DNA from: Deltaproteobacteria bacterium
GTDB lineage: Bacteria > Desulfobacterota > Binatia > HRBIN30 > CADEER01
Length of the DNA stretch: 64,000 bases
Assembly (NCBI GenBank): GCA_029262455.1
Contig: JAJCZJ010000020.1
Location: 124,001-188,000, forward strand
Direction: 5' to 3'
The position numbers and the translations under genes are program-made. Each line of letters begins with the position of its first letter. Within the stretch, counting starts at the first letter, position 1. Under the pieces are notes generated by a model. It saw only the letters and a program-made list of their open reading frames with translations. It made no database searches and was not told the origin of the DNA. Positions 1 to 64,000 of this stretch are shown here, in pieces.

Positions 1-200
1 ATCCCCCGACGAAATCATCGCCTAACAAATCCGCGGCGATCTGCAGATAGAACCGAACCGCTGATGGACGCAGGTGAACGCGGATCGGACTTGAGGCCAG
101 GGATGAACGCTCATGAACATACGGCGTACACCGGCGTTTATCAGCAGTTTGGTTCCGGCCATTGGCGGGTCTGGGAAATCGGCGTCATCTGCGGATCGAA
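1..200. repeat. non-coding stretch with short imperfect repeats of a GATGAACGC/GTGAACGCGGAT type
   Basis: No convincing gene lies here. The stretch contains a run of related words: GATGGACGCAGGTGAACG at about 64-81, then GCGGATCGG, GGATGAACGCTCATGAAC at about 101-118 and CTGCGGATC at about 191-199. Comparable words are scattered in intergenic regions of many environmental bacterial genomes (from memory), so this may be one copy of a dispersed element. Its borders are not defined by anything visible here. Short reading frames across it look like noise. Confidence 0.35.
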
Positions 201-260
201 AAGAATCGCCTCCGCCGTGCACCAGCCACGACCTCCCGACCGCCCAGCACCGGAATCAAC

Positions 261-647
261 CTAGTCGAGTCTGCGTCGCATTCGTCGAAGGATGACGTCC
301 TCTCCGACGCATCCGATGGCCAGCAACAGGTTGAGCAGCGAGTAGATTCGGAACGGAAAGAACAGCAACAACTCGACGCTGTACAGTAGAAACGACCAAC
401 CGACGGCTGAGCGCAGCGATAGCCCGAGCACCTGAAACCAGACCAGCGCAAACATCCAAGTGGCCTTGGTGAAATAGACCTGTTTGCCGATCGCCAGGGC
501 CTGGTCGGGTCCAGTCGCTGCAGCGTATTTGCTGAAGACATCGGCACCGGGCCCAAGCCAGAACCTGTACTCGAAATTGAGGTGAACAAGCGTCCAGGAA
601 ATTAGGAACAACCAGAACATGTATGGACGACCCGCTGGTAGCTTCAT
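261..647 (-). CDS. small integral membrane protein, unknown function
   Basis: A 128-residue protein with about four hydrophobic segments (near residues 9-25, 62-80, 82-100 and 100-115) and an Arg-rich tail (RRMRRRLD), so a polytopic inner-membrane protein with a cytoplasmic C-terminus is likely. The ATG is preceded by a strong AGGAGG ribosome binding site 5 bases upstream, which supports the start. It lies 143 bases downstream of the SLATT-domain gene on the same strand and could be co-transcribed with it. I do not recognise a family and cannot give a function. Confidence 0.65.
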   Translation of the reverse strand: MKLPAGRPYMFWLFLISWTLVHLNFEYRFWLGPGADVFSKYAAATGPDQALAIGKQVYFTKATWMFALVWFQVLGLSLRSAVGWSFLLYSVELLLFFPFRIYSLLNLLLAIGCVGEDVILRRMRRRLD

Positions 648-790
648 GGCGCCTCCTCGTCTTTTGATCGGCTATAGAAAGTGGGGATCGAGACAGAGCA
701 CGAGGCGGTCTTCCCAACCAGGCAGCGGCCAAAGACAGGCACCGCAACCGGCGCGATCGCTAATCTCGCGCTGCTCTATCGACGAGGCGC

Positions 791-1747
791 TCAAATGGTC
801 GGCGCTTGATCGCCCGGGTCAGCCTGAGCTTGCTGCTCTGGAAGTTCCAAGAGCTGCAGGATTTTCTGGATCTCCTCCTTGGTCAGCCACTCCGCTCGCC
901 ACGCCTCGTTTTCCCTCGTCATGATCTCCTCGCAAGACTGAACCAGCTTCGTCTCTAGGGTCCTCAACTCTGCGCCCGACTTCCCCGCCTTTTCACTCTG
1001 AAATCTTGCGACCTCCAGGTTGAGCTGATCCGCCGTTGCCCGGTAGAGCCGAACCATCGAGGCGAACCGTCCCGCTTGAAGCAACGCAACGACCGCGGCG
1101 GTGGCCGTGGTGGCCACCGGGACGAAAGTGAGCAACACACCAACCGACGATCCGACAACGCCGAGCAATACGTTCACGACACCCAGCACGACGGAGCACA
1201 CCCGGAAAACGCCCTGTTTCCTTTCGTGTTCTTCGGCCCTCTTTTCATACCAGCCAGCTTGCTCGGTTGCGCGATTATCTATGTAATCTTGGAACGCCCC
1301 CACCTCTGGCGGCGGACTGCTTCCATTTGCGCTGCTCGCCCGCACAGCACTGACGCCTTTGGTCAGATCAGAGACCGAAGTGGCGAGCTTGCTAGCTCGA
1401 TCGTCAGCGTCGTAAGGAGGGATCGCCGCCGCGCATCGCCAGCACTCCCTCGCAATGGCTTCCGCGACGGCTCTCGCCTCCGCCCAGGCGGTTTCACGCT
1501 CGGTCGTCAGGAACTCTCGTCCGAAATAAGCAGCGATCGCCAAGACGAAGGCCGCAACGATCGCCAGCAGCCCCTCAGGAACCCCCTCCGGGGCCACCGC
1601 CGGTGCCGCGATGGCTCCGAGCCCCGCCCCTAGAACTCCGAGACCGAGCGCCCAAGACCTCGCCGACTCCTGCGCCCGCTTGCCAGCTCTGGCCGCAGCC
1701 GCCCATCCGTTTCGGATTTTCCATGATTCCAGCAGCAATTCATCCAT
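791..1747 (-). CDS. double SLATT-domain (DUF4231-like) 2TM protein
   Basis: A 318-residue protein with two similar halves, each a pair of transmembrane helices flanked by long charged helices. TM pair 1 is near residues 32-77 and TM pair 2 near 180-225. The second half begins with a DYIDNRATEQAGWYEKRA segment, which resembles the SLATT_1/DUF4231 signature; the first half resembles SLATT_3. SLATT domains are 2TM effectors predicted to make pores in nucleotide-signalled conflict systems. No SMODS nucleotidyltransferase or SLOG sensor is visible next door, so this copy is an orphan and its role in defence is inference. The start is supported by AGGAG 9 bases upstream of the ATG. A 143-base gap separates it from the small membrane gene downstream. 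Confidence 0.65.
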   Translation of the reverse strand: MDELLLESWKIRNGWAAAARAGKRAQESARSWALGLGVLGAGLGAIAAPAVAPEGVPEGLLAIVAAFVLAIAAYFGREFLTTERETAWAEARAVAEAIARECWRCAAAIPPYDADDRASKLATSVSDLTKGVSAVRASSANGSSPPPEVGAFQDYIDNRATEQAGWYEKRAEEHERKQGVFRVCSVVLGVVNVLLGVVGSSVGVLLTFVPVATTATAAVVALLQAGRFASMVRLYRATADQLNLEVARFQSEKAGKSGAELRTLETKLVQSCEEIMTRENEAWRAEWLTKEEIQKILQLLELPEQQAQADPGDQAPTI

Positions 1748-1969
1748 TCGTCTTCTCCTTGTCAGTCGGGGTCGTTCCCCGGGTTCCCAACCCCGCCGAA
1801 GATTGACCTCTACCGGGCTCCTCGGTCAATCAGGGACATCCCGGACCTCGCACTGGACCGACGCACTAGACCCGATGTCTCGAGTCGAAACCGTATCGGC
1901 AAATTGATGTCATCCTTTGTCCAGTTAAAACCTGGTAAGGCATTGACGGATTGGTTCTGACACTTAGAG

Positions 1970-2034
1970 TTGACAGCAAATGGGATCGTCTAAGTGCTTG
2001 CCCGACAGCCCGACCGTCGGGCTTCTTCCTGGAG
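1970..2034 (+). promoter_or_regulatory. possible promoter plus leader hairpin ahead of a small ORF
   Basis: A perfect TTGACA at 1970-1975 is followed 15 bases later by TAAGTG (1991-1996), a weak -10. The predicted transcript would then contain a 7-bp perfect hairpin, AGCCCGA at 2007-2013 and TCGGGCT at 2017-2023 with a CCG loop, followed by TCTTCCT and then a GGAG ribosome site at 2031-2034. The hairpin with its pyrimidine tail could act as an attenuator or terminator. Visible elements only; function is inference. Confidence 0.3.
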
Positions 2035-2044
2035 AAAAACGCTT

Positions 2045-2242
2045 ATGAACGCAACAGAAATCACCCTTACTTTCCTGACGATGTGGGCCGGGCTCGGCGG
2101 TGTTTTTGCCGCTGCGGCCGTGCTTACCGGCACTTGGACGAACGACATGTACCGATCGTGCTATTCTCGATTCAGACAGAGAAATCGGTCCGTGAACTCG
2201 GCGATCGGGTCCGCTCCCGAGGCCCATCCACATGCCTCTTGA
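2045..2242 (+). CDS. possible small single-pass membrane protein
   Basis: A 65-codon frame whose first 30 residues form one clear hydrophobic helix (ITLTFLTMWAGLGGVFAAAA) followed by a polar, Arg-rich tail. The ATG has GGAG 10 bases upstream and sits behind the TTGACA/hairpin leader described at 1970-2034, which is why I list it. No family is recognised. It could equally be a chance reading frame in a 750-base gap; the region from 2243 to 2503 holds nothing I can support. Confidence 0.35.
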   Translation: MNATEITLTFLTMWAGLGGVFAAAAVLTGTWTNDMYRSCYSRFRQRNRSVNSAIGSAPEAHPHAS

Positions 2243-2503
2243 TCGCTCCACCCTCGGCGTATTCTGCATGCGTCCGAGTGAGCCGCTCGGAGACGCGTTC
2301 GTGCCCCCCTCAATCGCACCGTCCGGCTCCCCCCAAGCTCAAGAAAACGGACAGCACCGAAGATCAACACCGCTTTCGAATGTCTCGGTGCGCTCCCGTT
2401 CGGCCGCGCAGATGGTCTTGCGTGGGATGTTTCAGTGGAGCGCTCGTCGCTTGGATAGAAATCGGCTGGACGGTTCGCATTTTCGGTCCAGACCGGAGCA
2501 TTC

Positions 2504-3589
2504 ATGAGGTCTCGTGTGCAAACCTCCGCGAATTCCACAGATCCGCTCTCCGAGAGGGCATTGCGGAAGGCGATCGAACTGGTTGAGTCCGGGGTCGTGC
2601 CGGACCCGATGGTTCGGTGGGCGATCCGTCGGATGTGTGCGCAGCGACTGCGCGATCAAGAAACAGCTGGCGAAGAAACGGAAGCTGTCGCGCGCAGTCT
2701 TGCGGATAGCCCGATCGCGCTCCACGTCGACAAGGCAAACGAGCAGCACTATGAGGTTCCGCCCGCGTTCTTCACCAGCGTGCTGGGCAGCCACTTGAAA
2801 TACAGTTGTAGCTACTGGCCGCATGGGGTGAACGACTTGGACACAGCCGAAACCAAGATGCTCAGTCTCACTGGCTCGCGCGCGCAACTCGAGGACGGCA
2901 TGAACATTCTCGAGCTCGGCTGCGGCTGGGGATCGCTAACCCTTTGGATCGCTCGCAAGTATCCGAATTGTCGAATCATCGCGGTGTCCAACGCGAGCTC
3001 GCAACGAAAGTACGTTGAAGCAGAATGCGCGTCGCACGGTTTTACCAACGTCAAAGTGGTTACCGCTGACGCCAACGTTTTCGACACCGACGAGCGCTTC
3101 GACCGCGTCGTTTCGGTGGAGATGTTCGAACATATGCGCAACTACGGAGCCCTGCTGCGACGAATCTCAGGCTGGCTGAGACCCGAAGGCCGCCTCTTTG
3201 TCCATATCTTCAGCCACCGCCGGTTCACGTATCCATTCGAAGCGGAAGGGGCCGGGGATTGGATGGGACGATACTTCTTCACCGGTGGTCTGATGCCGGG
3301 GCAGCATCTGCTGCAGGAGTTCGATGCGGACATGACGGTGGAACGTCACTGGCTGCTCGACGGAACCCACTATCAGAAGACGTCCAACGCATGGCTGGCA
3401 AACCTCGACGGTCATCGAGATCGCGTTCGTGACGTATTGCTCCCCGTCTATGGAGCCTCCGACGTGAATCGATGGATCGTCCGTTGGCGCATCTTCTTCC
3501 TTGCTTGCGCTGAACTGTTCGGCTACGACCAGGGGCGCGAATGGGGCGTCAGCCACTATCTCCTCCGGCCGACTCCGAAACCCTCGTGA
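2504..3589 (+). CDS. cyclopropane-fatty-acyl-phospholipid synthase-family SAM methyltransferase
   Basis: A 361-residue class I methyltransferase of the CFA synthase / coclaurine N-methyltransferase-like family. Visible signatures are the substrate-side QHYEVPPAFF (81-90), the KYSCSYWP segment (99-106) and the SAM-binding ELGCGWG (137-143). The usual EMFEHM motif occurs further on. Members methylate double bonds of unsaturated phospholipid acyl chains or small amines; which substrate is used here cannot be read from sequence. It is soluble and likely cytoplasmic at the membrane face. The halogenase-like flavoprotein follows 103 bases downstream on the same strand, so joint expression is possible. 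Full length for the ~350-aa subgroup. Confidence 0.8.
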   Translation: MRSRVQTSANSTDPLSERALRKAIELVESGVVPDPMVRWAIRRMCAQRLRDQETAGEETEAVARSLADSPIALHVDKANEQHYEVPPAFFTSVLGSHLKYSCSYWPHGVNDLDTAETKMLSLTGSRAQLEDGMNILELGCGWGSLTLWIARKYPNCRIIAVSNASSQRKYVEAECASHGFTNVKVVTADANVFDTDERFDRVVSVEMFEHMRNYGALLRRISGWLRPEGRLFVHIFSHRRFTYPFEAEGAGDWMGRYFFTGGLMPGQHLLQEFDADMTVERHWLLDGTHYQKTSNAWLANLDGHRDRVRDVLLPVYGASDVNRWIVRWRIFFLACAELFGYDQGREWGVSHYLLRPTPKPS

Positions 3590-3692
3590 CCTGACCGCAG
3601 TCCGTCGCGGCTGGACCGCATCGTGTTAATGGGGAATAGGTAGTCGGCATGAAATGTTGCCGGGATGCCGTGGACCTGTGGGTTCGGGCGCT

Positions 3693-4943
3693 ATGCACGA
3701 CGTTCTCGTAATTGGCGGCGGTCCCGCGGGGTCAAGCATCGCGGCCCTATTGTCCGAGCGCGGTCACGACGTTCTCGTCGTCGAGAAAGATCGGCATCCG
3801 CGGGCGCACATCGGGGAGTCCCTGCTGCCCGCAAACATCGAACTCTTCGAGCGCCTCGATGTTCTGGATCAGGTGCGAAACCTCGGCATCGTCAAAGCCG
3901 GCGCGGACTTCAACACCTTCGATCGCGACTTCGATCCGCCGCGACACGACGCCGTGTTCTCGAACCAACTCGACAACAGCAAGCCGGACTACGCCTTTGA
4001 GGTGCGACGCAGCGAGTTCGACCGCATGTTGCTCGACAATTGCAGGAAAAAGGGGGCGACAGTCGTCGAACAGACCCGGGTCGCCAGCGTCGAGTTCGCC
4101 GAGACCAACCCGGTCGCTCGCATCGTCGCGGCCGACGGCTCGACCGAAGCAGTGCGGGCACGCTTCGTCGTCGACGCATCCGGTCGAGACACCATTCTCG
4201 CTGGTCAGCTAGGAACCAAGCGACTTCACCCACACCACGCGAGCGCCGCCGTCTACTCTTACTTCGAAGGCGTGTCGCGACGGGCCGGCGCCGCCGCCGG
4301 CAACCTCAGCTTGTACTGGTCCGATCACGGTTGGATCTGGCTCATCCCCTTGCGCGACGATGCCACCAGCGTCGGCGCTGTCTGCGCCCCCGACCACCTC
4401 AAGCAACGGCGCGGGACGATCGACCAGTACTTCGCCGAGACCCTGGCATCCGGGCCCGCCGAGTTGAGCGAACGCCTGCGCAATGCGCGCCGCTGTGCAG
4501 CCGTCACTACAACCGGCAACTACTCGTATTCGTCCGACAGGATCGCCGGTGATCGCTGGTTGATGGTCGGCGACGCCTACGCGTTCGTCGATCCGGTATT
4601 CTCTTCCGGCGTGTTGCTGGCGATGCAAAGCTCTTTCGAAGCGTTGCCGGCCATCGAGGCCTGGCTGCGGGGCGATACGCGCGGATACCAGCGCGCCTCG
4701 CGAGCCTATGAGATCCGTCACCGCCGCGCTCTCGCCGTTTTCTCGTGGTTCATCGAGCGCTTCCGCACTCCCGCCATGAAGCAGCTATTGATGCGGCCGA
4801 GCAACCCGCTCGACGTGCAACGCGCGGTCGTGTCGATGCTCACTGGCGACGTCTTCCACAACGAGGCCATCCACTGGCGCTTGCGACTGTTTAAACTGAT
4901 CTACGCGGCGACCAGCCTTCGCCTGTCCCTATCGGCACGCTAG
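3693..4943 (+). CDS. FAD-dependent oxidoreductase, flavin-dependent halogenase-like
   Basis: A 416-residue flavoprotein. It has an N-terminal Rossmann motif GGGPAG (8-13), VDASGRD (160-166), and the second FAD motif GDAYAFVDPVFSSG (293-306). Features shared with flavin-dependent halogenases are WIWLIP (214-219, the WxWxIP signature), a lysine at 68 in the context GIVKAGADF where the catalytic Lys is expected, and the DPVFSSG segment. Such enzymes oxidise chloride or bromide with FADH2 and O2 and halogenate phenols or pyrroles, often on a carrier protein. Some relatives with the same motifs are reductases or hydroxylases, so halogenation is inference. I chose the ATG at 3693 because the Rossmann strand starts directly there; 13 further upstream codons are open. 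No carrier protein or flavin reductase is adjacent. Confidence 0.75.
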   Translation: MHDVLVIGGGPAGSSIAALLSERGHDVLVVEKDRHPRAHIGESLLPANIELFERLDVLDQVRNLGIVKAGADFNTFDRDFDPPRHDAVFSNQLDNSKPDYAFEVRRSEFDRMLLDNCRKKGATVVEQTRVASVEFAETNPVARIVAADGSTEAVRARFVVDASGRDTILAGQLGTKRLHPHHASAAVYSYFEGVSRRAGAAAGNLSLYWSDHGWIWLIPLRDDATSVGAVCAPDHLKQRRGTIDQYFAETLASGPAELSERLRNARRCAAVTTTGNYSYSSDRIAGDRWLMVGDAYAFVDPVFSSGVLLAMQSSFEALPAIEAWLRGDTRGYQRASRAYEIRHRRALAVFSWFIERFRTPAMKQLLMRPSNPLDVQRAVVSMLTGDVFHNEAIHWRLRLFKLIYAATSLRLSLSAR

Positions 4944-4944
4944 C

Positions 4945-5244
4945 GCAAAACAGGGCCTCCGCGCACGGTTCGGGCACTGCCAACCGGAATCCGATGTGCT
5001 CGTGATCAACGCACGCCGTGGCGAAACCTGGACCATCGTACGTCGAGTCAGAAGCCGCGCAGTACTTCCGCTGAGACATTCTTACAATTCGCGATGCCGG
5101 CCCAAGGAAAACGACGCGCTGAACCGTCCAGATCGCGGCCTCTCGGAGTAGGTACGGTACTTGCTGATCTCCGGACAACGACTTGCGTTGCAAAGAGAAT
5201 CCCAGCTGCTGGCGGAAAAGGCCCAGCAACTTGGAATTCCTTGA
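4945..5244 (+). pseudogene. possible degenerate coding fragment
   Basis: This gap between two intact genes shows protein-like stretches that switch frame. Frame from 4981 reads QPESDVLVINARRGETW; frame from 5042 reads VESEAAQYFR then a stop; frame from 5101 reads PKENDALNRPDRGLSE, hits TAG at 5149, and continues as VRYLLISGQRLALQRESQLL to a TGA at 5242-5244. The pieces together look like an old gene of about 90 codons broken by frameshifts and one stop. I do not recognise the family, and chance cannot be excluded. Confidence 0.3.
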
Positions 5245-5332
5245 AAAAACCGGGTGCTGCGAAACGAATCACAGACGACGGGAGCGATACGGAATTTTCC
5301 GGTCTGCCATGACTCCGAGGAAGGTGCATCGA

Positions 5333-6433
5333 ATGCCGACGAAGATTGAAGATCTAGACTTGCGCGAGCTGGCGGACATGGAGGAAAGCGAGCGGGCATT
5401 CGTATCGTGCTATCTTTGCCCGCCCGACGATCAATCGTGGTTGCTCCGTCGAGCTGAAGTCATCACCGACATGCTCGAGGACGAGCCGCAAGCGGCCGAG
5501 CACTTCGCGGCGGGGATGGATTTGGTAAAGAAGTGGCTCGACGAACGCACGGAGCCGGCGCAGTCGGTGTGTGTCTTCGCCTGCTTCGCCCTCGACTTCG
5601 TGCGCGGATATTGTCTCGACGTAGAGATGGGAAACCGCCTGCGCATCGGTCCTGCACCGATTCTGCGTCCGCTAGCCGAACTCGCTGACAGCCACGAGAA
5701 CTACGTACTCATCGCCGCGAACAACAGCGCGACTGAGGTCCACTTTGTGTCCGCCGACACGATCGCCGATTCGCAGCGAATTTCGGGAGGGATCAAGAAT
5801 CATGTCAAGAAGGGCGGTTGGTCGCAAAAGCGCTACCAGCGCCGTCGCGACAACGAGCTCCTGCATTACGCGAAGGACGTGTCCGAGCGGCTGCGCTCAC
5901 TCAGCGAAGAGCGCGACTTCGGTCGCATCGTCCTGTTCGGTTCTCAGGAGGCGCGACGTGAAATCCTGGAGCATCTCGACGAAGACCTTCGCGAACAAGT
6001 CGTCGCTGACCAAGCGGCCGACCTCAACGCCGACACCAACGAGCTTCTGGAAGAGGCGGCCAAGATCATCGCCGAGGATTCCAAAAATGCCGAGCGAACC
6101 CTGTGGCAACGCATCAAAGAAGAGACCCTGGCCGACGGTTTGGCCACAACCGGGGCGGGGGACGTCTGGGGAGCGCTGGCGACCGGCCGCGTAGAGACTC
6201 TCATGATCGAAAAGGATGTACATATCGAAGGGCGAAAGTGTAGGGAGTGCGAGAACGTCGTCACGAAGACAACCGAACACTGCCCCTTCTGTCGCGAATC
6301 GGAGCTGTTCCCCATCGCGCTCGTCGATGAAATGATCCGCCAAGCGGAACGGACCAGTGCCGCGGTCGAATTCGCTGAATCGGTGCCCGGTCTCACCAAG
6401 TCCGGCGGCGTCGCCGCTCTCCTTCGATACTGA
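5333..6433 (+). CDS. bacterial archaeo-eukaryotic release factor-like (baeRF/VLRF1-type) protein
   Basis: A 366-residue protein. The centre has the eRF1/Vms1-like segment GGIKNHVKKGGWSQKRYQRR (152-171) with GGWSQ in the place of the catalytic GGQ/GxxQ loop, followed by a long helix. The C-terminal part has a zinc-ribbon-like CxxC...CxxC (C303, C306, C317, C320). baeRF/VLRF1 proteins are peptidyl-tRNA hydrolases or release factors acting on stalled 50S ribosomes; a ribosome-rescue role is therefore likely but not shown. The ATG at 5333 is chosen because AGGAAGG lies 8 bases upstream; an in-frame ATG at 5309 has no good site. Upstream is a degenerate stretch, downstream a CoA-transferase gene with its own ribosome site. 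Confidence 0.75.
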   Translation: MPTKIEDLDLRELADMEESERAFVSCYLCPPDDQSWLLRRAEVITDMLEDEPQAAEHFAAGMDLVKKWLDERTEPAQSVCVFACFALDFVRGYCLDVEMGNRLRIGPAPILRPLAELADSHENYVLIAANNSATEVHFVSADTIADSQRISGGIKNHVKKGGWSQKRYQRRRDNELLHYAKDVSERLRSLSEERDFGRIVLFGSQEARREILEHLDEDLREQVVADQAADLNADTNELLEEAAKIIAEDSKNAERTLWQRIKEETLADGLATTGAGDVWGALATGRVETLMIEKDVHIEGRKCRECENVVTKTTEHCPFCRESELFPIALVDEMIRQAERTSAAVEFAESVPGLTKSGGVAALLRY

Positions 6434-6525
6434 GTTGCCAGGCGAACAAGCTCTCATTGGAATCGCTCCGCTCGTCCAGTATAGCCTCTTCCCAGGCAGG
6501 GAATGCACTGAGGAGAAGGGCAACG

Positions 6526-7701
6526 ATGGACGGAGCGCTCGCAGGAATCAGAATCGTCGACCTCACGGCCAACATCACCGGACCGTATGCCACGATGATC
6601 CTCGCCGACCAGGGCGCTGAGGTCATCAAGGTCGAGGCACCCCCTCACGGCGATGTGATGCGCTACCTCGGTTCGCAGAGTGGCGGCATGACTGCGCTGT
6701 TCGCATCATGCAACCGCAACAAGCGCTCGGTCATGTTGAACCTCAAGCAATCCGAAGCGCGCGAAATCGTCCAACAGCTCGCGCGACAAGCGGACGTATT
6801 CGTGCAGAATTTTCGACCCGATGTCATCGACCGGCTCGGCCTGGGCGAACCGGATCTCCGCAGCGAGCATCCCGAGCTGATCTACGTTTCGATGAACGCA
6901 TTCGGGGAGAAGGGTCCGTACGCCGACCGACCCGCCTACGATCACATCCTGCAGGGGATGACGGGCGCCGCCTACGTACAAGCCGATCCGCCGCAATATA
7001 TGCGTCAGGCGTGGTGCGACAAGGGGACTGCCGTCATCGCCGCGCAGGCGATCACCGCTGCCCTTTTCGCCCGCGAGCGCGGCGCTGGCGGTCAACACGT
7101 GAGACTGTCGATGCTCGATGCCGGCATCTCTTTTCTCTGGCCCGACGGGCACACGGACACCATGATCCTCGATGAGGAAAAAGCGGTTCGAGTCGCGCCG
7201 ATCGCCGGCACATACGTTCCGATCGAAACAGCCGACGGCTTCGTGACGATCGCAGCGGTTACGCCCCAGCAAAGAGATAGCCTGCTCGTAGCGATCGGAC
7301 GCGTCGATCTCCTGGTCGACCCGCGCTTCGCGACTCTCGAGAGTCTGATGCAGAATTTGGACGCATTCCGCGCCGAGGTACTGTCGAGTCAGAAGGGCCG
7401 TACGACCGGCGAGCTGCTCGCTGCACTGCACGACGCCGACGTCCCCTGCGGACCCATTTTGCGCCCCGGCGAAGTTCCGGATTTCCCGCAGGTGCGTGAG
7501 AACGAGATCCTCGTCGCCAGCGAACATCCAACCATGGGCCGAATCCGCGAACCGCGCCCAGCGGCCCGCTTCGAAGCGACGCCTTCAACCATCCGATCGC
7601 CTGCCCCGACTCTCGGACAACACACGGACGAGGTACTGCGCGAGCTCGGCCGCAGCGACGACGAAATCACACAGCTGCGATCTGATGACGCCATCGTTTG
7701 A
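6526..7701 (+). CDS. CoA-transferase family III (CaiB/BaiF-type)
   Basis: A 391-residue class III CoA-transferase. It begins with the family N-terminus LAGIRIVDLTANITGPYATM, followed by LADQGAEVIKVEAP (27-39), NRNKRSVMLNLK (63-74) and VFVQNFRPDVIDRLGLG (91-107). The catalytic aspartate is expected at D139 in ADRPAYDHILQGMTG. Such enzymes move CoA between carboxylic acids without hydrolysis; the acid here is unknown. The start at 6526 has AGGAG 10 bases upstream. The 3' end overlaps the start of the radical SAM gene by 17 bases, so the two are translationally coupled, an unusual partnership. Confidence 0.85.
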   Translation: MDGALAGIRIVDLTANITGPYATMILADQGAEVIKVEAPPHGDVMRYLGSQSGGMTALFASCNRNKRSVMLNLKQSEAREIVQQLARQADVFVQNFRPDVIDRLGLGEPDLRSEHPELIYVSMNAFGEKGPYADRPAYDHILQGMTGAAYVQADPPQYMRQAWCDKGTAVIAAQAITAALFARERGAGGQHVRLSMLDAGISFLWPDGHTDTMILDEEKAVRVAPIAGTYVPIETADGFVTIAAVTPQQRDSLLVAIGRVDLLVDPRFATLESLMQNLDAFRAEVLSSQKGRTTGELLAALHDADVPCGPILRPGEVPDFPQVRENEILVASEHPTMGRIREPRPAARFEATPSTIRSPAPTLGQHTDEVLRELGRSDDEITQLRSDDAIV

Positions 7702-8770
7702 ATCAATTGCGTGCGCGGCGACTCCGACGAGTATCGAAGTCCTCGGACAGACTTTGGCGGAGTTCGCCGCGAAGATCGGCACTTCGCCAAGGGCAGCGCG
7801 CGGCGACTACCTAGACCTCATGCGCAGCGGCCTTGGGGCCGTCCTACCCGAGCCGGTGCGCGTCCAACGCGAGGGCGGTTTGGTCAAGTTCTGCCTCGAC
7901 GTGGGCGGTGCCGACGGAACACGGCTGGAGACCGAATCCGTCATCATTCCGATGAGCGGGCATCGCGGTTCGACCTGGCGCACACTGTGCGTCTCGTCGC
8001 AGGTCGGTTGCCGCATGGGGTGTACCTTCTGCGAAACTGCGCGCATGGGACTGGTCCGCAATCTGACTGCTGCCGAGATCGTCGCGCAGTTTGCGGTTGC
8101 TCGCGCCCTGCTTCCGCCCAGCGAGAAGGACAAGTTCGCCGACTACCGATACTTCAACAGCGGCATCAAGAACATCGTGTTCATGGGGATGGGCGAACCG
8201 CTCGACAATTTCGACGAGGTGACGCAGGCAATCCGTGTAATGAACGAGCCGAACGGTATCGCGTTTCCACACAAGCAGATCACCGTTTCTACGGTTGGCC
8301 AGGTCGACGGTTTGCGCCGACTCGGCGAGCTCGGCTGGCATAACCTGCGCATCGCAATCTCGCTCAACGCCGCGACCGACCAGTTGCGCGATCAGATCAT
8401 GCCGCTAAACCGCGCCATGCCGCTTGCCGATTTGAAGCGCGCGCTTCTAGACTACCCGGCGGCGCCGCGTAGCATATTCTTGATCGAGTACGTTCTGCTC
8501 GGCGGCTTCAACGATTCCGACGAAGACGCGCGCCGCGTTGCGGACTTTTGCCGCGGCATCCGCTGCGTCGTCAACGTCATCCCATACAATCCACAGCGAG
8601 GTGCCTTGTACGAGACACCCGACGATGAAGCGGTCTATGAATTTGTCAGCGCCCTACGGCGCCACGGGCTCTTCGCAAAGCGACGCCTCACGCAAGGCGT
8701 CGACCTGATGGGCGCCTGCGGTCAGCTCGGCAACCCAGCGCTCCGCAGGCCGGCCGCCGCGCTGCGCTAG
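7685..8770 (+). CDS. RlmN/Cfr-family radical SAM rRNA adenine methyltransferase
   Basis: A 361-residue radical SAM protein. CVSSQVGCRMGCTFC places the [4Fe-4S] cysteines at C109, C113 and C116 (CxxxCxxC), and GACGQLGN near the end gives the second mechanistic cysteine at C345, as in RlmN and Cfr, which methylate A2503 of 23S rRNA (C2 or C8). GMGEPLDNFDEV is the typical GMGEP motif. The sequence after the cluster motif is FCETARMGLVRNL, which departs from the usual RlmN FCSTA(K/Q)QGF, so this may be a paralogue with a different site or substrate. Start at 7685 lies inside the end of the CoA-transferase gene. Downstream gene is convergent. Confidence 0.8.
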   Translation: MTPSFESIACAATPTSIEVLGQTLAEFAAKIGTSPRAARGDYLDLMRSGLGAVLPEPVRVQREGGLVKFCLDVGGADGTRLETESVIIPMSGHRGSTWRTLCVSSQVGCRMGCTFCETARMGLVRNLTAAEIVAQFAVARALLPPSEKDKFADYRYFNSGIKNIVFMGMGEPLDNFDEVTQAIRVMNEPNGIAFPHKQITVSTVGQVDGLRRLGELGWHNLRIAISLNAATDQLRDQIMPLNRAMPLADLKRALLDYPAAPRSIFLIEYVLLGGFNDSDEDARRVADFCRGIRCVVNVIPYNPQRGALYETPDDEAVYEFVSALRRHGLFAKRRLTQGVDLMGACGQLGNPALRRPAAALR

Positions 8771-8797
8771 CGGCGCGCGAAACGACAAGAATCGCGC

Positions 8798-9388
8798 CTA
8801 CCCATGCTTTCCGACCTCCCAGCCGGCAGCGGTGAGGTGCTGTTCGCCAAACGCTCGCGGGGTGCTTTCGAGCTCCGTCGACATTGTGTCGTTCCAGCGG
8901 TTGAGGAATCCGAATAGCGCGCACACCGAGACCAGCTCGACGATCTGGGCGTCGTCGAATTGCTTGCGCAGCTCCGTGAAGTGCTCTGCGTCGACAAGGT
9001 TCGGGACGAGGGCTGAGTCGCGTGCGAGGCGCAGCGCCGCACGCTCTGAATCGGAAAATACTGGATGGGTTTCGAACTCGAACGCGTGCTCGACTTTCTC
9101 GTCCTCGACACCAGCGTGCGATGCGTGTGCCGAAGTATGGGCCTGGCAGTAGCGGCAGCCGGCCGCAGTGCTGGCGACGTAGGCGACCAATTGCTTCAGT
9201 CCGGGATCCACAGTCCCCGGTCCGTTCACGGTCCCGGCCAGGACCATGAAAGCCTCGAGAATCTCCGGGCGATGGCCCAGAGTGAAGAGACTGTTGGGGA
9301 CGAAGCCTCCCATCATCTGCTCGGCGACTTGAAAGAACGGTTCGAACTTTTCCAGAGACTCGCGGCTCAATGGGCGAACATGCGGCAT
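8798..9388 (-). CDS. carboxymuconolactone decarboxylase / AhpD-like protein
   Basis: A 196-residue helical protein of the CMD/AhpD family. The redox CxxC with following histidine is at C78, C81 and H84 (CRYCQAH), as in peroxidase-type members that reduce hydroperoxides through a disulfide relay. The ATG at 9388 is preceded by a near-perfect GGAGGTGAT ribosome site, which overrides a longer open frame reaching 9508. It converges on the radical SAM gene and is 133 bases downstream of the GST gene on the same strand; both may act in oxidative or electrophile stress, which is inference. Confidence 0.8.
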   Translation of the reverse strand: MPHVRPLSRESLEKFEPFFQVAEQMMGGFVPNSLFTLGHRPEILEAFMVLAGTVNGPGTVDPGLKQLVAYVASTAAGCRYCQAHTSAHASHAGVEDEKVEHAFEFETHPVFSDSERAALRLARDSALVPNLVDAEHFTELRKQFDDAQIVELVSVCALFGFLNRWNDTMSTELESTPRAFGEQHLTAAGWEVGKHG

Positions 9389-9521
9389 TTCATCACCTCC
9401 ACGCTGAGGTCGTATCGTAGCGACGTCGCGTTCTCTTCGCGGGCTTCGAGCCGGCCCACCGCCCAAGACTCTGTAAAGCGATTGGCTTCCGACCGGAAAT
9501 CCCGACATCAGTAATGGTCAT

Positions 9522-10325
9522 TCACTTCCCTGTGGTGCGCGTCAGCGGCTCGACATCGGGCCACACCTCCTGGCCCAATCCTCGCATCATCTGCACCATC
9601 TCGTCTGGCGCCCAGCGGGCAACAGCCGTGTCAAAGCTCGGCCGTGCGCAGACGCGCGCGTACCACTTTGAAAGATGAGGACGCAGTGCAGCCGAAAGCA
9701 GTGGTGTCATGGCGAGATGATCCAATCGCAGAACATAGGGGAGCACGGCGGCATCAGCCAATCCGAACGAGTCGCCGGACAGCCACGGCTGTCGGGCGAG
9801 CGCCGCGTCAGCGCGATCAATGAGTTCGATCATCGCCGCAAGCGCATCGGCAAACTCGGGAGCGTGCACCCCGTGCTCGAGGACACTGCGTCTCGTAGCT
9901 CGCGCCTCCGGGTCGGGGATACCCGCGATGGCAGCTTCGCGAACGTCCTCTGGTTGCTGCAAGATCAACGCCCTTGGGCCAGCGGCAAATGTAACGATCG
10001 GAGCGGCCGGATGGACTCGGTCGTCGAGCAGCTTGGTCCACAGGCGAATCGCGTGTCGGGCCGCCGGAGCATCCGGGCGCATCGGGACCGACGGGTACGC
10101 ATCGTCGAGATACTCGTTGATCAACGTCGACTCGATCAAAGCGGTACCTGAATCGACCAGAGTCGGAACGACATGCAGCGGGTTGAGCTTGACGTACGCG
10201 GGATCGTGTTGCGCACCGCTGAGGATATCGACTTCATGGGATTCGAAGTCCAAGCCCTTCTCGGCAAGCACCATCCGGACTTTCTGAGAGCATGTAGAGA
10301 ATGCGAAGTGATAGAGTTCGAGCAT
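9522..10325 (-). CDS. glutathione S-transferase family protein
   Basis: A 267-residue protein with the N-terminal thioredoxin fold of GSTs: LELYHFAFSTCSQKVRMVL at the start with S10 or C12 near the catalytic position, then VVPTL with the cis-proline and ALIESTLINEYLD (the glutathione-binding ES motif). The C-terminal all-helical domain contains a longer insertion than the usual ~200-aa GSTs and ends with the typical W..RV.ARPSF segment. AGGAG lies 9 bases before the ATG at 10325; 17 further upstream codons are open but lack a ribosome site. A sigma-70-type promoter with an overlapping palindrome lies 75-115 bases upstream, suggesting repression relieved by a ligand. Confidence 0.85.
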   Translation of the reverse strand: MLELYHFAFSTCSQKVRMVLAEKGLDFESHEVDILSGAQHDPAYVKLNPLHVVPTLVDSGTALIESTLINEYLDDAYPSVPMRPDAPAARHAIRLWTKLLDDRVHPAAPIVTFAAGPRALILQQPEDVREAAIAGIPDPEARATRRSVLEHGVHAPEFADALAAMIELIDRADAALARQPWLSGDSFGLADAAVLPYVLRLDHLAMTPLLSAALRPHLSKWYARVCARPSFDTAVARWAPDEMVQMMRGLGQEVWPDVEPLTRTTGK

Positions 10326-10399
10326 TGGCTGGTTCTCCTCGTCGTCATCAATCATCCACCGTGGCACTGCCTCCAAGATTCGAGTATGCCTTCGTTTTC

Positions 10400-10417
10400 A
10401 CTGGTCGATCGACCAGT
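10400..10417. promoter_or_regulatory. 18-bp perfect palindrome, likely TetR-type operator
   Basis: ACTGGTCGATCGACCAGT is a perfect palindrome. It overlaps the -10 of the promoter for the GST gene and has the size and symmetry of TetR-family operators. No TetR gene is in this window, so the regulator would be encoded elsewhere. Confidence 0.65.
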
Positions 10418-10441
10418 AGAACGCATACATTCGCTTGTCAA
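10413..10441 (-). promoter_or_regulatory. sigma-70-type promoter for the GST gene
   Basis: On the minus strand a perfect TTGACA (10441-10436) is followed after exactly 17 bases by TACTGG (10418-10413), a weak -10. The start codon at 10325 would have a leader of about 80 bases. The -10 lies inside the palindromic operator, so a bound repressor would block RNA polymerase. Confidence 0.55.
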
Positions 10442-10548
10442 GTGAATAAACTAACGGTCGCCGATCAGCCAATCCGAGTTGGCAAGGCATTCTGAAAATC
10501 CGTAGTGGGTCACTTTGATTCCGGGCTCGGCGCAATCGGAGCGAAGTT

Positions 10549-10817
10549 GGGAGGGAGAGGCGCGCCGAGCCTTTCGTGGTCGAGTCGTGCCACAGCTACC
10601 ACCCGCCGGAGTTGTACGCGGCTCGGCGGCGCCTCTCCCTCCCGGTACCCGGCTGCTCCTGCGCACAACTTCGTGATGTCGTACCGAGCACAGGCTGTTC
10701 GCGGCTCGGCGGCGCCTCTCCCTCCCGGTACCCGGCCCTGCGCACCACTTCGTGATGTCGTACCAAGCACAGACTGTTCGCGGCTCGGCGGCGCCTCTCC
10801 CTCCCGGCACCCTTACG
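10549..10817. repeat. intergenic direct repeats (about 80 bp) with a flanking inverted copy
   Basis: Three direct copies begin at 10617, 10700 and 10779. The first two units are 83 and 79 bases long, differing by a 4-base deletion (CTGC/TGCT region); the third is cut after about 39 bases. Each begins with CGCGGCTCGGCGGCGCC followed by TCTCCCTCCCGG. A partial inverted copy, GGGAGGGAGAGGCGCGCCGA, lies at 10549-10568. The block sits immediately 3' of the GT2-GT32 gene. It resembles a REP/MITE-like non-autonomous element that has been duplicated; its distribution elsewhere cannot be seen here. Confidence 0.7.
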
Positions 10818-10839
10818 CGCCCTCTTCTCGGAGGACCAC

Positions 10840-12339
10840 TCAACGACGAGCTGCGACAGCGAGTCGGTTGCGGTACAGCCACGCCAGTAGGCTGCCGCCC
10901 GACAGATAGTCGTCGTCGAGGTTGGCCAATGTTGCGTCGTCCGTCGTACCGTCTCGGAGGCGAACCATATAGGCGGCGCCGAGCACTTCGTCGTAGAGCT
11001 GGCGCAAGTGCGCCTCGTCAGCGCAACGAAACAGCAAACCGGGATCGTCGCGGGTGGGGTCGAAGGTCGTTGCGGGCTCCAGCCATAGCTGCCCGCTCGA
11101 TGTTGCGGTATGCATCTTCTCCAGCCAATCGACACCCAAATCCGATCCAAGGATGTCGCGCAGCATTTCGGCTCGTGGCGCGGCTAGCATGCCGCCGACG
11201 TCGATGCCGCCGCCGTCCTCAGTGGAGTGTGGCTCGGTCATCACACACGGGTGGGCGCGAAGTGGATCAACCGACTGAAGCAGCAGAACGTTGCCATCGA
11301 GATAAATTCCGCCGTATTCTAGAAGGATCTCGAAAGGAAGATGTTCCTTTCGATCCTCGTCGCGACTACGCTCAATCTCGACAAGGCGCACGAGCTCGGC
11401 AGCTTCATTCCAGTAGCGGTTGCCGGTCGGCGCTTGCGTGTAGTGGAGGAGAATTTCCTGCGGGCGCTGAACCGCCTGGGCGGCGACAATGGCCAGTAGG
11501 TTTACAGCGGAAAATGCCTCGTCCCCTGTGTACAAAAAGTGAACCAGGTTGGGCACCGATAGATCGCGATCTCGCGGCGCGTTGCGGTCGCGTTCCTGCC
11601 AGCGCCCTTGCTGATTGAGCGCGTAGGCGGACACGTCACCGATGTGGCTGATGCCCAGATCGGCGCAGGCAACGGAGGCGCCGGCCTGCTGCGCGCGCAC
11701 CGCGAAATCGTATTCGAAGAGACTCGGTGCAATGCGCTCGTCGAAACGGCCGACGTGTCGCTTGAAATAGCCGACGTCGAAGAGTGAGGGGTTCAAGCTG
11801 AACCCAGGCCACCACCAACCATCTTGATCGACGGCACGCAACGGCGGCGGGTAGACGGTATCGTAACGTTGATTCTCGAGAGGTTTGACGGGATGCGACG
11901 GGTTGTAGCGGTAGCGCCCGACCGCGGCTCCTTCGATGGTTGCCGCGGCCGTAGTACAGCCCGGGCGCGAGGTGAAGAGAATCTGCTGGAACTCGCCGCT
12001 CTGCATCAGTGGCAAAAAACTCGCGAGGGAGAAATCTCTCGAGAACAGCCAGTCGTCTTCAATATGAAAGACGAAGTCACTGTCGACGACATCGAAGAGC
12101 AGGTTCAGGCTACGCGCGTGCCCGGCCTGGGCCGGTGTCTTCCAGATGAACTCGAAAAAGGGATACTCGTGTTCCATGCAGGCTCGGTCACTGGCGACGG
12201 AGTTGTCGTCCACCAAGATCCAACGCTGGATCCTGCTGTGATCCAGGCAATACCGCAGCACGCTGTCCATCGTCCTGCGCAACAGGTCGAGACGCCGGCA
12301 TGTCGTGATGGTGAACGTCAGTGGTAGTCGGTCGTTCAT
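10840..12339 (-). CDS. bifunctional glycosyltransferase: GT2-like domain plus GT32/DXD-type domain
   Basis: A 499-residue protein. Residues 1 to about 255 form a GT2-like domain (TFTITTCRRLDLLRRTMDSV, VDDNS, HIEDDW as the acidic metal motif). Residues from about 270 to the end resemble GT32/capsular DXD transferases: VPNLVHFLYTGDEA, and LLEYGGIYLDGNVLLL where the canonical DxD is changed to DGN. The N-terminal domain is clearly paralogous to the middle domain of the 958-aa neighbour (both share PFFEFI.KTP). It is the last gene of a four-gene minus-strand operon, 24 bases after its neighbour. The role in transferring sugars to a surface protein is inferred from context. The altered DxD may make the second domain weak or inactive. 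Confidence 0.8.
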   Translation of the reverse strand: MNDRLPLTFTITTCRRLDLLRRTMDSVLRYCLDHSRIQRWILVDDNSVASDRACMEHEYPFFEFIWKTPAQAGHARSLNLLFDVVDSDFVFHIEDDWLFSRDFSLASFLPLMQSGEFQQILFTSRPGCTTAAATIEGAAVGRYRYNPSHPVKPLENQRYDTVYPPPLRAVDQDGWWWPGFSLNPSLFDVGYFKRHVGRFDERIAPSLFEYDFAVRAQQAGASVACADLGISHIGDVSAYALNQQGRWQERDRNAPRDRDLSVPNLVHFLYTGDEAFSAVNLLAIVAAQAVQRPQEILLHYTQAPTGNRYWNEAAELVRLVEIERSRDEDRKEHLPFEILLEYGGIYLDGNVLLLQSVDPLRAHPCVMTEPHSTEDGGGIDVGGMLAAPRAEMLRDILGSDLGVDWLEKMHTATSSGQLWLEPATTFDPTRDDPGLLFRCADEAHLRQLYDEVLGAAYMVRLRDGTTDDATLANLDDDYLSGGSLLAWLYRNRLAVAARR

Positions 12340-12363
12340 TGGCCCTATCGCGAGCGTCCTCGC

Positions 12364-15240
12364 TCAGCCAAGAGGCTGATAGTCGTACTGGATGTCGGTG
12401 TCGCTTTCACCGTCGGTGCGCGCGATCTCAGCGTAAGCGATGGGAGGATCGGACTCGTAAATATTCAACGCCTGGCTGTGTGTCTGCAAGTACGTGTCGA
12501 CCGGGTCTTGCATTCCATCAGTCTCGGCGATGCGGAGCAAACGAGCCGCGCCGCGAGGCGAAACCAGATAGCCCGCCGTGCCGCCGATCCAACTGTGCCA
12601 ATCAACAGCGCGCAACTCAGGATGCCGGTGGACCACGGGACGCTGCGGTTGCCAAAGATCTGCCTGCGACAAGCGCGCCAGGAGCAGCACGTGCCACTCC
12701 GGATCGTAGTCTTCGAGATCACGCTGCAGGCAGGCGAGCTTAAAACGAAATCCATCGACCAGCTCGACGTCATCTTCCAACACCATTGTCATCTGCCTGG
12801 CCGAGCGCCACACTTCGATGTGACTGAGAGCGCAGGCGATGACGGTTCGGCGGGAGCCGAACCGATTGCCGCGGAAGAGATGATCGATGCGCGACGAAAG
12901 CTCCAGCTGACGGCCGTCGATGGCCGGAAAGCGCCGCCAAAAGTTGAGCTTGGCAGCGTCGGCACGCTCCCTGAAAGCAGCAAGTCGATCGGTGCGCCGG
13001 TCGAGATTGATCACTACGGTATCGGGTGGCGGTAGCCTGTCGAGAGTGAAACCGAGGTTGGCCTCGATTCGCTCGCGTTCTTCGGGCGGCAGCTCTCGCC
13101 GCAGCAGGAGCTCGCGGTAGGCTTCAAAGCTCTCGCCGAACTCACCCACTTCGTAGGCAACCCGCGACAGCTCGTCGAGCGCGCGCCAGGAAAACGGATC
13201 GTCGCTCGATGCGGAATTAAGCGGTCGTTGGTAAGCCACTGAGCGCAACAGCTGGTACTTGCGCGAAGGCAGAATGGCGGCATGCGCCTGACGCCGGATC
13301 TCATGCGCCGGCGTGCGCACCTCGCCGAACTGAGGCATCTCGTTCAGCGCGTAGGCATTCGGCGTGGATGAGTCGTGACGTTCCCTGACAAGTCGGCCGG
13401 TATGCAGGCAACAGATCGTATCGAGAAAAGCGGAGCGCCAGCCGGCATCGGTGTAGCGGCGCGCCATCTCGAGCTCGAAGTGCTCGGCACTCTCGTCGAA
13501 GCGGCCGAGGGACTTGACCGCTTCCGTGCGCAGGAGCGACGGGCGCAGCGAGTAGTGCGGCCATAAGATGTTCGATCGGCAGCCGGGGTGTTGTTGCCAG
13601 AACGCGTGCTCTTGCGCAGATCCCGGAACCAGAAACAGCTGTCGAACAAAACGCAGACCGCTCTCGGTGCGGGCCAACTCGCCACCGACGAGGGCGCGGT
13701 CCTGCATATCTTCGGCGTAGTGGCGATTGAACAGCACCTGCCCGAGTTGCGGTTCTTCGGCGAGGATCTCTATCGCCTGGCCAATCAGCGGCAATCGATC
13801 GACGAAGTTCCAATCGTCCTCGAGATGCAGCCAAAAAGGAGTCGTCACGGTGTCGAGCAGGAGGTTCATGCTGAGCGCGTGCCCTCGTTGCTCGGGGGTC
13901 TTGAAGATAAACTCGAAGAACGGAAACCGGCGTTGCATCTCACGCCGATCCTCGTGACTCGAATTGTCGTCGACGCAGACCCAGCGATCGACACGCTCGA
14001 CGTCAGTACAGTTGGCGAGGAGAGAGTCGACGGTCTTGATGAACAGATCCAGTCGTTTGCACGATGTAATGGTCAGCGTCACCGCCGGCGAATCCGCCGG
14101 CTGCTTAGCGCACAGCCGGTGCACCCGAACGCCGTCGCGCACGACCGGCTGCGCGGCAATAGCGTCGACCGCAAAGCCGCGGTTGGTTTCAATGCGCGCG
14201 CGCTCGGCATCGGAGAGGCAATCGCCGGCGAGGATCTGTGTATTCAGCTCGAGAGCCTCTCGATGCTTGCCAAGGTAGTAGGCGGCAAGCGCCTGCTCGT
14301 CGCGCGCCCGGTATTGATACACGTCGGCTTGGATGAACAGCGAATCTTGCGCCGGGTATGGAATCGCCGCCGCGCGCTCGGCGTTGCGATAGGCGGCGGC
14401 GTAGTCCCCCCTCCCCCGCTCCCGGCTGGCCAAGTAGACCAGCGGCTCGGCGCGGTCGGGATGAACCTCCGCGGTTTCGAGGTACGCATTGCGGACTTCT
14501 TGCCACGGCGCACCGAGGCGATCGAGGCACTGAGCAACGCGATAGCGCGAATAAAAGAGCTCTTGGTCCCAACCGCCCATGTCGATGCGGTCGCGGTAGC
14601 AGCGCCGTGCGTTGTCGAGCAGCCCCGCATCGAAGTAACTCTGAGCCAGATAGAAGGCATAGCGAGTACTGTCGGGCTCCCCGCGCAGCGCCGCTTCGAG
14701 CGTCTGGGCGTCACGCAGATATTTGTCGGATCGCTGGCTACGGCCGCCGAGTCGTCGCGAGACGACGTGGTAATCGCCGCCGATGGAGCCCGTAACCGTC
14801 TCGCCTTCACACGCAGGGTACTCGTGTAGCACGCCTCGGTAACGCCAAGGCTTGCTGCGGGCGAAGAGCTGCAGCCTCCAGTACTCGAAGCTGGGGCCGT
14901 AACGCATGCGGTAAGCGTCGGCTTTGAGGTTCGCAATGTCCGGTGTGCCGACGACGATATCATCGGCATCGATGACCCAGAAATAGTCAGAGATCGAGTG
15001 ATGACGCGCCAACTCGAGAGCTTCGCTGCGGTTGTGGCCGAAGTCTTTCCAAGGACGGCGTAGCGTCGTGCCGGGAATCTCGGCACGACGCATGAAGTCG
15101 TCGACCACCTCGACAGTCGCGTCCGTCGAGCCGGTATCGACAATGACGAAATCGTCGATGTACTCGCACACAGACTCGAGAGTCTGGCGGATGATATGAG
15201 CCTCGTCCTTGACGATCATATTGAGGCAGATCGTCGTCAT
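12364..15240 (-). CDS. multidomain glycosyltransferase: GT2 - TPR - GT2-like - TPR - GT25
   Basis: A 958-residue protein. Domain 1 (about 1-160) is a GT2 of the SunS/WaaE-like type: CLNMIVKDEAHIIRQTLES, VDTGSTDATVEVV and the acidic motif IDADDIV. TPR-like helices occupy about 165-340. Domain 3 (about 375-600) is a second GT2-like unit (TITSCKRLDLFIKTVDSL, HLEDDWNF) paralogous to the next gene's N-terminus. More TPR-like helices follow, and about 715-945 is a GT25/LPS11-like domain: VVINLDRRTDRLAAF, FPAIDG, ALSHIEVWRS and VLEDDVEL. GT25 includes the collagen galactosyltransferases of animals, and a collagen-like protein is encoded two genes upstream in the same operon. TPR-linked GTs usually glycosylate proteins. 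Spacing to its operon neighbours is 27 and 24 bases. Target and sugars are inference. Confidence 0.85.
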   Translation of the reverse strand: MTTICLNMIVKDEAHIIRQTLESVCEYIDDFVIVDTGSTDATVEVVDDFMRRAEIPGTTLRRPWKDFGHNRSEALELARHHSISDYFWVIDADDIVVGTPDIANLKADAYRMRYGPSFEYWRLQLFARSKPWRYRGVLHEYPACEGETVTGSIGGDYHVVSRRLGGRSQRSDKYLRDAQTLEAALRGEPDSTRYAFYLAQSYFDAGLLDNARRCYRDRIDMGGWDQELFYSRYRVAQCLDRLGAPWQEVRNAYLETAEVHPDRAEPLVYLASRERGRGDYAAAYRNAERAAAIPYPAQDSLFIQADVYQYRARDEQALAAYYLGKHREALELNTQILAGDCLSDAERARIETNRGFAVDAIAAQPVVRDGVRVHRLCAKQPADSPAVTLTITSCKRLDLFIKTVDSLLANCTDVERVDRWVCVDDNSSHEDRREMQRRFPFFEFIFKTPEQRGHALSMNLLLDTVTTPFWLHLEDDWNFVDRLPLIGQAIEILAEEPQLGQVLFNRHYAEDMQDRALVGGELARTESGLRFVRQLFLVPGSAQEHAFWQQHPGCRSNILWPHYSLRPSLLRTEAVKSLGRFDESAEHFELEMARRYTDAGWRSAFLDTICCLHTGRLVRERHDSSTPNAYALNEMPQFGEVRTPAHEIRRQAHAAILPSRKYQLLRSVAYQRPLNSASSDDPFSWRALDELSRVAYEVGEFGESFEAYRELLLRRELPPEERERIEANLGFTLDRLPPPDTVVINLDRRTDRLAAFRERADAAKLNFWRRFPAIDGRQLELSSRIDHLFRGNRFGSRRTVIACALSHIEVWRSARQMTMVLEDDVELVDGFRFKLACLQRDLEDYDPEWHVLLLARLSQADLWQPQRPVVHRHPELRAVDWHSWIGGTAGYLVSPRGAARLLRIAETDGMQDPVDTYLQTHSQALNIYESDPPIAYAEIARTDGESDTDIQYDYQPLG

Positions 15241-15267
15241 GGGAGACGGCTCGAAACGGAGGCTGGG

Positions 15268-16182
15268 CTAGACGCTGCTCTTACGGCGGCGCACCATCGC
15301 CAGCGCAGCCACGGACAAGAGAGCGAAGAAGCCCGCAATCAAACCGCTGCGGCCGATGGCCGGAGCCGGCGTCGGAATCGTCGGTCGCCCAGGACCGCCC
15401 TGGTCGACGATCAACCCGTCGACTCCGGTGTCGTCACCTAAGACGCCGTCAACGAGCATGAAAGAGGCCGTAGCGACTTGCGGATCCGAGCCAACTGCTT
15501 CGACGCCGAAAGTGACTCCCGGTAGCTCATAGAATTCGCTGGGCGGGACACCCGGTGGATTGGGACCGTACTTCTCGTAGACAAATGGCGGCGAAGTGAT
15601 TCCGTTGCTCGAGTGGTAGTAGACCTTGATGAACACCGGCGAGCAGTGAGCGACGAACTCCAGTAGGCCGAACGGGAAATCGATGTCCGGCGATTCCTCG
15701 GGAAGCTCAGATTCGCTGAGTGTGCGTACACCGGTGAGCTGGCAGGGCAAGGTACATGCAGCGTCCTCGCAGGCCTCGATCGTGAGCGGGCCCTGGGTCC
15801 CGGTGGTGGTACCGACATTGCCTTGCGTGGCGTCGAGTTCGCCGTCGTCGTTGCCATCGCCACCGTTCGGGCCGCTCGATTCTTCCGAGTTGGGAATCAT
15901 GTCGCCATCGTCGTCATCGGCCGGGAGACCGGCGGGGACGGCGAACGTGCAACCGGCGTGCAATACGTAAGAAGAACTCGTCAGCTTGCCGGAAATCTCG
16001 GATTCTGTACCGAGGCACAATCGCAGGGAGTAGCTCGCCGACGTCGCCTTGCCGGAAGCAGAGTTGAACGACGAGCCGAGCAGGCGATAACTGGCACTCG
16101 ACGGCGCTTGACCGAGGACAACGGCAGGGGCAACGAGTGAGACACCCAGCCAAAGTACTACGCTATACTTGAAAAGCTTCAC
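15268..16182 (-). CDS. secreted protein with choice-of-anchor-U-like domain and C-terminal sorting signal
   Basis: A 304-residue protein starting at GTG. It has an N-terminal signal peptide (LFKYSVVLWLGVSLVAPAVV...). Acidic DDDDGDMIPNSEE and DGNDDGELDATQGNV repeats (about 100-145, calcium-binding in character) introduce a domain like the choice-of-anchor-U family. The C-terminus reads IPTPAPAIGRSGL, a hydrophobic helix and RRRK, the tripartite layout of IPTL/MYXO-CTERM type sorting signals. It is therefore exported and probably processed by a dedicated sortase-like peptidase not present in this window. Start is 13 bases downstream of the collagen-like gene, so the two are co-transcribed. It could be an anchor or scaffold for the collagen-like partner; that is inference. 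Confidence 0.75.
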   Translation of the reverse strand: MKLFKYSVVLWLGVSLVAPAVVLGQAPSSASYRLLGSSFNSASGKATSASYSLRLCLGTESEISGKLTSSSYVLHAGCTFAVPAGLPADDDDGDMIPNSEESSGPNGGDGNDDGELDATQGNVGTTTGTQGPLTIEACEDAACTLPCQLTGVRTLSESELPEESPDIDFPFGLLEFVAHCSPVFIKVYYHSSNGITSPPFVYEKYGPNPPGVPPSEFYELPGVTFGVEAVGSDPQVATASFMLVDGVLGDDTGVDGLIVDQGGPGRPTIPTPAPAIGRSGLIAGFFALLSVAALAMVRRRKSSV

Positions 16183-16195
16183 GTCGCCCTCGAAC

Positions 16196-17011
16196 CTAGA
16201 TCGTAGACCCCGAATCGCCGGTCGGGCCGGTCGGACCGGTCGGACCTACCGGCCCCTGTGAGCCGGTGACGCCCTGAATACCCGTGTCTCCGATCGGGCC
16301 AGTCGGACCCTGAATACCCGTGTTTCCGCTCGGGCCGGTCGGACCCTGAATACCCGTGTCTCCGCTCGGGCCGGTCGGACCCTGAATACCCGTGTTTCCG
16401 CTCGGGCCGGTCGGACCCTGAATACCCGTGTCACCCGACGGGCCACTCGGACCGGTTGGCCCGGTGCCGGAAGCACCGGTCGGACCGCTCGGTCCCTGCG
16501 GACCGGTATCGCCGCTTGGACCACTCGGCCCAGTAGCGCCGGTCGAACCCGTACCTCCAGTTGGACCCGTCGGACCCGACTCGACCGTCAACGAGTAAGC
16601 CGAGCTGGTAATCCTCTTGTTGGGCGACAAGGTCTCGCCACTGATCGTAACTTCGAGAAAACGCTCGGGATCACCTGAGCCATCGAGAGGCGGGCCGGTG
16701 AACAGTCCCGCCGGAAACGAGGTATTGCTGCCCAGGTCGATACTGAAGAACCCCTGTTCGACGATCACCGCTGGGTGCGACTCGCTCCAAGCGTTGGGAA
16801 CCGGATTGCCAAGGCCGTCGACGATGCGGAAGGACATCGGCACGGTGTCGTCCGCGGGAACACCGCTCGGATCGGTCAGCCGGCCCTGGAAGTTGATGAG
16901 GTTCGGAACCTCAGCAGCCTGGACTCTGAGCGCCGAGAACAATCTCGGCGCTATCACCGCGACTGCAACGGCGTCGCAAATGAACTTTCGGCGCGTAACG
17001 TCTTTTGCCAT
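16196..17011 (-). CDS. secreted collagen-like protein
   Basis: A 271-residue protein. The N-terminus [19 protein letters not shown] has a twin-arginine-like RRKF followed by a hydrophobic stretch ending in ALRVQAA, so export, possibly by Tat, is likely. Residues about 35-145 form a globular domain ([20 protein letters not shown], ending [13 protein letters not shown]), a type often seen before tail repeats in environmental bacteria. From about 150 to the C-terminus there are uninterrupted Gly-X-Y triplets rich in GPTGPSG and [12 protein letters not shown], which would form a triple helix. GPT triplets are the O-glycosylated units in the Bacillus BclA protein. The ATG at 17011 follows GGAG; an open frame extends to 17353 without support. 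First gene of the glycosylation operon. Confidence 0.9.
16273..16452. repeat. 36-bp tandem repeat inside the collagen-like gene
   Basis: Exact-length 36-base units start at 16273, 16309, 16345, 16381 and 16417 (last partial). Each encodes 12 residues of [11 protein letters not shown](N/D) type. Units differ by very few bases, alternating TCTCC and TTTCC, which indicates recent expansion and makes copy-number variation between strains likely. Confidence 0.9.
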
Positions 17012-17154
17012 TGGTCTCCGGCCTCCCTCGCGTTTCTCAAGACAGCCGGTGAACTTTGGTGAATTTGGACACAGACCGCCGCCGGAGTATAAGGTTGCAA
17101 GACGACAAGGGCAACCCCAAAAAGTGCTTTCCAAGAGAAGCGCCCCACTGAAGC

Positions 17155-17169
17155 CGGCACTCGCATTGC
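17155..17169 (+). promoter_or_regulatory. weak sigma-54-like -24/-12 site before the GT32 gene
   Basis: CGGCACT-CGCA-TTGC matches 9 of 11 positions of TGGCACG-N4-TTGC. Transcription would begin near 17181, which fits the GTG start at 17221 but not the ATG at 17173. A match this good is expected several times by chance in 64 kb, so confidence is low. Confidence 0.25.
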
Positions 17170-17172
17170 GGC

Positions 17173-18846
17173 ATGCCGCAGCGACTGGTGGCGCGTAGCC
17201 TGAGAACGAATGTTGTCGCTGTGATCCCCAAGATTCTGCATCAAATCTGGATCGGGCCGCACCCTCCGCCGCGCGCGTTGATGCAGTCTTGGATCGACCA
17301 TCACCCGGGATGGCAGTACAGACTTTGGACCGAACGCGACCTAAGCGAGCCACTGCAAAATCAGCGCGCCTTCGACGCTTTGTCTGCGTTCTCCAGCAAG
17401 GCCAACGTGTGGCGCTACGAGATCATCGAACGCTACGGCGGCGTGTACGCCGATGCGGATTTCCTTTGCCTTCGTCGGCTCGACGAAAACATGCTTCACT
17501 CCGCTTTCTTCACTGCCTATGAAAGCGAAAGTGCGGTGAGCGGACAGATCGCAAACGGTCTGTTCGGAGCCATACCGCACCACCCGGTCTCGCGACGTCT
17601 GGTCGAGAGAATCCACCGTCTAGCAGGCACAGAGCTGAGCTGGCGGACCGGATTCGACTCGACCGGCCCGCCGTTCTTCAGCGAGGTCATCCGAGAGATC
17701 CCGCAGGGAGTGGTGGTCCACCCGAGTTGGCTATTCTATCCGGACCATTTCGGCCACGACGCAACCTACGAGCGGATGTGGGCTAGCGAAGGGGAACCGT
17801 ACGCGCGCCACGACTGGTTTTTTGAGTCGCCGACTGTCTGCCTGATGATGTTTGCCGGCGCCGACCCCGATTTGCTTCGGATCAGTCTAGCCAGCGTCCG
17901 CACCCACATCAGTTGCTACGTCGTCGCTGTCAATCACCCGGATCGCTGCAGCGCCGAGCAGGTGGCACGCATGCTGCGTGGCGTCCCGGGGACCATACTC
18001 GAAGGGCACGAGGCCGACAGTGCGGAAGAGTTGGTTGCGGCCGCTCGCGGCATGGCGGATTTCACGCTGCTGCTCGAAACCGGCGAGCTGGCGGTGGGGT
18101 TCTCCCGCCTAAAACTCACTCCCGCCGCCGACGGTTATAGCGCCAACAGACAAGACGTGACGGGCGACGAAGTCACGCTGCGACTCTGCAAAGATCCCGA
18201 AGAAATCTACTTTAGAAAAGGTCAATCAAGTGGCGCTGCCGGCAGCGATCGCTCGGGGCGTTCGATTCTCGAAGACTGCGTCTTCACTCGCTTCGAGAGT
18301 CCACCGCATGGGGCCGATTACGGGCAAATCGACCGATCGCTGACGTTGGCCGATGCCCTGCAAGGCATCGGTGCCTACCGCCATGCGACGTCGCTCTGCG
18401 CAGATCTCCACGATTTCGAACTCGCGCCCAAGCAGCGTTGGCAAATGCAATGCCGTAAAGGAGCCTGCGATCTTGCCATGGGAGCAGCGATCGAGGTGGT
18501 CGAGCCACAGTTGCTGGCGGCGTTTCGCCTACAGCCGCAGCGACCCGAGCCGCTGTTGACACTCGGCACACACTATTACGCCAGGGGAGACCATACCAAC
18601 GCAACCCGCTACTTCGAACATGTCGCCGCCCTGCCCGAACCCAGGACACCACTGCGGGGCGTAGAGAGGCCGCGCCAGCAGGCGCTCGAGTTCTTATCTG
18701 TTTCGGCCTACTACGCCGGCCGCTACGACCTCGGATTTCAAGCCGGGATGGAAGCTCTGCGAGGCCAGCCGACTGTGCTTCCGCACGAACGGGTTCGCAC
18801 GAACCTCGAGTACTATGCCGCCAAGGTCGGTCGCCAGCGATCGTGA
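17173..18846 (+). CDS. GT32-family glycosyltransferase with C-terminal TPR-like region
   Basis: A 557-residue protein. The N-terminus [16 protein letters not shown] and the motif [20 protein letters not shown] (DxD within ADAD) are classic GT32 (Och1-type, mannosyl/glycosyltransferase) features. A middle region (about 235-380) has no clear family, and residues from about 395 to the end form TPR-like helices ([21 protein letters not shown]). It is divergent from the collagen-like operon across a 160-base intergenic region and most likely acts in the same glycosylation pathway. The start is uncertain: GT32 proteins usually begin at IPK, and the in-frame GTG at 17221 would give [10 protein letters not shown]; neither start has a good ribosome site. 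Confidence 0.8.
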
Positions 18847-18995
18847 CCCAAGCCGGTGCCCCTGCCGCACCAATGTTGCAGCAGACGGCGGCAAAAGTTA
18901 ATCAAAGTTCGAGCCCCTCGCGCTTCTCCGACGCTTCGACTTCCCGCTACCCAACTCTCAATCGGCCCGAGTGACCAACTCGTAGAGGCACAACC

Positions 18996-19838
18996 ATGAA
19001 AATCATTCGCCAAGGCGGCCACTTCGGAGCCCGGATCGAAGGTATCGACTTCAGTGTTCCTCTCAGTACACAGGCCCTCGACGACATCACCGGTGCTCTC
19101 TACGAGTATCAGGTAATCTCCATGGCGGCGCCGGAGTTGAGCTACGAAGAGCATCTGCGCATCGCACTGCAGTTCGGCACTCCGGAGGCGCACGCCACCG
19201 ACCAATTCCACCGCGACGAGAGTTGCCCCTATCGAACCGTGATCGATTCCGAAAAGGGCGACCGAGCCGACTCCTGGCACGCCGATGAAACATTCCTCGA
19301 GCACCCCCCCTTGGTCAATCTGCTGCACAGCAGAATCCTTCCCGAACACGGCGGCGATACGGCCTTCATCAGCATGGCGGCCGCCTATGACGGCCTTTCC
19401 GAGAAGTTCAAGACTCTGATCGACGAGCTCACGGCAATCCACGATTACGGCCATCTCTACGAGCTGGGCTGGCGCAGTGGCATCCCGCTCGGACCGCTGG
19501 TTGGCGACGCCCTGGTCAAGGGATTGATCCACTCTCACCCCATCGTGCGGAAGCATCCAGTGACCGGCCGCCGGTGGCTCACGGTCAACTCGACGTACAC
19601 GCGCTTCGTCGAGGGGTTGACGCCACTGGAAGGCCAGATGGTGCTCGACCTGCTGTTGCGTCACATGCAGAAACCCGAGTTTGGTTTCCGGCATCATTGG
19701 CAGCTAGGGGACCTGCTCATCTGGGATCAGCAAGCCGTGCAGCACTACGCAGTCGGCGATTTCGAAGGACGTCGCCTGGTCCATCGCATCTCCGCGCTGG
19801 CCACGGACGAAACGTATACGGGCATCAACACCGCCTGA
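18996..19838 (+). CDS. TauD/TfdA-family Fe(II)/2-oxoglutarate dioxygenase
   Basis: A 280-residue dioxygenase. The metal triad is H95 and D97 (WHADETF) and H250 (AVQHYAVGDF), with the 2-oxoglutarate-binding Arg at R264 (RRLVHRI). The family hydroxylates substrates such as taurine, 2,4-D or alkylsulfates; substrate cannot be assigned. Length is typical. It follows the GT32 gene by 150 bases and precedes a ppc remnant. Confidence 0.85.
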   Translation: MKIIRQGGHFGARIEGIDFSVPLSTQALDDITGALYEYQVISMAAPELSYEEHLRIALQFGTPEAHATDQFHRDESCPYRTVIDSEKGDRADSWHADETFLEHPPLVNLLHSRILPEHGGDTAFISMAAAYDGLSEKFKTLIDELTAIHDYGHLYELGWRSGIPLGPLVGDALVKGLIHSHPIVRKHPVTGRRWLTVNSTYTRFVEGLTPLEGQMVLDLLLRHMQKPEFGFRHHWQLGDLLIWDQQAVQHYAVGDFEGRRLVHRISALATDETYTGINTA

Positions 19839-19992
19839 GAGTCGCCGCCCCAGGCGCCCTGTCGGATTATTTTCGCCAGTCGCTCGATCGCCGTCGCGAA
19901 GATCCCTCGCAGGCGATCGCTTGTACTTGATCGCTCGCAGTTGGCGGCCCCTGCGCTCTTGAACATTTCGCGATATGCTCCGAGATCGAGCT

Positions 19993-20290
19993 ATGTCCAC
20001 CAACGATGAAAACGCGAGCAGTGCGGGCGACGACACCCTAAAGTAACGAAATTCAAATGCTCGGCCGCATACTCGGCGAGGTGATCCGCGCCCAAGCCGG
20101 GGACCGGACCTTTCAGCTGGTCGAGTCGGTGCGGCAATGCGCGGGCGACGGTCGACGTGCCGGCCATGCGGCCGTCGACGCACTCCACGACATTCTCGCC
20201 ACCGAGTCGCTTGCAGAGCAACTGCACGTCATCAGAGCGTTGGCGATTCCGGTCCTTGCAAGGCTCATGATCGCGTCGGGCTGCCTCTGA
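19993..20290 (+). pseudogene. ppc: remnant of the 5' end of phosphoenolpyruvate carboxylase
   Basis: From 19993 a frame reads MSTNDENASSAGDDTLK and stops at TAA (20044). Shifting by one base gives NEIQMLGRILGEVIRAQAGD and continues in frame to 20290 as FQLVESVRQCAGDGRRAGHA and AEQLHVIRALAI. This matches the N-terminal helices of PEP carboxylase (LGRLLGEVIREQ..., LVE.IR..A, VIRAFS). The sequence then loses similarity and stops, about 90 codons into a protein normally near 900 residues. There is therefore a frameshift plus a large deletion. No catalytic part survives in this window. Confidence 0.65.
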
Positions 20291-20387
20291 TCCAGTCCGC
20301 GCGGTCAGACAAGTGCAGTTGTCGCTCCGGATCCCCAAATGCTACAGACGCTACATTCGCGAGTTCTTAGCACGATTTGGGGGTCCC

Positions 20388-22811
20388 ATGCGCCGATTGA
20401 TCGTCACTACCGTCCTCATCCTTTGCTACCCGATGCAGATATTGGGGGAGAACGACGAAGGGTCTTCTTCCCCCCTGATCGTGGGAACTTGTGCGGACGG
20501 AACCCGCTGCGCCGGCGACGGAGCCGATAGTGACTGTACGGCAAGCTGCAGGACCGATGCGATATACATGGGCAGTCGAAGCGACTGTGTTTATTCTTTC
20601 GACCCACGAGAACCGTATTGCCGCATCATCAAGACGGGCGAGACGCAGCCCTCGTATGTGGCTGTCGGCTACGATGTCTGCGGCGGGGACGATCACGGCC
20701 CAAGCGGCGACGGCGATGCGTGTAACGACACCGGGGATGTAATCAATGGCGGAACTTTGGCGGACTCCAGTTGTTACTACTGTCGAGGCGGATTCTCGGC
20801 ATGCACGGATGGCTCCGCATGCGGCGCGGGTGGACCCGGTCGCTGCGACGATCAAGCGGTCTGCGCAGATTGTCGCAAGCCTTCATGCCCATCCGGGGTG
20901 TGTGGTGCCGGTGGCCCCGGCCTTTGCGTTGACCGGACCCCATGCTTCCGACCGGATGTCGATCGACTACGCTGGCGCTTTCCCACCGGAAACAACGTTA
21001 TCGCCAGCGCCGACTTCGGGTCGTGCAGCCTCAACGCTGCGCTCTATGTAGACGTGACGCACGTCGACGGGATTCCTGGGGAGCGCTCGGTCGGCCTATC
21101 GCCGCAGCCAGCTGCAAACTCGTGCGTCTTCATCGGCTCCAAGGACGGCTTCTTCTACGCTCTCGATGAAGATGCCTACGAGGACGATCCGGGCACACCA
21201 CCCACAGGCGCCTGCCTTTGGCGCTACGACACGTCAGACACGCAAGTGCACTCTCGCCCAGCGGCAGATCCGATCACCTCCAGCATCTACGTCGGGTCAA
21301 CGAGCTCTTCGAGCAGCACTATCCACAAACTCGAGCGCTACCCAGCCTGGGACGGCCAGAGTTGTAACCTTGGCGATCCCTTGACGTGCGGACTCGGACT
21401 CGAAGGCGCAGTGATCAACCTAAGCGAACAGCTCGAAGGCGACGCGCTCGTACCACAGGAATCGACCGCAACAGACGGCCGACTGGTGATCGGCAGCGCT
21501 TCGGCCATGCATCTGATAAGAACGCGGCCCGGCTTCGACACGGTCGATACATTGACCGGAAGCGAGATCTCCGTGCCAAATCTCGGCCCGTTCCGTCGCG
21601 GACTAGTTCAAGCCAAGACGACCGGCATCCTATATTCGGGCTTCGGCGGCGGTGAAAACGACGGCGAAGGGCTGTTGGCCTTCGACATCTTCAAATCCAT
21701 GCCTTGCGGTTCGCCCATTGACGAAGATCTCCAAAGCAATGGCGTTCTCGACAAGAACTCTCCGACGACGGGCTTGCCGCCAGAGATCTGCAACCACAGT
21801 GGCACAGGGACGAACTTCGCGGGCATCCAGTGGCACCGTCATCAAGTCGTATTCAATGAAGCCGAATCGCACTTCTTCATCACCAACCGCGCCAACAGCA
21901 ACGGAGACCTACGCAAGCGTCTCGCTGCCTTCGAAGCAGTTGGTGCTGGCGAAACATTGACGGGAGATAATCTGATCGATTGCTACAAGTCGGACTTCAC
22001 GGGCATGGTGGCTTCGGCCACTTACGCCCGCGTCGAGTGCAAGGTGGCGACGCCCTGCTGCAACGTTGGCGAGTCAGTCGACCGACTCTTCTTCGGCGAC
22101 CGCAATCAGCGGTTCTATGCCGTCGACTTCTGCGAGGGCGCCCCAATGTATAACGCATGGGGACCTGTCAGCTTGCGGACCACGTTCCGCGCTCTACCTG
22201 TGGTGTCGTTGGATCTCGAGACCGTCTACATCTACGACGAGAGCGGTGACAACGAAAAGGTCTTCGCTCTCGACATCCACGACGGCACTATCAAATGGGA
22301 GTACCACATACTCGGGCAAAATGACCCGTTCGGGAACGGTTCTTTTTGCGAGAACGCCGCTACACCCGCGGGCGGCGCCAATTGCTATCCAGCCCCGATT
22401 CCAAAAATCACCGACAAGGACTCCATCGGAACGCTCTATCCGGTGGACGATGGAGGTTGCTTGGATGCCGATTCGGTAACGCTAGCGGTCAGCTCCTACC
22501 ACATCGATGAATCTAATCTGCGAGCGTTTGAGGGCAACATCACACCCGGAGCCGCGAACCTGGACACGAACTCGGGAGTCGACTGGCGCAATGAAACCAG
22601 CGGCGCATCAGGACACTGGCCCTGCGACCCGGAATGTGAGGGCGACCTCACCAGCAATCCCCCCACCGGTGAAGCCGCCGGCCTTGTCGAAGGATGCAAT
22701 TGTATCGTTGTCACGGTCCGAGACAACGCAGGCAAAGAGGGCAGCACGCTGATCGCGATCAACAGAGATTCGATGGGATGCCCGTCATCGACCGGCTGCA
22801 CCTGCCCCTGA
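20388..22811 (+). CDS. secreted PQQ-like beta-propeller protein with Cys-rich N-terminal region
   Basis: An 807-residue protein starting at ATG 20388 with a signal peptide (RRLIVTTVLILCYPMQILG). Residues about 20-180 are Cys-rich with Cys-Gly repeats (SACTDGSACGAGGPGRCDD and CPSGVCGAGGPGLCVDRTPC). The remainder contains propeller-like blades of PQQ type (VFIGSKDGFFYALD, FFGDRNQRFYAVDFCEG, KVFALDIHDGTIKWEYH), each ending in an A-D/W pattern. A role in cell-surface or periplasmic binding is plausible; no enzyme motif is recognised, and cofactor residues for PQQ are not obvious. The C-terminus ends Cys-rich (CPSSTGCTCP) without an anchor. Confidence 0.75.
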   Translation: MRRLIVTTVLILCYPMQILGENDEGSSSPLIVGTCADGTRCAGDGADSDCTASCRTDAIYMGSRSDCVYSFDPREPYCRIIKTGETQPSYVAVGYDVCGGDDHGPSGDGDACNDTGDVINGGTLADSSCYYCRGGFSACTDGSACGAGGPGRCDDQAVCADCRKPSCPSGVCGAGGPGLCVDRTPCFRPDVDRLRWRFPTGNNVIASADFGSCSLNAALYVDVTHVDGIPGERSVGLSPQPAANSCVFIGSKDGFFYALDEDAYEDDPGTPPTGACLWRYDTSDTQVHSRPAADPITSSIYVGSTSSSSSTIHKLERYPAWDGQSCNLGDPLTCGLGLEGAVINLSEQLEGDALVPQESTATDGRLVIGSASAMHLIRTRPGFDTVDTLTGSEISVPNLGPFRRGLVQAKTTGILYSGFGGGENDGEGLLAFDIFKSMPCGSPIDEDLQSNGVLDKNSPTTGLPPEICNHSGTGTNFAGIQWHRHQVVFNEAESHFFITNRANSNGDLRKRLAAFEAVGAGETLTGDNLIDCYKSDFTGMVASATYARVECKVATPCCNVGESVDRLFFGDRNQRFYAVDFCEGAPMYNAWGPVSLRTTFRALPVVSLDLETVYIYDESGDNEKVFALDIHDGTIKWEYHILGQNDPFGNGSFCENAATPAGGANCYPAPIPKITDKDSIGTLYPVDDGGCLDADSVTLAVSSYHIDESNLRAFEGNITPGAANLDTNSGVDWRNETSGASGHWPCDPECEGDLTSNPPTGEAAGLVEGCNCIVVTVRDNAGKEGSTLIAINRDSMGCPSSTGCTCP

Positions 22812-22915
22812 GGCGCGGAAGAAGAACGCAAACGCGAGCGGCCTGAGATAGAGAGGGTTTGGTTTTTCGCCACGGTGCTCGGTGCATAGTCCGTAGCCCC
22901 AAGGAGGTTCTAAAC

Positions 22916-23107
22916 GTGGACACGTTCAGGACCGCGCCAAGGCCTGGCGAGGTTGCCCGCCACTCTCAGTCCCGAGCAACGAACGCATTTCGCGATCCGC
23001 TCCAAGCTTCCCTCGCGACTACCGATGGTCTCCGATCGGCTGCGGCCAATCGTTCTCGCGCAAAGCTCATTTCAGAGAGAAACCTCGCAATCTTGGAAGG
23101 ATTTTAG
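22916..23107 (+). CDS. possible small ORF upstream of the AcoX-like gene
   Basis: A 63-codon frame starting at GTG with a perfect AAGGAGGT ribosome site at 22901-22908. It ends two bases before the next gene's ATG, the spacing of translational coupling. The product (VDTFRTAPRPGEVARHSQSR...) is basic with no hydrophobic segment and no family I know. The strong ribosome site is the only reason to list it. The rest of 22812-22915 shows nothing. Confidence 0.3.
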   Translation: MDTFRTAPRPGEVARHSQSRATNAFRDPLQASLATTDGLRSAAANRSRAKLISERNLAILEGF

Positions 23108-23109
23108 CA

Positions 23110-24153
23110 ATGCCAACCGTCGGAATCATCGCCAACCCAATGTCCGGGATAGACATCCGGCGACTCGCTGCCCGTGCGCGCCGCGAGAGCCCACAGGACA
23201 AGCAGAACCAGATCGCACGCGCCGTCATCGGCGCGGCCGCGGCCGGCACAACCCGTTTCCTTCTGGTACGCGATCTCTTCCGAATGTCGGAGTGCGCGGT
23301 CGAAAATATCAACGTTGGCGCCGCGTTCGACTTTCTCGACATCGGTTCGCCCGAGACGAAACCAAGCGACACTACTCGGGCGGTACAGGCGATGCGCGAC
23401 GCCGGCGCGACCGCGCTACTCATCATCGGAGGCGACGGCACCAACCGGATCGTCGCACAAGCCTGGCCGGAGGCTCCCATCGTCCCGATGTCGACCGGAA
23501 CCAACAACGTATTTCCGGTGATGCAAGAGGCCACCATCTCCGGTGCGTCGGCCGGACTCATCGCGTCGGGGGCAGTAGCATTGGACGAAGGCGCGCGACG
23601 CGCCAAGCTCGTTCACATCGAGTACAGCGACGGCAACCGTGACCTCGCGGTGATCGATGCTGTGGCCCTCGCCGACGACCCGATTGGAAGCTTGCTCCCG
23701 TTCGACCCCGAGAAGCTGCGTTGCCTGATTCTCGCACGCGCCGAGCCGGCAGCGGTCGGAATGTCGCCGATTGGGGGACTCGTGCAGCCGTGCGGCTTCG
23801 ACGACGACTTCGGAGTCGAGGTCCGGTGCACACAACCCGAGACGCCTGGCTCGAAGTCGCTCCTCGCCGCCGTATCGCCCGGACTCTACCGACGCGCGCA
23901 CATTGCGGCATCTCGGAAACTCGCGTTTGGCGAGCGAGCCGTGATCGAGGGGCCGTGCGTACTCGCTTACGACGGCGATCGCACGCGAGCACTCGAGCCG
24001 GGCGAGCGCGCCGAGCTGTGGGTGGAACGGTCCGGACCTTGGGTGATCGACGCCACCAGGACAATGCGGGCGGCGGCCCAAAGGGGATTCTACGTAGATC
24101 GCCACTTCCACGATGGCTTCGACCAGGACCGGCAAGGCCCGCGCTGCTGCTGA
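23110..24153 (+). CDS. ATP-NAD kinase / AcoX-like protein
   Basis: A 347-residue protein of the NAD kinase-diacylglycerol kinase superfamily, closest in appearance to AcoX of acetoin operons. Visible motifs: VGIIANPMSGIDIRRL at the N-terminus, the nucleotide-binding GGDGTN (107-112) and STGTNNVFP (128-136). AcoX proteins are encoded with acetoin dehydrogenase, but no aco genes are in this window, so the substrate is uncertain. GGAAGG lies 8 bases before the ATG. No downstream partner on this strand within 390 bases. Confidence 0.8.
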   Translation: MPTVGIIANPMSGIDIRRLAARARRESPQDKQNQIARAVIGAAAAGTTRFLLVRDLFRMSECAVENINVGAAFDFLDIGSPETKPSDTTRAVQAMRDAGATALLIIGGDGTNRIVAQAWPEAPIVPMSTGTNNVFPVMQEATISGASAGLIASGAVALDEGARRAKLVHIEYSDGNRDLAVIDAVALADDPIGSLLPFDPEKLRCLILARAEPAAVGMSPIGGLVQPCGFDDDFGVEVRCTQPETPGSKSLLAAVSPGLYRRAHIAASRKLAFGERAVIEGPCVLAYDGDRTRALEPGERAELWVERSGPWVIDATRTMRAAAQRGFYVDRHFHDGFDQDRQGPRCC

Positions 24154-24543
24154 GCAGCTGAGGGGCTAATCCTCATCCTAGCGCGCACTTCGAAAAGATT
24201 CCGACAAACGAAAGATACTTGGCCACGCAGTTCCCCTTGAAATTGGTCGCCAATACAGCATGCCGGCTCTGCTGCGGCGCCGAATCAAGGGAAGGTATGA
24301 CTCGCGATGCCAATCGCCGCACATTGTACAACTCTTGCGGCATTCGCACCTCAGAGTCTGTGCGTCTCGCAAGGGCACTCGCCCAGCCATGTGCCAACCA
24401 GTCTCGCTGCTAGCGGACGCGCGCATGACACAGCTGTCATCGGATAGTCGCGTCCGCCTCGCGAAGACCGCGATGCTGCGCAAAGCAGCTCAGACGAAAG
24501 GCCCGGTTGGGAGCGACGGTTCAAATGAGCAGTTGCCAGAATC
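24154..24543. other. 390-base intergenic stretch, nothing recognised
   Basis: All six frames were read for remnants. Only short frames without family resemblance were found. It should contain the promoter of the downstream sensor kinase; a GGG-N10-TTGC type word at about 24551-24566 is too weak to call as a sigma-54 promoter. Confidence 0.4.
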
Positions 24544-26016
24544 GTGCTTTGGGTCACACTATTGCCCCATAGAATGGTACGGCCAGGACTTGAGGCGGCT
24601 GCGGTGTCTGAAATCGGGTGTGACACAGAAATAGACACCCGCGGACGAGAAGCGCCCGCGCTGCGCGACGTTAGCTCGTCGGGAGCTCCCGTTTCCAAAA
24701 CGGCGGGACTAGAGACCGACTCGAACCAGGCGATCGAGCAGGAAGTGCGCGGCGAAACCGAGAGGCTTCTTCTGCGGCGAACCCGGATCATGTTGGGAAT
24801 GATCGTCGCTGGAGTCAGCTCGGGGCTTTTGACCGACATCTACCTCGGACGCGTTGCCGAACACCCCCACCGCACGCTGCTACATCTGGCCGGCATCTCC
24901 GCGTTCCTCGTGTCGATGCAGGCGTTGCCGAGATTGAGTCGATCTATCCCCTTGCGATCGATCGCATTCGCCGGAGCTACAGCAGCCTGCATGATGCTCC
25001 TCGCGTTCTCGATGGATCCGTTGTCGCGTACGGAGCAGCTAGACCTACTGGGCTTCGTCGTCGTCACCCTCGGCACGGCGATCCTACTTCCGTGGGGAAT
25101 CTGGGCCCAGGTCGCGTTGACCGGGGTTGTCGGGCTCTCGATCCTGACCGGCATCCTCATCAACGGCGATCGGCAACTTCCCGACGCGGACGTGATGCCC
25201 TCCATGCTGGTCGCCATGGGCCTATCCTACTTCGTCGCGCTGGTCCTGGAGAAAAACCGTCTGACACTGGTACGTCAACGACACGAGCTGGCAGCGGAAA
25301 GGGAACGTGCCGAGCAACGTCGGGTGCACGCCGAGGCGCTCGCACGAGACTTGGATGCCTATGCCCACACCGTCGCCCACGACCTGAAAAATCCGATCTT
25401 CGTGATCGCGGGATACAATGATCTTCTCCAAGACGAGCTTTCCGGCAACGTGAGCGCAACCAGCCAGGAGTTCCTCGAAGCGATGAGCATGGGATGCGAA
25501 AAGATGACCGAGATCATCAATGAGCTGCTCCTTCTCGCTAGCGTCAGAAAGACCGCGAACGTCTCCATCCAACAGCTCGACATGCCACAAATCACCGACG
25601 AGGTACGCAAGCGACTCGCCAACAAGATCGAAGAGTCACGAGCCGAGATCATCCTCCCGAAAGATTGGCCCCAAGCCGTCGGACATGCCCCTTGGGTCGA
25701 AGCGGTGTGGACCAACTACATCAGCAACGCCATCAAGTACGGCGGATCGCCGCCCCGCGTCGAGCTCGGCGCGGATCCACCCTGTGACGGCAAGGTACAC
25801 TTCTGGCTGCGCGACAACGGCGAAGGACTAAACGAAGCACAGCTGAGCCGGCTCTTCGAAGAATTTGCGCGCAACGACCCGAGCAAGGCCGAAGGCCATG
25901 GCCTCGGACTGTCCATCGTCAAACGCATCGTCGAAAGACTCGGAGGCGAAGTAGACGCGACGAGCGTTCTCGGACAAGGCAGCACCTTCGGTTTCACTCT
26001 CCCGGTGGCTCTGTGA
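24544..26016 (+). CDS. membrane sensor histidine kinase
   Basis: A 490-residue kinase with about five or six N-terminal membrane helices (residues 80-235), a coiled-coil linker (KNRLTLVRQRHELAAERERA), an H-box AYAHTVAHDLKNPIFVI with phospho-acceptor H279, and a HATPase domain with N-box NYISNAIKYGG, DNGEGL and GHGLGLSIVKRIV. The DLKNP form of the H-box is common in phytochrome-like and CheY-independent kinases. No response regulator is adjacent, so it is an orphan. The start is uncertain: 24544 is GTG without a clear site, and GTG at 24604 follows GAGGCGG at good spacing. The stimulus is unknown; the membrane region suggests an MHYT or similar multi-helix sensor. Confidence 0.85.
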   Translation: MLWVTLLPHRMVRPGLEAAAVSEIGCDTEIDTRGREAPALRDVSSSGAPVSKTAGLETDSNQAIEQEVRGETERLLLRRTRIMLGMIVAGVSSGLLTDIYLGRVAEHPHRTLLHLAGISAFLVSMQALPRLSRSIPLRSIAFAGATAACMMLLAFSMDPLSRTEQLDLLGFVVVTLGTAILLPWGIWAQVALTGVVGLSILTGILINGDRQLPDADVMPSMLVAMGLSYFVALVLEKNRLTLVRQRHELAAERERAEQRRVHAEALARDLDAYAHTVAHDLKNPIFVIAGYNDLLQDELSGNVSATSQEFLEAMSMGCEKMTEIINELLLLASVRKTANVSIQQLDMPQITDEVRKRLANKIEESRAEIILPKDWPQAVGHAPWVEAVWTNYISNAIKYGGSPPRVELGADPPCDGKVHFWLRDNGEGLNEAQLSRLFEEFARNDPSKAEGHGLGLSIVKRIVERLGGEVDATSVLGQGSTFGFTLPVAL

Positions 26017-26149
26017 CCCCAAATGACTTCCGGGGTAGAATCTCGACGGGCAATCGGTTGACCATCCAGCCCGCGACCTCTCTCGTTTCGCATGCTCGAT
26101 ACAGCGCAGCAACCAGAGCGGGACCATGGGTATCTTCGGTGACGCCGCT

Positions 26150-27868
26150 CTAGACGCTTTTGTGCTCGGGGCCAAGCGCTTCGAGAACCACCGCAACGAC
26201 CACTACGACGACGCTGCCCACCACGTTGAACCACAAGAATCCCAAGTCGGACCCGAAGAACAGTGCGGTCACGATCGCCTCTGCGCAGAGCGCGGCGATT
26301 AGTACGGGGGTTGCAGTGACACGAGGCAACAAGAACGCGACCAAAAATATCCCCAGAATGGTTCCGTAAAAGATCGACCCGAGGATATTGACAGCCTCGA
26401 TGAGATTGTCGAACAAAGACGCAAAGGCCGCGAAGCCCACCGCCACGGCCCCCCAAAGCACGGTGAAGAGTTTGGATACAAGCAAGTCACTGCTCACGCT
26501 GCCGGTTCGGCCCACAACCCGTTTGTAAAGATCGACGGTGCTCGTCGCGCCGAGCGCCGACAACTCACTTGCCGTTGAGCTCATCGCCGCACAGAGAATC
26601 ACGGCGATCAACAACCCCACGAAACCGCTCGGCACGAAGCCCAAAACAAAGGTCAAGAAAACGTAGTCTGAATCCCGCGTCTCGGCATCGGGCAGAGCCT
26701 TGGCGACCAAAGCTTTCGCTTCCGTCCGGATCTCAGACGCGCGACTCGCCGCAATCCGCAGCGCATCGCGCGCAACATCGGTGTCTTTCGGGGTGTCTCC
26801 CTGGGCGTCTTCCTGGTCGAGCTCCGCCACATACGTGCTGGCAGCATCACGTTGCGCAGCAAGAGCCTCGGCGTATCGCCCCTCGAGGCGCTGCATCTCC
26901 GATCCGTAGGCACTCTTCTGAACGCGTTCGAGTGTCGGCTGATTGAAGAAGATCGGCGGCGGCGTAAACAAGTAGAATACGAAGACCAGCACCCCGATGA
27001 GGAGAATGCCAAACTGCATCGGCACTTTGAAAATCCCGTTGAAGAGCAAACCAAGCCGGCTCTCCGTGACCGACCGCCCAGAAAGATAGCGCTGGACCTG
27101 CGACTGATCGGTGCCGAAGTAGGCAAGTGCAAGGAAAAATCCACCGGTGATGCCAGACCAGAAATTGTAGCGACTGCTGGAATCGAGTTCGAAGGAAACG
27201 ACATTCATCCGGTCGAGCGCACCGGCCAGCTTGAAAGCTGCCGTCAGCGAAACATCCTCGGGAAGGCGCCAGACAACCACGACAGCCGCAGCAACCATGC
27301 CCGAGAGCATCACCACCATCTGGCCCTTCTGCGTCTGGCTGACGGCCCGCGTTCCACCGGACACGGTGTAGGCGATCACAACCAAACCGATGCCGAGAAT
27401 AGTCGCGTTGAGTTCCCATCCGAGGATCGCGCTGAGGATGATCGCTGGCGCGTAAATCGTGATTCCCGCCGCTAAGCCCCGCTGAATCAGAAACAACACG
27501 GCTCCGAGCGTCCGGACCCGTCCGTCAAAGCGGTGCTCGAGATACTCATAGGCTGTGTAGACTTCGAGTCGATAGTAGATCGGCACGAAAACGACACTGA
27601 TCACGATCATCGCCAGTGGCAGCCCAAAGTAGAACTGCACGAAGCGCATGCCATCCTCGTAGGCCTGCCCAGGGGTCGAGAGGAAAGTAATCGCGCTCGC
27701 CTGGGTGGCCATGATACTGAGACCGATGGTCGGCCAACGCAGCGTATTGCCGCCCCGAAAGTAGCCCTCCATGTCGGTGACGTCCCGCGTCTTCCACGTG
27801 CCGTAGCCAACGATAAAGGAGATCGCCCCGACCAGCACGATCCAGTCGAGCCAACTCACGAGGCCCAC
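26150..27868 (-). CDS. sodium:solute symporter (SSS family)
   Basis: A 572-residue transporter with about 13 membrane helices. The N-terminal VTDMEGYFRGGNTLRWPTIGLSI pattern and YTVSGGTRAVSQTQ (GGxxAVxxTD-like SSS signature) identify the family. A hydrophilic insertion of about 75 residues, rich in Ala, Arg and Glu (YAEALAAQRDAASTYVAELD), lies at about 335-410 between helices and is unusual for the family. The start is GTG at 27868, overlapping the 47-aa ORF by 13 bases. It is the last gene of the bsh-like operon. Known SSS substrates include sugars, acids and amino acids; the context suggests a precursor or degradation product of bacillithiol or a GlcN-acid conjugate, which is inference. Confidence 0.85.
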   Translation of the reverse strand: MGLVSWLDWIVLVGAISFIVGYGTWKTRDVTDMEGYFRGGNTLRWPTIGLSIMATQASAITFLSTPGQAYEDGMRFVQFYFGLPLAMIVISVVFVPIYYRLEVYTAYEYLEHRFDGRVRTLGAVLFLIQRGLAAGITIYAPAIILSAILGWELNATILGIGLVVIAYTVSGGTRAVSQTQKGQMVVMLSGMVAAAVVVVWRLPEDVSLTAAFKLAGALDRMNVVSFELDSSSRYNFWSGITGGFFLALAYFGTDQSQVQRYLSGRSVTESRLGLLFNGIFKVPMQFGILLIGVLVFVFYLFTPPPIFFNQPTLERVQKSAYGSEMQRLEGRYAEALAAQRDAASTYVAELDQEDAQGDTPKDTDVARDALRIAASRASEIRTEAKALVAKALPDAETRDSDYVFLTFVLGFVPSGFVGLLIAVILCAAMSSTASELSALGATSTVDLYKRVVGRTGSVSSDLLVSKLFTVLWGAVAVGFAAFASLFDNLIEAVNILGSIFYGTILGIFLVAFLLPRVTATPVLIAALCAEAIVTALFFGSDLGFLWFNVVGSVVVVVVAVVLEALGPEHKSV

Positions 27869-27999
27869 CTCGTCAGCGCGTAGAACAATCCGACCAACGC
27901 AGCCAGCTCCGCCAAAACCAGAACATAGAGATTGCGCCAGCGCGACAGCAGCGGTGGGGGCTCTTCTAGCTCCTCTTGCTCAGGCTGAGGATCCGTCAT
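27856..27999 (-). CDS. 47-aa single-pass membrane protein between PIG-L deacetylase and symporter
   Basis: A short frame: an acidic N-terminus (MTDPQPEQEELEEPPPLLSR), then a hydrophobic helix NLYVLVLAELAALVGLFYAL and a TRWAS tail. Its ATG overlaps the TGA of the PIG-L gene (ATGA) and its stop lies inside the symporter start, so it is tightly coupled on both sides. This arrangement strongly suggests a real gene although it is below usual length cut-offs. It may be a small subunit or stabiliser of the symporter, as known for other SSS small subunits, but is shorter than those (about 80 aa). Confidence 0.65.
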   Translation of the reverse strand: MTDPQPEQEELEEPPPLLSRWRNLYVLVLAELAALVGLFYALTRWAS

Positions 28000-30548
28000 T
28001 CGCCCCGACCAACCGAACCACCGACTCCATCAGAGGCGATCAAGTTCGCAAACAGCCGATACGCGCCCGGGACGCCGGCCGGTAGCTGCCGAAAAAAGGA
28101 CAAGCCAGTGTACACGTAACGCCCTTTGCCATGTTCGGCTACGAGCAGACTTCCCAACAGCGGTTCTTCTCCCGGATCCGCCGCCGAGAACAACGGCCGG
28201 TACCGCTCGTCCCAAGATTTCGCAAAGTAGAGCCCCCGCTCCTGAACCCAGCCCTCAAAATCCGCAGCGCTGATCGTATTCGGCGACGACAACAACCGCG
28301 CGCTCGAATCAACCGCCTCCATCTTCGCCGATTCGTCCGTGACGCGCTCTCGACCCAGCTCCATGGGAAAGGGGCCAAGCGGGCTCTCGAGCGGCGACCA
28401 TCGGCTCTGGGTTTGGTACTGCACGACGATGTTGCCGCCATCTTCGACGTATCGCATCAGGCGCTGGTGAGAATTACGAACGACTTCTCGAGTGTTGTAA
28501 GCCCGGATGCCAACGACAATCGCTGCAAAACCAGACAGGTCACCGCCGCGAAGCGTATCCTCGTCGACCGTCTCCACATCCATTCCGAGGCTGCGAAGAT
28601 CGTCGGCCACCGTGTCCCCAGACCCTGCCACATATCCGATCGTCCCTGCGGGCAGCGTCAACGAGAGTGGTACCAGGCGAAGCGATGAATGCCGCAACAC
28701 TTGTTGCACCGGGATGTGCTCGTAGTCGACCAAATCTTCGCGCCACGACCAATTCACGCCGGCAACGCGAATCACAGGCGTGATGGTCGTGCCAACTGCC
28801 CCTTGCCCCGGAGTCACGGCAAATCGCACGCTCGTCTCATCCCCCTCCTCCGCCAGCTCAACAGACACCGACGCCGGTTCCGATCGCCACTCCTCCGGTA
28901 GTTGCAACGAGACCGCCCCGCGCAAACCACTCTGGCCGGCCCGCACCCGCAAACGCACGGACGACGTACCGCCGTTCGCGAACAGTACGGCATCGCGCAC
29001 AGGTGTTAATGTCGCAGGCGGCACGACGTGGAACATCCTCTCGCGTTCGCCCAAAACCCTGTCGGTCCAAGCAAAGACCACTGGAACCGCAAGTTCCAAC
29101 GTACGGTCTCCTGGATCAACCGTCAGCAGGACCTCTAGCGGCGGAGGCCCGACGGGATCGCCGATCAGTTGCGGTTTTTCAACCGTCTGCCGCCCCAAAG
29201 TGCCCTCTTGGGCGAGCCAATAGGGCGCGGAAATTGGACTTTGATTGGAAATGTCCAACCTGTGCTCGAGCAGAATCTTCTGCCCAACTGGTAAGTCGAT
29301 TGGGCCCTCGCGATGGCCATCACTGAAAACAACCTGCGATACGCGCGCCTTCGCACGGCGCGAAACAAGTTCAAGGCTCACCGGTACGCTTCCGCCAGCA
29401 ATCGCCCCAGGGCGCTCCGCCGTAGCGCGGACGAAAAGTCCTGCAGCGCCGACAATGACCCGTTGCAGGGCGCGGCGCGCGTCTCGCACCCGCGGCCGGT
29501 CGGGGAGTTTTTCGACGGCAGCCTGCGCCCGCAGTAGCGCCGGAAGGGCTGCCTCGGGATGGTCCCGCGACAAGACCCCTCGCGCTTCATCCACAGCTGC
29601 CGCGAACTCTGCACCGACAGGGCCGAAACGCGCCCAGGTAAGATCGAGGCCCTCCAGGATGTCAGCGTCGACCTGCGTCCCGGCCACATGAACGAAACGC
29701 TCGACGATCGAACCACGCTCACCCGCAACGCCAAACCCCTGACTCCGATGCTGGCTGCGTGAAAGCGCCGCCAGTTCACCGTACCCAAGTCCCAGACGCG
29801 GGTCATAATCTCCGACTTCAATCGCAATCGCATTTGGAGGAGGCGGATTCTCGCGCCAGTGGGAAACGTTGCGAAGCAGCCGATCGGCTTGCCACGGCTC
29901 CCGCCCAAGCTCCCGGTGCTGCGGGAAGCGTTCGGGGTCTGCCGCGGCGCTGAAGGCTTCGCGCGCCAAGATCGCAGACGCGGTGTGGTGGCCATGGTTC
30001 GGCGGCTCCTCACCAAACCGGGATATAATCACATCCGGTCGCACCGACCGGATCACCCAAACGACATCGGATAGCGCCTCCTGTTGACCCCAAATTCGAA
30101 GCGTCTCGTCGGCACTCTTGGAATATCCAAAGTCACGCATCCGCGTGAATCGCTGCGACGCGCCGTCGAGTCGGCGCGCAGCCAAAAGCTCTTCGGTTCG
30201 AATGACGTCGAGCAGTTCGGCCTTTTCGTTGCCTATCAAATTCTGCCCACCGCCCCCGCGTGTCATCGCCAAATAGGTGACCCCAACGTGGCGTCCGTTG
30301 GCGAGGTAGGCAAGCAACCGCGTATTCTCATCGTCCGGATGAGCCGCCAGGTAGAGGACACGTCCGGTATTGGCTAGACGGTCGAGCTCGGTGGCGAGTT
30401 TCCCTGCATGCATCGCGGGCTCCTGTGCGATCGTCGATGTTGCCAACCCACAACAGGCCACGATCGCAACGGCAATTACGATACGAGGTGCGACGATCAC
30501 CATCTCGTTTCGCATCGTCTGAGAGGAGCCGGCCCTGATCGAGTTCAT
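27996..30548 (-). CDS. large exported PIG-L/LmbE-family deacetylase with C-terminal accessory domains
   Basis: An 850-residue protein. After an N-terminal hydrophobic signal (IVIAVAIVACCGLATSTIAQ, about 23-42) comes a PIG-L deacetylase domain with the zinc motif HPDDE (70-74) and the second motif HGHH (185-188). This fold de-N-acetylates GlcNAc conjugates; BshB performs this for bacillithiol. The long C-terminal part contains beta-sandwich-like regions (about 380-640) and a ThuA/glutamine-amidotransferase-like segment near 690-740 (FAAIVVGIRAYNTREVVRNS). It overlaps bshA by 4 bases (ATGA) and the small ORF by 4 bases. It could replace BshB, but a signal peptide would place it outside the cytoplasm, where BshA product is not expected. 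Alternatively it degrades an exported conjugate taken up by the symporter. Confidence 0.85.
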   Translation of the reverse strand: MNSIRAGSSQTMRNEMVIVAPRIVIAVAIVACCGLATSTIAQEPAMHAGKLATELDRLANTGRVLYLAAHPDDENTRLLAYLANGRHVGVTYLAMTRGGGGQNLIGNEKAELLDVIRTEELLAARRLDGASQRFTRMRDFGYSKSADETLRIWGQQEALSDVVWVIRSVRPDVIISRFGEEPPNHGHHTASAILAREAFSAAADPERFPQHRELGREPWQADRLLRNVSHWRENPPPPNAIAIEVGDYDPRLGLGYGELAALSRSQHRSQGFGVAGERGSIVERFVHVAGTQVDADILEGLDLTWARFGPVGAEFAAAVDEARGVLSRDHPEAALPALLRAQAAVEKLPDRPRVRDARRALQRVIVGAAGLFVRATAERPGAIAGGSVPVSLELVSRRAKARVSQVVFSDGHREGPIDLPVGQKILLEHRLDISNQSPISAPYWLAQEGTLGRQTVEKPQLIGDPVGPPPLEVLLTVDPGDRTLELAVPVVFAWTDRVLGERERMFHVVPPATLTPVRDAVLFANGGTSSVRLRVRAGQSGLRGAVSLQLPEEWRSEPASVSVELAEEGDETSVRFAVTPGQGAVGTTITPVIRVAGVNWSWREDLVDYEHIPVQQVLRHSSLRLVPLSLTLPAGTIGYVAGSGDTVADDLRSLGMDVETVDEDTLRGGDLSGFAAIVVGIRAYNTREVVRNSHQRLMRYVEDGGNIVVQYQTQSRWSPLESPLGPFPMELGRERVTDESAKMEAVDSSARLLSSPNTISAADFEGWVQERGLYFAKSWDERYRPLFSAADPGEEPLLGSLLVAEHGKGRYVYTGLSFFRQLPAGVPGAYRLFANLIASDGVGGSVGRGE

Positions 30549-31714
30549 CGCTGACGCTCCCTATTTAAGAGTTTTCTGTAGAACAGTTCATAGTGGCCGA
30601 CAATCTCGTCTTTCTGGAAGCAACGAAGCGCCCGATCGCGAGCCGCGCGACGAGCCTTCGCCAACGCTGCACCGTCAGACATGGTCGCGACGATCGCCTG
30701 CGCGAGCGCCGACAAATCAAACGCATCGACTAGCGTTCCACAGTCGTCAGTGACGACTTCGCTCAGGCCACCGACGTCATACCCGAACACGGGGACACCA
30801 CAGCTGAGCGCCTCCAGCGCCGCGACCCCAAAGCTCTCGTTCTGACTCGGCAATACGAAGGCGTCGGCTTGCCCCAGCATCTCGACAAAATCGGTGTGCT
30901 CGCCCAAGAAGGTGACATGGGGCTGCATCCCCAACTCGCGAATGCGGCCTGCCACTGCGGCGCGATCCGGCCCATCGCCAACGAGGACGAGGTGTGCGGG
31001 CAAACTCTCACGAACTCGGGCGATGATATCGATGAGTTCGGTGCACCGTTTGACCGGACGGAAATTCGAAACATGAAAGAGGAACGGTCCACTCGGGGCC
31101 ACGCCATTGCGCGCGATCAACTCACCGAGGCGCCGCGCGTCTCGCTTTCCAGGAGGCGCAAAGCGCGCCGTGTCTACGAAGTTGGCAATGACCTCGATGG
31201 CCGTATCATCCTCCAATTCGAGCCTCCGTCGCGCTTCATCCCGGAGGAAGATCGACGGTGTCGTGACTCCGTCACACGACGCGACTGATCGACCGATGAC
31301 GGCACGATACCCCGACTCATTGCCCAGTCGGGATACATCCGTCCCGTGCAGCGTGGTCACGAAGATCGGCGCGTCGTCACCGAGGGCATGACGCGCCAGG
31401 AGTGCGCTGGCAGAATGGGGGATGGCGTAGTGCAAGTGCACCAGGTCGAGGTCGCCCATCCCTGCCACTTCGACGATTTTCGCTGCGACGTCCAGGGTGT
31501 AGGGCGAATGGTCGAAGAGCGGATACTCGGCGCCCGGAATTTGCTCGAAGCTAAGACTCGCGAGCTCGGGCATCGCAGCCTTCGGCCGCGCACTAGCAAG
31601 GACTCGCACCCGATGACCACGACTGGCCAAACCGACCGCGAGATCGACGGCGATGATACCGCTCCCACCAAGGTGTGGGTAACAGACGACGGCCAACGAT
31701 AAGGGACGGGTCAT
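30545..31714 (-). CDS. bshA: BshA-like GlcNAc-malate synthase (GT4 glycosyltransferase)
   Basis: A 389-residue GT4 protein. Family features are CYPHLGGSGIIAVDLA at the N-terminus, YPLFDHSPYTLDVA, the HYAIPHSASALLA segment and TTLHGTDVSRLG, all typical of N-acetyl-alpha-D-glucosaminyl L-malate synthase. The C-terminal E(x7)E motif is in PSQNESFGVAALEALSCGVP. BshA joins UDP-GlcNAc and L-malate in the first step of bacillithiol synthesis. The ATG at 31714 overlaps the bshC stop (ATGA) and its own stop overlaps the PIG-L start, so I prefer it over a 5-codon longer reading. bshC is directly upstream, which makes the assignment firm by context. Confidence 0.85.
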   Translation of the reverse strand: MTRPLSLAVVCYPHLGGSGIIAVDLAVGLASRGHRVRVLASARPKAAMPELASLSFEQIPGAEYPLFDHSPYTLDVAAKIVEVAGMGDLDLVHLHYAIPHSASALLARHALGDDAPIFVTTLHGTDVSRLGNESGYRAVIGRSVASCDGVTTPSIFLRDEARRRLELEDDTAIEVIANFVDTARFAPPGKRDARRLGELIARNGVAPSGPFLFHVSNFRPVKRCTELIDIIARVRESLPAHLVLVGDGPDRAAVAGRIRELGMQPHVTFLGEHTDFVEMLGQADAFVLPSQNESFGVAALEALSCGVPVFGYDVGGLSEVVTDDCGTLVDAFDLSALAQAIVATMSDGAALAKARRAARDRALRCFQKDEIVGHYELFYRKLLNRERQR

Positions 31715-33312
31715 CTCGGTCCCGTACACGACAAATCACGAGTCTCGGGCGAGAAGGGTAAGACAGCCTCGAGAACACGCTCGATCAGATCACGCTCGCC
31801 GTAGCGGGCCGCAAAGTAGGACAACCCAAAGCGGCGCTCCTGAGGCACACCCATCGGGTTTAGCGACGACTTGACTCGAACGACGGCCTCGACCATCTCG
31901 CTGCTCCGTTGCCGCAGCCGATTCTCGTACTTCGACACCAATCGGCCGACAGCATGCTCGACCGAACTCTCCGCCTTCTTGATCGCGCTCGCCATGCCGT
32001 CACCAGCTCCGGCGAGCTCGTCGGCGTGACTCCGGAGGTTTGCCACGAACGGCTCGAGCAGTGCGCGACGAATCTCATCTCCGGGCGACGAAGCGGCCCC
32101 AGCCGTCGCCCTCAACAGGATCTCGTCCTCGCCGAGAGCCGCACAATCGGCCTCAACTCCCAACCGATCGAGCAGACGCCGCGTCTTCTCCTCAACGAGG
32201 CGAAAGCCCGCGCGCGGAACAACCAGTGGCATGGGCAATTGGAACGCATCGTACAGCGGCCCGAGTTGGGCAAAGTAAGAAACCTCTCCTGGACCACCGA
32301 CGTAGGCGGCCGTCGGCAGCAACGAATCCTGCAGCACAGGCCGCAGAAGGACGCTCGTACTGAAGCACAAGGGCTCGTTCTCCAACCTAGAGAGAAGCTC
32401 AGCAGTCGAATGAAATCCCCGCCCGCCAACTTCTCTCCAGCCGCCGTCGACTGCTTCGAGACGGTAGCGCGGTCCGTCAGGGCCAGCGGGATGAAAAAAC
32501 GACAACGGCGCCCGGTCCCGAACATGGACGGTCGGCGCCGCACCGACGGCCTCGATCTCAGCCGAGCGTGCAAGCAACGTCGTGGCGATCGGAGTCGCCT
32601 CTTCGATCGCCCGGCGATGGAGAGCCGCCGCGATCGAGGCGAACGCCGGGACGCGCGGGTCCACGATCACGAGCCCTTCGACGGCAAAGATCTCCGCCAT
32701 TGCTGCGCCAAACGCATCCACCCACCGGACGCCCGGTTGGTAGTGACGTGCCAACCGCTCTAGGTGGTCGGTCGCATGAGGAAGCTCCCGCAACTCCACC
32801 CGCAGAGAATCTAGGAGCTGAGTCACCGCCGCGGGTAATCGTAAATGGGCCATTGAAATTCGGTCGTCAGACGAAGCCGGAAGGGCGAGACTTAGGTCCT
32901 CCCCTTCGGCCCGCGGCACGTGGCAGGACGAGACCTCGACAAGATCGTGGTCCTCGGTTTGAAGCCAGAATACCGGTACCACCGGAGCACCCGTTTCCTC
33001 GGCCAACTGCTTGGCGGCACGAATCGACGAGGCCGCCTTGTATAGATTGAACAATGGGCCGAGGAACAGACCCACTTGCTGTCCGGTTACAACCGCCGCA
33101 GCCCCATCGCGTAGCATTCGAAGATGGCGCGACCGGCTGGCACTCGGAGCATAGCGCGCGTTCTGACTCTCGAGCTCTGCAGCAACGGCCGGATCGAGCG
33201 GCCGGCAGGCGCGAGCGACGACGCGCCGACGCGCCGACTCATCCGCAAAGTGCTCAGGAAAGAACCGGCCAGCCTGTCCCGCGCAGTACTCTTCGCACAA
33301 ATTCTTGGTCAC
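31711..33312 (-). CDS. bshC: BshC-like putative cysteine ligase of bacillithiol synthesis
   Basis: A 533-residue protein. Diagnostic BshC segments are TGQQVGLFLGPLFNLYKA (76-93) and VPVFWLQTEDHDLVEV (112-127), and AAYVGGPGEVSYFAQL. BshC adds cysteine to GlcN-malate as the last step in bacillithiol synthesis. A long coiled-coil region lies near 430-480. The start is GTG at 33312. It is 107 bases downstream of the DUF2911 gene and overlaps bshA by 4 bases. No bacilliredoxin or bstA-type transferase is visible nearby. Confidence 0.85.
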   Translation of the reverse strand: MTKNLCEEYCAGQAGRFFPEHFADESARRRVVARACRPLDPAVAAELESQNARYAPSASRSRHLRMLRDGAAAVVTGQQVGLFLGPLFNLYKAASSIRAAKQLAEETGAPVVPVFWLQTEDHDLVEVSSCHVPRAEGEDLSLALPASSDDRISMAHLRLPAAVTQLLDSLRVELRELPHATDHLERLARHYQPGVRWVDAFGAAMAEIFAVEGLVIVDPRVPAFASIAAALHRRAIEEATPIATTLLARSAEIEAVGAAPTVHVRDRAPLSFFHPAGPDGPRYRLEAVDGGWREVGGRGFHSTAELLSRLENEPLCFSTSVLLRPVLQDSLLPTAAYVGGPGEVSYFAQLGPLYDAFQLPMPLVVPRAGFRLVEEKTRRLLDRLGVEADCAALGEDEILLRATAGAASSPGDEIRRALLEPFVANLRSHADELAGAGDGMASAIKKAESSVEHAVGRLVSKYENRLRQRSSEMVEAVVRVKSSLNPMGVPQERRFGLSYFAARYGERDLIERVLEAVLPFSPETRDLSCTGPR

Positions 33313-33418
33313 GAGAGGGCCGCGAGGACAGGGCGAAGAAGTATGTAAATTCGCTTCAGGGCCACACCGTGAGCCGTCGAGTCCGGACGCGAATCCACCG
33401 AAGAACCAGCTCAGGCGG

Positions 33419-34267
33419 CTACTTCCACGATTGGATGGATTCGTTCACTCTCTTCGCAAAGAAGCCCTCAAAAATGTCATCACCCTTGCCGAGTTCCTGC
33501 GCTTTCGCGGCCGAGGCCAGCGCGCCCGACTGATCCCCTTGTTTGGCGAGAATCTGAGCCTTGACCCACGTGTTCCACCAAGTCGGCTTGATCGTCTCGG
33601 ACGTATTGATGTACGTCAGCGCCTGGTCGAGATCACCCTCATTCTCCAGAAGCCATCGCGCCGAAGCGAAATGCGGGCGCCAAGCGTCATCCAACGCCTC
33701 GTCGATATTCGACCGAACCGACGCGTCCGTCTCGACCCCGATCGGGATCGACAAGAGAAGGTCGTGCCACTCGAGGTCGAGCCGGGTGGTGTCATTGGTG
33801 GTGTTCGAAAAAATGAACGTCATACGCTCTCGTGAGGGCGATGAGGTCGGCCGCAAAGTGACGCGCGCGACATCATTCGCTTCGTCATAACCCCGCGTAC
33901 CCGATAGGTCAGTCTTGCTGTTTAGGATCACCGTCCATTCGGCCTGGCCAGGAATGGTCAGCAAGGAGTACGAACCTGCCGCGACCTTCTTGCCGCCAAA
34001 GACAAAGTCTCCGCTCGCTTCTATCTTGGTCGAGCGATTCGCACCGGTACGCCATAGCGTGCCAAAGGGCACCAACTCGCCCCAGATCTTCCGCCCCTTA
34101 ACACCCGGACTCGAGTACTCGACCGCGAAGTCGGTCAACCCAACTCGCTGCTCAACCCGGGACAGTGGGCTGGGAGCCGGAAGCTCTGGCGCCGACTGCG
34201 CCGAGACAGAAGTGACCGTAAACAAGACCACTAAAGAAAACACTGAGAACGAGCGAAAATCAGCCAT
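33419..34267 (-). CDS. DUF2911-domain exported protein
   Basis: A 282-residue protein with a signal peptide (ADFRSFSVFSLVVLFTVTSVSAQ) and a DUF2911 domain (about 30-175). Characteristic are SPLSRVEQRVGLTDFAVEYS, GRKIWGELVPFGTLWRTGAN and KKVAAGSYSLLTIPG. The C-terminal 100 residues look TPR-like (ALTYINTSETIKPTWWNTWV). The ATG at 34267 follows GGGGGAT; an open frame extends upstream to 34360 without a ribosome site. It heads the operon that contains bshC, bshA, the PIG-L gene and the symporter. Function of DUF2911 is unknown to me. Confidence 0.8.
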   Translation of the reverse strand: MADFRSFSVFSLVVLFTVTSVSAQSAPELPAPSPLSRVEQRVGLTDFAVEYSSPGVKGRKIWGELVPFGTLWRTGANRSTKIEASGDFVFGGKKVAAGSYSLLTIPGQAEWTVILNSKTDLSGTRGYDEANDVARVTLRPTSSPSRERMTFIFSNTTNDTTRLDLEWHDLLLSIPIGVETDASVRSNIDEALDDAWRPHFASARWLLENEGDLDQALTYINTSETIKPTWWNTWVKAQILAKQGDQSGALASAAKAQELGKGDDIFEGFFAKRVNESIQSWK

Positions 34268-34494
34268 AGATCCCCCTTTGGGTTTGCGTTCGAGACCGCG
34301 CCCTCTCAAAGCCACATTCCTGTAACATCCGGCGCACACCTGCATCCGACGATGCTGCATCCAGAAAATTCATAGCACGCGAATATGGTTGACGGTATAC
34401 CGGCCACAACCGTCGTGCCCTGTGCTTTCGCCCACTCGGTCGCACGGCGATGAGCCACTTCGTGTGATAAGGAAAACGCGTAGCGACGACGATC

Positions 34495-37400
34495 ATGCAG
34501 AGGGAAAGGTCCAAAGTGGAGCAGCCGAAAGCAACAGAAGATCGATCCGCATCATTTATTGTTCAGCTCGCGTCAGCAATCCAAAACGGCGTGGAGATCG
34601 CCCGCTTTGGAGGCTTTGGGGATCCCCAATCTTCGCCCCATAGAATTGTCGAGAAGAAAACACACTTTCGCTTGCGGCACTATTTTCCCGACAATGGGGC
34701 CAGCACGTCTCCGGCGATCCTCTTGGTCCCGCCTCTGATGCTGACCGCGGAAGTCTGGGACGTGTCCCCCGAATCGAGCGCGGTCGCGACCCTGCATCAA
34801 GCTGGCGTGGACCCTTGGGTCATCGACTTCGGGTCACCCGAAGAAGAGAAAGGCGGGCTGTCGCGCACCTTGGAAGATCACGTGATCGCGGTGAGCGAGG
34901 CTGTCGATACCGTTCGCAAAGAGACCGGCCGTGATGTCCATCTCTCCGGATATTCGCAAGGGGGAATGTTCTGCTACCAGGTCGCGGCATACCGGGCATC
35001 GGCGAATCTGGCTTCGCTAGTCACGTTCGGCAGTCCAGTCGACTTGCATAAGGGTTTGCCGCCGATCCTACCGAGTGAGTTGGTCGCAGACGTCGTCGAC
35101 GGGCTCGGCCGCGTGCAATCGGCTCTGCTGCCAAGCGGTATTCCCTCGTGGGCGACCCGCCTCGGTTTCCAGTTGATGGACCCCGTCAAGGCGGTCAAGC
35201 AAAGGGTTGAGTTCGCGCTCAACCTATACGACCGAGAGACGCTGCAGCGCACCGAGGGAATGCGGCGCTTTCTCGGCAGCGACGGATGGGTCGCCTTCCC
35301 CGGCCCGGCGTTGCGCGATTTCGCCGAGCAATTGATCGCCGACAATCGGTTGCTGCAGGGCGGATTAGTCATCGCGGGTCGTACGGTCACGCTGGCCGAC
35401 ATCACGTGCCCGGTGCTCGCATTCATCGGCGAGACTGATTCGATCGCGCCGGCGGGCGCGGTCCGCGCGCTTCGCGAAGCGGCGCCGCGTGCGAAGAGCT
35501 ATGAAGCCATGATCGCTGCCGGACACTTCGGTTTGGTGGTCGGCTCGCGCTCGTCGGCGATCACCTGGCCCACGGTCGGCGCATGGGTGAAGTGGTGCGA
35601 AGGGGATGGCGCCAAGCCTGCGAACGCGAAGAAAATGATCAGCAAGCGCAGTAGTCCGCCGAAGGAAGCGACACTGCTCGATGATCTCGGCGATGGCATC
35701 GCTCGCACAATCGACCTGGGACGCGGGCTGGCATCCAGCGCCGTCGATATCCTCAACCAACGGGTCGGCGTGCTGGGGCGCATGTCATCGGCGATTGCGC
35801 CCCAGCTGATGCGTCTCGACCGCCTGGCCTCGCTGCGTAGCGATACCCGTGTCAGCCTGGGAGAGGCCTTGCAGACACAAGCGGAGAACGCTCCGACCGA
35901 TACATTTTTCTTGTTCGCCGGGCGGGCTTACACCTACGAGGAATCGAACCGTCGCGTCGACAACATCGTCCGCGGCCTCTTGAACTGCGGTATTCGCCAG
36001 GGCGATCATGTCGGGATCCTGATGGACACCCGCCCAAGTGCGCTCGCCGCGACGGTCGCAGTCTCGCGACTCGGAGCGGTCGCGGTCATGCTCCGACCCG
36101 ATATCGCCCTCGAGCACCAGCTCGAGGTCGCACCGGTCGAACATCTGCTCGCCGACCCCGAGCACGGTAAAGCAGCGGCCGCGACGTACGGCAAGGACCT
36201 ACTCATTCTCGGCGGCGGCGGGGGTCCCAGAAAGTTGGCGGCCGGTCTTCTCGACATGGAACAAATCGACCCCGACTCGGTGACGCTGCCGGAATGGTAT
36301 CGACCGAATCCCGGGACAGCCGGCGACCTGGCCTTGGTCTTCGTCGCCGGGGAAGACGACCGCCTCGGCGTTGGTCGCATCACCAATCGTCGATGGGCCA
36401 CATCGGCATACGGAACCGCCTCTGCGTGCGCCCTGAGCAGTCACGATACTGTGTACTGCTGCGCCCCGATTCACCACCCGACGGGGCTTCTCGTCTGTGT
36501 CGCGGGCGCGATCGTCAGCGGCGCCCGACTCGCAGTGGCGGCGGCCTTTGATCCGGAAACCTTCTGGGACGAAGTGCGTCGCTATGGAGTTAGCTTCGTG
36601 TCCTACAGCGGAACGCAGCTCAACGACTTGGTCAACGCGCCTATCGAGGCGGCGGAACGACACCATCCAATTCGGATGTTCGCCGGTAGCGGAATGCCCT
36701 ACAGTCTCTGGAACCGCATGCAGGAACGCTTTCCCGATGTCAGCATCGTCGAGTTCTATGCTTCGACCGAAGGCAACGCCGTACTGGTGAACCTGACCGG
36801 TAAGAAGACTGGCTCGCTCGGACGCCCGCTACCCGGCGGAGCTGAGCTCGCGCTGGCATCGTGGGATCTCGATGCGAATCGGCTAGTCGAAAACGAGGCG
36901 GGCTTCGCAATCCCAAGTCCAGAAGGCGAGACCGGGCTACTCCTTGCGCGGGTAGACAAGAGTCGGGGTGAAATCTCCGGAAGACCGCTGCGCAGCGTGT
37001 TCGAGGTCGGTGACTCGTGGATCGCGACGGGTGATTTGATGCGCTGCGACGAGGATGGGGACTATTGGCTCGTCGATCGCGCGGCGGACGTCGTTCGGAC
37101 AAAGAAGGGGGCGATCGCCACCATTCCCATTCAGGGGGTCCTGAGTCGACTCGACTTCATCGATCTAGCTGCGGTCTACGGCGTCGCGGCCAAAGGGAGT
37201 CACACGCAAGAAATCCTGGTTGCCGCAATCACCGTTCGACCGGGGCACAAGGTCGACACGCGAGCCCTGCGCCAACACGTCGAAACGAACCTTCGCAAAC
37301 GCGAACAGCCCGTCGCCATCCGCATCGCCAACCATTTGCCCACAACCGCCGGCCACCGCATCCGAAAAGCAGCACTGAAACGTGCCGGGTTACAATCCGC

Positions 37401-37575
37401 AACTGGCGAGGACCTGCTGTGGCTGGCTCCGGGCGCGAAAAGCTACCTAGTGCTGCGCAAGGCAGATCATGCGCGTCTATGGGGAACGGCGCCGACAAGC
37501 CGGCGATCCAAGCCACCACGCACAACCCGGCGTCGCGGTGGAACCGCTCGCAAGGCGCGCACGAAGCGCTCATAG
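34495..37575 (+). CDS. fusion of PhaC-like alpha/beta hydrolase and AMP-forming acyl-CoA synthetase-like domain
   Basis: A 1026-residue fusion. Residues about 20-400 resemble class III/PhaC-type hydrolases: ILLVPPLMLTAEVWD, and GYSQGG (152-157) with Ser154 as nucleophile where PHA synthases have Cys. HFGLVVGS gives the probable catalytic His. Residues about 460-1000 are an adenylating domain: AYTYEESNRRVDNIVRGLL, FYASTEGNAVLVN and TGDLMRCDEDGDYWLVDR are recognisable. The P-loop TSGTTGxPK is replaced by FVAGEDDRLGVGRITNRRW, so ATP binding is altered. The catalytic Lys motif survives as HRIRKAALKRAG. The tail is Arg/Lys-rich (RRSKPPRTTRRRGG). Similar hydrolase-ligase fusions occur in mycobacteria (memory). 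Product is unknown; waxes, esters or CoA-ester handling are possibilities. Confidence 0.75.
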   Translation: MQRERSKVEQPKATEDRSASFIVQLASAIQNGVEIARFGGFGDPQSSPHRIVEKKTHFRLRHYFPDNGASTSPAILLVPPLMLTAEVWDVSPESSAVATLHQAGVDPWVIDFGSPEEEKGGLSRTLEDHVIAVSEAVDTVRKETGRDVHLSGYSQGGMFCYQVAAYRASANLASLVTFGSPVDLHKGLPPILPSELVADVVDGLGRVQSALLPSGIPSWATRLGFQLMDPVKAVKQRVEFALNLYDRETLQRTEGMRRFLGSDGWVAFPGPALRDFAEQLIADNRLLQGGLVIAGRTVTLADITCPVLAFIGETDSIAPAGAVRALREAAPRAKSYEAMIAAGHFGLVVGSRSSAITWPTVGAWVKWCEGDGAKPANAKKMISKRSSPPKEATLLDDLGDGIARTIDLGRGLASSAVDILNQRVGVLGRMSSAIAPQLMRLDRLASLRSDTRVSLGEALQTQAENAPTDTFFLFAGRAYTYEESNRRVDNIVRGLLNCGIRQGDHVGILMDTRPSALAATVAVSRLGAVAVMLRPDIALEHQLEVAPVEHLLADPEHGKAAAATYGKDLLILGGGGGPRKLAAGLLDMEQIDPDSVTLPEWYRPNPGTAGDLALVFVAGEDDRLGVGRITNRRWATSAYGTASACALSSHDTVYCCAPIHHPTGLLVCVAGAIVSGARLAVAAAFDPETFWDEVRRYGVSFVSYSGTQLNDLVNAPIEAAERHHPIRMFAGSGMPYSLWNRMQERFPDVSIVEFYASTEGNAVLVNLTGKKTGSLGRPLPGGAELALASWDLDANRLVENEAGFAIPSPEGETGLLLARVDKSRGEISGRPLRSVFEVGDSWIATGDLMRCDEDGDYWLVDRAADVVRTKKGAIATIPIQGVLSRLDFIDLAAVYGVAAKGSHTQEILVAAITVRPGHKVDTRALRQHVETNLRKREQPVAIRIANHLPTTAGHRIRKAALKRAGLQSATGEDLLWLAPGAKSYLVLRKADHARLWGTAPTSRRSKPPRTTRRRGGTARKARTKRS

Positions 37576-37578
37576 AGA

Positions 37579-40392
37579 CTATTCTCCGCGAATGATCGCG
37601 TAACCTACATCCGCTCCGGAGAGGTGCGTATCGAAGACGACAAATTCGTCGTTTGACGAAACCTGAATGTCGGAATCGAACCCGAACAGATCGAACCGAC
37701 CTCCACCAGGGGCCTGTTCGGCATAGCCGGCCACTTTCGTGCTGTCGATGCCAGCAGCCACATCCGTGAAGAAGAGAACGTTTTCTTCGACATTCGAGGT
37801 TCGCACGTAATACGCGAGGCGGCGGTCCACGTAGTTGAAATCGGTGTTCGTCAGCGCGTCCAGATTGTCGATTTCGGCACCGATCGGCAGCGGGTCGTCG
37901 ATGCACTTCACCGGCTCGACCGTCATCGGACCGCGCGTCGTTATCAAACAATCATCACTGGCCCCACCTGTGACGTCAGCGCGGAAGGCGACCCGTTTAT
38001 AGTCCGACACCACCGGCGGGCTCGTGAAATCATCGATGGTACCACCAATTGGTGCGCCGACCGGATCGCCGGCGCAAGCCACTTCCTCCAGCAAGGCCGT
38101 GATTATCTCGTAGCGATACACGCACTGGGCGCCGGCTGTCGTCGTGCCAGCAAAGGCAATGTAGCCATCCCTCACGTCCGGAATCGTGAAGTCGATGAAG
38201 TCTCCGCCCCCGGGCGCGGGTGTACCCGAGAGAGCAACGACCGCCATGCCGTTGCTGTTCCACAGGAACACTCCCGAATCCAATGACGGCGCGAGATCCG
38301 CGACAAACGTGACGTTCTTTTGGTCCATCGACGGGCGCACATGCGTCCCGAGTAGCGTATTGGGGAACCGCAACTCACCGAAGGTCTGGGCCATTCCCGG
38401 GACTGGGTCACCAACGGCGACGACGGAGAAGTTCCAGTTCGGGTTCGCCATCAAGATCGCGTCGCGTCGCGACGGCCCGAAAGTCTCGGCAACAAACGCG
38501 ACGCGGTTGCCGGCCGCGGTCAGCGTATTGTGCAGAATCTCGTCGATCCGGGTCACCGTAAGCCCGCCGACGATATCCTGTGGCGCTGCCACGACATCAA
38601 TCGCGCCACAGGGAATGCCGGTGCAGTCCCTGGTGAATATAGCGTCGCGACGACCATGGAACGCAACGTCTCCAACATTCGCCACCGGCTCGGTGAACTC
38701 GAAGCCGTTTCCAATCGCCGTAACGTCATCACGAGACGCCACCTCGGAACCGGCAGCACCAACCGCCTGTCTCATCAAGCCAGTGCCATCACTGCACGCC
38801 GCTTCGAAGATCGCATCGTCCGTCGAGGAATCGTAGGTCACGGCAACACCGAGGCGATCGACGCTACCGGCTCCCCCGATGGGACAAGGACCTCCAACCG
38901 TCGCGATCGTTGAAATCCCTGCCGCCTCGTAACGATAGATGCCGTCGTCCGAGGTCGTCGGCGCGTGAAAGACGAGGCCGCCCGTTGAAGTGAAGTCGGG
39001 GCGCATCCGACTACTGAAGCCGCCGAAGGCGCCGCCAGACGGCGCCGGGTCGCCCTGCATGGCAAGCGCACAAGGTGATCCCATCGGACAATACGTACTC
39101 GAAACCATAAAGAGCCCGCGCGACTGTGGCCCCCCAGTAATTCTCGCCTGAAACGCGACCGAGGACAGTGACTGATCGTCGACCGCGAACTCCTGTGCGA
39201 AGCGGTCAAAGGTGCCGCCGCCGGGAGCGGGATCGCCTTCGCAAGCCAGAGCAGTGATCGGCTGTCCCGGCATTGCCAAATAGATTCCTTCGGTGCCGTC
39301 GGTATCGACAAAGACCACTTCGACAAGGTCGGTCAGCAGGTGGGCTTCCTGCCGACGCATATCGAGCGTCTCTCCGGCAGCGCACGGATCGGCAGTTCCC
39401 TCGAGCGCCACCAAACTCATGGAACCTGCGGCGAAATAGTAAAGCCCATCAAACGGAGGAGCATAGGCCCGAAATACCAAATCGCCGTTGAGACTCGAGT
39501 CCACGTGGTCGCCAAAGCTCGTATAGGGAATGCCGATCGGCGACACATCACCCTCCAGGACAACGGCGGACACCAAGCCTGTTGACCACAGAAAGATTCC
39601 GCTTCGCACAGCGCCGCCTTCGATGAAGGCGCGGAAGTACGCGTCGCCGAGATCGTTGAATGCCGGAGCGCTCAATCGACCGAAGGTTCCGCCGACACCG
39701 AGCGGGGCCGGATCGCCAGAGGCGACGAGCGTCGTCAACACACCCGCCGCGTCGACGGCGAATATTCCGTCGGTATGTCCTTCGAACGAGACCTGGTCAC
39801 GCTTCGAGATCACCGGGCCGGAGACCTTACCAAACTGGCCTCCCAGCGGATCGGAGTCCGAGGATACCGCGACGCGCTCGAGAGTCGCGACCTTGTCGAT
39901 GCCGACGCGCGTCACGCTGGGAGAAGGAATCATTGGGTTGGGCATTTCGGTGACGAGAATCAAGAACGTCTGCCCCGCGGTCATGGCTTGGAACGAGTTC
40001 ACCGAGCGCGACGGATTCGACGCGGGGCCAAATGGCGAATAATCGCAGGCAATCTCGAGCATGCCTGCGCACGAACCGTCGAAAACGCTCAAAACCGTTC
40101 CATAGTCCGACCCGTAGTTGTGCACTTGGTAGGTGCCCGCTTCGGGGACCGTCAGCTCGTACCAGACGCTTCGCGGCAGGACCCCGAAGCCGCAGCCCGG
40201 CTGCGGCGGGTCGAGCGGCTCATTGGTTGCCAGGGACGGATCCACGACGCCGACGAAGGGCAGCACGGTGACTGCCGTCGCACTGGCACAGTCGTCGTTT
40301 GGCGGCTGCGCCTGGGTCACCTGGGACGCCAATGATAGCGCCAGCGCACCCACGAGCATACGCAAAAGGTCCCAACGCACGGATCGACACAT
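37579..40392 (-). CDS. large secreted protein with NxxGxxAF-type (DUF7453-like) tandem repeats
   Basis: A 937-residue protein with a signal peptide (RMLVGALALSLASQVTQAQ). Residues about 30-165 form a PPC-like domain (NDDCASATAVTVLPFVG, PRSVWYELTVPEAGTYQVHN, LILVTEM). The rest consists of repeated units of about 50 residues of the type GDPAPxGGxFxxF...F.A...G...GIFL, for example ACEGDPAPGGGTFDRFAQEF and LSGTPAPGGGDFIDFTIPDV. Each unit is a beta-rich blade, so a propeller or solenoid is likely. GAGGGGG at -8 supports the start. It converges on the hydrolase-ligase fusion with only 3 bases between stops. No enzymatic motif seen. Confidence 0.75.
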   Translation of the reverse strand: MCRSVRWDLLRMLVGALALSLASQVTQAQPPNDDCASATAVTVLPFVGVVDPSLATNEPLDPPQPGCGFGVLPRSVWYELTVPEAGTYQVHNYGSDYGTVLSVFDGSCAGMLEIACDYSPFGPASNPSRSVNSFQAMTAGQTFLILVTEMPNPMIPSPSVTRVGIDKVATLERVAVSSDSDPLGGQFGKVSGPVISKRDQVSFEGHTDGIFAVDAAGVLTTLVASGDPAPLGVGGTFGRLSAPAFNDLGDAYFRAFIEGGAVRSGIFLWSTGLVSAVVLEGDVSPIGIPYTSFGDHVDSSLNGDLVFRAYAPPFDGLYYFAAGSMSLVALEGTADPCAAGETLDMRRQEAHLLTDLVEVVFVDTDGTEGIYLAMPGQPITALACEGDPAPGGGTFDRFAQEFAVDDQSLSSVAFQARITGGPQSRGLFMVSSTYCPMGSPCALAMQGDPAPSGGAFGGFSSRMRPDFTSTGGLVFHAPTTSDDGIYRYEAAGISTIATVGGPCPIGGAGSVDRLGVAVTYDSSTDDAIFEAACSDGTGLMRQAVGAAGSEVASRDDVTAIGNGFEFTEPVANVGDVAFHGRRDAIFTRDCTGIPCGAIDVVAAPQDIVGGLTVTRIDEILHNTLTAAGNRVAFVAETFGPSRRDAILMANPNWNFSVVAVGDPVPGMAQTFGELRFPNTLLGTHVRPSMDQKNVTFVADLAPSLDSGVFLWNSNGMAVVALSGTPAPGGGDFIDFTIPDVRDGYIAFAGTTTAGAQCVYRYEIITALLEEVACAGDPVGAPIGGTIDDFTSPPVVSDYKRVAFRADVTGGASDDCLITTRGPMTVEPVKCIDDPLPIGAEIDNLDALTNTDFNYVDRRLAYYVRTSNVEENVLFFTDVAAGIDSTKVAGYAEQAPGGGRFDLFGFDSDIQVSSNDEFVVFDTHLSGADVGYAIIRGE

Positions 40393-40522
40393 CGACGTCC
40401 CCCTCTTCAGCCGCTGAACGACTGGCTCAGGTACGCTAGTGCGATGAGGATGGCGACGTCAACAAGCGGCCGCTCCGGCCCATCCAAGGCCGAGGCGCTG
40501 CACGGCCGCATGGCCCAGAAGC

Positions 40523-42310
40523 CTAAAAGCTGCAGATGTCGGTGTAATCGGTGCAGCAGTCACCAAAGTTCGCGCACAGAGAGTCGCAGTAGCAGCTTCC
40601 TGTCATCGACATCCCGCCGCAGGAATTGGTGCAAGAGTCGGCCAACACCACAGAGGGCGTTGAAGGTGCGACCAGCAGCTCGTCCTGATAGAAGGCCGCG
40701 TCGCTCTTGATCGTGATGTTCTTGCCGACAAAGGAACCGAAGGTGTCGGCCACTCCGTCGATCGTAACGATCGCCTCCGGCGCGTAGATGGTACCGTAGA
40801 GGTAAGCGCTGCCGTTGAAGGTTACGAGGCGCGGACCGAGCACGTAGATCGACAGCTTCTCGGTCCGAATGTCCGAGGCCGAGATGGCCGCGTTGTTGGC
40901 GACTTTGACGTCGCCAGTCACGTAGATCGTAACCGACCCCGCGGTGTTGTCGATGTCGAGCACGGCATCCTGCTTGAGATCGATCAAGGTGGCGTGGTAG
41001 CTACCCGGCCCGATGCTGAGAGTCTCGTTGCCGTCCAGCTTCACGTCTCCGAGCTCGGTGAGGAAGTCAGGGAGCTCGACCGGCATCAGGTCGACGACTT
41101 CGCTGGTTTCCTCGACACCACCGACAACTGTCGACGCTCCCCCCTGCGAGGCCTTCGAACCCCGCACAACGCCACCGACGAAGCTGGAATCCTTTACCGT
41201 GGCAATACCATTGGTCTGGAAAAGACCCTCCTGTCCGTACGTACCCGCGGTCGGATCGAAGGTCGCGGACAGCGACCCACCTTCAATTTTCAGTTGAGAC
41301 TGGGCGAACATCGAGCGCTCGAACAACGTGCCGATCTCGATCGATAGGTCGAACGGAGGCGTCGCGCCAGGTACTGGCGATGCCCCACCGTACAGATCCG
41401 CGCCAATGGCGAGGATCTGGTGATCGTGGTCGATGTGCGGCGAACCGTCGAGGTGCCAGTTTGGGTCGGTGGGGTCGACGCCATGAACCTTCTTCTCGTC
41501 GTGTTGCACATAGAAAGTATTGAACTCGTGGCGTGCGTAGAGCAGCGCGTCGCTGTCAGTGGCAGTGTTGAGAGACTCGACCGACGACAGTCCGGGCATC
41601 TTGCTATTGAGGAGCTGCATCAAGAAGCCCTGGGTGTTGTAGAACACGGCGTCATCCACCGTGAATACCATTGGATAGCCCAGCGCCTGGGCGCGCACAG
41701 TACGCGCCTCTTTGACCGCCGAGAGGTCGAGGCTGATGTAGACGGTGCCGTCCCGCCCGACTGCAGCCTGATAGTTGGTCTCAGTGAAGGAGCCGAGTTC
41801 GGTCGCCAACGCGACCGGTGCCGGCGTTACTGTCAGCGCGGAGTCGTCGAGCGTGAACATGCTATCTTCCGAGACGCCGATGTTGCCGCCGACAGAGGTC
41901 ACTGAGATCTCCGTCGGCCCCAAAGGGAGATCGGGAAGAGCAACGTTCAACTGAACTCGGAAAATGCCGTCGGCGAGATCACGCCGGTTGACGGCGAAGG
42001 CCTTCACTTGCGCGGAAGCGTTCGTCGTGCCGGAGTTGAAATCGACGGCATAGAGCATACCAACTACGAGGGATGGCTCGAAGATGCTGAGCTCTTCGCC
42101 CGCCCAGGCCGCATTCGGACGGACCGTCGCGGCATCCGGAGGCGCCTTGTCACAGCCACAGCCGGCTTGCGCCGGTTGGGTCGCGATCGTACCCAACATT
42201 AAGATCGTAAAAGCGATCGTTGCGAGGACGGGCGTTCGGAGGCGGCGGCCCTGAGCTGTCTTCGTTGCGGTCAGAACCGCTGCCAGGGATAGTGTCTTCG
42301 CTGATTTCAT
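40523..42310 (-). CDS. secreted protein with C-terminal somatomedin-B-like domain
   Basis: A 595-residue protein with a long N-terminal signal region (TPVLATIAFTILMLGTIATQ...AQAGCGCDKAPP). The middle has an Ig-like unit (about 60-170), and about 425-545 has beta-helix/polymer-like strands (VTIYVTGDVKVANNAAISAS, FNGSAYLYGTIYAPEAIVTI) similar to DUF7305. The C-terminal 40 residues (SCGGMSMTGSCYCDSLCANF, then GDCCTDYTDIC) carry eight cysteines in the order of a somatomedin-B domain, mainly known from animal proteins such as vitronectin. GGAG at -8 supports the ATG. A role in adhesion or binding is inference. It is followed by a 130-base gap before the next minus-strand gene. Confidence 0.75.
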   Translation of the reverse strand: MKSAKTLSLAAVLTATKTAQGRRLRTPVLATIAFTILMLGTIATQPAQAGCGCDKAPPDAATVRPNAAWAGEELSIFEPSLVVGMLYAVDFNSGTTNASAQVKAFAVNRRDLADGIFRVQLNVALPDLPLGPTEISVTSVGGNIGVSEDSMFTLDDSALTVTPAPVALATELGSFTETNYQAAVGRDGTVYISLDLSAVKEARTVRAQALGYPMVFTVDDAVFYNTQGFLMQLLNSKMPGLSSVESLNTATDSDALLYARHEFNTFYVQHDEKKVHGVDPTDPNWHLDGSPHIDHDHQILAIGADLYGGASPVPGATPPFDLSIEIGTLFERSMFAQSQLKIEGGSLSATFDPTAGTYGQEGLFQTNGIATVKDSSFVGGVVRGSKASQGGASTVVGGVEETSEVVDLMPVELPDFLTELGDVKLDGNETLSIGPGSYHATLIDLKQDAVLDIDNTAGSVTIYVTGDVKVANNAAISASDIRTEKLSIYVLGPRLVTFNGSAYLYGTIYAPEAIVTIDGVADTFGSFVGKNITIKSDAAFYQDELLVAPSTPSVVLADSCTNSCGGMSMTGSCYCDSLCANFGDCCTDYTDICSF

Positions 42311-42759
42311 TTCGTGTCTCCGGTTGTCGAGTTACAAGGAGCAGTGCGAACACTAGAGTGACATCAGACCTCTTCTTCGCGGATCACCCATGGGTATGAC
42401 TTTCACGGCTGTCGCCGAAAACCGTACGACCTTGTCGGGATGCTCCCCGCCTGCAGCGTGGGGACCCCAAGGCGATTTCGTTGTGCCGCGCGCAAGGAAA
42501 CAGCAGGTCGCAGGTGGTGCTGCATGCGGAACCACAATAGAAGATCAGGACCCCGGCCTGCCGGCGGTGACATCGTGCAGCGGCGAGGCGTGCGCTGTGG
42601 ACGTCGCATTCTCAAGCACTGCGGCGTGAAGTTCTTCGCGCCGGGCGACTGCGCGTTGAACCACAAATATCTCAATGCGGGCGAGGAAAGCGACCGATCG
42701 CTGGCCGTACCTCGGTTCTACAGGCAAGGTGAGACTCCGTTGATGATAGGGAGTAGAAA
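42311..42759. other. 449-base intergenic stretch, nothing firmly recognised
   Basis: Lies between the divergent somatomedin-B gene and the deazaflavin reductase gene. Six frames contain runs up to 90 codons but no family resemblance. A short hairpin CCCC...GGGG is near 42446-42465. Promoters for both flanking genes are expected; none is clear. Confidence 0.35.
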
Positions 42760-43188
42760 ATGGCTGCGACACGAAACGTTTTTGTCGAACTCTTTTGGAA
42801 GATCCACCCGAGTCTGTATCGCTGGAGCGGCGGTCGAATCGGCGGCGCTCTCATGGGCCTACCGGTGCTCCTCCTCACGACCAAGGGCAGGAAGAGTGGC
42901 GCGCCACGTACGAGCGCGCTCATGTACCTGCCCCGCGGCGACGATTTTGCCGTGATCGCCTCCTATCTCGGCGAGCCACGTGATCCATTCTGGTGGCTCA
43001 ACTTGAAGGCCGATCCCAAGGCGAGCGTTCGCATTGGCAACCAAGACCACACGGTTCGAGCGCGCGAGGCCGAGGGCGGCGAACGCGTAGAGATCTGGCG
43101 CGCCATGAACGAGATCACGCCCGACTACGACGAATACCAGACCCGGACATCTCGTCGCATCCCCGTAGTCGTCCTCGAGCGACAATAG
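42760..43188 (+). CDS. deazaflavin(F420)-dependent nitroreductase/quinone reductase-like (Ddn/DUF385 family)
   Basis: A 142-residue protein. Diagnostic: LLLTTKGRKSGAPRTSALMY (37-56), then DPFWWLNLKADPKASVRIGN, the pattern of Ddn-type F420H2-dependent reductases and related FMN/heme-binding relatives. It is full length. With the LLM-class gene at 55.9 kb it suggests that the organism makes F420 or a similar cofactor; the biosynthetic genes are not in this window. It is convergent with the propeller-TPR gene. Confidence 0.8.
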   Translation: MAATRNVFVELFWKIHPSLYRWSGGRIGGALMGLPVLLLTTKGRKSGAPRTSALMYLPRGDDFAVIASYLGEPRDPFWWLNLKADPKASVRIGNQDHTVRAREAEGGERVEIWRAMNEITPDYDEYQTRTSRRIPVVVLERQ

Positions 43189-43231
43189 CCCACGGCAGTG
43201 AGACGCGTCACCCTGGGGGGATGAAGCTTAG

Positions 43232-46200
43232 CTAAGAATCGAAGCCGTGTTCACGTGCAAGCCGACGCAGTTTGCGCGACTCAGCATCGTCGCCGTTTTG
43301 TTCTTTGTGGTCCGCGTAGGCGTTGAACAAACGGCCAAGGATCCAACCGGGCGCTTGCCTGTCGCCTGACGAGGCTTCCGCAAACTCGATCGCGGTGCGA
43401 AAGTTCTCATCGGCAGCACTCGTGCGGCCCAACTCCCCTTGAGTCCCGGCGAGATTGCCCAGAATGATCGCACGGACCCATTTGGGCGAACGATTCGATT
43501 CCGCGATACCCGCCGCCTCTTCAATCAAACCAAGCGCCTCCTCGGATCGCTCGGTCTTGTTCAAGATCCCAGCGAGCTGGATTAGTGCTTGCATCCGAAG
43601 ACTCTGGGCGTGGCCAACCGGTCGCACCAATAGCGTCAGGACCTCTCTGTAACCCGCTTCCGCCTCGACCAAGTTTCCGGCCTGATTCAGTGACTCGGCG
43701 GCAACGACGAGGGCGTTGACATCACCACCGCCGGGTGCGCTAGCCCGCCCAATCGCAGCGGCTCGCTGCGACAGGGCAACTGCATTATCAGCTCGGCCCA
43801 ATTTTGCCGCGCATTGGGCTAGAGTATTGAGCGGAATCAGCAGCTCGGTCGCATCCCTACCGAAGCGCGACTCTTGGACCCTCAGATGTTCTCGCAACAG
43901 AGGCTCGGCCTCGTCACATCTACCGACCTCGAACAACCCTTGCCCTAGGTTCTGCAGCGATAGGGCGAAGTCCGGATCAGACTCAGAAAACGCGGCACGC
44001 GCAATCTCGAGCGACTCGCGATACGCGGCAAGCGCGGCCTCAACTCGGGCGAGCGACAACAGGGAGAAGCCCAAGTTGTGCAAGAGGTGAACGACTTCAC
44101 GCGAATGAGGTTTCGTTTTGCGAAAGTGAGAAACGAGCTTGTCGAGCTCATCCACCGCTTCGGCGTGCCGCCCCGCTTCCTGCAGAGCATCGGCCAACCT
44201 CCGCGAAGCAGCAAGTGATACCGGAGCGGCTTGCCCCAGTTCCCGGGTCGTTACCTCAGCCGCGTCACGAAACTCCTGTGCCACCTCCTGACCGGCCCCT
44301 TCGCACTCGCCACCGGATCCGACACCGATGCGCCGGTTGACCACCGAAGAGCCGCATCCCTCACCCGCAGCACGCTGCGAAAGTGAGACCAGGCTAGAGC
44401 GTGCCAATACAACGTCGGGATGGTCCGCGCCAAGAGCGGTTTCTAGGAGCCTGACCCCCTCCTTGAGGCGCTCCTTCGCTTCCTCTAGTTCACCCGAAGC
44501 CGTGAGAGCGGTCGCGAGGTTGAGCAAGCCTCGCCCGACTGAGGCGTCGCCTAGAGGCAGGACGCGACCGCGAATTTCTACTGCTTCGCGCTGCAGCGCG
44601 AGCGCGTCGTCGAATCGACCATCTCCCTGATACAAGAGAGCGACATTCGAGAGTACTTCTGCCAGGTACGGATGCAACGGTCCGAGATCTCGACGCAGCA
44701 CACTCAACATGTGCTTTACTTCTTCACTCGATACACACTCCCCGAGACCGGCCATTTCAGCGAGCACCAGATTGTTCATCGCCAACGCTACGAAAAGGTG
44801 ATCGGCACCGAAGCTTTGGCGCAATAGCGCAACGGACTCGTCCAATAAAGCCTTGGCGCTGTCCCCGCTGCCAGTGGCAATGCGCAACAATCCCAGACCG
44901 GCGAGCGCAGAGGCGAGCTCCGAAGTGTGTAGTGGCGTCGAACCACGGAGGAGTCGTACCGCATCCTTATAGAGTGCCCCTGCCAGCGGATAGTCGCGCT
45001 GCTGCCACGCCCGCGAAGCCTTCGCCAAGTACACTCGACCGAGGACTGCCCCACCACCGGCTCTGGCTAAGTCGAACGCACGCTGCAGGCGGCCATCCGC
45101 TGCATCGTCCCGCCCGGCTCTGGCGTCGGCTTCTCCCAGGGTGAGTAACGTCTCCACCAGAATGGGACCCACTTCGACCGGTGCGTCATCGAAGGGACTG
45201 CAATCGCCAGCCGCAATCGACAAAGCAGCTTGCGGCTCGTTCAAACGCAGGGTCCGGCGGACAAGCCGCTCTCCGAGATCGATCTGTAGGACTCCGGACA
45301 GCTGATCCAAATCATCATTCTCTGGCGCCAGCGTTTCGACGCTGACAAAGGCGTGAATACCATCCCCGACAGCCACGATGTCGGACAAACCACGGCCGTA
45401 GTCCGCGACAGTGATGAGCTCGAAACCGAGAGTTTCCGTGTCGATCACGGCGACTGTTTCACCGACAAGCTGTCCACTTCGTTGCGCAACTGCGAGGCGT
45501 GCATCCGCCACCAACGCCAGGCGTCCATCCCGGGAAAATGCGATCGACCGCGGCCCACCACCGACTGCGATTTCAGCGACGACTTTTCGGTAAAGCACGT
45601 CGACAACATGAACCAGACCGGCCTCCGGCGATTCGCCGTTGCTTCCTACGAACAAAGATCGACCATCCGGGCTGAGCGCGAGCGTCTCGGGGAAGCGTCC
45701 CTCGCCGAGTTCGATCGTCCCGACAACGGCCCCCGCCTTAACGTCGACAATGTTGATCGCGCCCGTGCCTGCCACGGCAACGTAGAGTTCGAACCCATTG
45801 CGCGAAAAAACCAAATCTGCCGGCGCCTGGCCGACGCGGACCGACCGCGCCACTCCGTCCGCCTGAGTGGTGTAAAATACCGCGTCTCCGCGCCGCGCAA
45901 GCGCCGCAAAGCCGCCTTCAGGACTTTGCACGATCCGATCGATGCTCGTTGCCAAGAGAGGTCTGTGTTTAGATCCATCGACGGAGATTCGCGTGATTCC
46001 ATGCAAGCCTCCGGCATACAGTTGCTGTCCATCGGCATCGACCGCCAGCGTGGTGGCGCCGTCCCCAGCTTCGATCTCCCCGGCAAGCCGTAGGCCAAGC
46101 GGGTCGTATATTCCGATCGTGCCGGAGTCCCGGCCTAACGTGTACAGACACTCGCTTGCAGAAGCCGTCGCCACGCCGACACAATAGAGAACCGTTGCAA

Positions 46201-46237
46201 CCGCACGAAGCAGTCGGCTGGCCATACCACACCCCAT
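43232..46237 (-). CDS. secreted YVTN-type beta-propeller fused to TPR repeats
   Basis: A 1001-residue protein with a signal peptide (LLRAVATVLYCVGVATASAS). Residues about 30-340 form a propeller with YVTN-like units (DLVFSRNGFELYVAVAGTGA, TLALSPDGRSLFVGSNG, SIAFSRDGRLALVADARLAV). Residues about 355-990 are tetratricopeptide/Kinesin-light-chain-like repeats of 42 residues (GRFDDALALQREAVEIRGRV, LHNLGFSLLSLARVEAALAA). It is exported, so a periplasmic or surface interaction scaffold is likely. Two starts are possible: 46237 or the ATG 12 bases later (46225), which has GGGGTG at good spacing and fits the proposed -24/-12 promoter at 46253-46267 better. Confidence 0.75.
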   Translation of the reverse strand: MGCGMASRLLRAVATVLYCVGVATASASECLYTLGRDSGTIGIYDPLGLRLAGEIEAGDGATTLAVDADGQQLYAGGLHGITRISVDGSKHRPLLATSIDRIVQSPEGGFAALARRGDAVFYTTQADGVARSVRVGQAPADLVFSRNGFELYVAVAGTGAINIVDVKAGAVVGTIELGEGRFPETLALSPDGRSLFVGSNGESPEAGLVHVVDVLYRKVVAEIAVGGGPRSIAFSRDGRLALVADARLAVAQRSGQLVGETVAVIDTETLGFELITVADYGRGLSDIVAVGDGIHAFVSVETLAPENDDLDQLSGVLQIDLGERLVRRTLRLNEPQAALSIAAGDCSPFDDAPVEVGPILVETLLTLGEADARAGRDDAADGRLQRAFDLARAGGGAVLGRVYLAKASRAWQQRDYPLAGALYKDAVRLLRGSTPLHTSELASALAGLGLLRIATGSGDSAKALLDESVALLRQSFGADHLFVALAMNNLVLAEMAGLGECVSSEEVKHMLSVLRRDLGPLHPYLAEVLSNVALLYQGDGRFDDALALQREAVEIRGRVLPLGDASVGRGLLNLATALTASGELEEAKERLKEGVRLLETALGADHPDVVLARSSLVSLSQRAAGEGCGSSVVNRRIGVGSGGECEGAGQEVAQEFRDAAEVTTRELGQAAPVSLAASRRLADALQEAGRHAEAVDELDKLVSHFRKTKPHSREVVHLLHNLGFSLLSLARVEAALAAYRESLEIARAAFSESDPDFALSLQNLGQGLFEVGRCDEAEPLLREHLRVQESRFGRDATELLIPLNTLAQCAAKLGRADNAVALSQRAAAIGRASAPGGGDVNALVVAAESLNQAGNLVEAEAGYREVLTLLVRPVGHAQSLRMQALIQLAGILNKTERSEEALGLIEEAAGIAESNRSPKWVRAIILGNLAGTQGELGRTSAADENFRTAIEFAEASSGDRQAPGWILGRLFNAYADHKEQNGDDAESRKLRRLAREHGFDS

Positions 46238-46252
46238 CCCTCATGTTTTATA

Positions 46253-46267
46253 GCAACAAGCATGCCG
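46253..46267 (-). promoter_or_regulatory. sigma-54-like -24/-12 site upstream of the propeller-TPR gene
   Basis: Minus strand reads CGGCATG-CTTG-TTGC followed by T: GG at -24 and GC at -12 with correct spacing and 9 of 11 consensus matches. Predicted start is near 46241, leaving a very short leader to the ATG at 46225. Less certain than the three stronger sites in this region. Confidence 0.35.
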
Positions 46268-46444
46268 CGAACCCGGCAATTCGCCAGCCTACGGGTATCT
46301 TCAGGTGTTCATCGGCCAAGCGGTTCAAGAATGACCAATCGTCATCCAAACCCGCGGCCGCGCACCTTCGACTACCACGCCCCTCAGCGCTGGGCGGCGC
46401 CTGTTTTTCAACGGCTATTGACCGGAAAGCTGCCGCTTGCCGGG

Positions 46445-46933
46445 TTATACGCCAAAAACGACTTTGCCTGCCCAAACCACGGGCACCCCATTGACGATCA
46501 CGTAGGCCAAGCGCTTGGCTTCAAGATACGGGTTCCGCTAGGTCGCTCGATCCTCAACCGTGTCAGGATCGAAGAGCGTCAGATCGGCATCCATCCCTTC
46601 TTGAATGCGGCCTTTGCGAGCGAAGGATGGGGCGTATCGTTCTAAACGACATTCCTTCAAATAGTAGTGAATCACCGCCCCATCGGGATACATCTCCCGA
46701 TACTCCTCGAACATTCCCGCGTCGAATCGCTCGCCGTTGGCAGCCCACGCGACATCTTCGTAGGTGATGCTGAAGATCGTCTGCCAGTCTCGTCCGAAGG
46801 CGGCCGAGGAAATAGGCGGACCACGCGATGAGGCCAGTGACAGCAGCCTCAACTGCTGCTGTGCGGGCACACACAGCATTGCCGGATCGATCGAGTGCCA
46901 CGCATCCGATGCGAAATGATCAGACGGGCGCAC
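46445..46933 (-). pseudogene. C-terminal remnant of an amidohydrolase (D-aminoacylase-like)
   Basis: A minus-strand frame reads HFASDAWHSIDPAMLCVPAQ down to GRIQEGMDADLTLFDPDTVE, the typical end of a D-aminoacylase/N-acyl-amino-acid amidohydrolase. After EDRAT it meets TAG (46532-46534 region) and then continues in the same frame as RNPYLEAKRLAYVIVNGVPV VWAGKVVF to TAA at 46445-46447. So one nonsense codon interrupts the C-terminus, and the N-terminal catalytic barrel is missing: sequence upstream is the intergenic region of the next gene. Clearly a decayed gene. Confidence 0.75.
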
Positions 46934-47014
46934 CCCGTCCGTTGGCGGTGCGGAGTTGACGACGCGCTGTCACATCCCTCTCTCATGCTGCGGAATTTTG
47001 CCAAATGTCCCACA

Positions 47015-47029
47015 TGGCACAGTCCTTGC
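47015..47029 (+). promoter_or_regulatory. sigma-54-type -24/-12 promoter
   Basis: TGGCACA-GTCC-TTGC matches 10 of 11 positions of the TGGCACG-N4-TTGC consensus with exact spacing. The -12 GC is at 47028-47029; transcription would start near 47041, giving a leader of about 37 bases to the ATG at 47078 of the DNRLRE protein. No activator gene or enhancer site is evident nearby. Confidence 0.6.
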
Positions 47030-47077
47030 CCTTCCTCCGTCGGACCGAGAGCACCGAAACGGAAGGGATCAACCGCA

Positions 47078-48433
47078 ATGCCAACACTCAGGATCGACAA
47101 TGCCAGCCTCCGCACGTGTCCAGTACTCGTCCTTGCGAGCATAGTTCTCGCGACTACGGCCGGCGCCGCGATCACGAACCTGTCTCCGGTGGAAGACACC
47201 TTTCTTCGCGCTGAGTCACCGAATCAGAATGAGGGTTTGAATACGTTCGTGCGCATTCAACGAACAGGAAAGAATCGAACCGTTCTCCGATTTGACCAAA
47301 ACGCAATTGATACGGCCGTCGGCGGCGCGTCCGTGACCTCGGCCACTCTGCAGCTGTTCGTCGAGTTCAACCAGGAGAACTGGGGCACCGGACGCGAGGT
47401 CGATATCCACCGCATGACCGGAACCTGGACCGAGACTAGTTCCACGTGGAACTGCGCCGACGATAGCAACACTCTGAACCTAGACCCCGACTGCGCCAGC
47501 CAATGGGCCGGTGGAACTTTTGCCGCCACTGCAACCGATTCCTACACTCAATTCAGCACGCCACTCACTGGCGCCGTGACCTTCGACGTGACTGCCGACG
47601 TCAACGACTTCATCGCCGGCACCTTCACGAACTTCGGGTGGCTCATCAAGAAACGGCTGGAGGGGCAAAACGGCCAGGTCAACTACAGCTCGCGCGAGAA
47701 CGTCGTCGTCGCTCAGCGTCCGATCCTGACCATCGATTTCGTCCCTCCGACCGCCACCGCAACACTGACGTCAACCCCGACGGCGACACCAACCGACACA
47801 CCGACATCGACACCGACGGCGACGGCTAGCGCCACCAACACACTGGCGGTGATCCCAACCGCGACATCGACGGCAACGGCGACACCAACCATCGGCCCAA
47901 ACTGCAGCGCCCTCCCCCTCACCAACTGCAAGGTCTCGACTGCTTCTCGGAGGGCACGCCTGCTGGTCAAGAATAAGGCTGATCCGAAGCGCAACAAGCT
48001 CCTGTTCGAGCTGCGCAAGGGCGAAGAGACATTGCTCCCCGAGCTCGGCGATCCGATCGGGACGGACACCACCGCTCTTTGCATCTACGACACAACTGGC
48101 GCGACGCCGAATCTCACAGTGCAGATCGAAATTCCGCCAGGCGGAACCTGCGACGGCAATCCCTGCTGGAAGCAAACGGCTAAAGGCTTCAAGTACGTCG
48201 ATCCCGATTCAACGATCGCGGGAACCCGAAAGATCTTGCTAAACAAGGCCCGCCCCGGACGCGGCCGTGTGCTCTTCAAGGCCAACGGTCCGAACTCCAA
48301 CGTGACGCTTCCGTTCACGCAGGACCCCGAGATCATCGTCCAACTCAAAGTCGAAAATGGCACGTGTTGGGAAAGTCGCTTCTCGACCAACGCCATCAAC
48401 ACCGCCGAATTCTTCCGCGCGCGCTCAGACTGA
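47078..48433 (+). CDS. secreted DNRLRE-domain protein with Thr/Pro-rich linker and Cys-containing C-terminal domain
   Basis: A 451-residue protein with a signal peptide (CPVLVLASIVLATTAGAA). Residues about 30-205 form a DNRLRE-type domain (VEDTFLRAESPNQNEGLNTF, RTVLRFDQNAI, GTWTETSSTWNC). A linker of TPT/TAT repeats (about 210-265) follows. The C-terminal domain (about 275-445) has the pattern LLVKNKADPKRNKLLFELRK, then ALCIYDTTGA, GGTCDGNPCWKQTAKGFKYV and a final GTCWESRFS. I recall this tail from environmental deltaproteobacterial genomes, often on secreted proteins. The ATG at 47078 follows GGAAGGGA; an open frame reaches 46895. A good -24/-12 promoter precedes it. Confidence 0.8.
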   Translation: MPTLRIDNASLRTCPVLVLASIVLATTAGAAITNLSPVEDTFLRAESPNQNEGLNTFVRIQRTGKNRTVLRFDQNAIDTAVGGASVTSATLQLFVEFNQENWGTGREVDIHRMTGTWTETSSTWNCADDSNTLNLDPDCASQWAGGTFAATATDSYTQFSTPLTGAVTFDVTADVNDFIAGTFTNFGWLIKKRLEGQNGQVNYSSRENVVVAQRPILTIDFVPPTATATLTSTPTATPTDTPTSTPTATASATNTLAVIPTATSTATATPTIGPNCSALPLTNCKVSTASRRARLLVKNKADPKRNKLLFELRKGEETLLPELGDPIGTDTTALCIYDTTGATPNLTVQIEIPPGGTCDGNPCWKQTAKGFKYVDPDSTIAGTRKILLNKARPGRGRVLFKANGPNSNVTLPFTQDPEIIVQLKVENGTCWESRFSTNAINTAEFFRARSD

Positions 48434-48512
48434 CGAGTCAGAAAACTCCAGGGCGCGTATGACCGCCAGATTGTCCAAATGAAAAGGGGGAACGAACTCG
48501 CTTGACCAATGC

Positions 48513-50972
48513 TCAGCGAGACACGTTGCGCCAAGGGTTCCAAGCATAGCTGCGAACGCTCTCCCGCACGAGAACACTGGCCGGATCGACCGAGAGGTAT
48601 TCATCCCACGGTGTGGACCGGCGGGAGATTTCGACGGCGTCTCGAGCAACGAGAAGGAGCGGCTCCTCCATTGTCCGACCGTCGTAGAAGATCTTGTCAC
48701 AGGCTCCATTCATTCGACAAACCCAATCACCGCTCTCCACCCAATCCAGCGTCGCCACCGCACTCAGGCCGGCGGCGAGTTGGATGCTCGCATCGAAGTG
48801 ACACAGATCCGAATCCAATGTCGTCCTCAGCTGCCCATCCGCGACTGCGTGCTCGACGACACTCGCTAGTTGGAGCAAGCGGACCGGATCAGCAGCAGCG
48901 CCAGCGGTGAGCTGGTCGAGCACCAGGGCGTGCGCTCGCCCCTCATCTTCCTCGACGTAGACCGTCCACTCCGCGCGACGCCCCTCGGGCGCATCGTCGA
49001 CTTCGTAGACACGCAGGGAAAGATAGTAGTCCGCGGCGGCCTCGCTCTCGAGAATCTGTATCTTTGCGAGGCGGGTACCCTCAGGAAGACTGAGGGTACT
49101 TTCAAACCCCCCTGGGTCGGTGACGACAAAATTGAAATAGACGGAAGGAACCGACTTGCCGATCGTGAACGCTGCTAGCGCATCCCCCTCGCCGGCTACC
49201 GCCGATTCCGCGACTTGTCGAACGGCGGTTGGATAGAAGTTGTTTTTGAAGCGGATCAGCTCCTGCCGGAAGTCCGCGGTCACATCGAGATATTCCGCGT
49301 CGAGATTCCACCAAGGCGAGATCACGATCTCCAGTGGGTTGAGGTATACGTAGCTGTGCTTCGGCCGCGGCTTGACGTATTTGCCCCAGGGGCTGTCATC
49401 CGAAATCTCAACGTCCGAATCGGGGATGCGAACCCCGTCCCGGTTGTGGATCGAAGCGTTGTAGAGCGTACGATCCGACACTCCATTGCCCCAGTAGATG
49501 TAATCATTGGCGGCAACGAACTCCCGCGCGAAGCCCACACGATCTTCAGGTTCCTGCGGCCAAACAATACGTGACACAAAGTAATCGACAACCTCGTCAC
49601 TGTTCGGATCTTCGACGCCCACGTAGCTGACAATCCGACCGCCGTCGAACTCGTGAGAGACGGGCTCCGGCAGAGTCAGGAGATTCACCGAGTCGGCTGA
49701 AACATTCTCTGCCGCCGCCTGTACAACGAGGAAGCGCGGATGACCTCCCTCGGGATCCTCGACGAAGACAGACCACTCGACGCGGGCGCCATCCACCAAT
49801 CCGCCCGATGATTGATAGGCGTTGAGTACAAGGAAGTACGTCGGCTCATCCGTTTCCAGGATTCGAATCGGTGCCAGCTTGAAGCCCATGGGGAGCTCGT
49901 TCGCCTCAAAATCCCTGATCGTCGCACGATCCGCGAACTCGAAATTGATAAAAATGGAGTTCGGCTCTCCCCCGACATCGAAGTTCAACCAGGGAACGCT
50001 GCCACCGTGGACTACCCCATCGGCGTAGTCCACCGCGTCCATGCCGTGGACGAGCTTCTTGAGCAAGGCACGCGATTCGAGAATCTCCTCAGCGGCTCTG
50101 TCGAAGGCCACGGTCGGTATCTCCACATCGACCGTGCCCGAGTCGCCGATGATTAGCAGCGGGATCTCCGTATCGGATACCAGCTCGTTGAAGCGGTCTA
50201 CGTAGTTCGCCGCGTTGTCGGTATGGAAGCTGACCCGCCCCTGAAACGAATTAGCCGAGAAAGAGAGTGCACCGCTGACGGCGCGAGCACCCCTGAGTGA
50301 GACGGCCCCCGATCCCGGCTGGGAAACCTCGCGATAGAGCGCAGGGAGGCCATAGACAAAAGCGAACGGTTCGCTCTCGTCAAGTGCGACTAGATAGGGC
50401 CCGATGTCACCAGCTTCGACCCCAGGGTCCTCTGCTTCGTAGGTATCGATCGCAGCGTGGACGCCATTTTCACGGCCTACGACCAACCGCCCATCGCGGA
50501 GCAGAGTGACGTGGAGATCGGAGTCGCCTTCACGGTAGAGCGAATGGCCCTTATAGCTTGCCGCCGGATGCAGCCTGTCGGTTTCCACGACTTCGCCGAC
50601 TTCGCACGCCTCGGTCTCTGCGACCAGAATGAAGCCGTTTGCGTCGGTCGTCTGAGCGAGCACTACACTCTCGATCCTAGCCGCAATGTCGGCCCCCAGG
50701 GTGTAACGCCTGATCGTTTCGAAGGGAAAGTTGAGCGCCGCATCCACGCCCTGCCCCTCGAGCAGGCTAGCGATCGCAGTGGCGAGGGGTTCGCCCGACA
50801 GAAGAGAAGCGAAGTCCACGGCAAGAACCCCCCGCGTATCTCGCGGCAGGACAGTCATTAGGGCTGGGGCCTCGATCTCCGGCTGCTTCGCCGCACAATC
50901 CCCATCGTCGTCACCACACGCAGCTAGAATAACAATTGACACCAGAACGAGGACCACCCGCCGCATCTTCAT
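48513..50972 (-). CDS. lipoprotein with internal tandem duplication, unknown function
   Basis: An 819-residue protein. The N-terminus MKMRRVVLVLVSIVILAACG carries a lipobox LAAC, so it is a lipid-anchored periplasmic or outer-membrane protein. Residues about 20-310 look like a DUF3352-type repeat (LPRDTRGVLAVDFASL, DLHVTLLRDGRLVVGREN). The rest contains two related units, each with a segment like LPxGxxLAxIxILExxxxxYxLxLxxY, a WxVxVEDxxG strand, and SPWxxY then a WNPW/PWWN region (first near residues 335-560, second near 610-815). This indicates an old internal duplication. GGAGG at -6 supports 50972. Convergent with the DNRLRE gene. Confidence 0.75.
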   Translation of the reverse strand: MKMRRVVLVLVSIVILAACGDDDGDCAAKQPEIEAPALMTVLPRDTRGVLAVDFASLLSGEPLATAIASLLEGQGVDAALNFPFETIRRYTLGADIAARIESVVLAQTTDANGFILVAETEACEVGEVVETDRLHPAASYKGHSLYREGDSDLHVTLLRDGRLVVGRENGVHAAIDTYEAEDPGVEAGDIGPYLVALDESEPFAFVYGLPALYREVSQPGSGAVSLRGARAVSGALSFSANSFQGRVSFHTDNAANYVDRFNELVSDTEIPLLIIGDSGTVDVEIPTVAFDRAAEEILESRALLKKLVHGMDAVDYADGVVHGGSVPWLNFDVGGEPNSIFINFEFADRATIRDFEANELPMGFKLAPIRILETDEPTYFLVLNAYQSSGGLVDGARVEWSVFVEDPEGGHPRFLVVQAAAENVSADSVNLLTLPEPVSHEFDGGRIVSYVGVEDPNSDEVVDYFVSRIVWPQEPEDRVGFAREFVAANDYIYWGNGVSDRTLYNASIHNRDGVRIPDSDVEISDDSPWGKYVKPRPKHSYVYLNPLEIVISPWWNLDAEYLDVTADFRQELIRFKNNFYPTAVRQVAESAVAGEGDALAAFTIGKSVPSVYFNFVVTDPGGFESTLSLPEGTRLAKIQILESEAAADYYLSLRVYEVDDAPEGRRAEWTVYVEEDEGRAHALVLDQLTAGAAADPVRLLQLASVVEHAVADGQLRTTLDSDLCHFDASIQLAAGLSAVATLDWVESGDWVCRMNGACDKIFYDGRTMEEPLLLVARDAVEISRRSTPWDEYLSVDPASVLVRESVRSYAWNPWRNVSR

Positions 50973-51148
50973 GAAAACCTCCGACTCGATCGCAAAAGTA
51001 CTATCAGGACGCACAATGCCTGATAAGCCGCCGAGGCCGAGGGGGGGGGCCCACGCCAACGCGGAGGGTATGAACTTGGAGCACGGCGTCGAGGGCTGCT
51101 CGGCAGTCCGTCCGCGCCATCTTCAACCTGGTTGATCTCCACAAAACA

Positions 51149-51181
51149 GTGAGGCGGCCCGGATCCTCCGAGCCGCCTCAC
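51149..51181 (-). terminator. Rho-independent terminator of the Cys-rich protein gene
   Basis: A perfect 10-bp stem, GTGAGGCGGC and GCCGCCTCAC, with a 13-base loop. On the minus strand it is followed by TGTTTTGTGG. It lies 65 bases downstream of the stop at 51246 and before the lipoprotein gene, so it ends the upstream transcript. Confidence 0.75.
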
Positions 51182-51245
51182 CGCCGTTGGGGTCAAGAGC
51201 ACCTCGGCTCCACAATAGCAGCCTTAGGTCACCCTCTCGTAAAAA

Positions 51246-52901
51246 CTAGTCGCAACCGAGCAGGCTGTTGTTCACCGCCCGGATGAGATCGGCGATACTC
51301 AGGGATTCGAGATGCGCCATCTCCTCGCATGACTCCATATCTTGCTCTCCGCTGGCAATGTTGACCATCCGAATCAGCTCACCAATCGAGACCCTACCGT
51401 CGTTGTCGCAGTCGCCATGGCAGGCCTCACCTGATCTCGGAGTCCATGTCGGCGTCGCAGTAAAAACGGCGGTCGGCTCTTTGGTCGGCGTACTCGTCGG
51501 TACCTCCGCCGACGCAGTCGGCTCTTCCGTTGGCTTCGCTGTCGGATCTTCCGTTGGCTTCGCTGTCGGTTCGGCAGTCGGCTTGGCCGTCGGCTCCTCT
51601 GTTGGTGGAACTTCTGTTGGCTGAGGCGTCGGTTCCTCTGTCGGTTCTTCTGTCGGCTCCGGCGTTGCCGGAATCGGCTTACACATACCAAGGGGGAAGG
51701 GCTCTACCTCTCCCGAGAGCACCGCCTCAGACGACGTCGTCGCCAACAACAGCGGGTCGCAGAACTCGCCTTCCGCGCAGTCCCCATCTTGGTCGCAGAA
51801 CAAGTCTTCCGCTTTCAGCTTACAGATCCCGTTGCCTTCGGGCTCGATGAGACCGCTGGTCGCGGCGAACGTCTTGGCAAAGAGAAACGGATCGCAGAAC
51901 TCGTCGTCAGCGCAGTCTTCGTCGGTTTCGCAAAACGGAATATCTGGCTGACAAGTGCCCAACGGAATTCCAGAAGTCTGCGCGTCTTCCGTCAGTGACC
52001 GCAGGAATGGCGCGCAAACTTCTCCTTCGTCACAATCCTCATCCGACTGGCAAAACGGATTCTTCGGCTGACAAGTCTTCAGGATGGGAATACCCGAGGT
52101 CGCGGCGTCGGCCTCCGCCACCACCTCCTCCACGAGCAAGCGCTCGGCCGGAAGACACTCCTCGTCTTCCTCGCAATCCTCGTCGCCGCGGCAGAACGGA
52201 ATCTTCGGCTGACAAGTCTTGGGCAGGACGATTCCCGAAATAGCGGCACCAGACTCCGCCACCTCCTCCAACAGCACACGCTCGGCCGGGAGACATTCCT
52301 CGTCTTCCTCACAATCCTCGTCACCATTGCAGAACGGGCTCTGCTGCTGGCAGATTTTTATGCCAATCTGACCAATAAGCCCGGACAAATCGGCTTCATT
52401 GCCCGAAGCCTCAGCAAGCAGAGCTATCGGCCGGCAAACCTCGTCCTCTTCGCAGTCTTCGTCGTCACTGCAGAACGGCGGCACATCCGGCTTCGGCTTG
52501 CAGGTGCCCAGCGGCAAGACGATGGAAGTCTGGGCCCCACCGAACGAACAGAACTCGCCGGCGTCGCAGTCCGCGTCATCCTGGCAGAGATCCGGGAACG
52601 GTGTCGGCAAGATCGTGGGCAGGATCGTGGGCAGGATTGTCAACGGTGGTTTGAACGTCGGGAGCTGGGTAGAAGTAAACACCGGCGTTGGCGTCTTGGT
52701 AGGCAAGAGTGTCGGCCTGAACGTGAACGTTCCGATCGGGGGCGGTGTGAACGGCGGAAACGGCCCGTCCGGAAACGGATCGATCGGCACGGCGCGCGCA
52801 TTCGAGGAAAGTGCGCTGATCGCCAACGCGCAGAGCATCGTAGCGACGAGTCGCTGTACTCGATTCTGATCACATGACGATTGAATGGATGACATCTTCA
52901 T
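51246..52901 (-). CDS. secreted Cys-rich repeat protein with PTE-rich linker and dockerin-like C-terminus
   Basis: A 551-residue protein with a signal peptide (LVATMLCALAISALSSNARA). A Pro-rich segment (about 40-100) is followed by seven or eight units of about 45 residues of the type FCxxDEDCxEDExCxP...GxCxP, four to five Cys each (for example FCNGDEDCEEDEECLPAERV). A linker of PTEEPT/AKPT repeats (about 395-480) leads to an EF-hand/dockerin-like end with DCDNDGRVSIGELIRMVN and SIADLIRAVNNSLLGC. The repeats and the calcium-binding tail suggest a secreted structural or binding protein. A perfect sigma-54 promoter at 53000-53014 and a terminator at 51149-51181 make it a single-gene transcript. 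GAGGGAG precedes the ATG. Confidence 0.8.
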   Translation of the reverse strand: MKMSSIQSSCDQNRVQRLVATMLCALAISALSSNARAVPIDPFPDGPFPPFTPPPIGTFTFRPTLLPTKTPTPVFTSTQLPTFKPPLTILPTILPTILPTPFPDLCQDDADCDAGEFCSFGGAQTSIVLPLGTCKPKPDVPPFCSDDEDCEEDEVCRPIALLAEASGNEADLSGLIGQIGIKICQQQSPFCNGDEDCEEDEECLPAERVLLEEVAESGAAISGIVLPKTCQPKIPFCRGDEDCEEDEECLPAERLLVEEVVAEADAATSGIPILKTCQPKNPFCQSDEDCDEGEVCAPFLRSLTEDAQTSGIPLGTCQPDIPFCETDEDCADDEFCDPFLFAKTFAATSGLIEPEGNGICKLKAEDLFCDQDGDCAEGEFCDPLLLATTSSEAVLSGEVEPFPLGMCKPIPATPEPTEEPTEEPTPQPTEVPPTEEPTAKPTAEPTAKPTEDPTAKPTEEPTASAEVPTSTPTKEPTAVFTATPTWTPRSGEACHGDCDNDGRVSIGELIRMVNIASGEQDMESCEEMAHLESLSIADLIRAVNNSLLGCD

Positions 52902-52999
52902 TTTTGGCTTCTCCCTCTATTTGTTCCGCTGCCGGGCAAGCTGCTGAAAGGCAGTTGCGGCTTTGCGGCCCAAAATCAGTTCTCAGCCGAGGGAGTGCG

Positions 53000-53014
53000 C
53001 AATGCCCGTGCCAC
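53000..53014 (-). promoter_or_regulatory. sigma-54 (-24/-12) promoter, perfect consensus
   Basis: Minus strand reads TGGCACG-GGCA-TTGC, 11 of 11 consensus positions. The -12 GC is at 53001-53000, so the transcript would start near 52988 with an 87-base leader to the Cys-rich protein start at 52901. A chance perfect match anywhere in the window (both strands) is unlikely (about 0.03 expected by simple base counting). Confidence 0.75.
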
Positions 53015-53217
53015 TACGGCTCGCGACCGAGCTGTGGCATATCTATCGATCCGGGTGCTAAGCGATCGCGGCGATTGCAAAGAACAGAGAGCAGTACAGC
53101 TAACCCCCTGATAAGACGACAATTCCCATCTCTACCAACGAAATCGGAAGGGCGAGCCGCAGCAGGGACCCTGTCCATCTCGAGATTCCTGCGGGAACGC
53201 GCAACGAGACCTGGGTT

Positions 53218-55551
53218 CTAGCCGGTCACGGCGCGGTCGAGATCTTCTTCGTCGGACTCCAGGGCGCCCCACTCAGGGTCTCGGTACATCCTGGTTGGAT
53301 GCAGGTAGGGCAGATTGATCACGAACCGGGTACCTTTGTCGACTTCACTCTCCGCCCGGATCGTGGCCCCGAGCATCTCGAGCAACCGGCGAACGATGTA
53401 GAGGCCAAGGCCAACGCCACCGTGGCGGCGAGTCGGCGAGGCGTCCACTTGGAGAAACGGTTCGAAGATCGTCTCCAGGACATCGGTTGCGATTCCGATT
53501 CCGGTGTCGGCGACGGTGATCTCGCTTCCCTGCTGTGTTTCGCGTGCGGAGATCGTCACGATTCCGCGCTCGGTGAACTTGAGACCGTTGCTCACGAGAT
53601 TTTTTAGCACGACCTTGAGCTTGGCTCGATCGGTCTCGGGCTCCGTGAGCCGCGCCGGAATCTGCCATTTCACCAGTACTTCCGGCTTCTCAGATTGAAG
53701 GTCCTGCATCTCGGCTTCGATCTGTTTGCCGAGTAAGTTGAGGTCGACAAGTTCCAGGTCGAGCTCGACGCGGCCGGCCTCGAGTCGGCTCAAATCAAGC
53801 GTCGCTGTAATCAGCTCGTGGAGTTCGCGCGCACTGCGATCGCTTCGCTGCAAAACCTCAGCCTGCTCGTGGGACAGCGGCTCGAAGGCGCCGTCGAGAA
53901 GAAGCTCGTGGTAGCCCAGAATGACGTTGAGCGGAGTGCGCAACTCGTGCGACATGGTGGCGACGAACTCCGACTTGACCTTGTTTGCGCGTTGGAGTTC
54001 CTGGACCAACCGAGCGTTCTCGAGTGCCATCGAGGCAATGCGAGCCAGCTCGCTGGCCGAACGAAGCTGCGACGGCGAGAACGAATCATTTCGCTTCCGA
54101 TACCCGGCCGTCTGAATCCCGATGATCTCGTCGCCGCGCTTCAATGCAATCAAGAGAACCACCCCGATTCCATAGCGATCGAGCAGCCAGGGGAAATCGA
54201 AGTCGGGAGATGTTGGTGAAATCTGGACCATCGGCTCCCGTGCGAGAATCTCCCTCATTGGGCGCGAGGGGAACCGGAGTAGACGGATCGAATCCCAATG
54301 CCCCGGTTCCGGATCGAAACAGTCGACGACGACCCATTTCTTCTCGGGATCGACCAGCATCGTATAGCTGAATTCACACTCGAGTACTTCTGTCGTCAGT
54401 TGACAGAGTCGGTCGAGCAGGTTGGCGCTACCGATATTTGCGCTCAGTTCATAGCTCACTCGAGCCATCGCCTGCGACAGGCGCGCTTCGTCGCGAAGCG
54501 CAGCCGCGCTTTTGCGACGCTCGGTGATGTCGCGAATGAACCCGCTGAAGTGAGTCTCCCCATTCCAATCCAGCGACGAAATACTCAGCTCCACCGGAAA
54601 CACACCAGAGTCTTTATGGAGGGCCTCGACCTCGACGCGCTGATTCAGCATCGGCCCCAGATCCCCGTCTTCGAGAAAAACCCTGAGTCCTTCCAAATGC
54701 GCAGCACGGTGTTGTGGCGGGACGATTAGGTCGACGACTGGCTGACCGACCGCCTCACTCCGCGACCAGCCGAAGATCGCAGTGGCCTGAGGGTTCCAGT
54801 CGGTTATCCGACCTTGGGAATCCATGCCAACAACGGCGTCGAGCGCGTTGGCGACGATCGTTTGTGTTCTCGCCTCGTTCTCCTGGAGCGCATGCATCGC
54901 CAGCTCGGTCTCGTGCCGGGCTCGCTCAGCTTGCAGGCGAAGGTTCTCCTCGCGCCGTACCGCAACCATACGACCACCGTGTGCCGCCAACGATACGACC
55001 GCCCCTGCCCCGAGCATGATCAGCGACGCTGCGTCGATCGAATGAGTCGGAGCAAATTCCACCACGACAGCCCAACTGGCGATGGCGTAGGTGAGCACGG
55101 CCAACAACCAGGGAGTAGACAGCAGGAAGAACCCGGCGGCGATCATGACGACCCCGACGCCGCCGACTTGCACTGGCCCCGGAATCACAAAGGCCCGATA
55201 GGCCACCAGCGTTACGATGAGAACAGCAGCACCGGCGATGATGCCGTGAGCCGAACGATGCGCGAAGCCGTTTTGCCTGAGCACAGCGTAGAGTCCGATG
55301 AGGATCGCAGCACATGCTGCCGTCGCCAAGCTCAACTGCGCTGCAATCGCGGTTGGTCGGCTGAGCACATCGCCGATCGCCACGATCGCACAAGCAGTTG
55401 GCAACGCTGCCGAAAGCGGTCGAAGGCTGTCGTACGCTACACGATCGAGCGCTGTCGCGAGCTGCGACGCAGCCGAAATGGACCCATCAATGGGCTCGTG
55501 TGCGTGATGCTGTACTTGTTGCCTTGTCAGAGTCCGACCCCCAGCCCGCAA
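53218..55551 (-). CDS. membrane PAS-GAF hybrid sensor histidine kinase
   Basis: A 777-residue kinase. N-terminal membrane helices (about 50-200) precede a PAS domain (about 225-345: NALDAVVGMDSQGRITDWNP), a GAF-like domain (about 365-510), a HisKA H-box FVATMSHELRTPLNVILGYH (about 525) and a HATPase domain with VLKNLVSNGLKFT, VADTGIGI and GGVGLGLYIVRRLLEML. No receiver domain or regulator is adjacent. The start is uncertain: 55551 is TTG with no clear ribosome site and no closer ATG/GTG before residue 55. A strong -24/-12 promoter match lies 37 bases upstream of this TTG. The signal sensed is not identifiable. Confidence 0.8.
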   Translation of the reverse strand: MRAGGRTLTRQQVQHHAHEPIDGSISAASQLATALDRVAYDSLRPLSAALPTACAIVAIGDVLSRPTAIAAQLSLATAACAAILIGLYAVLRQNGFAHRSAHGIIAGAAVLIVTLVAYRAFVIPGPVQVGGVGVVMIAAGFFLLSTPWLLAVLTYAIASWAVVVEFAPTHSIDAASLIMLGAGAVVSLAAHGGRMVAVRREENLRLQAERARHETELAMHALQENEARTQTIVANALDAVVGMDSQGRITDWNPQATAIFGWSRSEAVGQPVVDLIVPPQHRAAHLEGLRVFLEDGDLGPMLNQRVEVEALHKDSGVFPVELSISSLDWNGETHFSGFIRDITERRKSAAALRDEARLSQAMARVSYELSANIGSANLLDRLCQLTTEVLECEFSYTMLVDPEKKWVVVDCFDPEPGHWDSIRLLRFPSRPMREILAREPMVQISPTSPDFDFPWLLDRYGIGVVLLIALKRGDEIIGIQTAGYRKRNDSFSPSQLRSASELARIASMALENARLVQELQRANKVKSEFVATMSHELRTPLNVILGYHELLLDGAFEPLSHEQAEVLQRSDRSARELHELITATLDLSRLEAGRVELDLELVDLNLLGKQIEAEMQDLQSEKPEVLVKWQIPARLTEPETDRAKLKVVLKNLVSNGLKFTERGIVTISARETQQGSEITVADTGIGIATDVLETIFEPFLQVDASPTRRHGGVGLGLYIVRRLLEMLGATIRAESEVDKGTRFVINLPYLHPTRMYRDPEWGALESDEEDLDRAVTG

Positions 55552-55858
55552 CGAGACGATGTTGAGGGCGACATTGCCTCACGTACTGCAAGTCAAGTGC
55601 CACTGCCTATCGAGTGCGGCTGTTGCATGTTGAGGCGACGCTGGTTCGTTCTTGGACGTCGTAGGGATGGAACGGCACGGGACTGACGCCGGTGAGCACG
55701 AGCAAAGTAGAGGCCCGACGCCGCTCGGTCGACCGGGACGAATACGTCCCTCAGCCATCCGACTTGTCACTCGCCACTGCACGTGAGCTTTTCAAGCGAC
55801 ACCCGAGGACACCGTGTCGCCCTTCCCAACACACGGACGACTCATGTAAACAACCCGC
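55552..55858. other. 307-base divergent intergenic region
   Basis: Separates the minus-strand sensor kinase and the plus-strand LLM oxidoreductase. It contains the -24/-12 promoter at 55588-55602 for the kinase; no promoter or coding remnant for the plus strand is convincing. Confidence 0.4.
55588..55602 (-). promoter_or_regulatory. sigma-54-type -24/-12 promoter for the sensor kinase gene
   Basis: Minus strand reads TGGCACT-TGAC-TTGC followed by A, 10 of 11 core positions with the preferred A/T after TTGC. Predicted start is near 55576, 25 bases before the TTG start of the kinase. The strong -24 and -12 dinucleotides are intact. Confidence 0.6.
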
Positions 55859-56845
55859 ATGCCAGGAAAACTAGCGGCGAGCCTTCCGATTCCTCCCTCT
55901 GTTCCAGCGAGCCAACGCGCTGCGAAGCACGCCGAGGATCTCGGCTATGACAGCCTGTGGATCGCCGACTCGGGCGGCCCCGACCCGTTCGTCGTCGCAG
56001 CCGCGGCAGCTGCGGTCACCTCGACAGTTCGGATCGGGACGGCAGTCATTCCAGCCTACACACGCACACCGCCGGTCATCTCCGCCGCCGCAGCATCGTG
56101 CGCCGAGCTCGCTCCCGGTCGCTTCGTACTCGGCATCGGCGCCTCGAGTGAAAACATTGTCCAGAAGTGGAGCGGCGTCCCATTCAAACGACCGCTGTCG
56201 CGCGTCCGCGAGACGGTCAATGTAGTTCGCAGCGTCCTCGGCGGCGAGAAAAGTAGCTTGTCCGGCCGAGCGCTAGAATCACACGGCTATCGCCTTCAGA
56301 TGACACCGCCGAACCCGCCGATCCCGATCCACGTCGGCGCCTTGGGTCCGCCCATGCTCGAACTCGCCGGTGAGATCGCCGACGGCGTCACGCTCAACAT
56401 GATGCCGGTCCAAGCCGTGCCGAAGATGCTCGAACACGTGAGGATCGGCGCGGCGAAGAGCGGCCGAACCGGCGCCGACCTCGAAGTCGTTTCTCGCTTC
56501 ATGGTTTCCGTGACTGACGACAAAGACATGGCGCGGGGGTTCATGCGCGGTTTCTTCGGTCCCTATTTTGCGACATCGGTGTACAACCGCTTCGTGTCGT
56601 GGTGCGGCTTCGAGGACGAGGCGAAAGAGATCCTCGCCGGTTGGCAGGCGAAGGACCGAGCGCGGGTCGGGGCAGCCGTTACTGACGAGATGATCGATAG
56701 CATCGCCGTCATCGGTTCCGCCGAGGAGTGCCGAGACAAGCTCGAAGCGTTTCGCGACGCCGGCATTACCACTCCAATGGTGAGCCCGATCGTAGGCGAC
56801 GAAGACTCAGCCCTTAAAGTGTTCGAAGCCCTCGCGCCGCGCTAA
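55859..56845 (+). CDS. LLM-class F420-dependent oxidoreductase
   Basis: A 328-residue TIM-barrel protein of the luciferase-like family in its F420-using branch. Features: KHAEDLGYDSLWIADSGGPD (24-43), TVRIGTAVIPAYTRTP, APGRFVLGIGASSENIV (81-97), GLNPPIPIHVGALGP-like PPNPPIPIHVGALGPPMLEL and DGVTLNMM. Typical for methylenetetrahydromethanopterin reductase-like enzymes of unknown substrate. It stands alone on its strand. Its presence with the Ddn-like protein at 42.8 kb supports F420 use in this organism. Confidence 0.85.
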   Translation: MPGKLAASLPIPPSVPASQRAAKHAEDLGYDSLWIADSGGPDPFVVAAAAAAVTSTVRIGTAVIPAYTRTPPVISAAAASCAELAPGRFVLGIGASSENIVQKWSGVPFKRPLSRVRETVNVVRSVLGGEKSSLSGRALESHGYRLQMTPPNPPIPIHVGALGPPMLELAGEIADGVTLNMMPVQAVPKMLEHVRIGAAKSGRTGADLEVVSRFMVSVTDDKDMARGFMRGFFGPYFATSVYNRFVSWCGFEDEAKEILAGWQAKDRARVGAAVTDEMIDSIAVIGSAEECRDKLEAFRDAGITTPMVSPIVGDEDSALKVFEALAPR

Positions 56846-56940
56846 CGGTATGCAGCTTTGTCATCTTCGGTGTTCTCTCGCATAGGCCAAAGCGTGGCCA
56901 GTCTGCCGCCATCAGAAACACGAAGCGCGTTCCGCTAGCC

Positions 56941-57120
56941 ACCCCGCCTCGAACACCAGCACCCGCACGGTGGGAGATTTGGTCGGAGTCGAACGCGGTC
57001 AATCAGCTCATCAATGACATCACCGACGACTGGCCCGGCCTGCACTTCATCGACACGATGCCGGCATTCCTCCCCACCGGCCAGCCGAGCCCATCGTGCC
57101 CTAACACGCCCCGAAGTCTT
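56941..57120 (+). pseudogene. remnant of an SGNH/GDSL-type hydrolase
   Basis: Frame from 56941 reads TPAPARWEIWSESNAVNQLI then NDITDDWPGLHFIDTMPAFL and PTGQPSP. This matches the C-terminal third of SGNH/GDSL esterases of the KPSPARW...N..I....PGLHFIDT.PA.L type. No start codon or upstream part with the GDS motif can be found, and the DGLHLN block that should follow is lost. The fragment lies between the LLM gene and the convergent DUF3604 gene. The rest of 56846-57156 is empty. Confidence 0.55.
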
Positions 57121-57156
57121 GGAGCGAAGAGATGCTCCGGAGACGTCGCGGAGCAG

Positions 57157-59022
57157 CTAACCGTTCGGAAGATACGTGATCGCCGATGTGACGGCCCGCT
57201 CCTGGACCGTGGTCGGCGCCGGCGCATCGATTCCCAAATCACGGGCATCGTAAGTGCTCCACCGCGGAGTCGGAATCTCCAGTACGCGCGCGTAGTACCT
57301 GCACGGCCAAGCCGGATTGAACTCGGGATCCAGCCAGACGGCGCTCAGCTCCGTCGCTCCAATCGTATTCGTATAACGCGCCGCTCCTACGTCCACCGTA
57401 TTGCCCACCGGCCCGACACGACCGGTAGACGCGTCGGGTACGCGACCATCTGATGCTGCGACATCAAAAATCTTCTCGTGACTCACGCCGCTCGCGTCGA
57501 CCCACAGCTTCACCACCTGAATGCGGTCGAGGTTGGCTCCCCGCGGATCCTTGAGCGCCCAAACGGCAATCCTCGGCGACCCAGACAATTGCGCCGCAAG
57601 CCGCGAACCCATCGGCACGCCGCTCGCGTAGGCTTGGTGAATTGCGTCGTCTCTCTCAAACAACCCCGGCGGATAATCCCATCCGGCAAAGAATCGAACA
57701 CGCAAACGCGTCCCCGACGTCCCGTAGGTCTCGCGACGCCGCATCGCGTCGAACAACGACTCACGCGTATTCTCCTCGGCCCAAACCGCCGCCAGGCCGC
57801 CCGACCCCCACTCGGAGACCCCGGTCATCTGCGGCGTTACGAACGACGCCGTCCCTAGACGGATACCGGCCGTGCCGTCGAGCAACGGCAGCTTGCCGTG
57901 GAAGCGATCTTCCTCGACAGGAGCACTGGAGCCATGGCCATCGCTGCTCCCGACGACACCGAAATCGAAGGGATCAAAGCCCTTCTCAGCCCAAAACTCG
58001 AGCCCCATGCGCCATCCGTCGCGCACGTAGCTACCCTTCGGATTGCCGTCCCCACCAGTTGTCGAGAGCAAGCGATTCTTGATTTCAAACGCCGCAAACT
58101 CATCGTCAGCCGAAAGGAGCGGATGGGTCTCGGATGCACCCTTCACCTGAAAAATCTCTTGCAGGGGTTCCCATCGCGTGCGCCGGGCGGCGTAGTCGGC
58201 GGTCAACGGTCCGCCGCCGAGAGTCGTCGGCGCAAACATCATCCCATCGCTGACATTGGCGTTGTGCGGAATCGCGATCGCCTCCATCCCCTGACGACTT
58301 TGTTCTTCGAGTGCGCGCCACAGCTCCTCAGGGTCCACTGAATCGTCCGCACTGAACGGTAGGACCGGTGCCGTGCTGCCACGATAAATCACATTGCGAT
58401 GGAGATTCGCCGGGCCCACCATGCCCGACCACTCGTAGCCGACGAACGCGGTGAAGACACCGGGTTCGTTCGCATACTCAGCCGCGTCGACGATCCTCTT
58501 CCACGCCGTCCCCATGATGTCCGGGTCGCCCCTGCCCGCCGCATCAGGGCGAACGAAGTGTCGCATCGTCTGCAAAAACAGGTAGGTCGCTGCGAAGCGA
58601 TTTCCCTGCACTAAGGTTCTGCGCAGTGCGCCGCCAGAAAGCGGCAGATCGGCGTCTTCTGCCGCCAGCATCCCGAGATACTCGGCGTGGTCGGTGACAG
58701 CCGCGAAATCCAGCGGTTCGGAAAGTCGGATCTCGTAGCCCGCTCCGTGCGCAATCGCCCCGCCCTTGGCGAACACGTACGCATCTTCCGGGCCGGCACG
58801 AACTCCAAACAAATACGCGTCCAACGACAGCGACGAGTGAATGTGCAGGTCGCCAAAGAACACCGAGCGCTCGGCCGCCGGCGCAACAGCCGACTTCGCG
58901 GGCGGCGGCGCCGCCCGCGAAGCATCGAAAGCGGGAAAGAGCGTCGGATCCTCAGGAGCCCGGCACGTCCAAACGATACCCGTCGCGGCAACGACGAGGA
59001 TGACGATCAGGGCTTTTCGCAT
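57157..59022 (-). CDS. DUF3604-domain exported protein (PHP-like fold)
   Basis: A 621-residue protein. The N-terminus MRKALIVILVVAATGIVWTC is a signal peptide, possibly with a weak lipobox (VWTC). FGDLHIHSSLSLDAY (about 57-71) carries the HxH of PHP-type metal sites, with VTDHAEYLGML, HNANVSDGM and SSDGHGSS further on, all typical for DUF3604. The family occurs widely in marine and soil proteobacteria and may be a phosphoesterase; no biochemical role is known to me. GGAGGG at -9 supports ATG 59022 over a longer open frame to 59088. Upstream 326 bases to the FadD gene are empty. Confidence 0.8.
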   Translation of the reverse strand: MRKALIVILVVAATGIVWTCRAPEDPTLFPAFDASRAAPPPAKSAVAPAAERSVFFGDLHIHSSLSLDAYLFGVRAGPEDAYVFAKGGAIAHGAGYEIRLSEPLDFAAVTDHAEYLGMLAAEDADLPLSGGALRRTLVQGNRFAATYLFLQTMRHFVRPDAAGRGDPDIMGTAWKRIVDAAEYANEPGVFTAFVGYEWSGMVGPANLHRNVIYRGSTAPVLPFSADDSVDPEELWRALEEQSRQGMEAIAIPHNANVSDGMMFAPTTLGGGPLTADYAARRTRWEPLQEIFQVKGASETHPLLSADDEFAAFEIKNRLLSTTGGDGNPKGSYVRDGWRMGLEFWAEKGFDPFDFGVVGSSDGHGSSAPVEEDRFHGKLPLLDGTAGIRLGTASFVTPQMTGVSEWGSGGLAAVWAEENTRESLFDAMRRRETYGTSGTRLRVRFFAGWDYPPGLFERDDAIHQAYASGVPMGSRLAAQLSGSPRIAVWALKDPRGANLDRIQVVKLWVDASGVSHEKIFDVAASDGRVPDASTGRVGPVGNTVDVGAARYTNTIGATELSAVWLDPEFNPAWPCRYYARVLEIPTPRWSTYDARDLGIDAPAPTTVQERAVTSAITYLPNG

Positions 59023-59348
59023 CGATATCCCTCCACCGGTCGAAGAAACACTCGCAACCCCCGACCCATCACAACTTAGGCAAAGCAACCCTCGATCTCG
59101 CTATAGGGAGAGCTTTCGCGATGCAAAACACGTTCGTTTTCCATGCGCAGCCAAGTCTCTGACCTTGCCGTCCGGAACACAAGGACTCACGCACATGCCC
59201 GCCAGTTTCGAGAGGCCCCCGTCAATATCTACCCTAGTGTCGGCGCCACGCTCGCGACGGCCGGACCAGTGGGGCGTCGGCCTTTCGAACGCCAGCCCGC
59301 CGGTGATAGGGATTGATTTTCCAATTCCGACCAAGAGGAGGCGATTGA
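59023..59348. other. 326-base divergent intergenic region, nothing specific
   Basis: Holds the promoters of the DUF3604 gene and the acyl-CoA synthetase gene. A word TGGGTCG-GGGG-TTGC on the minus strand near 59049-59063 keeps the GG and GC of a -24/-12 promoter but is weak. GAGGAGG precedes the plus-strand ATG at 59349. Confidence 0.35.
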
Positions 59349-60914
59349 ATGAAGGAGCTGATTTACCCGAACATGTTTCTCGACGCGGTCGAGCTGTACG
59401 GCGACCGCGAGGCCCTGGTAGATGGCGATTTCCGTTCGACTTGGAGCGAACACCTCGATCGAGTCCTTCGGTTATGCAACGGCCTCTCGGTCCAGCTCGG
59501 CGTCAAGCCGAGCGACCGTTTCGCCGTGTTGGCTCTGAACAGCCACGCCTACTACGAGCTCTGGCATGCGGCCTTCCTAGGCGCCGGAATCATCAATCCG
59601 CTAAACCTCCGCCTCGCACCGAAGGAACTGGCCTACATCATCGAAGATTCCGGCAGCGAGATCGTATTCGCCGACGCCATGTTTGCGCCACTGGTCGCCG
59701 CGGCACGGGCCGAGATGAAGAAGGATCCGATCCGCAAGGTCGTCCTGATCGGAGAAGGCGACGTACCGCACGACCTCGTGTACGAAGCTCTGCTCTCGGG
59801 CGCTCGGCCCGCGCTACCCACCGAGCCGGAGGAAACCGATCCCGTCGTCTTGATGTACACCGGTGGCACGACCGGCCTTCCGAAGGGAGTGCTGACCGAA
59901 CACCGCGCGCAGATTCTCAATATCTATCACGGTGCAATGACGATCCCGAATCTCCGCATTGAGACGTACTTGATGCAGACACCGATGTTCCACGCCGCAA
60001 GCATGTTCGGCATCCTCGGCACAGGAGCGTTCGGAGGCCGAACCGTCATCATCCCGATGTACGAGCCCGAAGGTGTGCTCAACCTCATCGAAGAGCACAA
60101 GGTCACCGACACTCTCATGGTACCCACGATGATCGGGCTCTGCCTGATGAGCGAGAACTACCGCCCCGAACGCTTGGCTTCGCTCAAGACCTTGATCTAC
60201 GGCGCATCGCCGATGCCTGCAGCGACACTCGAGCGCATCCAAAAGGACCTACCAAACCTCGACCTGCTCCAAGGCTACGGCATGACCGAGTCCTGCTCGA
60301 CCGCCACACTGCTGCTACCGGAAGATCACGTACCGGGCAGCAAACGCCTCAAGAGCGTCGGAAAACCGGTCATGGGCTGTCGTATCTCGATCCGGGACGA
60401 AGAGGGCAAGCAGTTGCCGCGCGGCGAGATCGGTGAGGTCTGCATCCAAGGCGGTCAGATGATGCGGCTCTATTGGAACAAACAAGAAGCGACCGATGAG
60501 GTCTTTCGCGGAGGCTGGTACCACTCAGGAGACGCTGGGTACATTGACGAGGACGGTTATGTCTACCTGGTCGACCGAGTCAAAGACATGATCGTCACCG
60601 GCGGGGAGAACGTTTACTCGGCCGAAGTCGAAAGCGCGATATCGAAACACCCGGCTGTCGCTCAGGTCGCGGTCATCGGCGTCCCCGACGAGAAATGGGG
60701 CGAGGCGGTGCACGCCATCGTCGTCCCGCACGCCGGTCAGAAACCGACCGCCGAAGAAATCATCGCGCACGCACGCAACGAGATCGCCGGCTACAAGGTT
60801 CCGAAGACCGTCGACTTTCGAGACGAGCCGTTGCCTCTCAGCGGCGCGATGAAAGTACTCAAGAGAGACCTACGCGCGCCGTATTGGGAAGGGCGAGACA
60901 AGCAGATCGGGTAA
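59349..60914 (+). CDS. AMP-forming acyl-CoA synthetase (FadD-type)
   Basis: A 521-residue ligase. ATP-binding P-loop TGGTTGLPKG (171-180), YGMTES, YHSGDAGYIDEDGYVYLVDR, MIVTGGENVYSAEVE and the catalytic Lys K502 in SGAMKVLKRDLR are all intact, so it should be active. It activates a fatty or related carboxylic acid to its CoA ester; chain length cannot be read from sequence. GAGGAGG gives a strong ribosome site. The TesB-like thioesterase 165 bases downstream handles the opposite reaction, hinting at acyl-CoA pool control. Confidence 0.9.
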   Translation: MKELIYPNMFLDAVELYGDREALVDGDFRSTWSEHLDRVLRLCNGLSVQLGVKPSDRFAVLALNSHAYYELWHAAFLGAGIINPLNLRLAPKELAYIIEDSGSEIVFADAMFAPLVAAARAEMKKDPIRKVVLIGEGDVPHDLVYEALLSGARPALPTEPEETDPVVLMYTGGTTGLPKGVLTEHRAQILNIYHGAMTIPNLRIETYLMQTPMFHAASMFGILGTGAFGGRTVIIPMYEPEGVLNLIEEHKVTDTLMVPTMIGLCLMSENYRPERLASLKTLIYGASPMPAATLERIQKDLPNLDLLQGYGMTESCSTATLLLPEDHVPGSKRLKSVGKPVMGCRISIRDEEGKQLPRGEIGEVCIQGGQMMRLYWNKQEATDEVFRGGWYHSGDAGYIDEDGYVYLVDRVKDMIVTGGENVYSAEVESAISKHPAVAQVAVIGVPDEKWGEAVHAIVVPHAGQKPTAEEIIAHARNEIAGYKVPKTVDFRDEPLPLSGAMKVLKRDLRAPYWEGRDKQIG

Positions 60915-61079
60915 CGCACGGGCATACACGGGCGGATGTCTCTGCCTTCGTGATGGAGACAACCATCGCGCCGTGGTGGCAGATCGTCGGTTCGGGCGAA
61001 AGCCCGCCTTACCGACCTTCGACATCATCACTTCGTGGGTGTCGTTCGCGAAGTGAACTTTTTCGACTATTGTGTCGTC

Positions 61080-61874
61080 ATGGCCGACCCAACGATTCGC
61101 GAGATCCTTTCCCTCGAGCCGCACGGACCAGACACCTTTGTCGGGACGGGGCCGAGCTACCCTTGGGGCGGCTTGTACGGCGGCCAGATCGTTGCGCAAG
61201 CCGCGATGGCCGCTGCGCGGACGGTGGAGCCACCTCTGGCGCTGCACTCACTCCACGCGTACTTCATACGCCTGGGCAACACAGCCGAACCAATTCGCTT
61301 TGAGGTCGATCGTCTGCGCAACGGCCGTAGCTTTGCTACGCGGAGCGTCGTTGTACGCCAGGCGGTTGGCGCGATCCTCAACCTGTCGGCGTCGTTCCAC
61401 GTTCCGGAAGAAGCTACGTCCGTGCAAACGGAAACGATGCCATCCGTCCGCGCACCGGAATCACTGGCGACCGACTCGTGGAGCACACTCTTCGATCGAA
61501 GCTCATTGCCGACCGCAATCGCCACCGGCCGCGTTGGAGCATGGGTACGCTTGAAGGAGGATCTGGGCGAGGAAGCGATTCTGCAAGCCTGCGCGCTGGC
61601 GTATCTGTCCGACGACCTGCCGACAGAGGCGGTCTTCGCCCGCCATCCGGATCGGCCGGACTCGGTCGACCCCTACGATCTGTTCTGGAGCGCCAGCCTC
61701 GACCACGCGATCTGGTTCCACCGCCCCGTCGTTGCCAACACCTGGCACCTACACGACTTTAGCTGCCGCGGGCTGTTGCAAAACCGCGGACTGGCCACCG
61801 GCAACATTTTCGACGACCAGGGTCTCCACATCGCGACCGTCGCCCAAGAGGTGCTGATCCGGAAGCGCAAATAG
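61080..61874 (+). CDS. acyl-CoA thioesterase II (TesB-like, double hot-dog)
   Basis: A 264-residue double hot-dog thioesterase. Recognisable are YPWGGLYGGQIVAQAAMAAA (the first hot-dog), LHAYFIRLG, NGRSFATRSVVVRQ and the C-terminal SLDHAIWFHRP with the catalytic Asp region. It hydrolyses medium- or long-chain acyl-CoA. The ATG at 61080 is preferred because the conserved N-terminus begins there; an in-frame ATG at 61035 would add 15 residues without family similarity. It follows the FadD gene on the same strand. Confidence 0.8.
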   Translation: MADPTIREILSLEPHGPDTFVGTGPSYPWGGLYGGQIVAQAAMAAARTVEPPLALHSLHAYFIRLGNTAEPIRFEVDRLRNGRSFATRSVVVRQAVGAILNLSASFHVPEEATSVQTETMPSVRAPESLATDSWSTLFDRSSLPTAIATGRVGAWVRLKEDLGEEAILQACALAYLSDDLPTEAVFARHPDRPDSVDPYDLFWSASLDHAIWFHRPVVANTWHLHDFSCRGLLQNRGLATGNIFDDQGLHIATVAQEVLIRKRK

Positions 61875-61942
61875 CGCTACCACTCCGGGGGCCCCCGACC
61901 CGTCCCTGTTCAGAGCGACTTACAACGTCTAGGCTCCGAATC

Positions 61943-63406
61943 ATGCATTTCCCCTTCGACAACAGCTACGCCCGCCTTCCCGACGCAATGTACGCGCGAG
62001 TGCAACCGACACCGGTCGCCGAGCCGAAGCTGATCGCGCTGAACCGCGATCTGGCAGAGATGCTCGGACTCGACGCGAAAGCGCTCGAAGAGGAACTTGC
62101 CAGCGGTCTGTTTTCGGGCAACTCGCTGCCCACGGGTGCAGACCCTATCGCGATGGCCTACTCAGGACATCAATTCGGCGGGTTCTCTCCCGTACTCGGC
62201 GACGGCCGTGCCATCTTGCTTGGCGAGGTCGTCGGTAGCGACGGGGTGCGCCGCGACATCCAACTCAAGGGCTCGGGCCCGACACCATTTTCGCGCCGCG
62301 GTGACGGCCGGTCGGCCCTCGGTCCGGTCCTGCGCGAATACATCGTATCCGAAGCCATGTACGCCCTGGGGGTTCCGACGACGCGGGCCCTGGCGGCGGT
62401 ATCGACCGGCGAAATGGTAGTGCGCGAGCGACCGCAACCTGGCGGCATCTTCACGCGCGTCGCGCGCTCCCACATACGGGTCGGCACATTCCAATACTTT
62501 CGCGCCCACGACGACCTCGACAATCTGCACAAGCTCCTCGACTACTCCATCCAGCGTCTCGACCCCGCCGCCGCCGAAGCCGAGAAACCTGCTCTCGCGT
62601 TTTTCGAGGGCGTCATCGCGCGCCAGGCGGAGTTGGTTGCCACCTGGATGAGCTTTGGCTTCATCCACGGCGTGATGAACACCGACAACACCAGCATCTC
62701 CGGTGAAACCATCGACTACGGCCCGTGTGCGTTTCTCGACTACTTCGATCCAGCCAAGGTGTTCAGCTCGATCGACCACCAAGGTCGCTACGCCTACAAC
62801 AACCAACCGGCGATCGCGCAGTGGAATCTGGCTCGGCTTGCCGACACCCTGTTGCCGTTCCTCGGCGCCAAGGAAGCAGAGGCAATCGAAGAAGCCAAGG
62901 CCGCTTTGTCGCGCTTTCCCGATCACTTTCAGGCGACGATGGATGCGCGCTTTGCCGCCAAGATTGGCTTGCCGACCAACGACGACGAAGCCGCCGCCCT
63001 GGTCGAGTCGCTTCTAAAGCTCATGCACCGTGACCGTGCCGACTTCACAAGAACGTTCCGCCGATTGGCCGACAAACCCGACGGCAGCGCCGGTCGCCTC
63101 GTTGAAGAGTTCGAGGACTTGGAGTCGATCAATCAATGGCTAGCAGAGTGGCAGGCACACTTGCAGCGCAAAGGAATCGAGTCTGACGACGCGGCGCGAC
63201 GAATGCGAGCAGCCAACCCCGCACGAATCCCGCGCAACCACCGAATCGAAGCGGTCATCGAAGCCGGGATCGACGACGACTTCGCCCCGTTCCACAAGCT
63301 GCATGCGGCATTGAAGGAACCCTACCTCGAACGCGCCGAGTTCGCCGAATACGAAAGTTCCCCAACTCCCGAGGAAGAAGTGCGAGAGACGTTTTGCGGG
63401 ACGTAG
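61943..63406 (+). CDS. selO: SelO-family protein adenylyltransferase (YdiU/UPF0061)
   Basis: A 487-residue pseudokinase-fold protein. Signatures: YSGHQFGGFSPVLGDGRAIL (72-91), QLKGSGPTPFSRRGDGRSAL (109-128), and MNTDNTSISGETIDYGP, which contains the catalytic Asp/Asn and the metal-binding Asp of the IDYGP motif. SelO adds AMP to Ser, Thr or Tyr of redox proteins such as grxA or sucA in Escherichia coli. The C-terminus is FCGT; eukaryotic SelO proteins have a CxxU redox motif here, so this copy has only one cysteine. Stand-alone gene in the cytoplasm. Confidence 0.9.
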   Translation: MHFPFDNSYARLPDAMYARVQPTPVAEPKLIALNRDLAEMLGLDAKALEEELASGLFSGNSLPTGADPIAMAYSGHQFGGFSPVLGDGRAILLGEVVGSDGVRRDIQLKGSGPTPFSRRGDGRSALGPVLREYIVSEAMYALGVPTTRALAAVSTGEMVVRERPQPGGIFTRVARSHIRVGTFQYFRAHDDLDNLHKLLDYSIQRLDPAAAEAEKPALAFFEGVIARQAELVATWMSFGFIHGVMNTDNTSISGETIDYGPCAFLDYFDPAKVFSSIDHQGRYAYNNQPAIAQWNLARLADTLLPFLGAKEAEAIEEAKAALSRFPDHFQATMDARFAAKIGLPTNDDEAAALVESLLKLMHRDRADFTRTFRRLADKPDGSAGRLVEEFEDLESINQWLAEWQAHLQRKGIESDDAARRMRAANPARIPRNHRIEAVIEAGIDDDFAPFHKLHAALKEPYLERAEFAEYESSPTPEEEVRETFCGT

Positions 63407-63464
63407 TCGAAATCAGACAATAGGATAGGCGCCACCATGCGCGTGCGGGTCAGGCACGCTGCTG

Positions 63465-64000
63465 CTACCGAGGGAACTTCGCACGAAGATGACGCCGAAA
63501 TCGGTGCATCACGAACAAGTGGAGCTGCGCTTGCGTCACGAGATACACTGGCCACCATAAGCGCGGTGTGAAATCGTGTACCGAACACAGCAGGGTTCCA
63601 TCGCCAAGCACGGAGCGAAACTCGAAGCGCCCACGGTCGCTGCTGGTGGCGCAAAGCCATCCGCCGACGATCGAGTAGACGACGCGATCGTCACTCGAGC
63701 TCTCATCCCGACGGAAGTCGAGTAGAGTCGGACCACTCACGCTACCCAAACGCAGCGTCCAATGACCCTCCGAGTCTTGGCTAGAGCGGATCAAGGGCGA
63801 CAACTTTTCTCCGACCCACCGCATATATTCATCTGCTGCCTCGCCAGGGCCAAGCCGCGTGCCGACCATTCGTTGCACTGAACGAACCACTGGCGGACCG
63901 CTCGGGCGCCGATTGACGAATGCGCGGGGATTGTCGCGCGAAGGCTCGTCGATCGCTCCGCGGAGAGCCTCCACAATGGAGCGCGCCTCGACACCGCTCT
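63465..64000 (-). CDS. uncharacterised protein, 5' end beyond the window
   Basis: A minus-strand frame remains open to the last base of the window, so the start is probably outside; a GTG at 63974 is the first internal option (169 residues from there). The visible part includes WTLRLGSVSGPTLLDFRRDE, then GTLLCSVHDFTPRLWWPVYL and a basic C-terminus (HRFRRHLRAKFPR). The pattern of beta strands ending in a hydrophobic W/Y-rich helix resembles DUF2867/DUF1990-type proteins, but I am not sure. It converges on selO with a 58-base gap. Confidence 0.55.
   Translation of the reverse strand, partial: SGVEARSIVEALRGAIDEPSRDNPRAFVNRRPSGPPVVRSVQRMVGTRLGPGEAADEYMRWVGEKLSPLIRSSQDSEGHWTLRLGSVSGPTLLDFRRDESSSDDRVVYSIVGGWLCATSSDRGRFEFRSVLGDGTLLCSVHDFTPRLWWPVYLVTQAQLHLFVMHRFRRHLRAKFPR

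Follow-up and report, generated by a model that had tools for sequence, protein, structure and literature searches.

A candidate O-glycosylation unit for a collagen-like protein centered on a fused, multi-domain glycosyltransferase

Gene layout and protein architecture

The window (a contiguous stretch of 64,000 nucleotides from a genome assigned to the Binatia) harbors at positions 10840-17011 a minus-strand run of four genes, separated by 13, 27 and 24 bases and followed by a divergent GT32-TPR gene on the plus strand; all five are open. The encoded features are as follows.

16196..17011, minus strand: collagen-like protein, 271 aa, putative acceptor (reading of the ORF and its start, Pfam, domain identity, predicted model)
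15268..16182, minus strand: companion protein, 304 aa, putative anchor or partner (NF041766 match below cut-off, domain common to loci L014 and L015)
12364..15240, minus strand: fused glycosyltransferase, 958 aa (Pfam, predicted model, motifs, homologues)
10840..12339, minus strand: 499-aa protein with a GT2-type domain and a weak GT32-like region (Pfam, identity, motif)
17173..18846, plus strand: GT32 protein with TPR-like C-terminus, 557 aa, putative further elongating enzyme (Pfam, motif)

The listed ORF of the collagen-like gene (16196-17353) is too long. It probably begins at the ATG at 17011, which affords a protein of 271 aa and places the divergent GT32 gene 161 bp away. Read by eye, the protein begins with a twin-arginine signal, followed by a β-domain of about 110 aa and 41 G-X-Y triplets, right after which it stops without a C-terminal domain. 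The Pfam Collagen family (PF01391) is matched with 61.6 bits (curated cut-off 27.2). The Y positions of the triplets are occupied by 21 threonines and 10 serines (31 of 41), and lysine is absent from X and Y throughout. The predicted model (pLDDT 80.5) contains strands only. A structure search with the N-terminal domain, which is 50-52% identical to its counterparts in the related loci L014, L015 and L022, returned no confident match (best E 4.9e-3). Twin-arginine starts were recognized by eye in all ten readable N-termini (the window, L011, L014-L018 and L021-L023), among which L016, L018 and L021 are close relatives; a strict pattern matched just 3 of 28 listed collagen ORFs, with the remainder judged by eye. 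From its sequence, the collagen reads as a putative Tat substrate. The companion shares a domain of about 60 aa with genes that lie beside collagen in two loci from Burkholderiales, L014 and L015, and gives a choice-of-anchor-U-like match (NF041766) of 26.7 bits, below the 32-bit cut-off. By eye, its C-terminus consists of a hydrophobic segment and a subsequent RRRK, while no sorting-signal family of the IPTL/PEP-CTERM type was found in NCBIfam or Pfam at E 0.1.

The 958-aa protein combines three glycosyltransferase modules, each with an acidic motif. An N-terminal GT2 domain (about residues 1-165, DADD at 91; 59.1 bits in Pfam, over the curated cut-off) is followed by TPRs (173-363), a second GT2-type domain (387-613, EDD at 474), a short helical/TPR block (682-733) and a GT25 domain (740-935, EDD at 822; PF01755 with 51.3 bits against a cut-off of 24), with DTDIQ at 947. 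The second GT2-type domain is unreported by Pfam and appears in the predicted model as a separate α/β block with the EDD motif. It is 39% identical to the GT2 domain of the 499-aa protein, which itself scores 28.5 bits in Pfam (over the curated cut-off). The GT32 part of the 499-aa protein reaches 20.4 bits, below the cut-off of 23, and carries DGN where DXD is expected; the divergent 557-aa protein matches GT32 with 50.1 bits, over the curated cut-off, and has the DXD motif.

The original prediction of a minus-strand operon with these spacings and a divergent GT32-TPR gene proved correct when the ORFs were re-read, and Pfam, model and motifs together bear out the GT2-TPR-GT2-TPR-GT25 make-up that it had assigned. 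Other elements were retained in part: a Tat/Sec-exported collagen-like protein with respect to the repeats and the twin-arginine-like start, though from an ORF listed too long; a C-terminal sorting signal as the hydrophobic tail with RRRK, without a family match; and a GT2-GT32 protein as regards GT2, with the GT32 part below cut-off and lacking DXD.

Conceivably, the locus could be what is left, in decayed or inactive form, of a larger system. The fused protein of the window has no GT10 match, unlike those of L011, L012, L013, L014, L018 and L019, the 499-aa protein carries DGN, the collagen has no C-terminal domain, and none of 38 close relatives carries the locus. Yet all genes are open, the 958-aa protein has DADD or EDD in each of its three modules, the relative at L017 also has no GT10 match, and the collagens of L014 and L022 likewise end directly behind their repeats, so that decay is very unlikely. 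In the surroundings, a TauD-family gene at 18996-19838 was weighed as a candidate collagen hydroxylase and set aside, and a PADLOC search for anti-phage defence gave no match at E 0.01.

Pairing of the fused enzyme with collagen genes

Next to relatives of the 958-aa enzyme, a collagen ORF was found in 14 of 24 genome loci from distant groups and in 10 of the 13 plasmid and phage loci read, which were picked for diversity from 42 matching records. A Burkholderiales sample (10 loci from nine newly sampled genomes) showed collagen beside all four homologues with at least 443 bits versus none of six with 395 bits or less. Among 29 loci with 440 bits or more against the GT2-TPR profile A2, a limit that was set after inspecting the data for a profile built mainly from collagen-linked rows, 22 carry a collagen ORF in the stretch available, six are ended by a contig edge and one is negative, i.e. 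the Verrucomicrobia case L031/L063 with examined flanks of 5.3 kb and 13.5 kb. Picosynechococcus sp. PCC 7117 (L025) has a GT2-TPR-GT2 gene adjoining its collagen gene. The 291 genomes of the phylum of Picosynechococcus contributed one new match (G631), where the ORF directly upstream bears a short collagen tail that was detected by eye after the automated collagen scan had missed it. As a control, seven genomes were compared: collagen is found at a distance of at most 10 kb from 7/7 close GT2-TPR homologues, against 1/115 for the remaining GT2 domains (Fisher p 1.2e-10); excluding the window's genome, the counts are 6/6 versus 1/83 (p 1.2e-8).

The linkage has its limits. No collagen was seen at L031, L041, L042 and L045, nor in the flanks available for the fused proteins of L052 and L020, and viral relatives have a collagen ORF in the stretch available at 32 of 65 distinct loci. 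Across the GT2-TPR tree, linkage to collagen forms clusters yet is patchy: it takes 14 changes, compared with an average of 19.0 for shuffled labels (a value this low arose in 7 of 500 shuffles), with no single clean clade of linked rows; the window's own branch of 13 rows comprises seven linked, six unknown and no unlinked members. For the GT gene carried by an E. coli plasmid, no closely similar sequence turned up among the collected E. coli genomes. Plasmid searches with the 499-aa protein gave no matches and those with the GT32 protein just part-length matches to general glycosyltransferases. Hence, of the five-gene neighborhood initially envisaged for relatives, the fused enzyme beside a collagen gene recurs, while the GT32-containing genes are at best candidate members of the conserved unit.

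Together with gene order and domain make-up, this conserved neighborhood suggests that the cluster quite probably serves specifically for O-glycosylation of the collagen-like protein from the same operon, as originally proposed. Alternatively, the enzymes might produce a surface polysaccharide (LPS, capsule or exopolysaccharide), with the collagen as a mere neighbor in a variable surface-gene region. The GT25 and GT32 families are frequent in polysaccharide loci, Pfam describes PF01755 as an LPS family, and another GT2 gene is located about 12 kb from the operon, just beyond the window edge (G000:C20:122270). However, no polysaccharide gene is among the four scanned neighbors of the cluster (GST, CMD, TauD and PQQ-like proteins), and 11 of 12 GT25 domains in 21 genomes sit within fused proteins. 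Moreover, several hosts of the fused enzyme are labelled Acidimicrobiia/Actinomycetota, groups that are not known to have LPS. With the GT2 control above, the GT25 census and these labels led us to reject LPS or capsule synthesis as the main role, and the polysaccharide reading as a whole is unlikely. The original prediction had named two observations that would contradict it. The first, the same glycosyltransferases with no collagen nearby, was encountered at 1 of the 29 loci as opposed to 22 linked ones; the second, action on LPS, is disfavored at the level of neighborhoods by the mostly fused GT25 domains and the Actinomycetota-labelled hosts.

Threonine content bears on the question of which part of the substrate would be modified. 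In 28 GT-linked collagens, the fraction of Thr in Y is at least 0.31 throughout (median 0.56), compared to a median of 0.17 (n=19, p 0.002 versus linked) for those genomes of the Burkholderiales sample that lack the GT; inside GT-bearing genomes, unlinked collagens come close to the linked ones in Thr content (median 0.47, n=32, p 0.03). Collagens near viral GT2-TPR genes are often Thr-poor (median 0.10), which would fit enzymes that chiefly glycosylate a non-collagen part or the companion instead of the G-X-Y repeats. Likewise, distant GT2-TPR relatives (L051, L073-L075) adjoin prepilin-like and PilY1-sized genes, that of L045 adjoins a YadA-type protein without G-X-Y repeats, and L014 and L015 have conserved versions of both the collagen N-terminal domain and the companion. 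Still, this target is improbable: linked bacterial collagens are Thr-rich, the similarly built enzyme SgtA acts on repeat peptides according to the accessible part of its description (PMC7157674), and the non-collagen parts of the partner proteins vary by locus (one annotated as autotransporter, others assessed by eye), while the G-X-Y repeats are the element common to all.

Relationships of the GT25 module and a possible pathway

Among proteins of solved structure, mimivirus R655 and COLGALT1 are the closest to the GT25 module. In the GT25 tree, nine fused modules form one branch that is joined by R655 (98/93), whereas of 14 stand-alone Burkholderiales GT25s, a set defined by stand-alone form and not by proven LPS function, 12 group together elsewhere and two with COLGALT1. 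A D[ST]DIQ motif is present in all nine fused modules and R655 versus none of the 14. The fused modules hence do not group with stand-alone bacterial GT25s, as LPS-type enzymes would be expected to, and COLGALT1 is no nearer to them than to some stand-alone GT25s. Animal GT25 collagen enzymes use hydroxylysine as acceptor. Since lysine is missing from X and Y of all 41 triplets, such COLGALT-type glycosylation is ruled out, and the GT25 module must act on a Thr/Ser-linked sugar or on Thr/Ser directly.

For acceptor, donors, order of steps, export in the folded state and anchoring, we infer the following route for the proposed collagen-modifying unit. The GT2-TPR half at the N-terminus of the 958-aa enzyme would, in the cytoplasm, recognize the repetitive collagen chain and attach a first sugar, by analogy with SgtA probably a HexNAc, to Thr or Ser in Y of G-X-Y. 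Then, this sugar could be extended by the other two modules of that polypeptide, the second GT2 and the GT25, and further sugars may come from the GT2-GT32 and GT32-TPR proteins. The finished and possibly folded collagen would exit via the Tat pathway for display on the cell surface, where the companion may hold it.

A broader reading, to which we give slightly less than even chances, is that proteins with a GT2-TPR core and interchangeable second GT2, GT10, GT25, GT4-like, Anp1-like or FkbM-methyltransferase modules act as single-polypeptide assembly lines that glycosylate Thr-rich bacterial collagens in the cytoplasm, that the already trimeric, glycosylated collagen is exported folded via Tat, that the unit moves horizontally between phyla, and that no bacterial relative encountered in this analysis is closer to the collagen-associated R655 of mimivirus than its GT25 module. 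If so, GT25-mediated collagen glycosylation would not be limited to animals and giant viruses. Bacterial collagens are often described as unmodified, and the accessible part of a review states that they are in most cases not glycosylated (PMC8968730); a conserved, widespread enzyme-collagen pairing would make this modification a general bacterial trait and provide a genomic marker for it. The fused enzyme would offer one-enzyme tools for glycosylated recombinant collagen, and the pairing renders testable both the common descent of bacterial and giant-virus collagen GT25s and the Tat transit of a triple helix.

Comparison with known systems

Apart from TPR proteins, the solved structures closest to the GT2-TPR unit are those of two GT2 protein or peptide glycosyltransferases, GmaR and SunS. 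GmaR targets flagellin and SunS a bacteriocin peptide, in contrast to the collagen proposed here.

The closest precedent is SgtA of C. difficile, which, as described in the accessible part of the report, comprises a GT-A domain and TPRs within 358 aa, is encoded adjacent to bclA3 and forms β-O-GlcNAc-Thr on collagen-repeat peptides (PMC7157674). This activity sets a precedent for the first sugar step. Residues 1-363 of the window protein are its counterpart in architecture; in both cases the gene lies beside a collagen-like gene (with L031, L041, L042 and L045 as exceptions among the relatives) and the partner bears Thr-containing G-X-Y repeats (viral relatives excepted). SgtA is a single-step enzyme with a spore-surface target, whereas the GT2-TPR unit described here is joined in one polypeptide with a second GT2 and a GT25 module; its locus, in an unrelated host group, also holds two further GT genes and encodes a twin-arginine collagen. 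The original view that no such system had been described was thus too strong: the single GT-TPR/collagen pair is already known, while for the fused multi-GT form no paper was found in the open-access literature, with most subscription journals outside its coverage.

Glycosylated or presumably glycosylated collagen-like proteins are also known from Bacillus. According to the accessible parts of two sources (PMC8968730, PMC11952670), the spore protein BclA is glycosylated and F-BclA is expected to be so, its gene being separated by two genes' distance from a putative GT gene. These are spore structures of Bacillota, for which a fused GT is not mentioned in those parts. As for the GT25 module, homology extends to both COLGALT1 and R655. 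COLGALT1 differs in acting on hydroxylysine, and R655 is described as a merely putative collagen enzyme in the accessible part of its source (PMC9546862); with R655, the fused bacterial modules share the DSDIQ-type end and a supported branch.

Gene cluster and encoded proteins

The original prediction had described the cluster correctly, and all five of its genes are open reading frames where it placed them:

10840..12339 (−), 499-aa protein, GT2 plus a weak GT32-like part
12364..15240 (−), 958-aa fused glycosyltransferase, GT2-TPR-GT2-TPR-GT25
15268..16182 (−), 304-aa companion protein
16196..17011 (−), 271-aa collagen-like protein
17173..18846 (+), 557-aa GT32-TPR protein

The minus-strand genes are spaced by 13, 27 and 24 bp, and the best placement of the collagen start is the ATG at 17011, 161 bp from the divergent GT32 gene. 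Collagen, GT2, GT25 and GT32 domains all scored above the Pfam cut-off in the window proteins. In the 499-aa protein, the GT32 part matches Pfam weakly and has DGN in the DXD position (YGGIYLDGN; the matching stretch of the divergent GT32 protein reads YGGVYADAD). Directly downstream of the 499-aa gene lies a 79-bp tandem repeat (10613-10812, 2.5 copies, 92% matches). As judged from sequence, the companion and the two GT32-containing proteins have putative roles in the proposed system. In the structure predicted for the 958-aa protein (pLDDT 78.0, pTM 0.58, 11 rows), three alpha/beta blocks are accompanied by helices, TPR-like at residues 173-363 and in a shorter block at 682-733; the pTM is too low for the domain arrangement to be taken from the model. 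Its top PDB matches are COLGALT1, ThuS/SunS and the mimivirus protein R655.

Linkage of GT2-TPR and collagen genes

A scan of genome contigs yielded 24 loci related to the 958-aa protein. The best segments of full-length relatives are 45-50% identical and mostly labelled Actinomycetota/Acidimicrobiia or Burkholderiales, while the labels of part-length relatives include Acidobacteria, Picosynechococcus, Planctomycetota, Bacteroidetes and Verrucomicrobia; MAGs make up most of the records, and MAG taxon labels may be wrong. Collagen genes (filter-passing G-X-Y runs of at least 8) stand beside 14 of the 24, and the pair is kept while gene order changes. A homologous collagen N-terminus occurs at L014, L015 and L022, the first two of which also carry the companion domain. 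At L016, the contig ends just past the glycosyltransferase gene, within a starting ORF whose N-terminus matches that of the L018 collagen.

Plasmid and phage matches (33 and 9 records, respectively) involve the N-terminal 360 residues or less; 13 loci were read among these 42 records, and at 10 of them a collagen ORF was present in the stretch. In Priestia megaterium pBM500, about all of 220 triplets carry Thr in Y, the third position of G-X-Y (1.00 rounded). On the E. coli plasmid pRT18-1 (L039, 6579-11197), a GT2-TPR gene lies 107 bp downstream of an annotated autotransporter that contains a collagen stretch rich in GATGPT; insertion sequences flank the pair on both sides, and the GT2-TPR gene had no near match among the E. 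coli genome collection.

The linkage exceeds chance. The GT2-TPR profile matched 10 of 399 Burkholderiales genomes; with the seed genome left out, all 10 loci of the other nine were read. Those at 443-485 bits had a collagen ORF 0-55 bp away in 4/4 cases, those at 167-395 bits in 0/6. Since collagen matches occur in 42 of 150 Burkholderiales genomes at E 1e-3 (29 above the cut-off), linkage within 10 kb would arise by chance at less than 1% of loci, by a generous estimate. Likewise, across seven genomes, collagen lay within 10 kb of 7/7 close GT2-TPR genes versus 1/115 other GT2 domains, that one belonging to a gene adjoining a close GT2-TPR gene; one more (G056 C2) is 11.6 kb from collagen.

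The original prediction implied that relatives would not lack a collagen gene nearby. At 440 bits or more this largely held (22 of 29 linked), with one negative and six loci cut by contig ends. Lower-scoring loci (under 440 bits) gave a mixed result, with 10 linked, 11 not linked and 11 that could be counted neither way; L065 was scored as not linked despite a short collagen tail seen by eye. This locus, labelled with the Picosynechococcus phylum, encodes an RTX-like repeat protein (8967-9770, by eye) with the GPT-rich tail at its end, immediately upstream of the GT2-TPR gene. Four distant Burkholderiales relatives (L051, L073, L074, L075) adjoin, by eye, a prepilin-like gene and a PilY1-sized gene of 1241-1537 aa, hinting that this enzyme family may also glycosylate type IV pilus parts.

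Proposed acceptor residues, GT25 modules and possible export route

The window collagen has 41 triplets, with Thr at 21 and Ser at 10 of the Y positions, and Lys is absent from both X and Y. Across linked collagens (n=28; of 30 listed loci, L038 and L065 had no qualifying run), the Thr fraction in Y is always at least 0.31, with a median of 0.56, versus 0.17 in collagens of sampled Burkholderiales genomes without the glycosyltransferase (n=19, p 0.002). The contrast with unlinked collagens of glycosyltransferase-bearing genomes is weak (median 0.47, n=32, p 0.03), and many of these unlinked collagens sit at the edge of a contig, which leaves no basis for assessing linkage. GT2-TPR genes are also frequent on viral contigs (572 confirmed candidates, 80 kept as L157-L236). 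There the relation with Thr breaks down: a collagen ORF is present nearby at 32 of the 65 distinct loci, yet the Thr median is 0.10 and many of the adjacent collagens are charged repeats. Either the viral enzymes use other sites, or the linkage comes only from the host-recognition region, where tail-fibre genes and many glycosyltransferases are found together in one phage group (PMC7029224).

Ten of the 12 GT25 domains in 21 genomes share an ORF with a GT2-TPR unit, as does one more (L023) whose ORF is truncated where its contig stops. Fused GT25s form one branch (96/93), joined by R655 (98/93). Of 14 stand-alone Burkholderiales GT25s, 12 group together elsewhere and two fall with COLGALT1 at weaker support (89/75); COLGALT1 is no nearer to the fused modules than to some stand-alone GT25s, which gives no evidence for a particular relationship of the fused modules to the animal enzyme. 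The motif D[ST]DIQ occurs in R655 and 9/9 fused modules tested versus 0/14 stand-alone GT25s, and is absent from L038, a Mesorhizobium GT2-GT25 protein that combines Anp1-like and GT25 domains. Other modules include GT10 (L011, L012, L013, L014, L018, L019; no match in the window 958-aa protein or L017) and, at L036, a Glycos_transf_1 domain with an FkbM methyltransferase.

By eye, an Arg pair precedes the hydrophobic stretch in 10/10 readable collagen N-termini (window, L011, L014-L018, L021-L023), a count that includes a presumed collagen (L016) and close relatives (L016, L018, L021); the pair was not found in the L025 and L026 collagens. The strict twin-arginine pattern occurs only in the window, L014 and L015 among 28 ORFs printed. 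The Arg pairs suggest that the folded, glycosylated triple helix may leave via Tat.

Distribution and comparison with known systems

Among 39 genomes searched at E 1e-10, only the own one gave the 958-aa protein, and when 297 genomes of the phylum were searched with the GT2-TPR profile (E 1e-40), the own genome was again the single match. This rarity, together with the scattered labels of the relatives, points to apparent horizontal spread of the unit; the even base composition of the window gives no sign of recent transfer. A second collagen-like ORF of the own genome (L125, G000:C117:87331-87495, 929 aa, Thr in Y 0.09) lies apart from the only GT2-TPR gene found there.

The original reading as a collagen-glycosylation system is well supported by comparative evidence, its mechanism being partly inferred; sugar transfer to collagen by the window enzymes, with its sugars and step order, is a sequence-based proposal. 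By analogy, the strongest support for the first transfer step is SgtA of C. difficile, with a glycosyltransferase domain (1-260) followed by TPRs (262-358) and a gene directly upstream of bclA3. In vitro, SgtA attached beta-O-GlcNAc to Thr of collagen-repeat peptides, using UDP-GlcNAc alone of three donors tried (PMC7157674). R655 is a putative collagen glycosyltransferase by homology, the enzyme assay described having been on R699, not on R655 (PMC9546862). The window cluster looks like a fused, apparently horizontally spread form of a known type of system.
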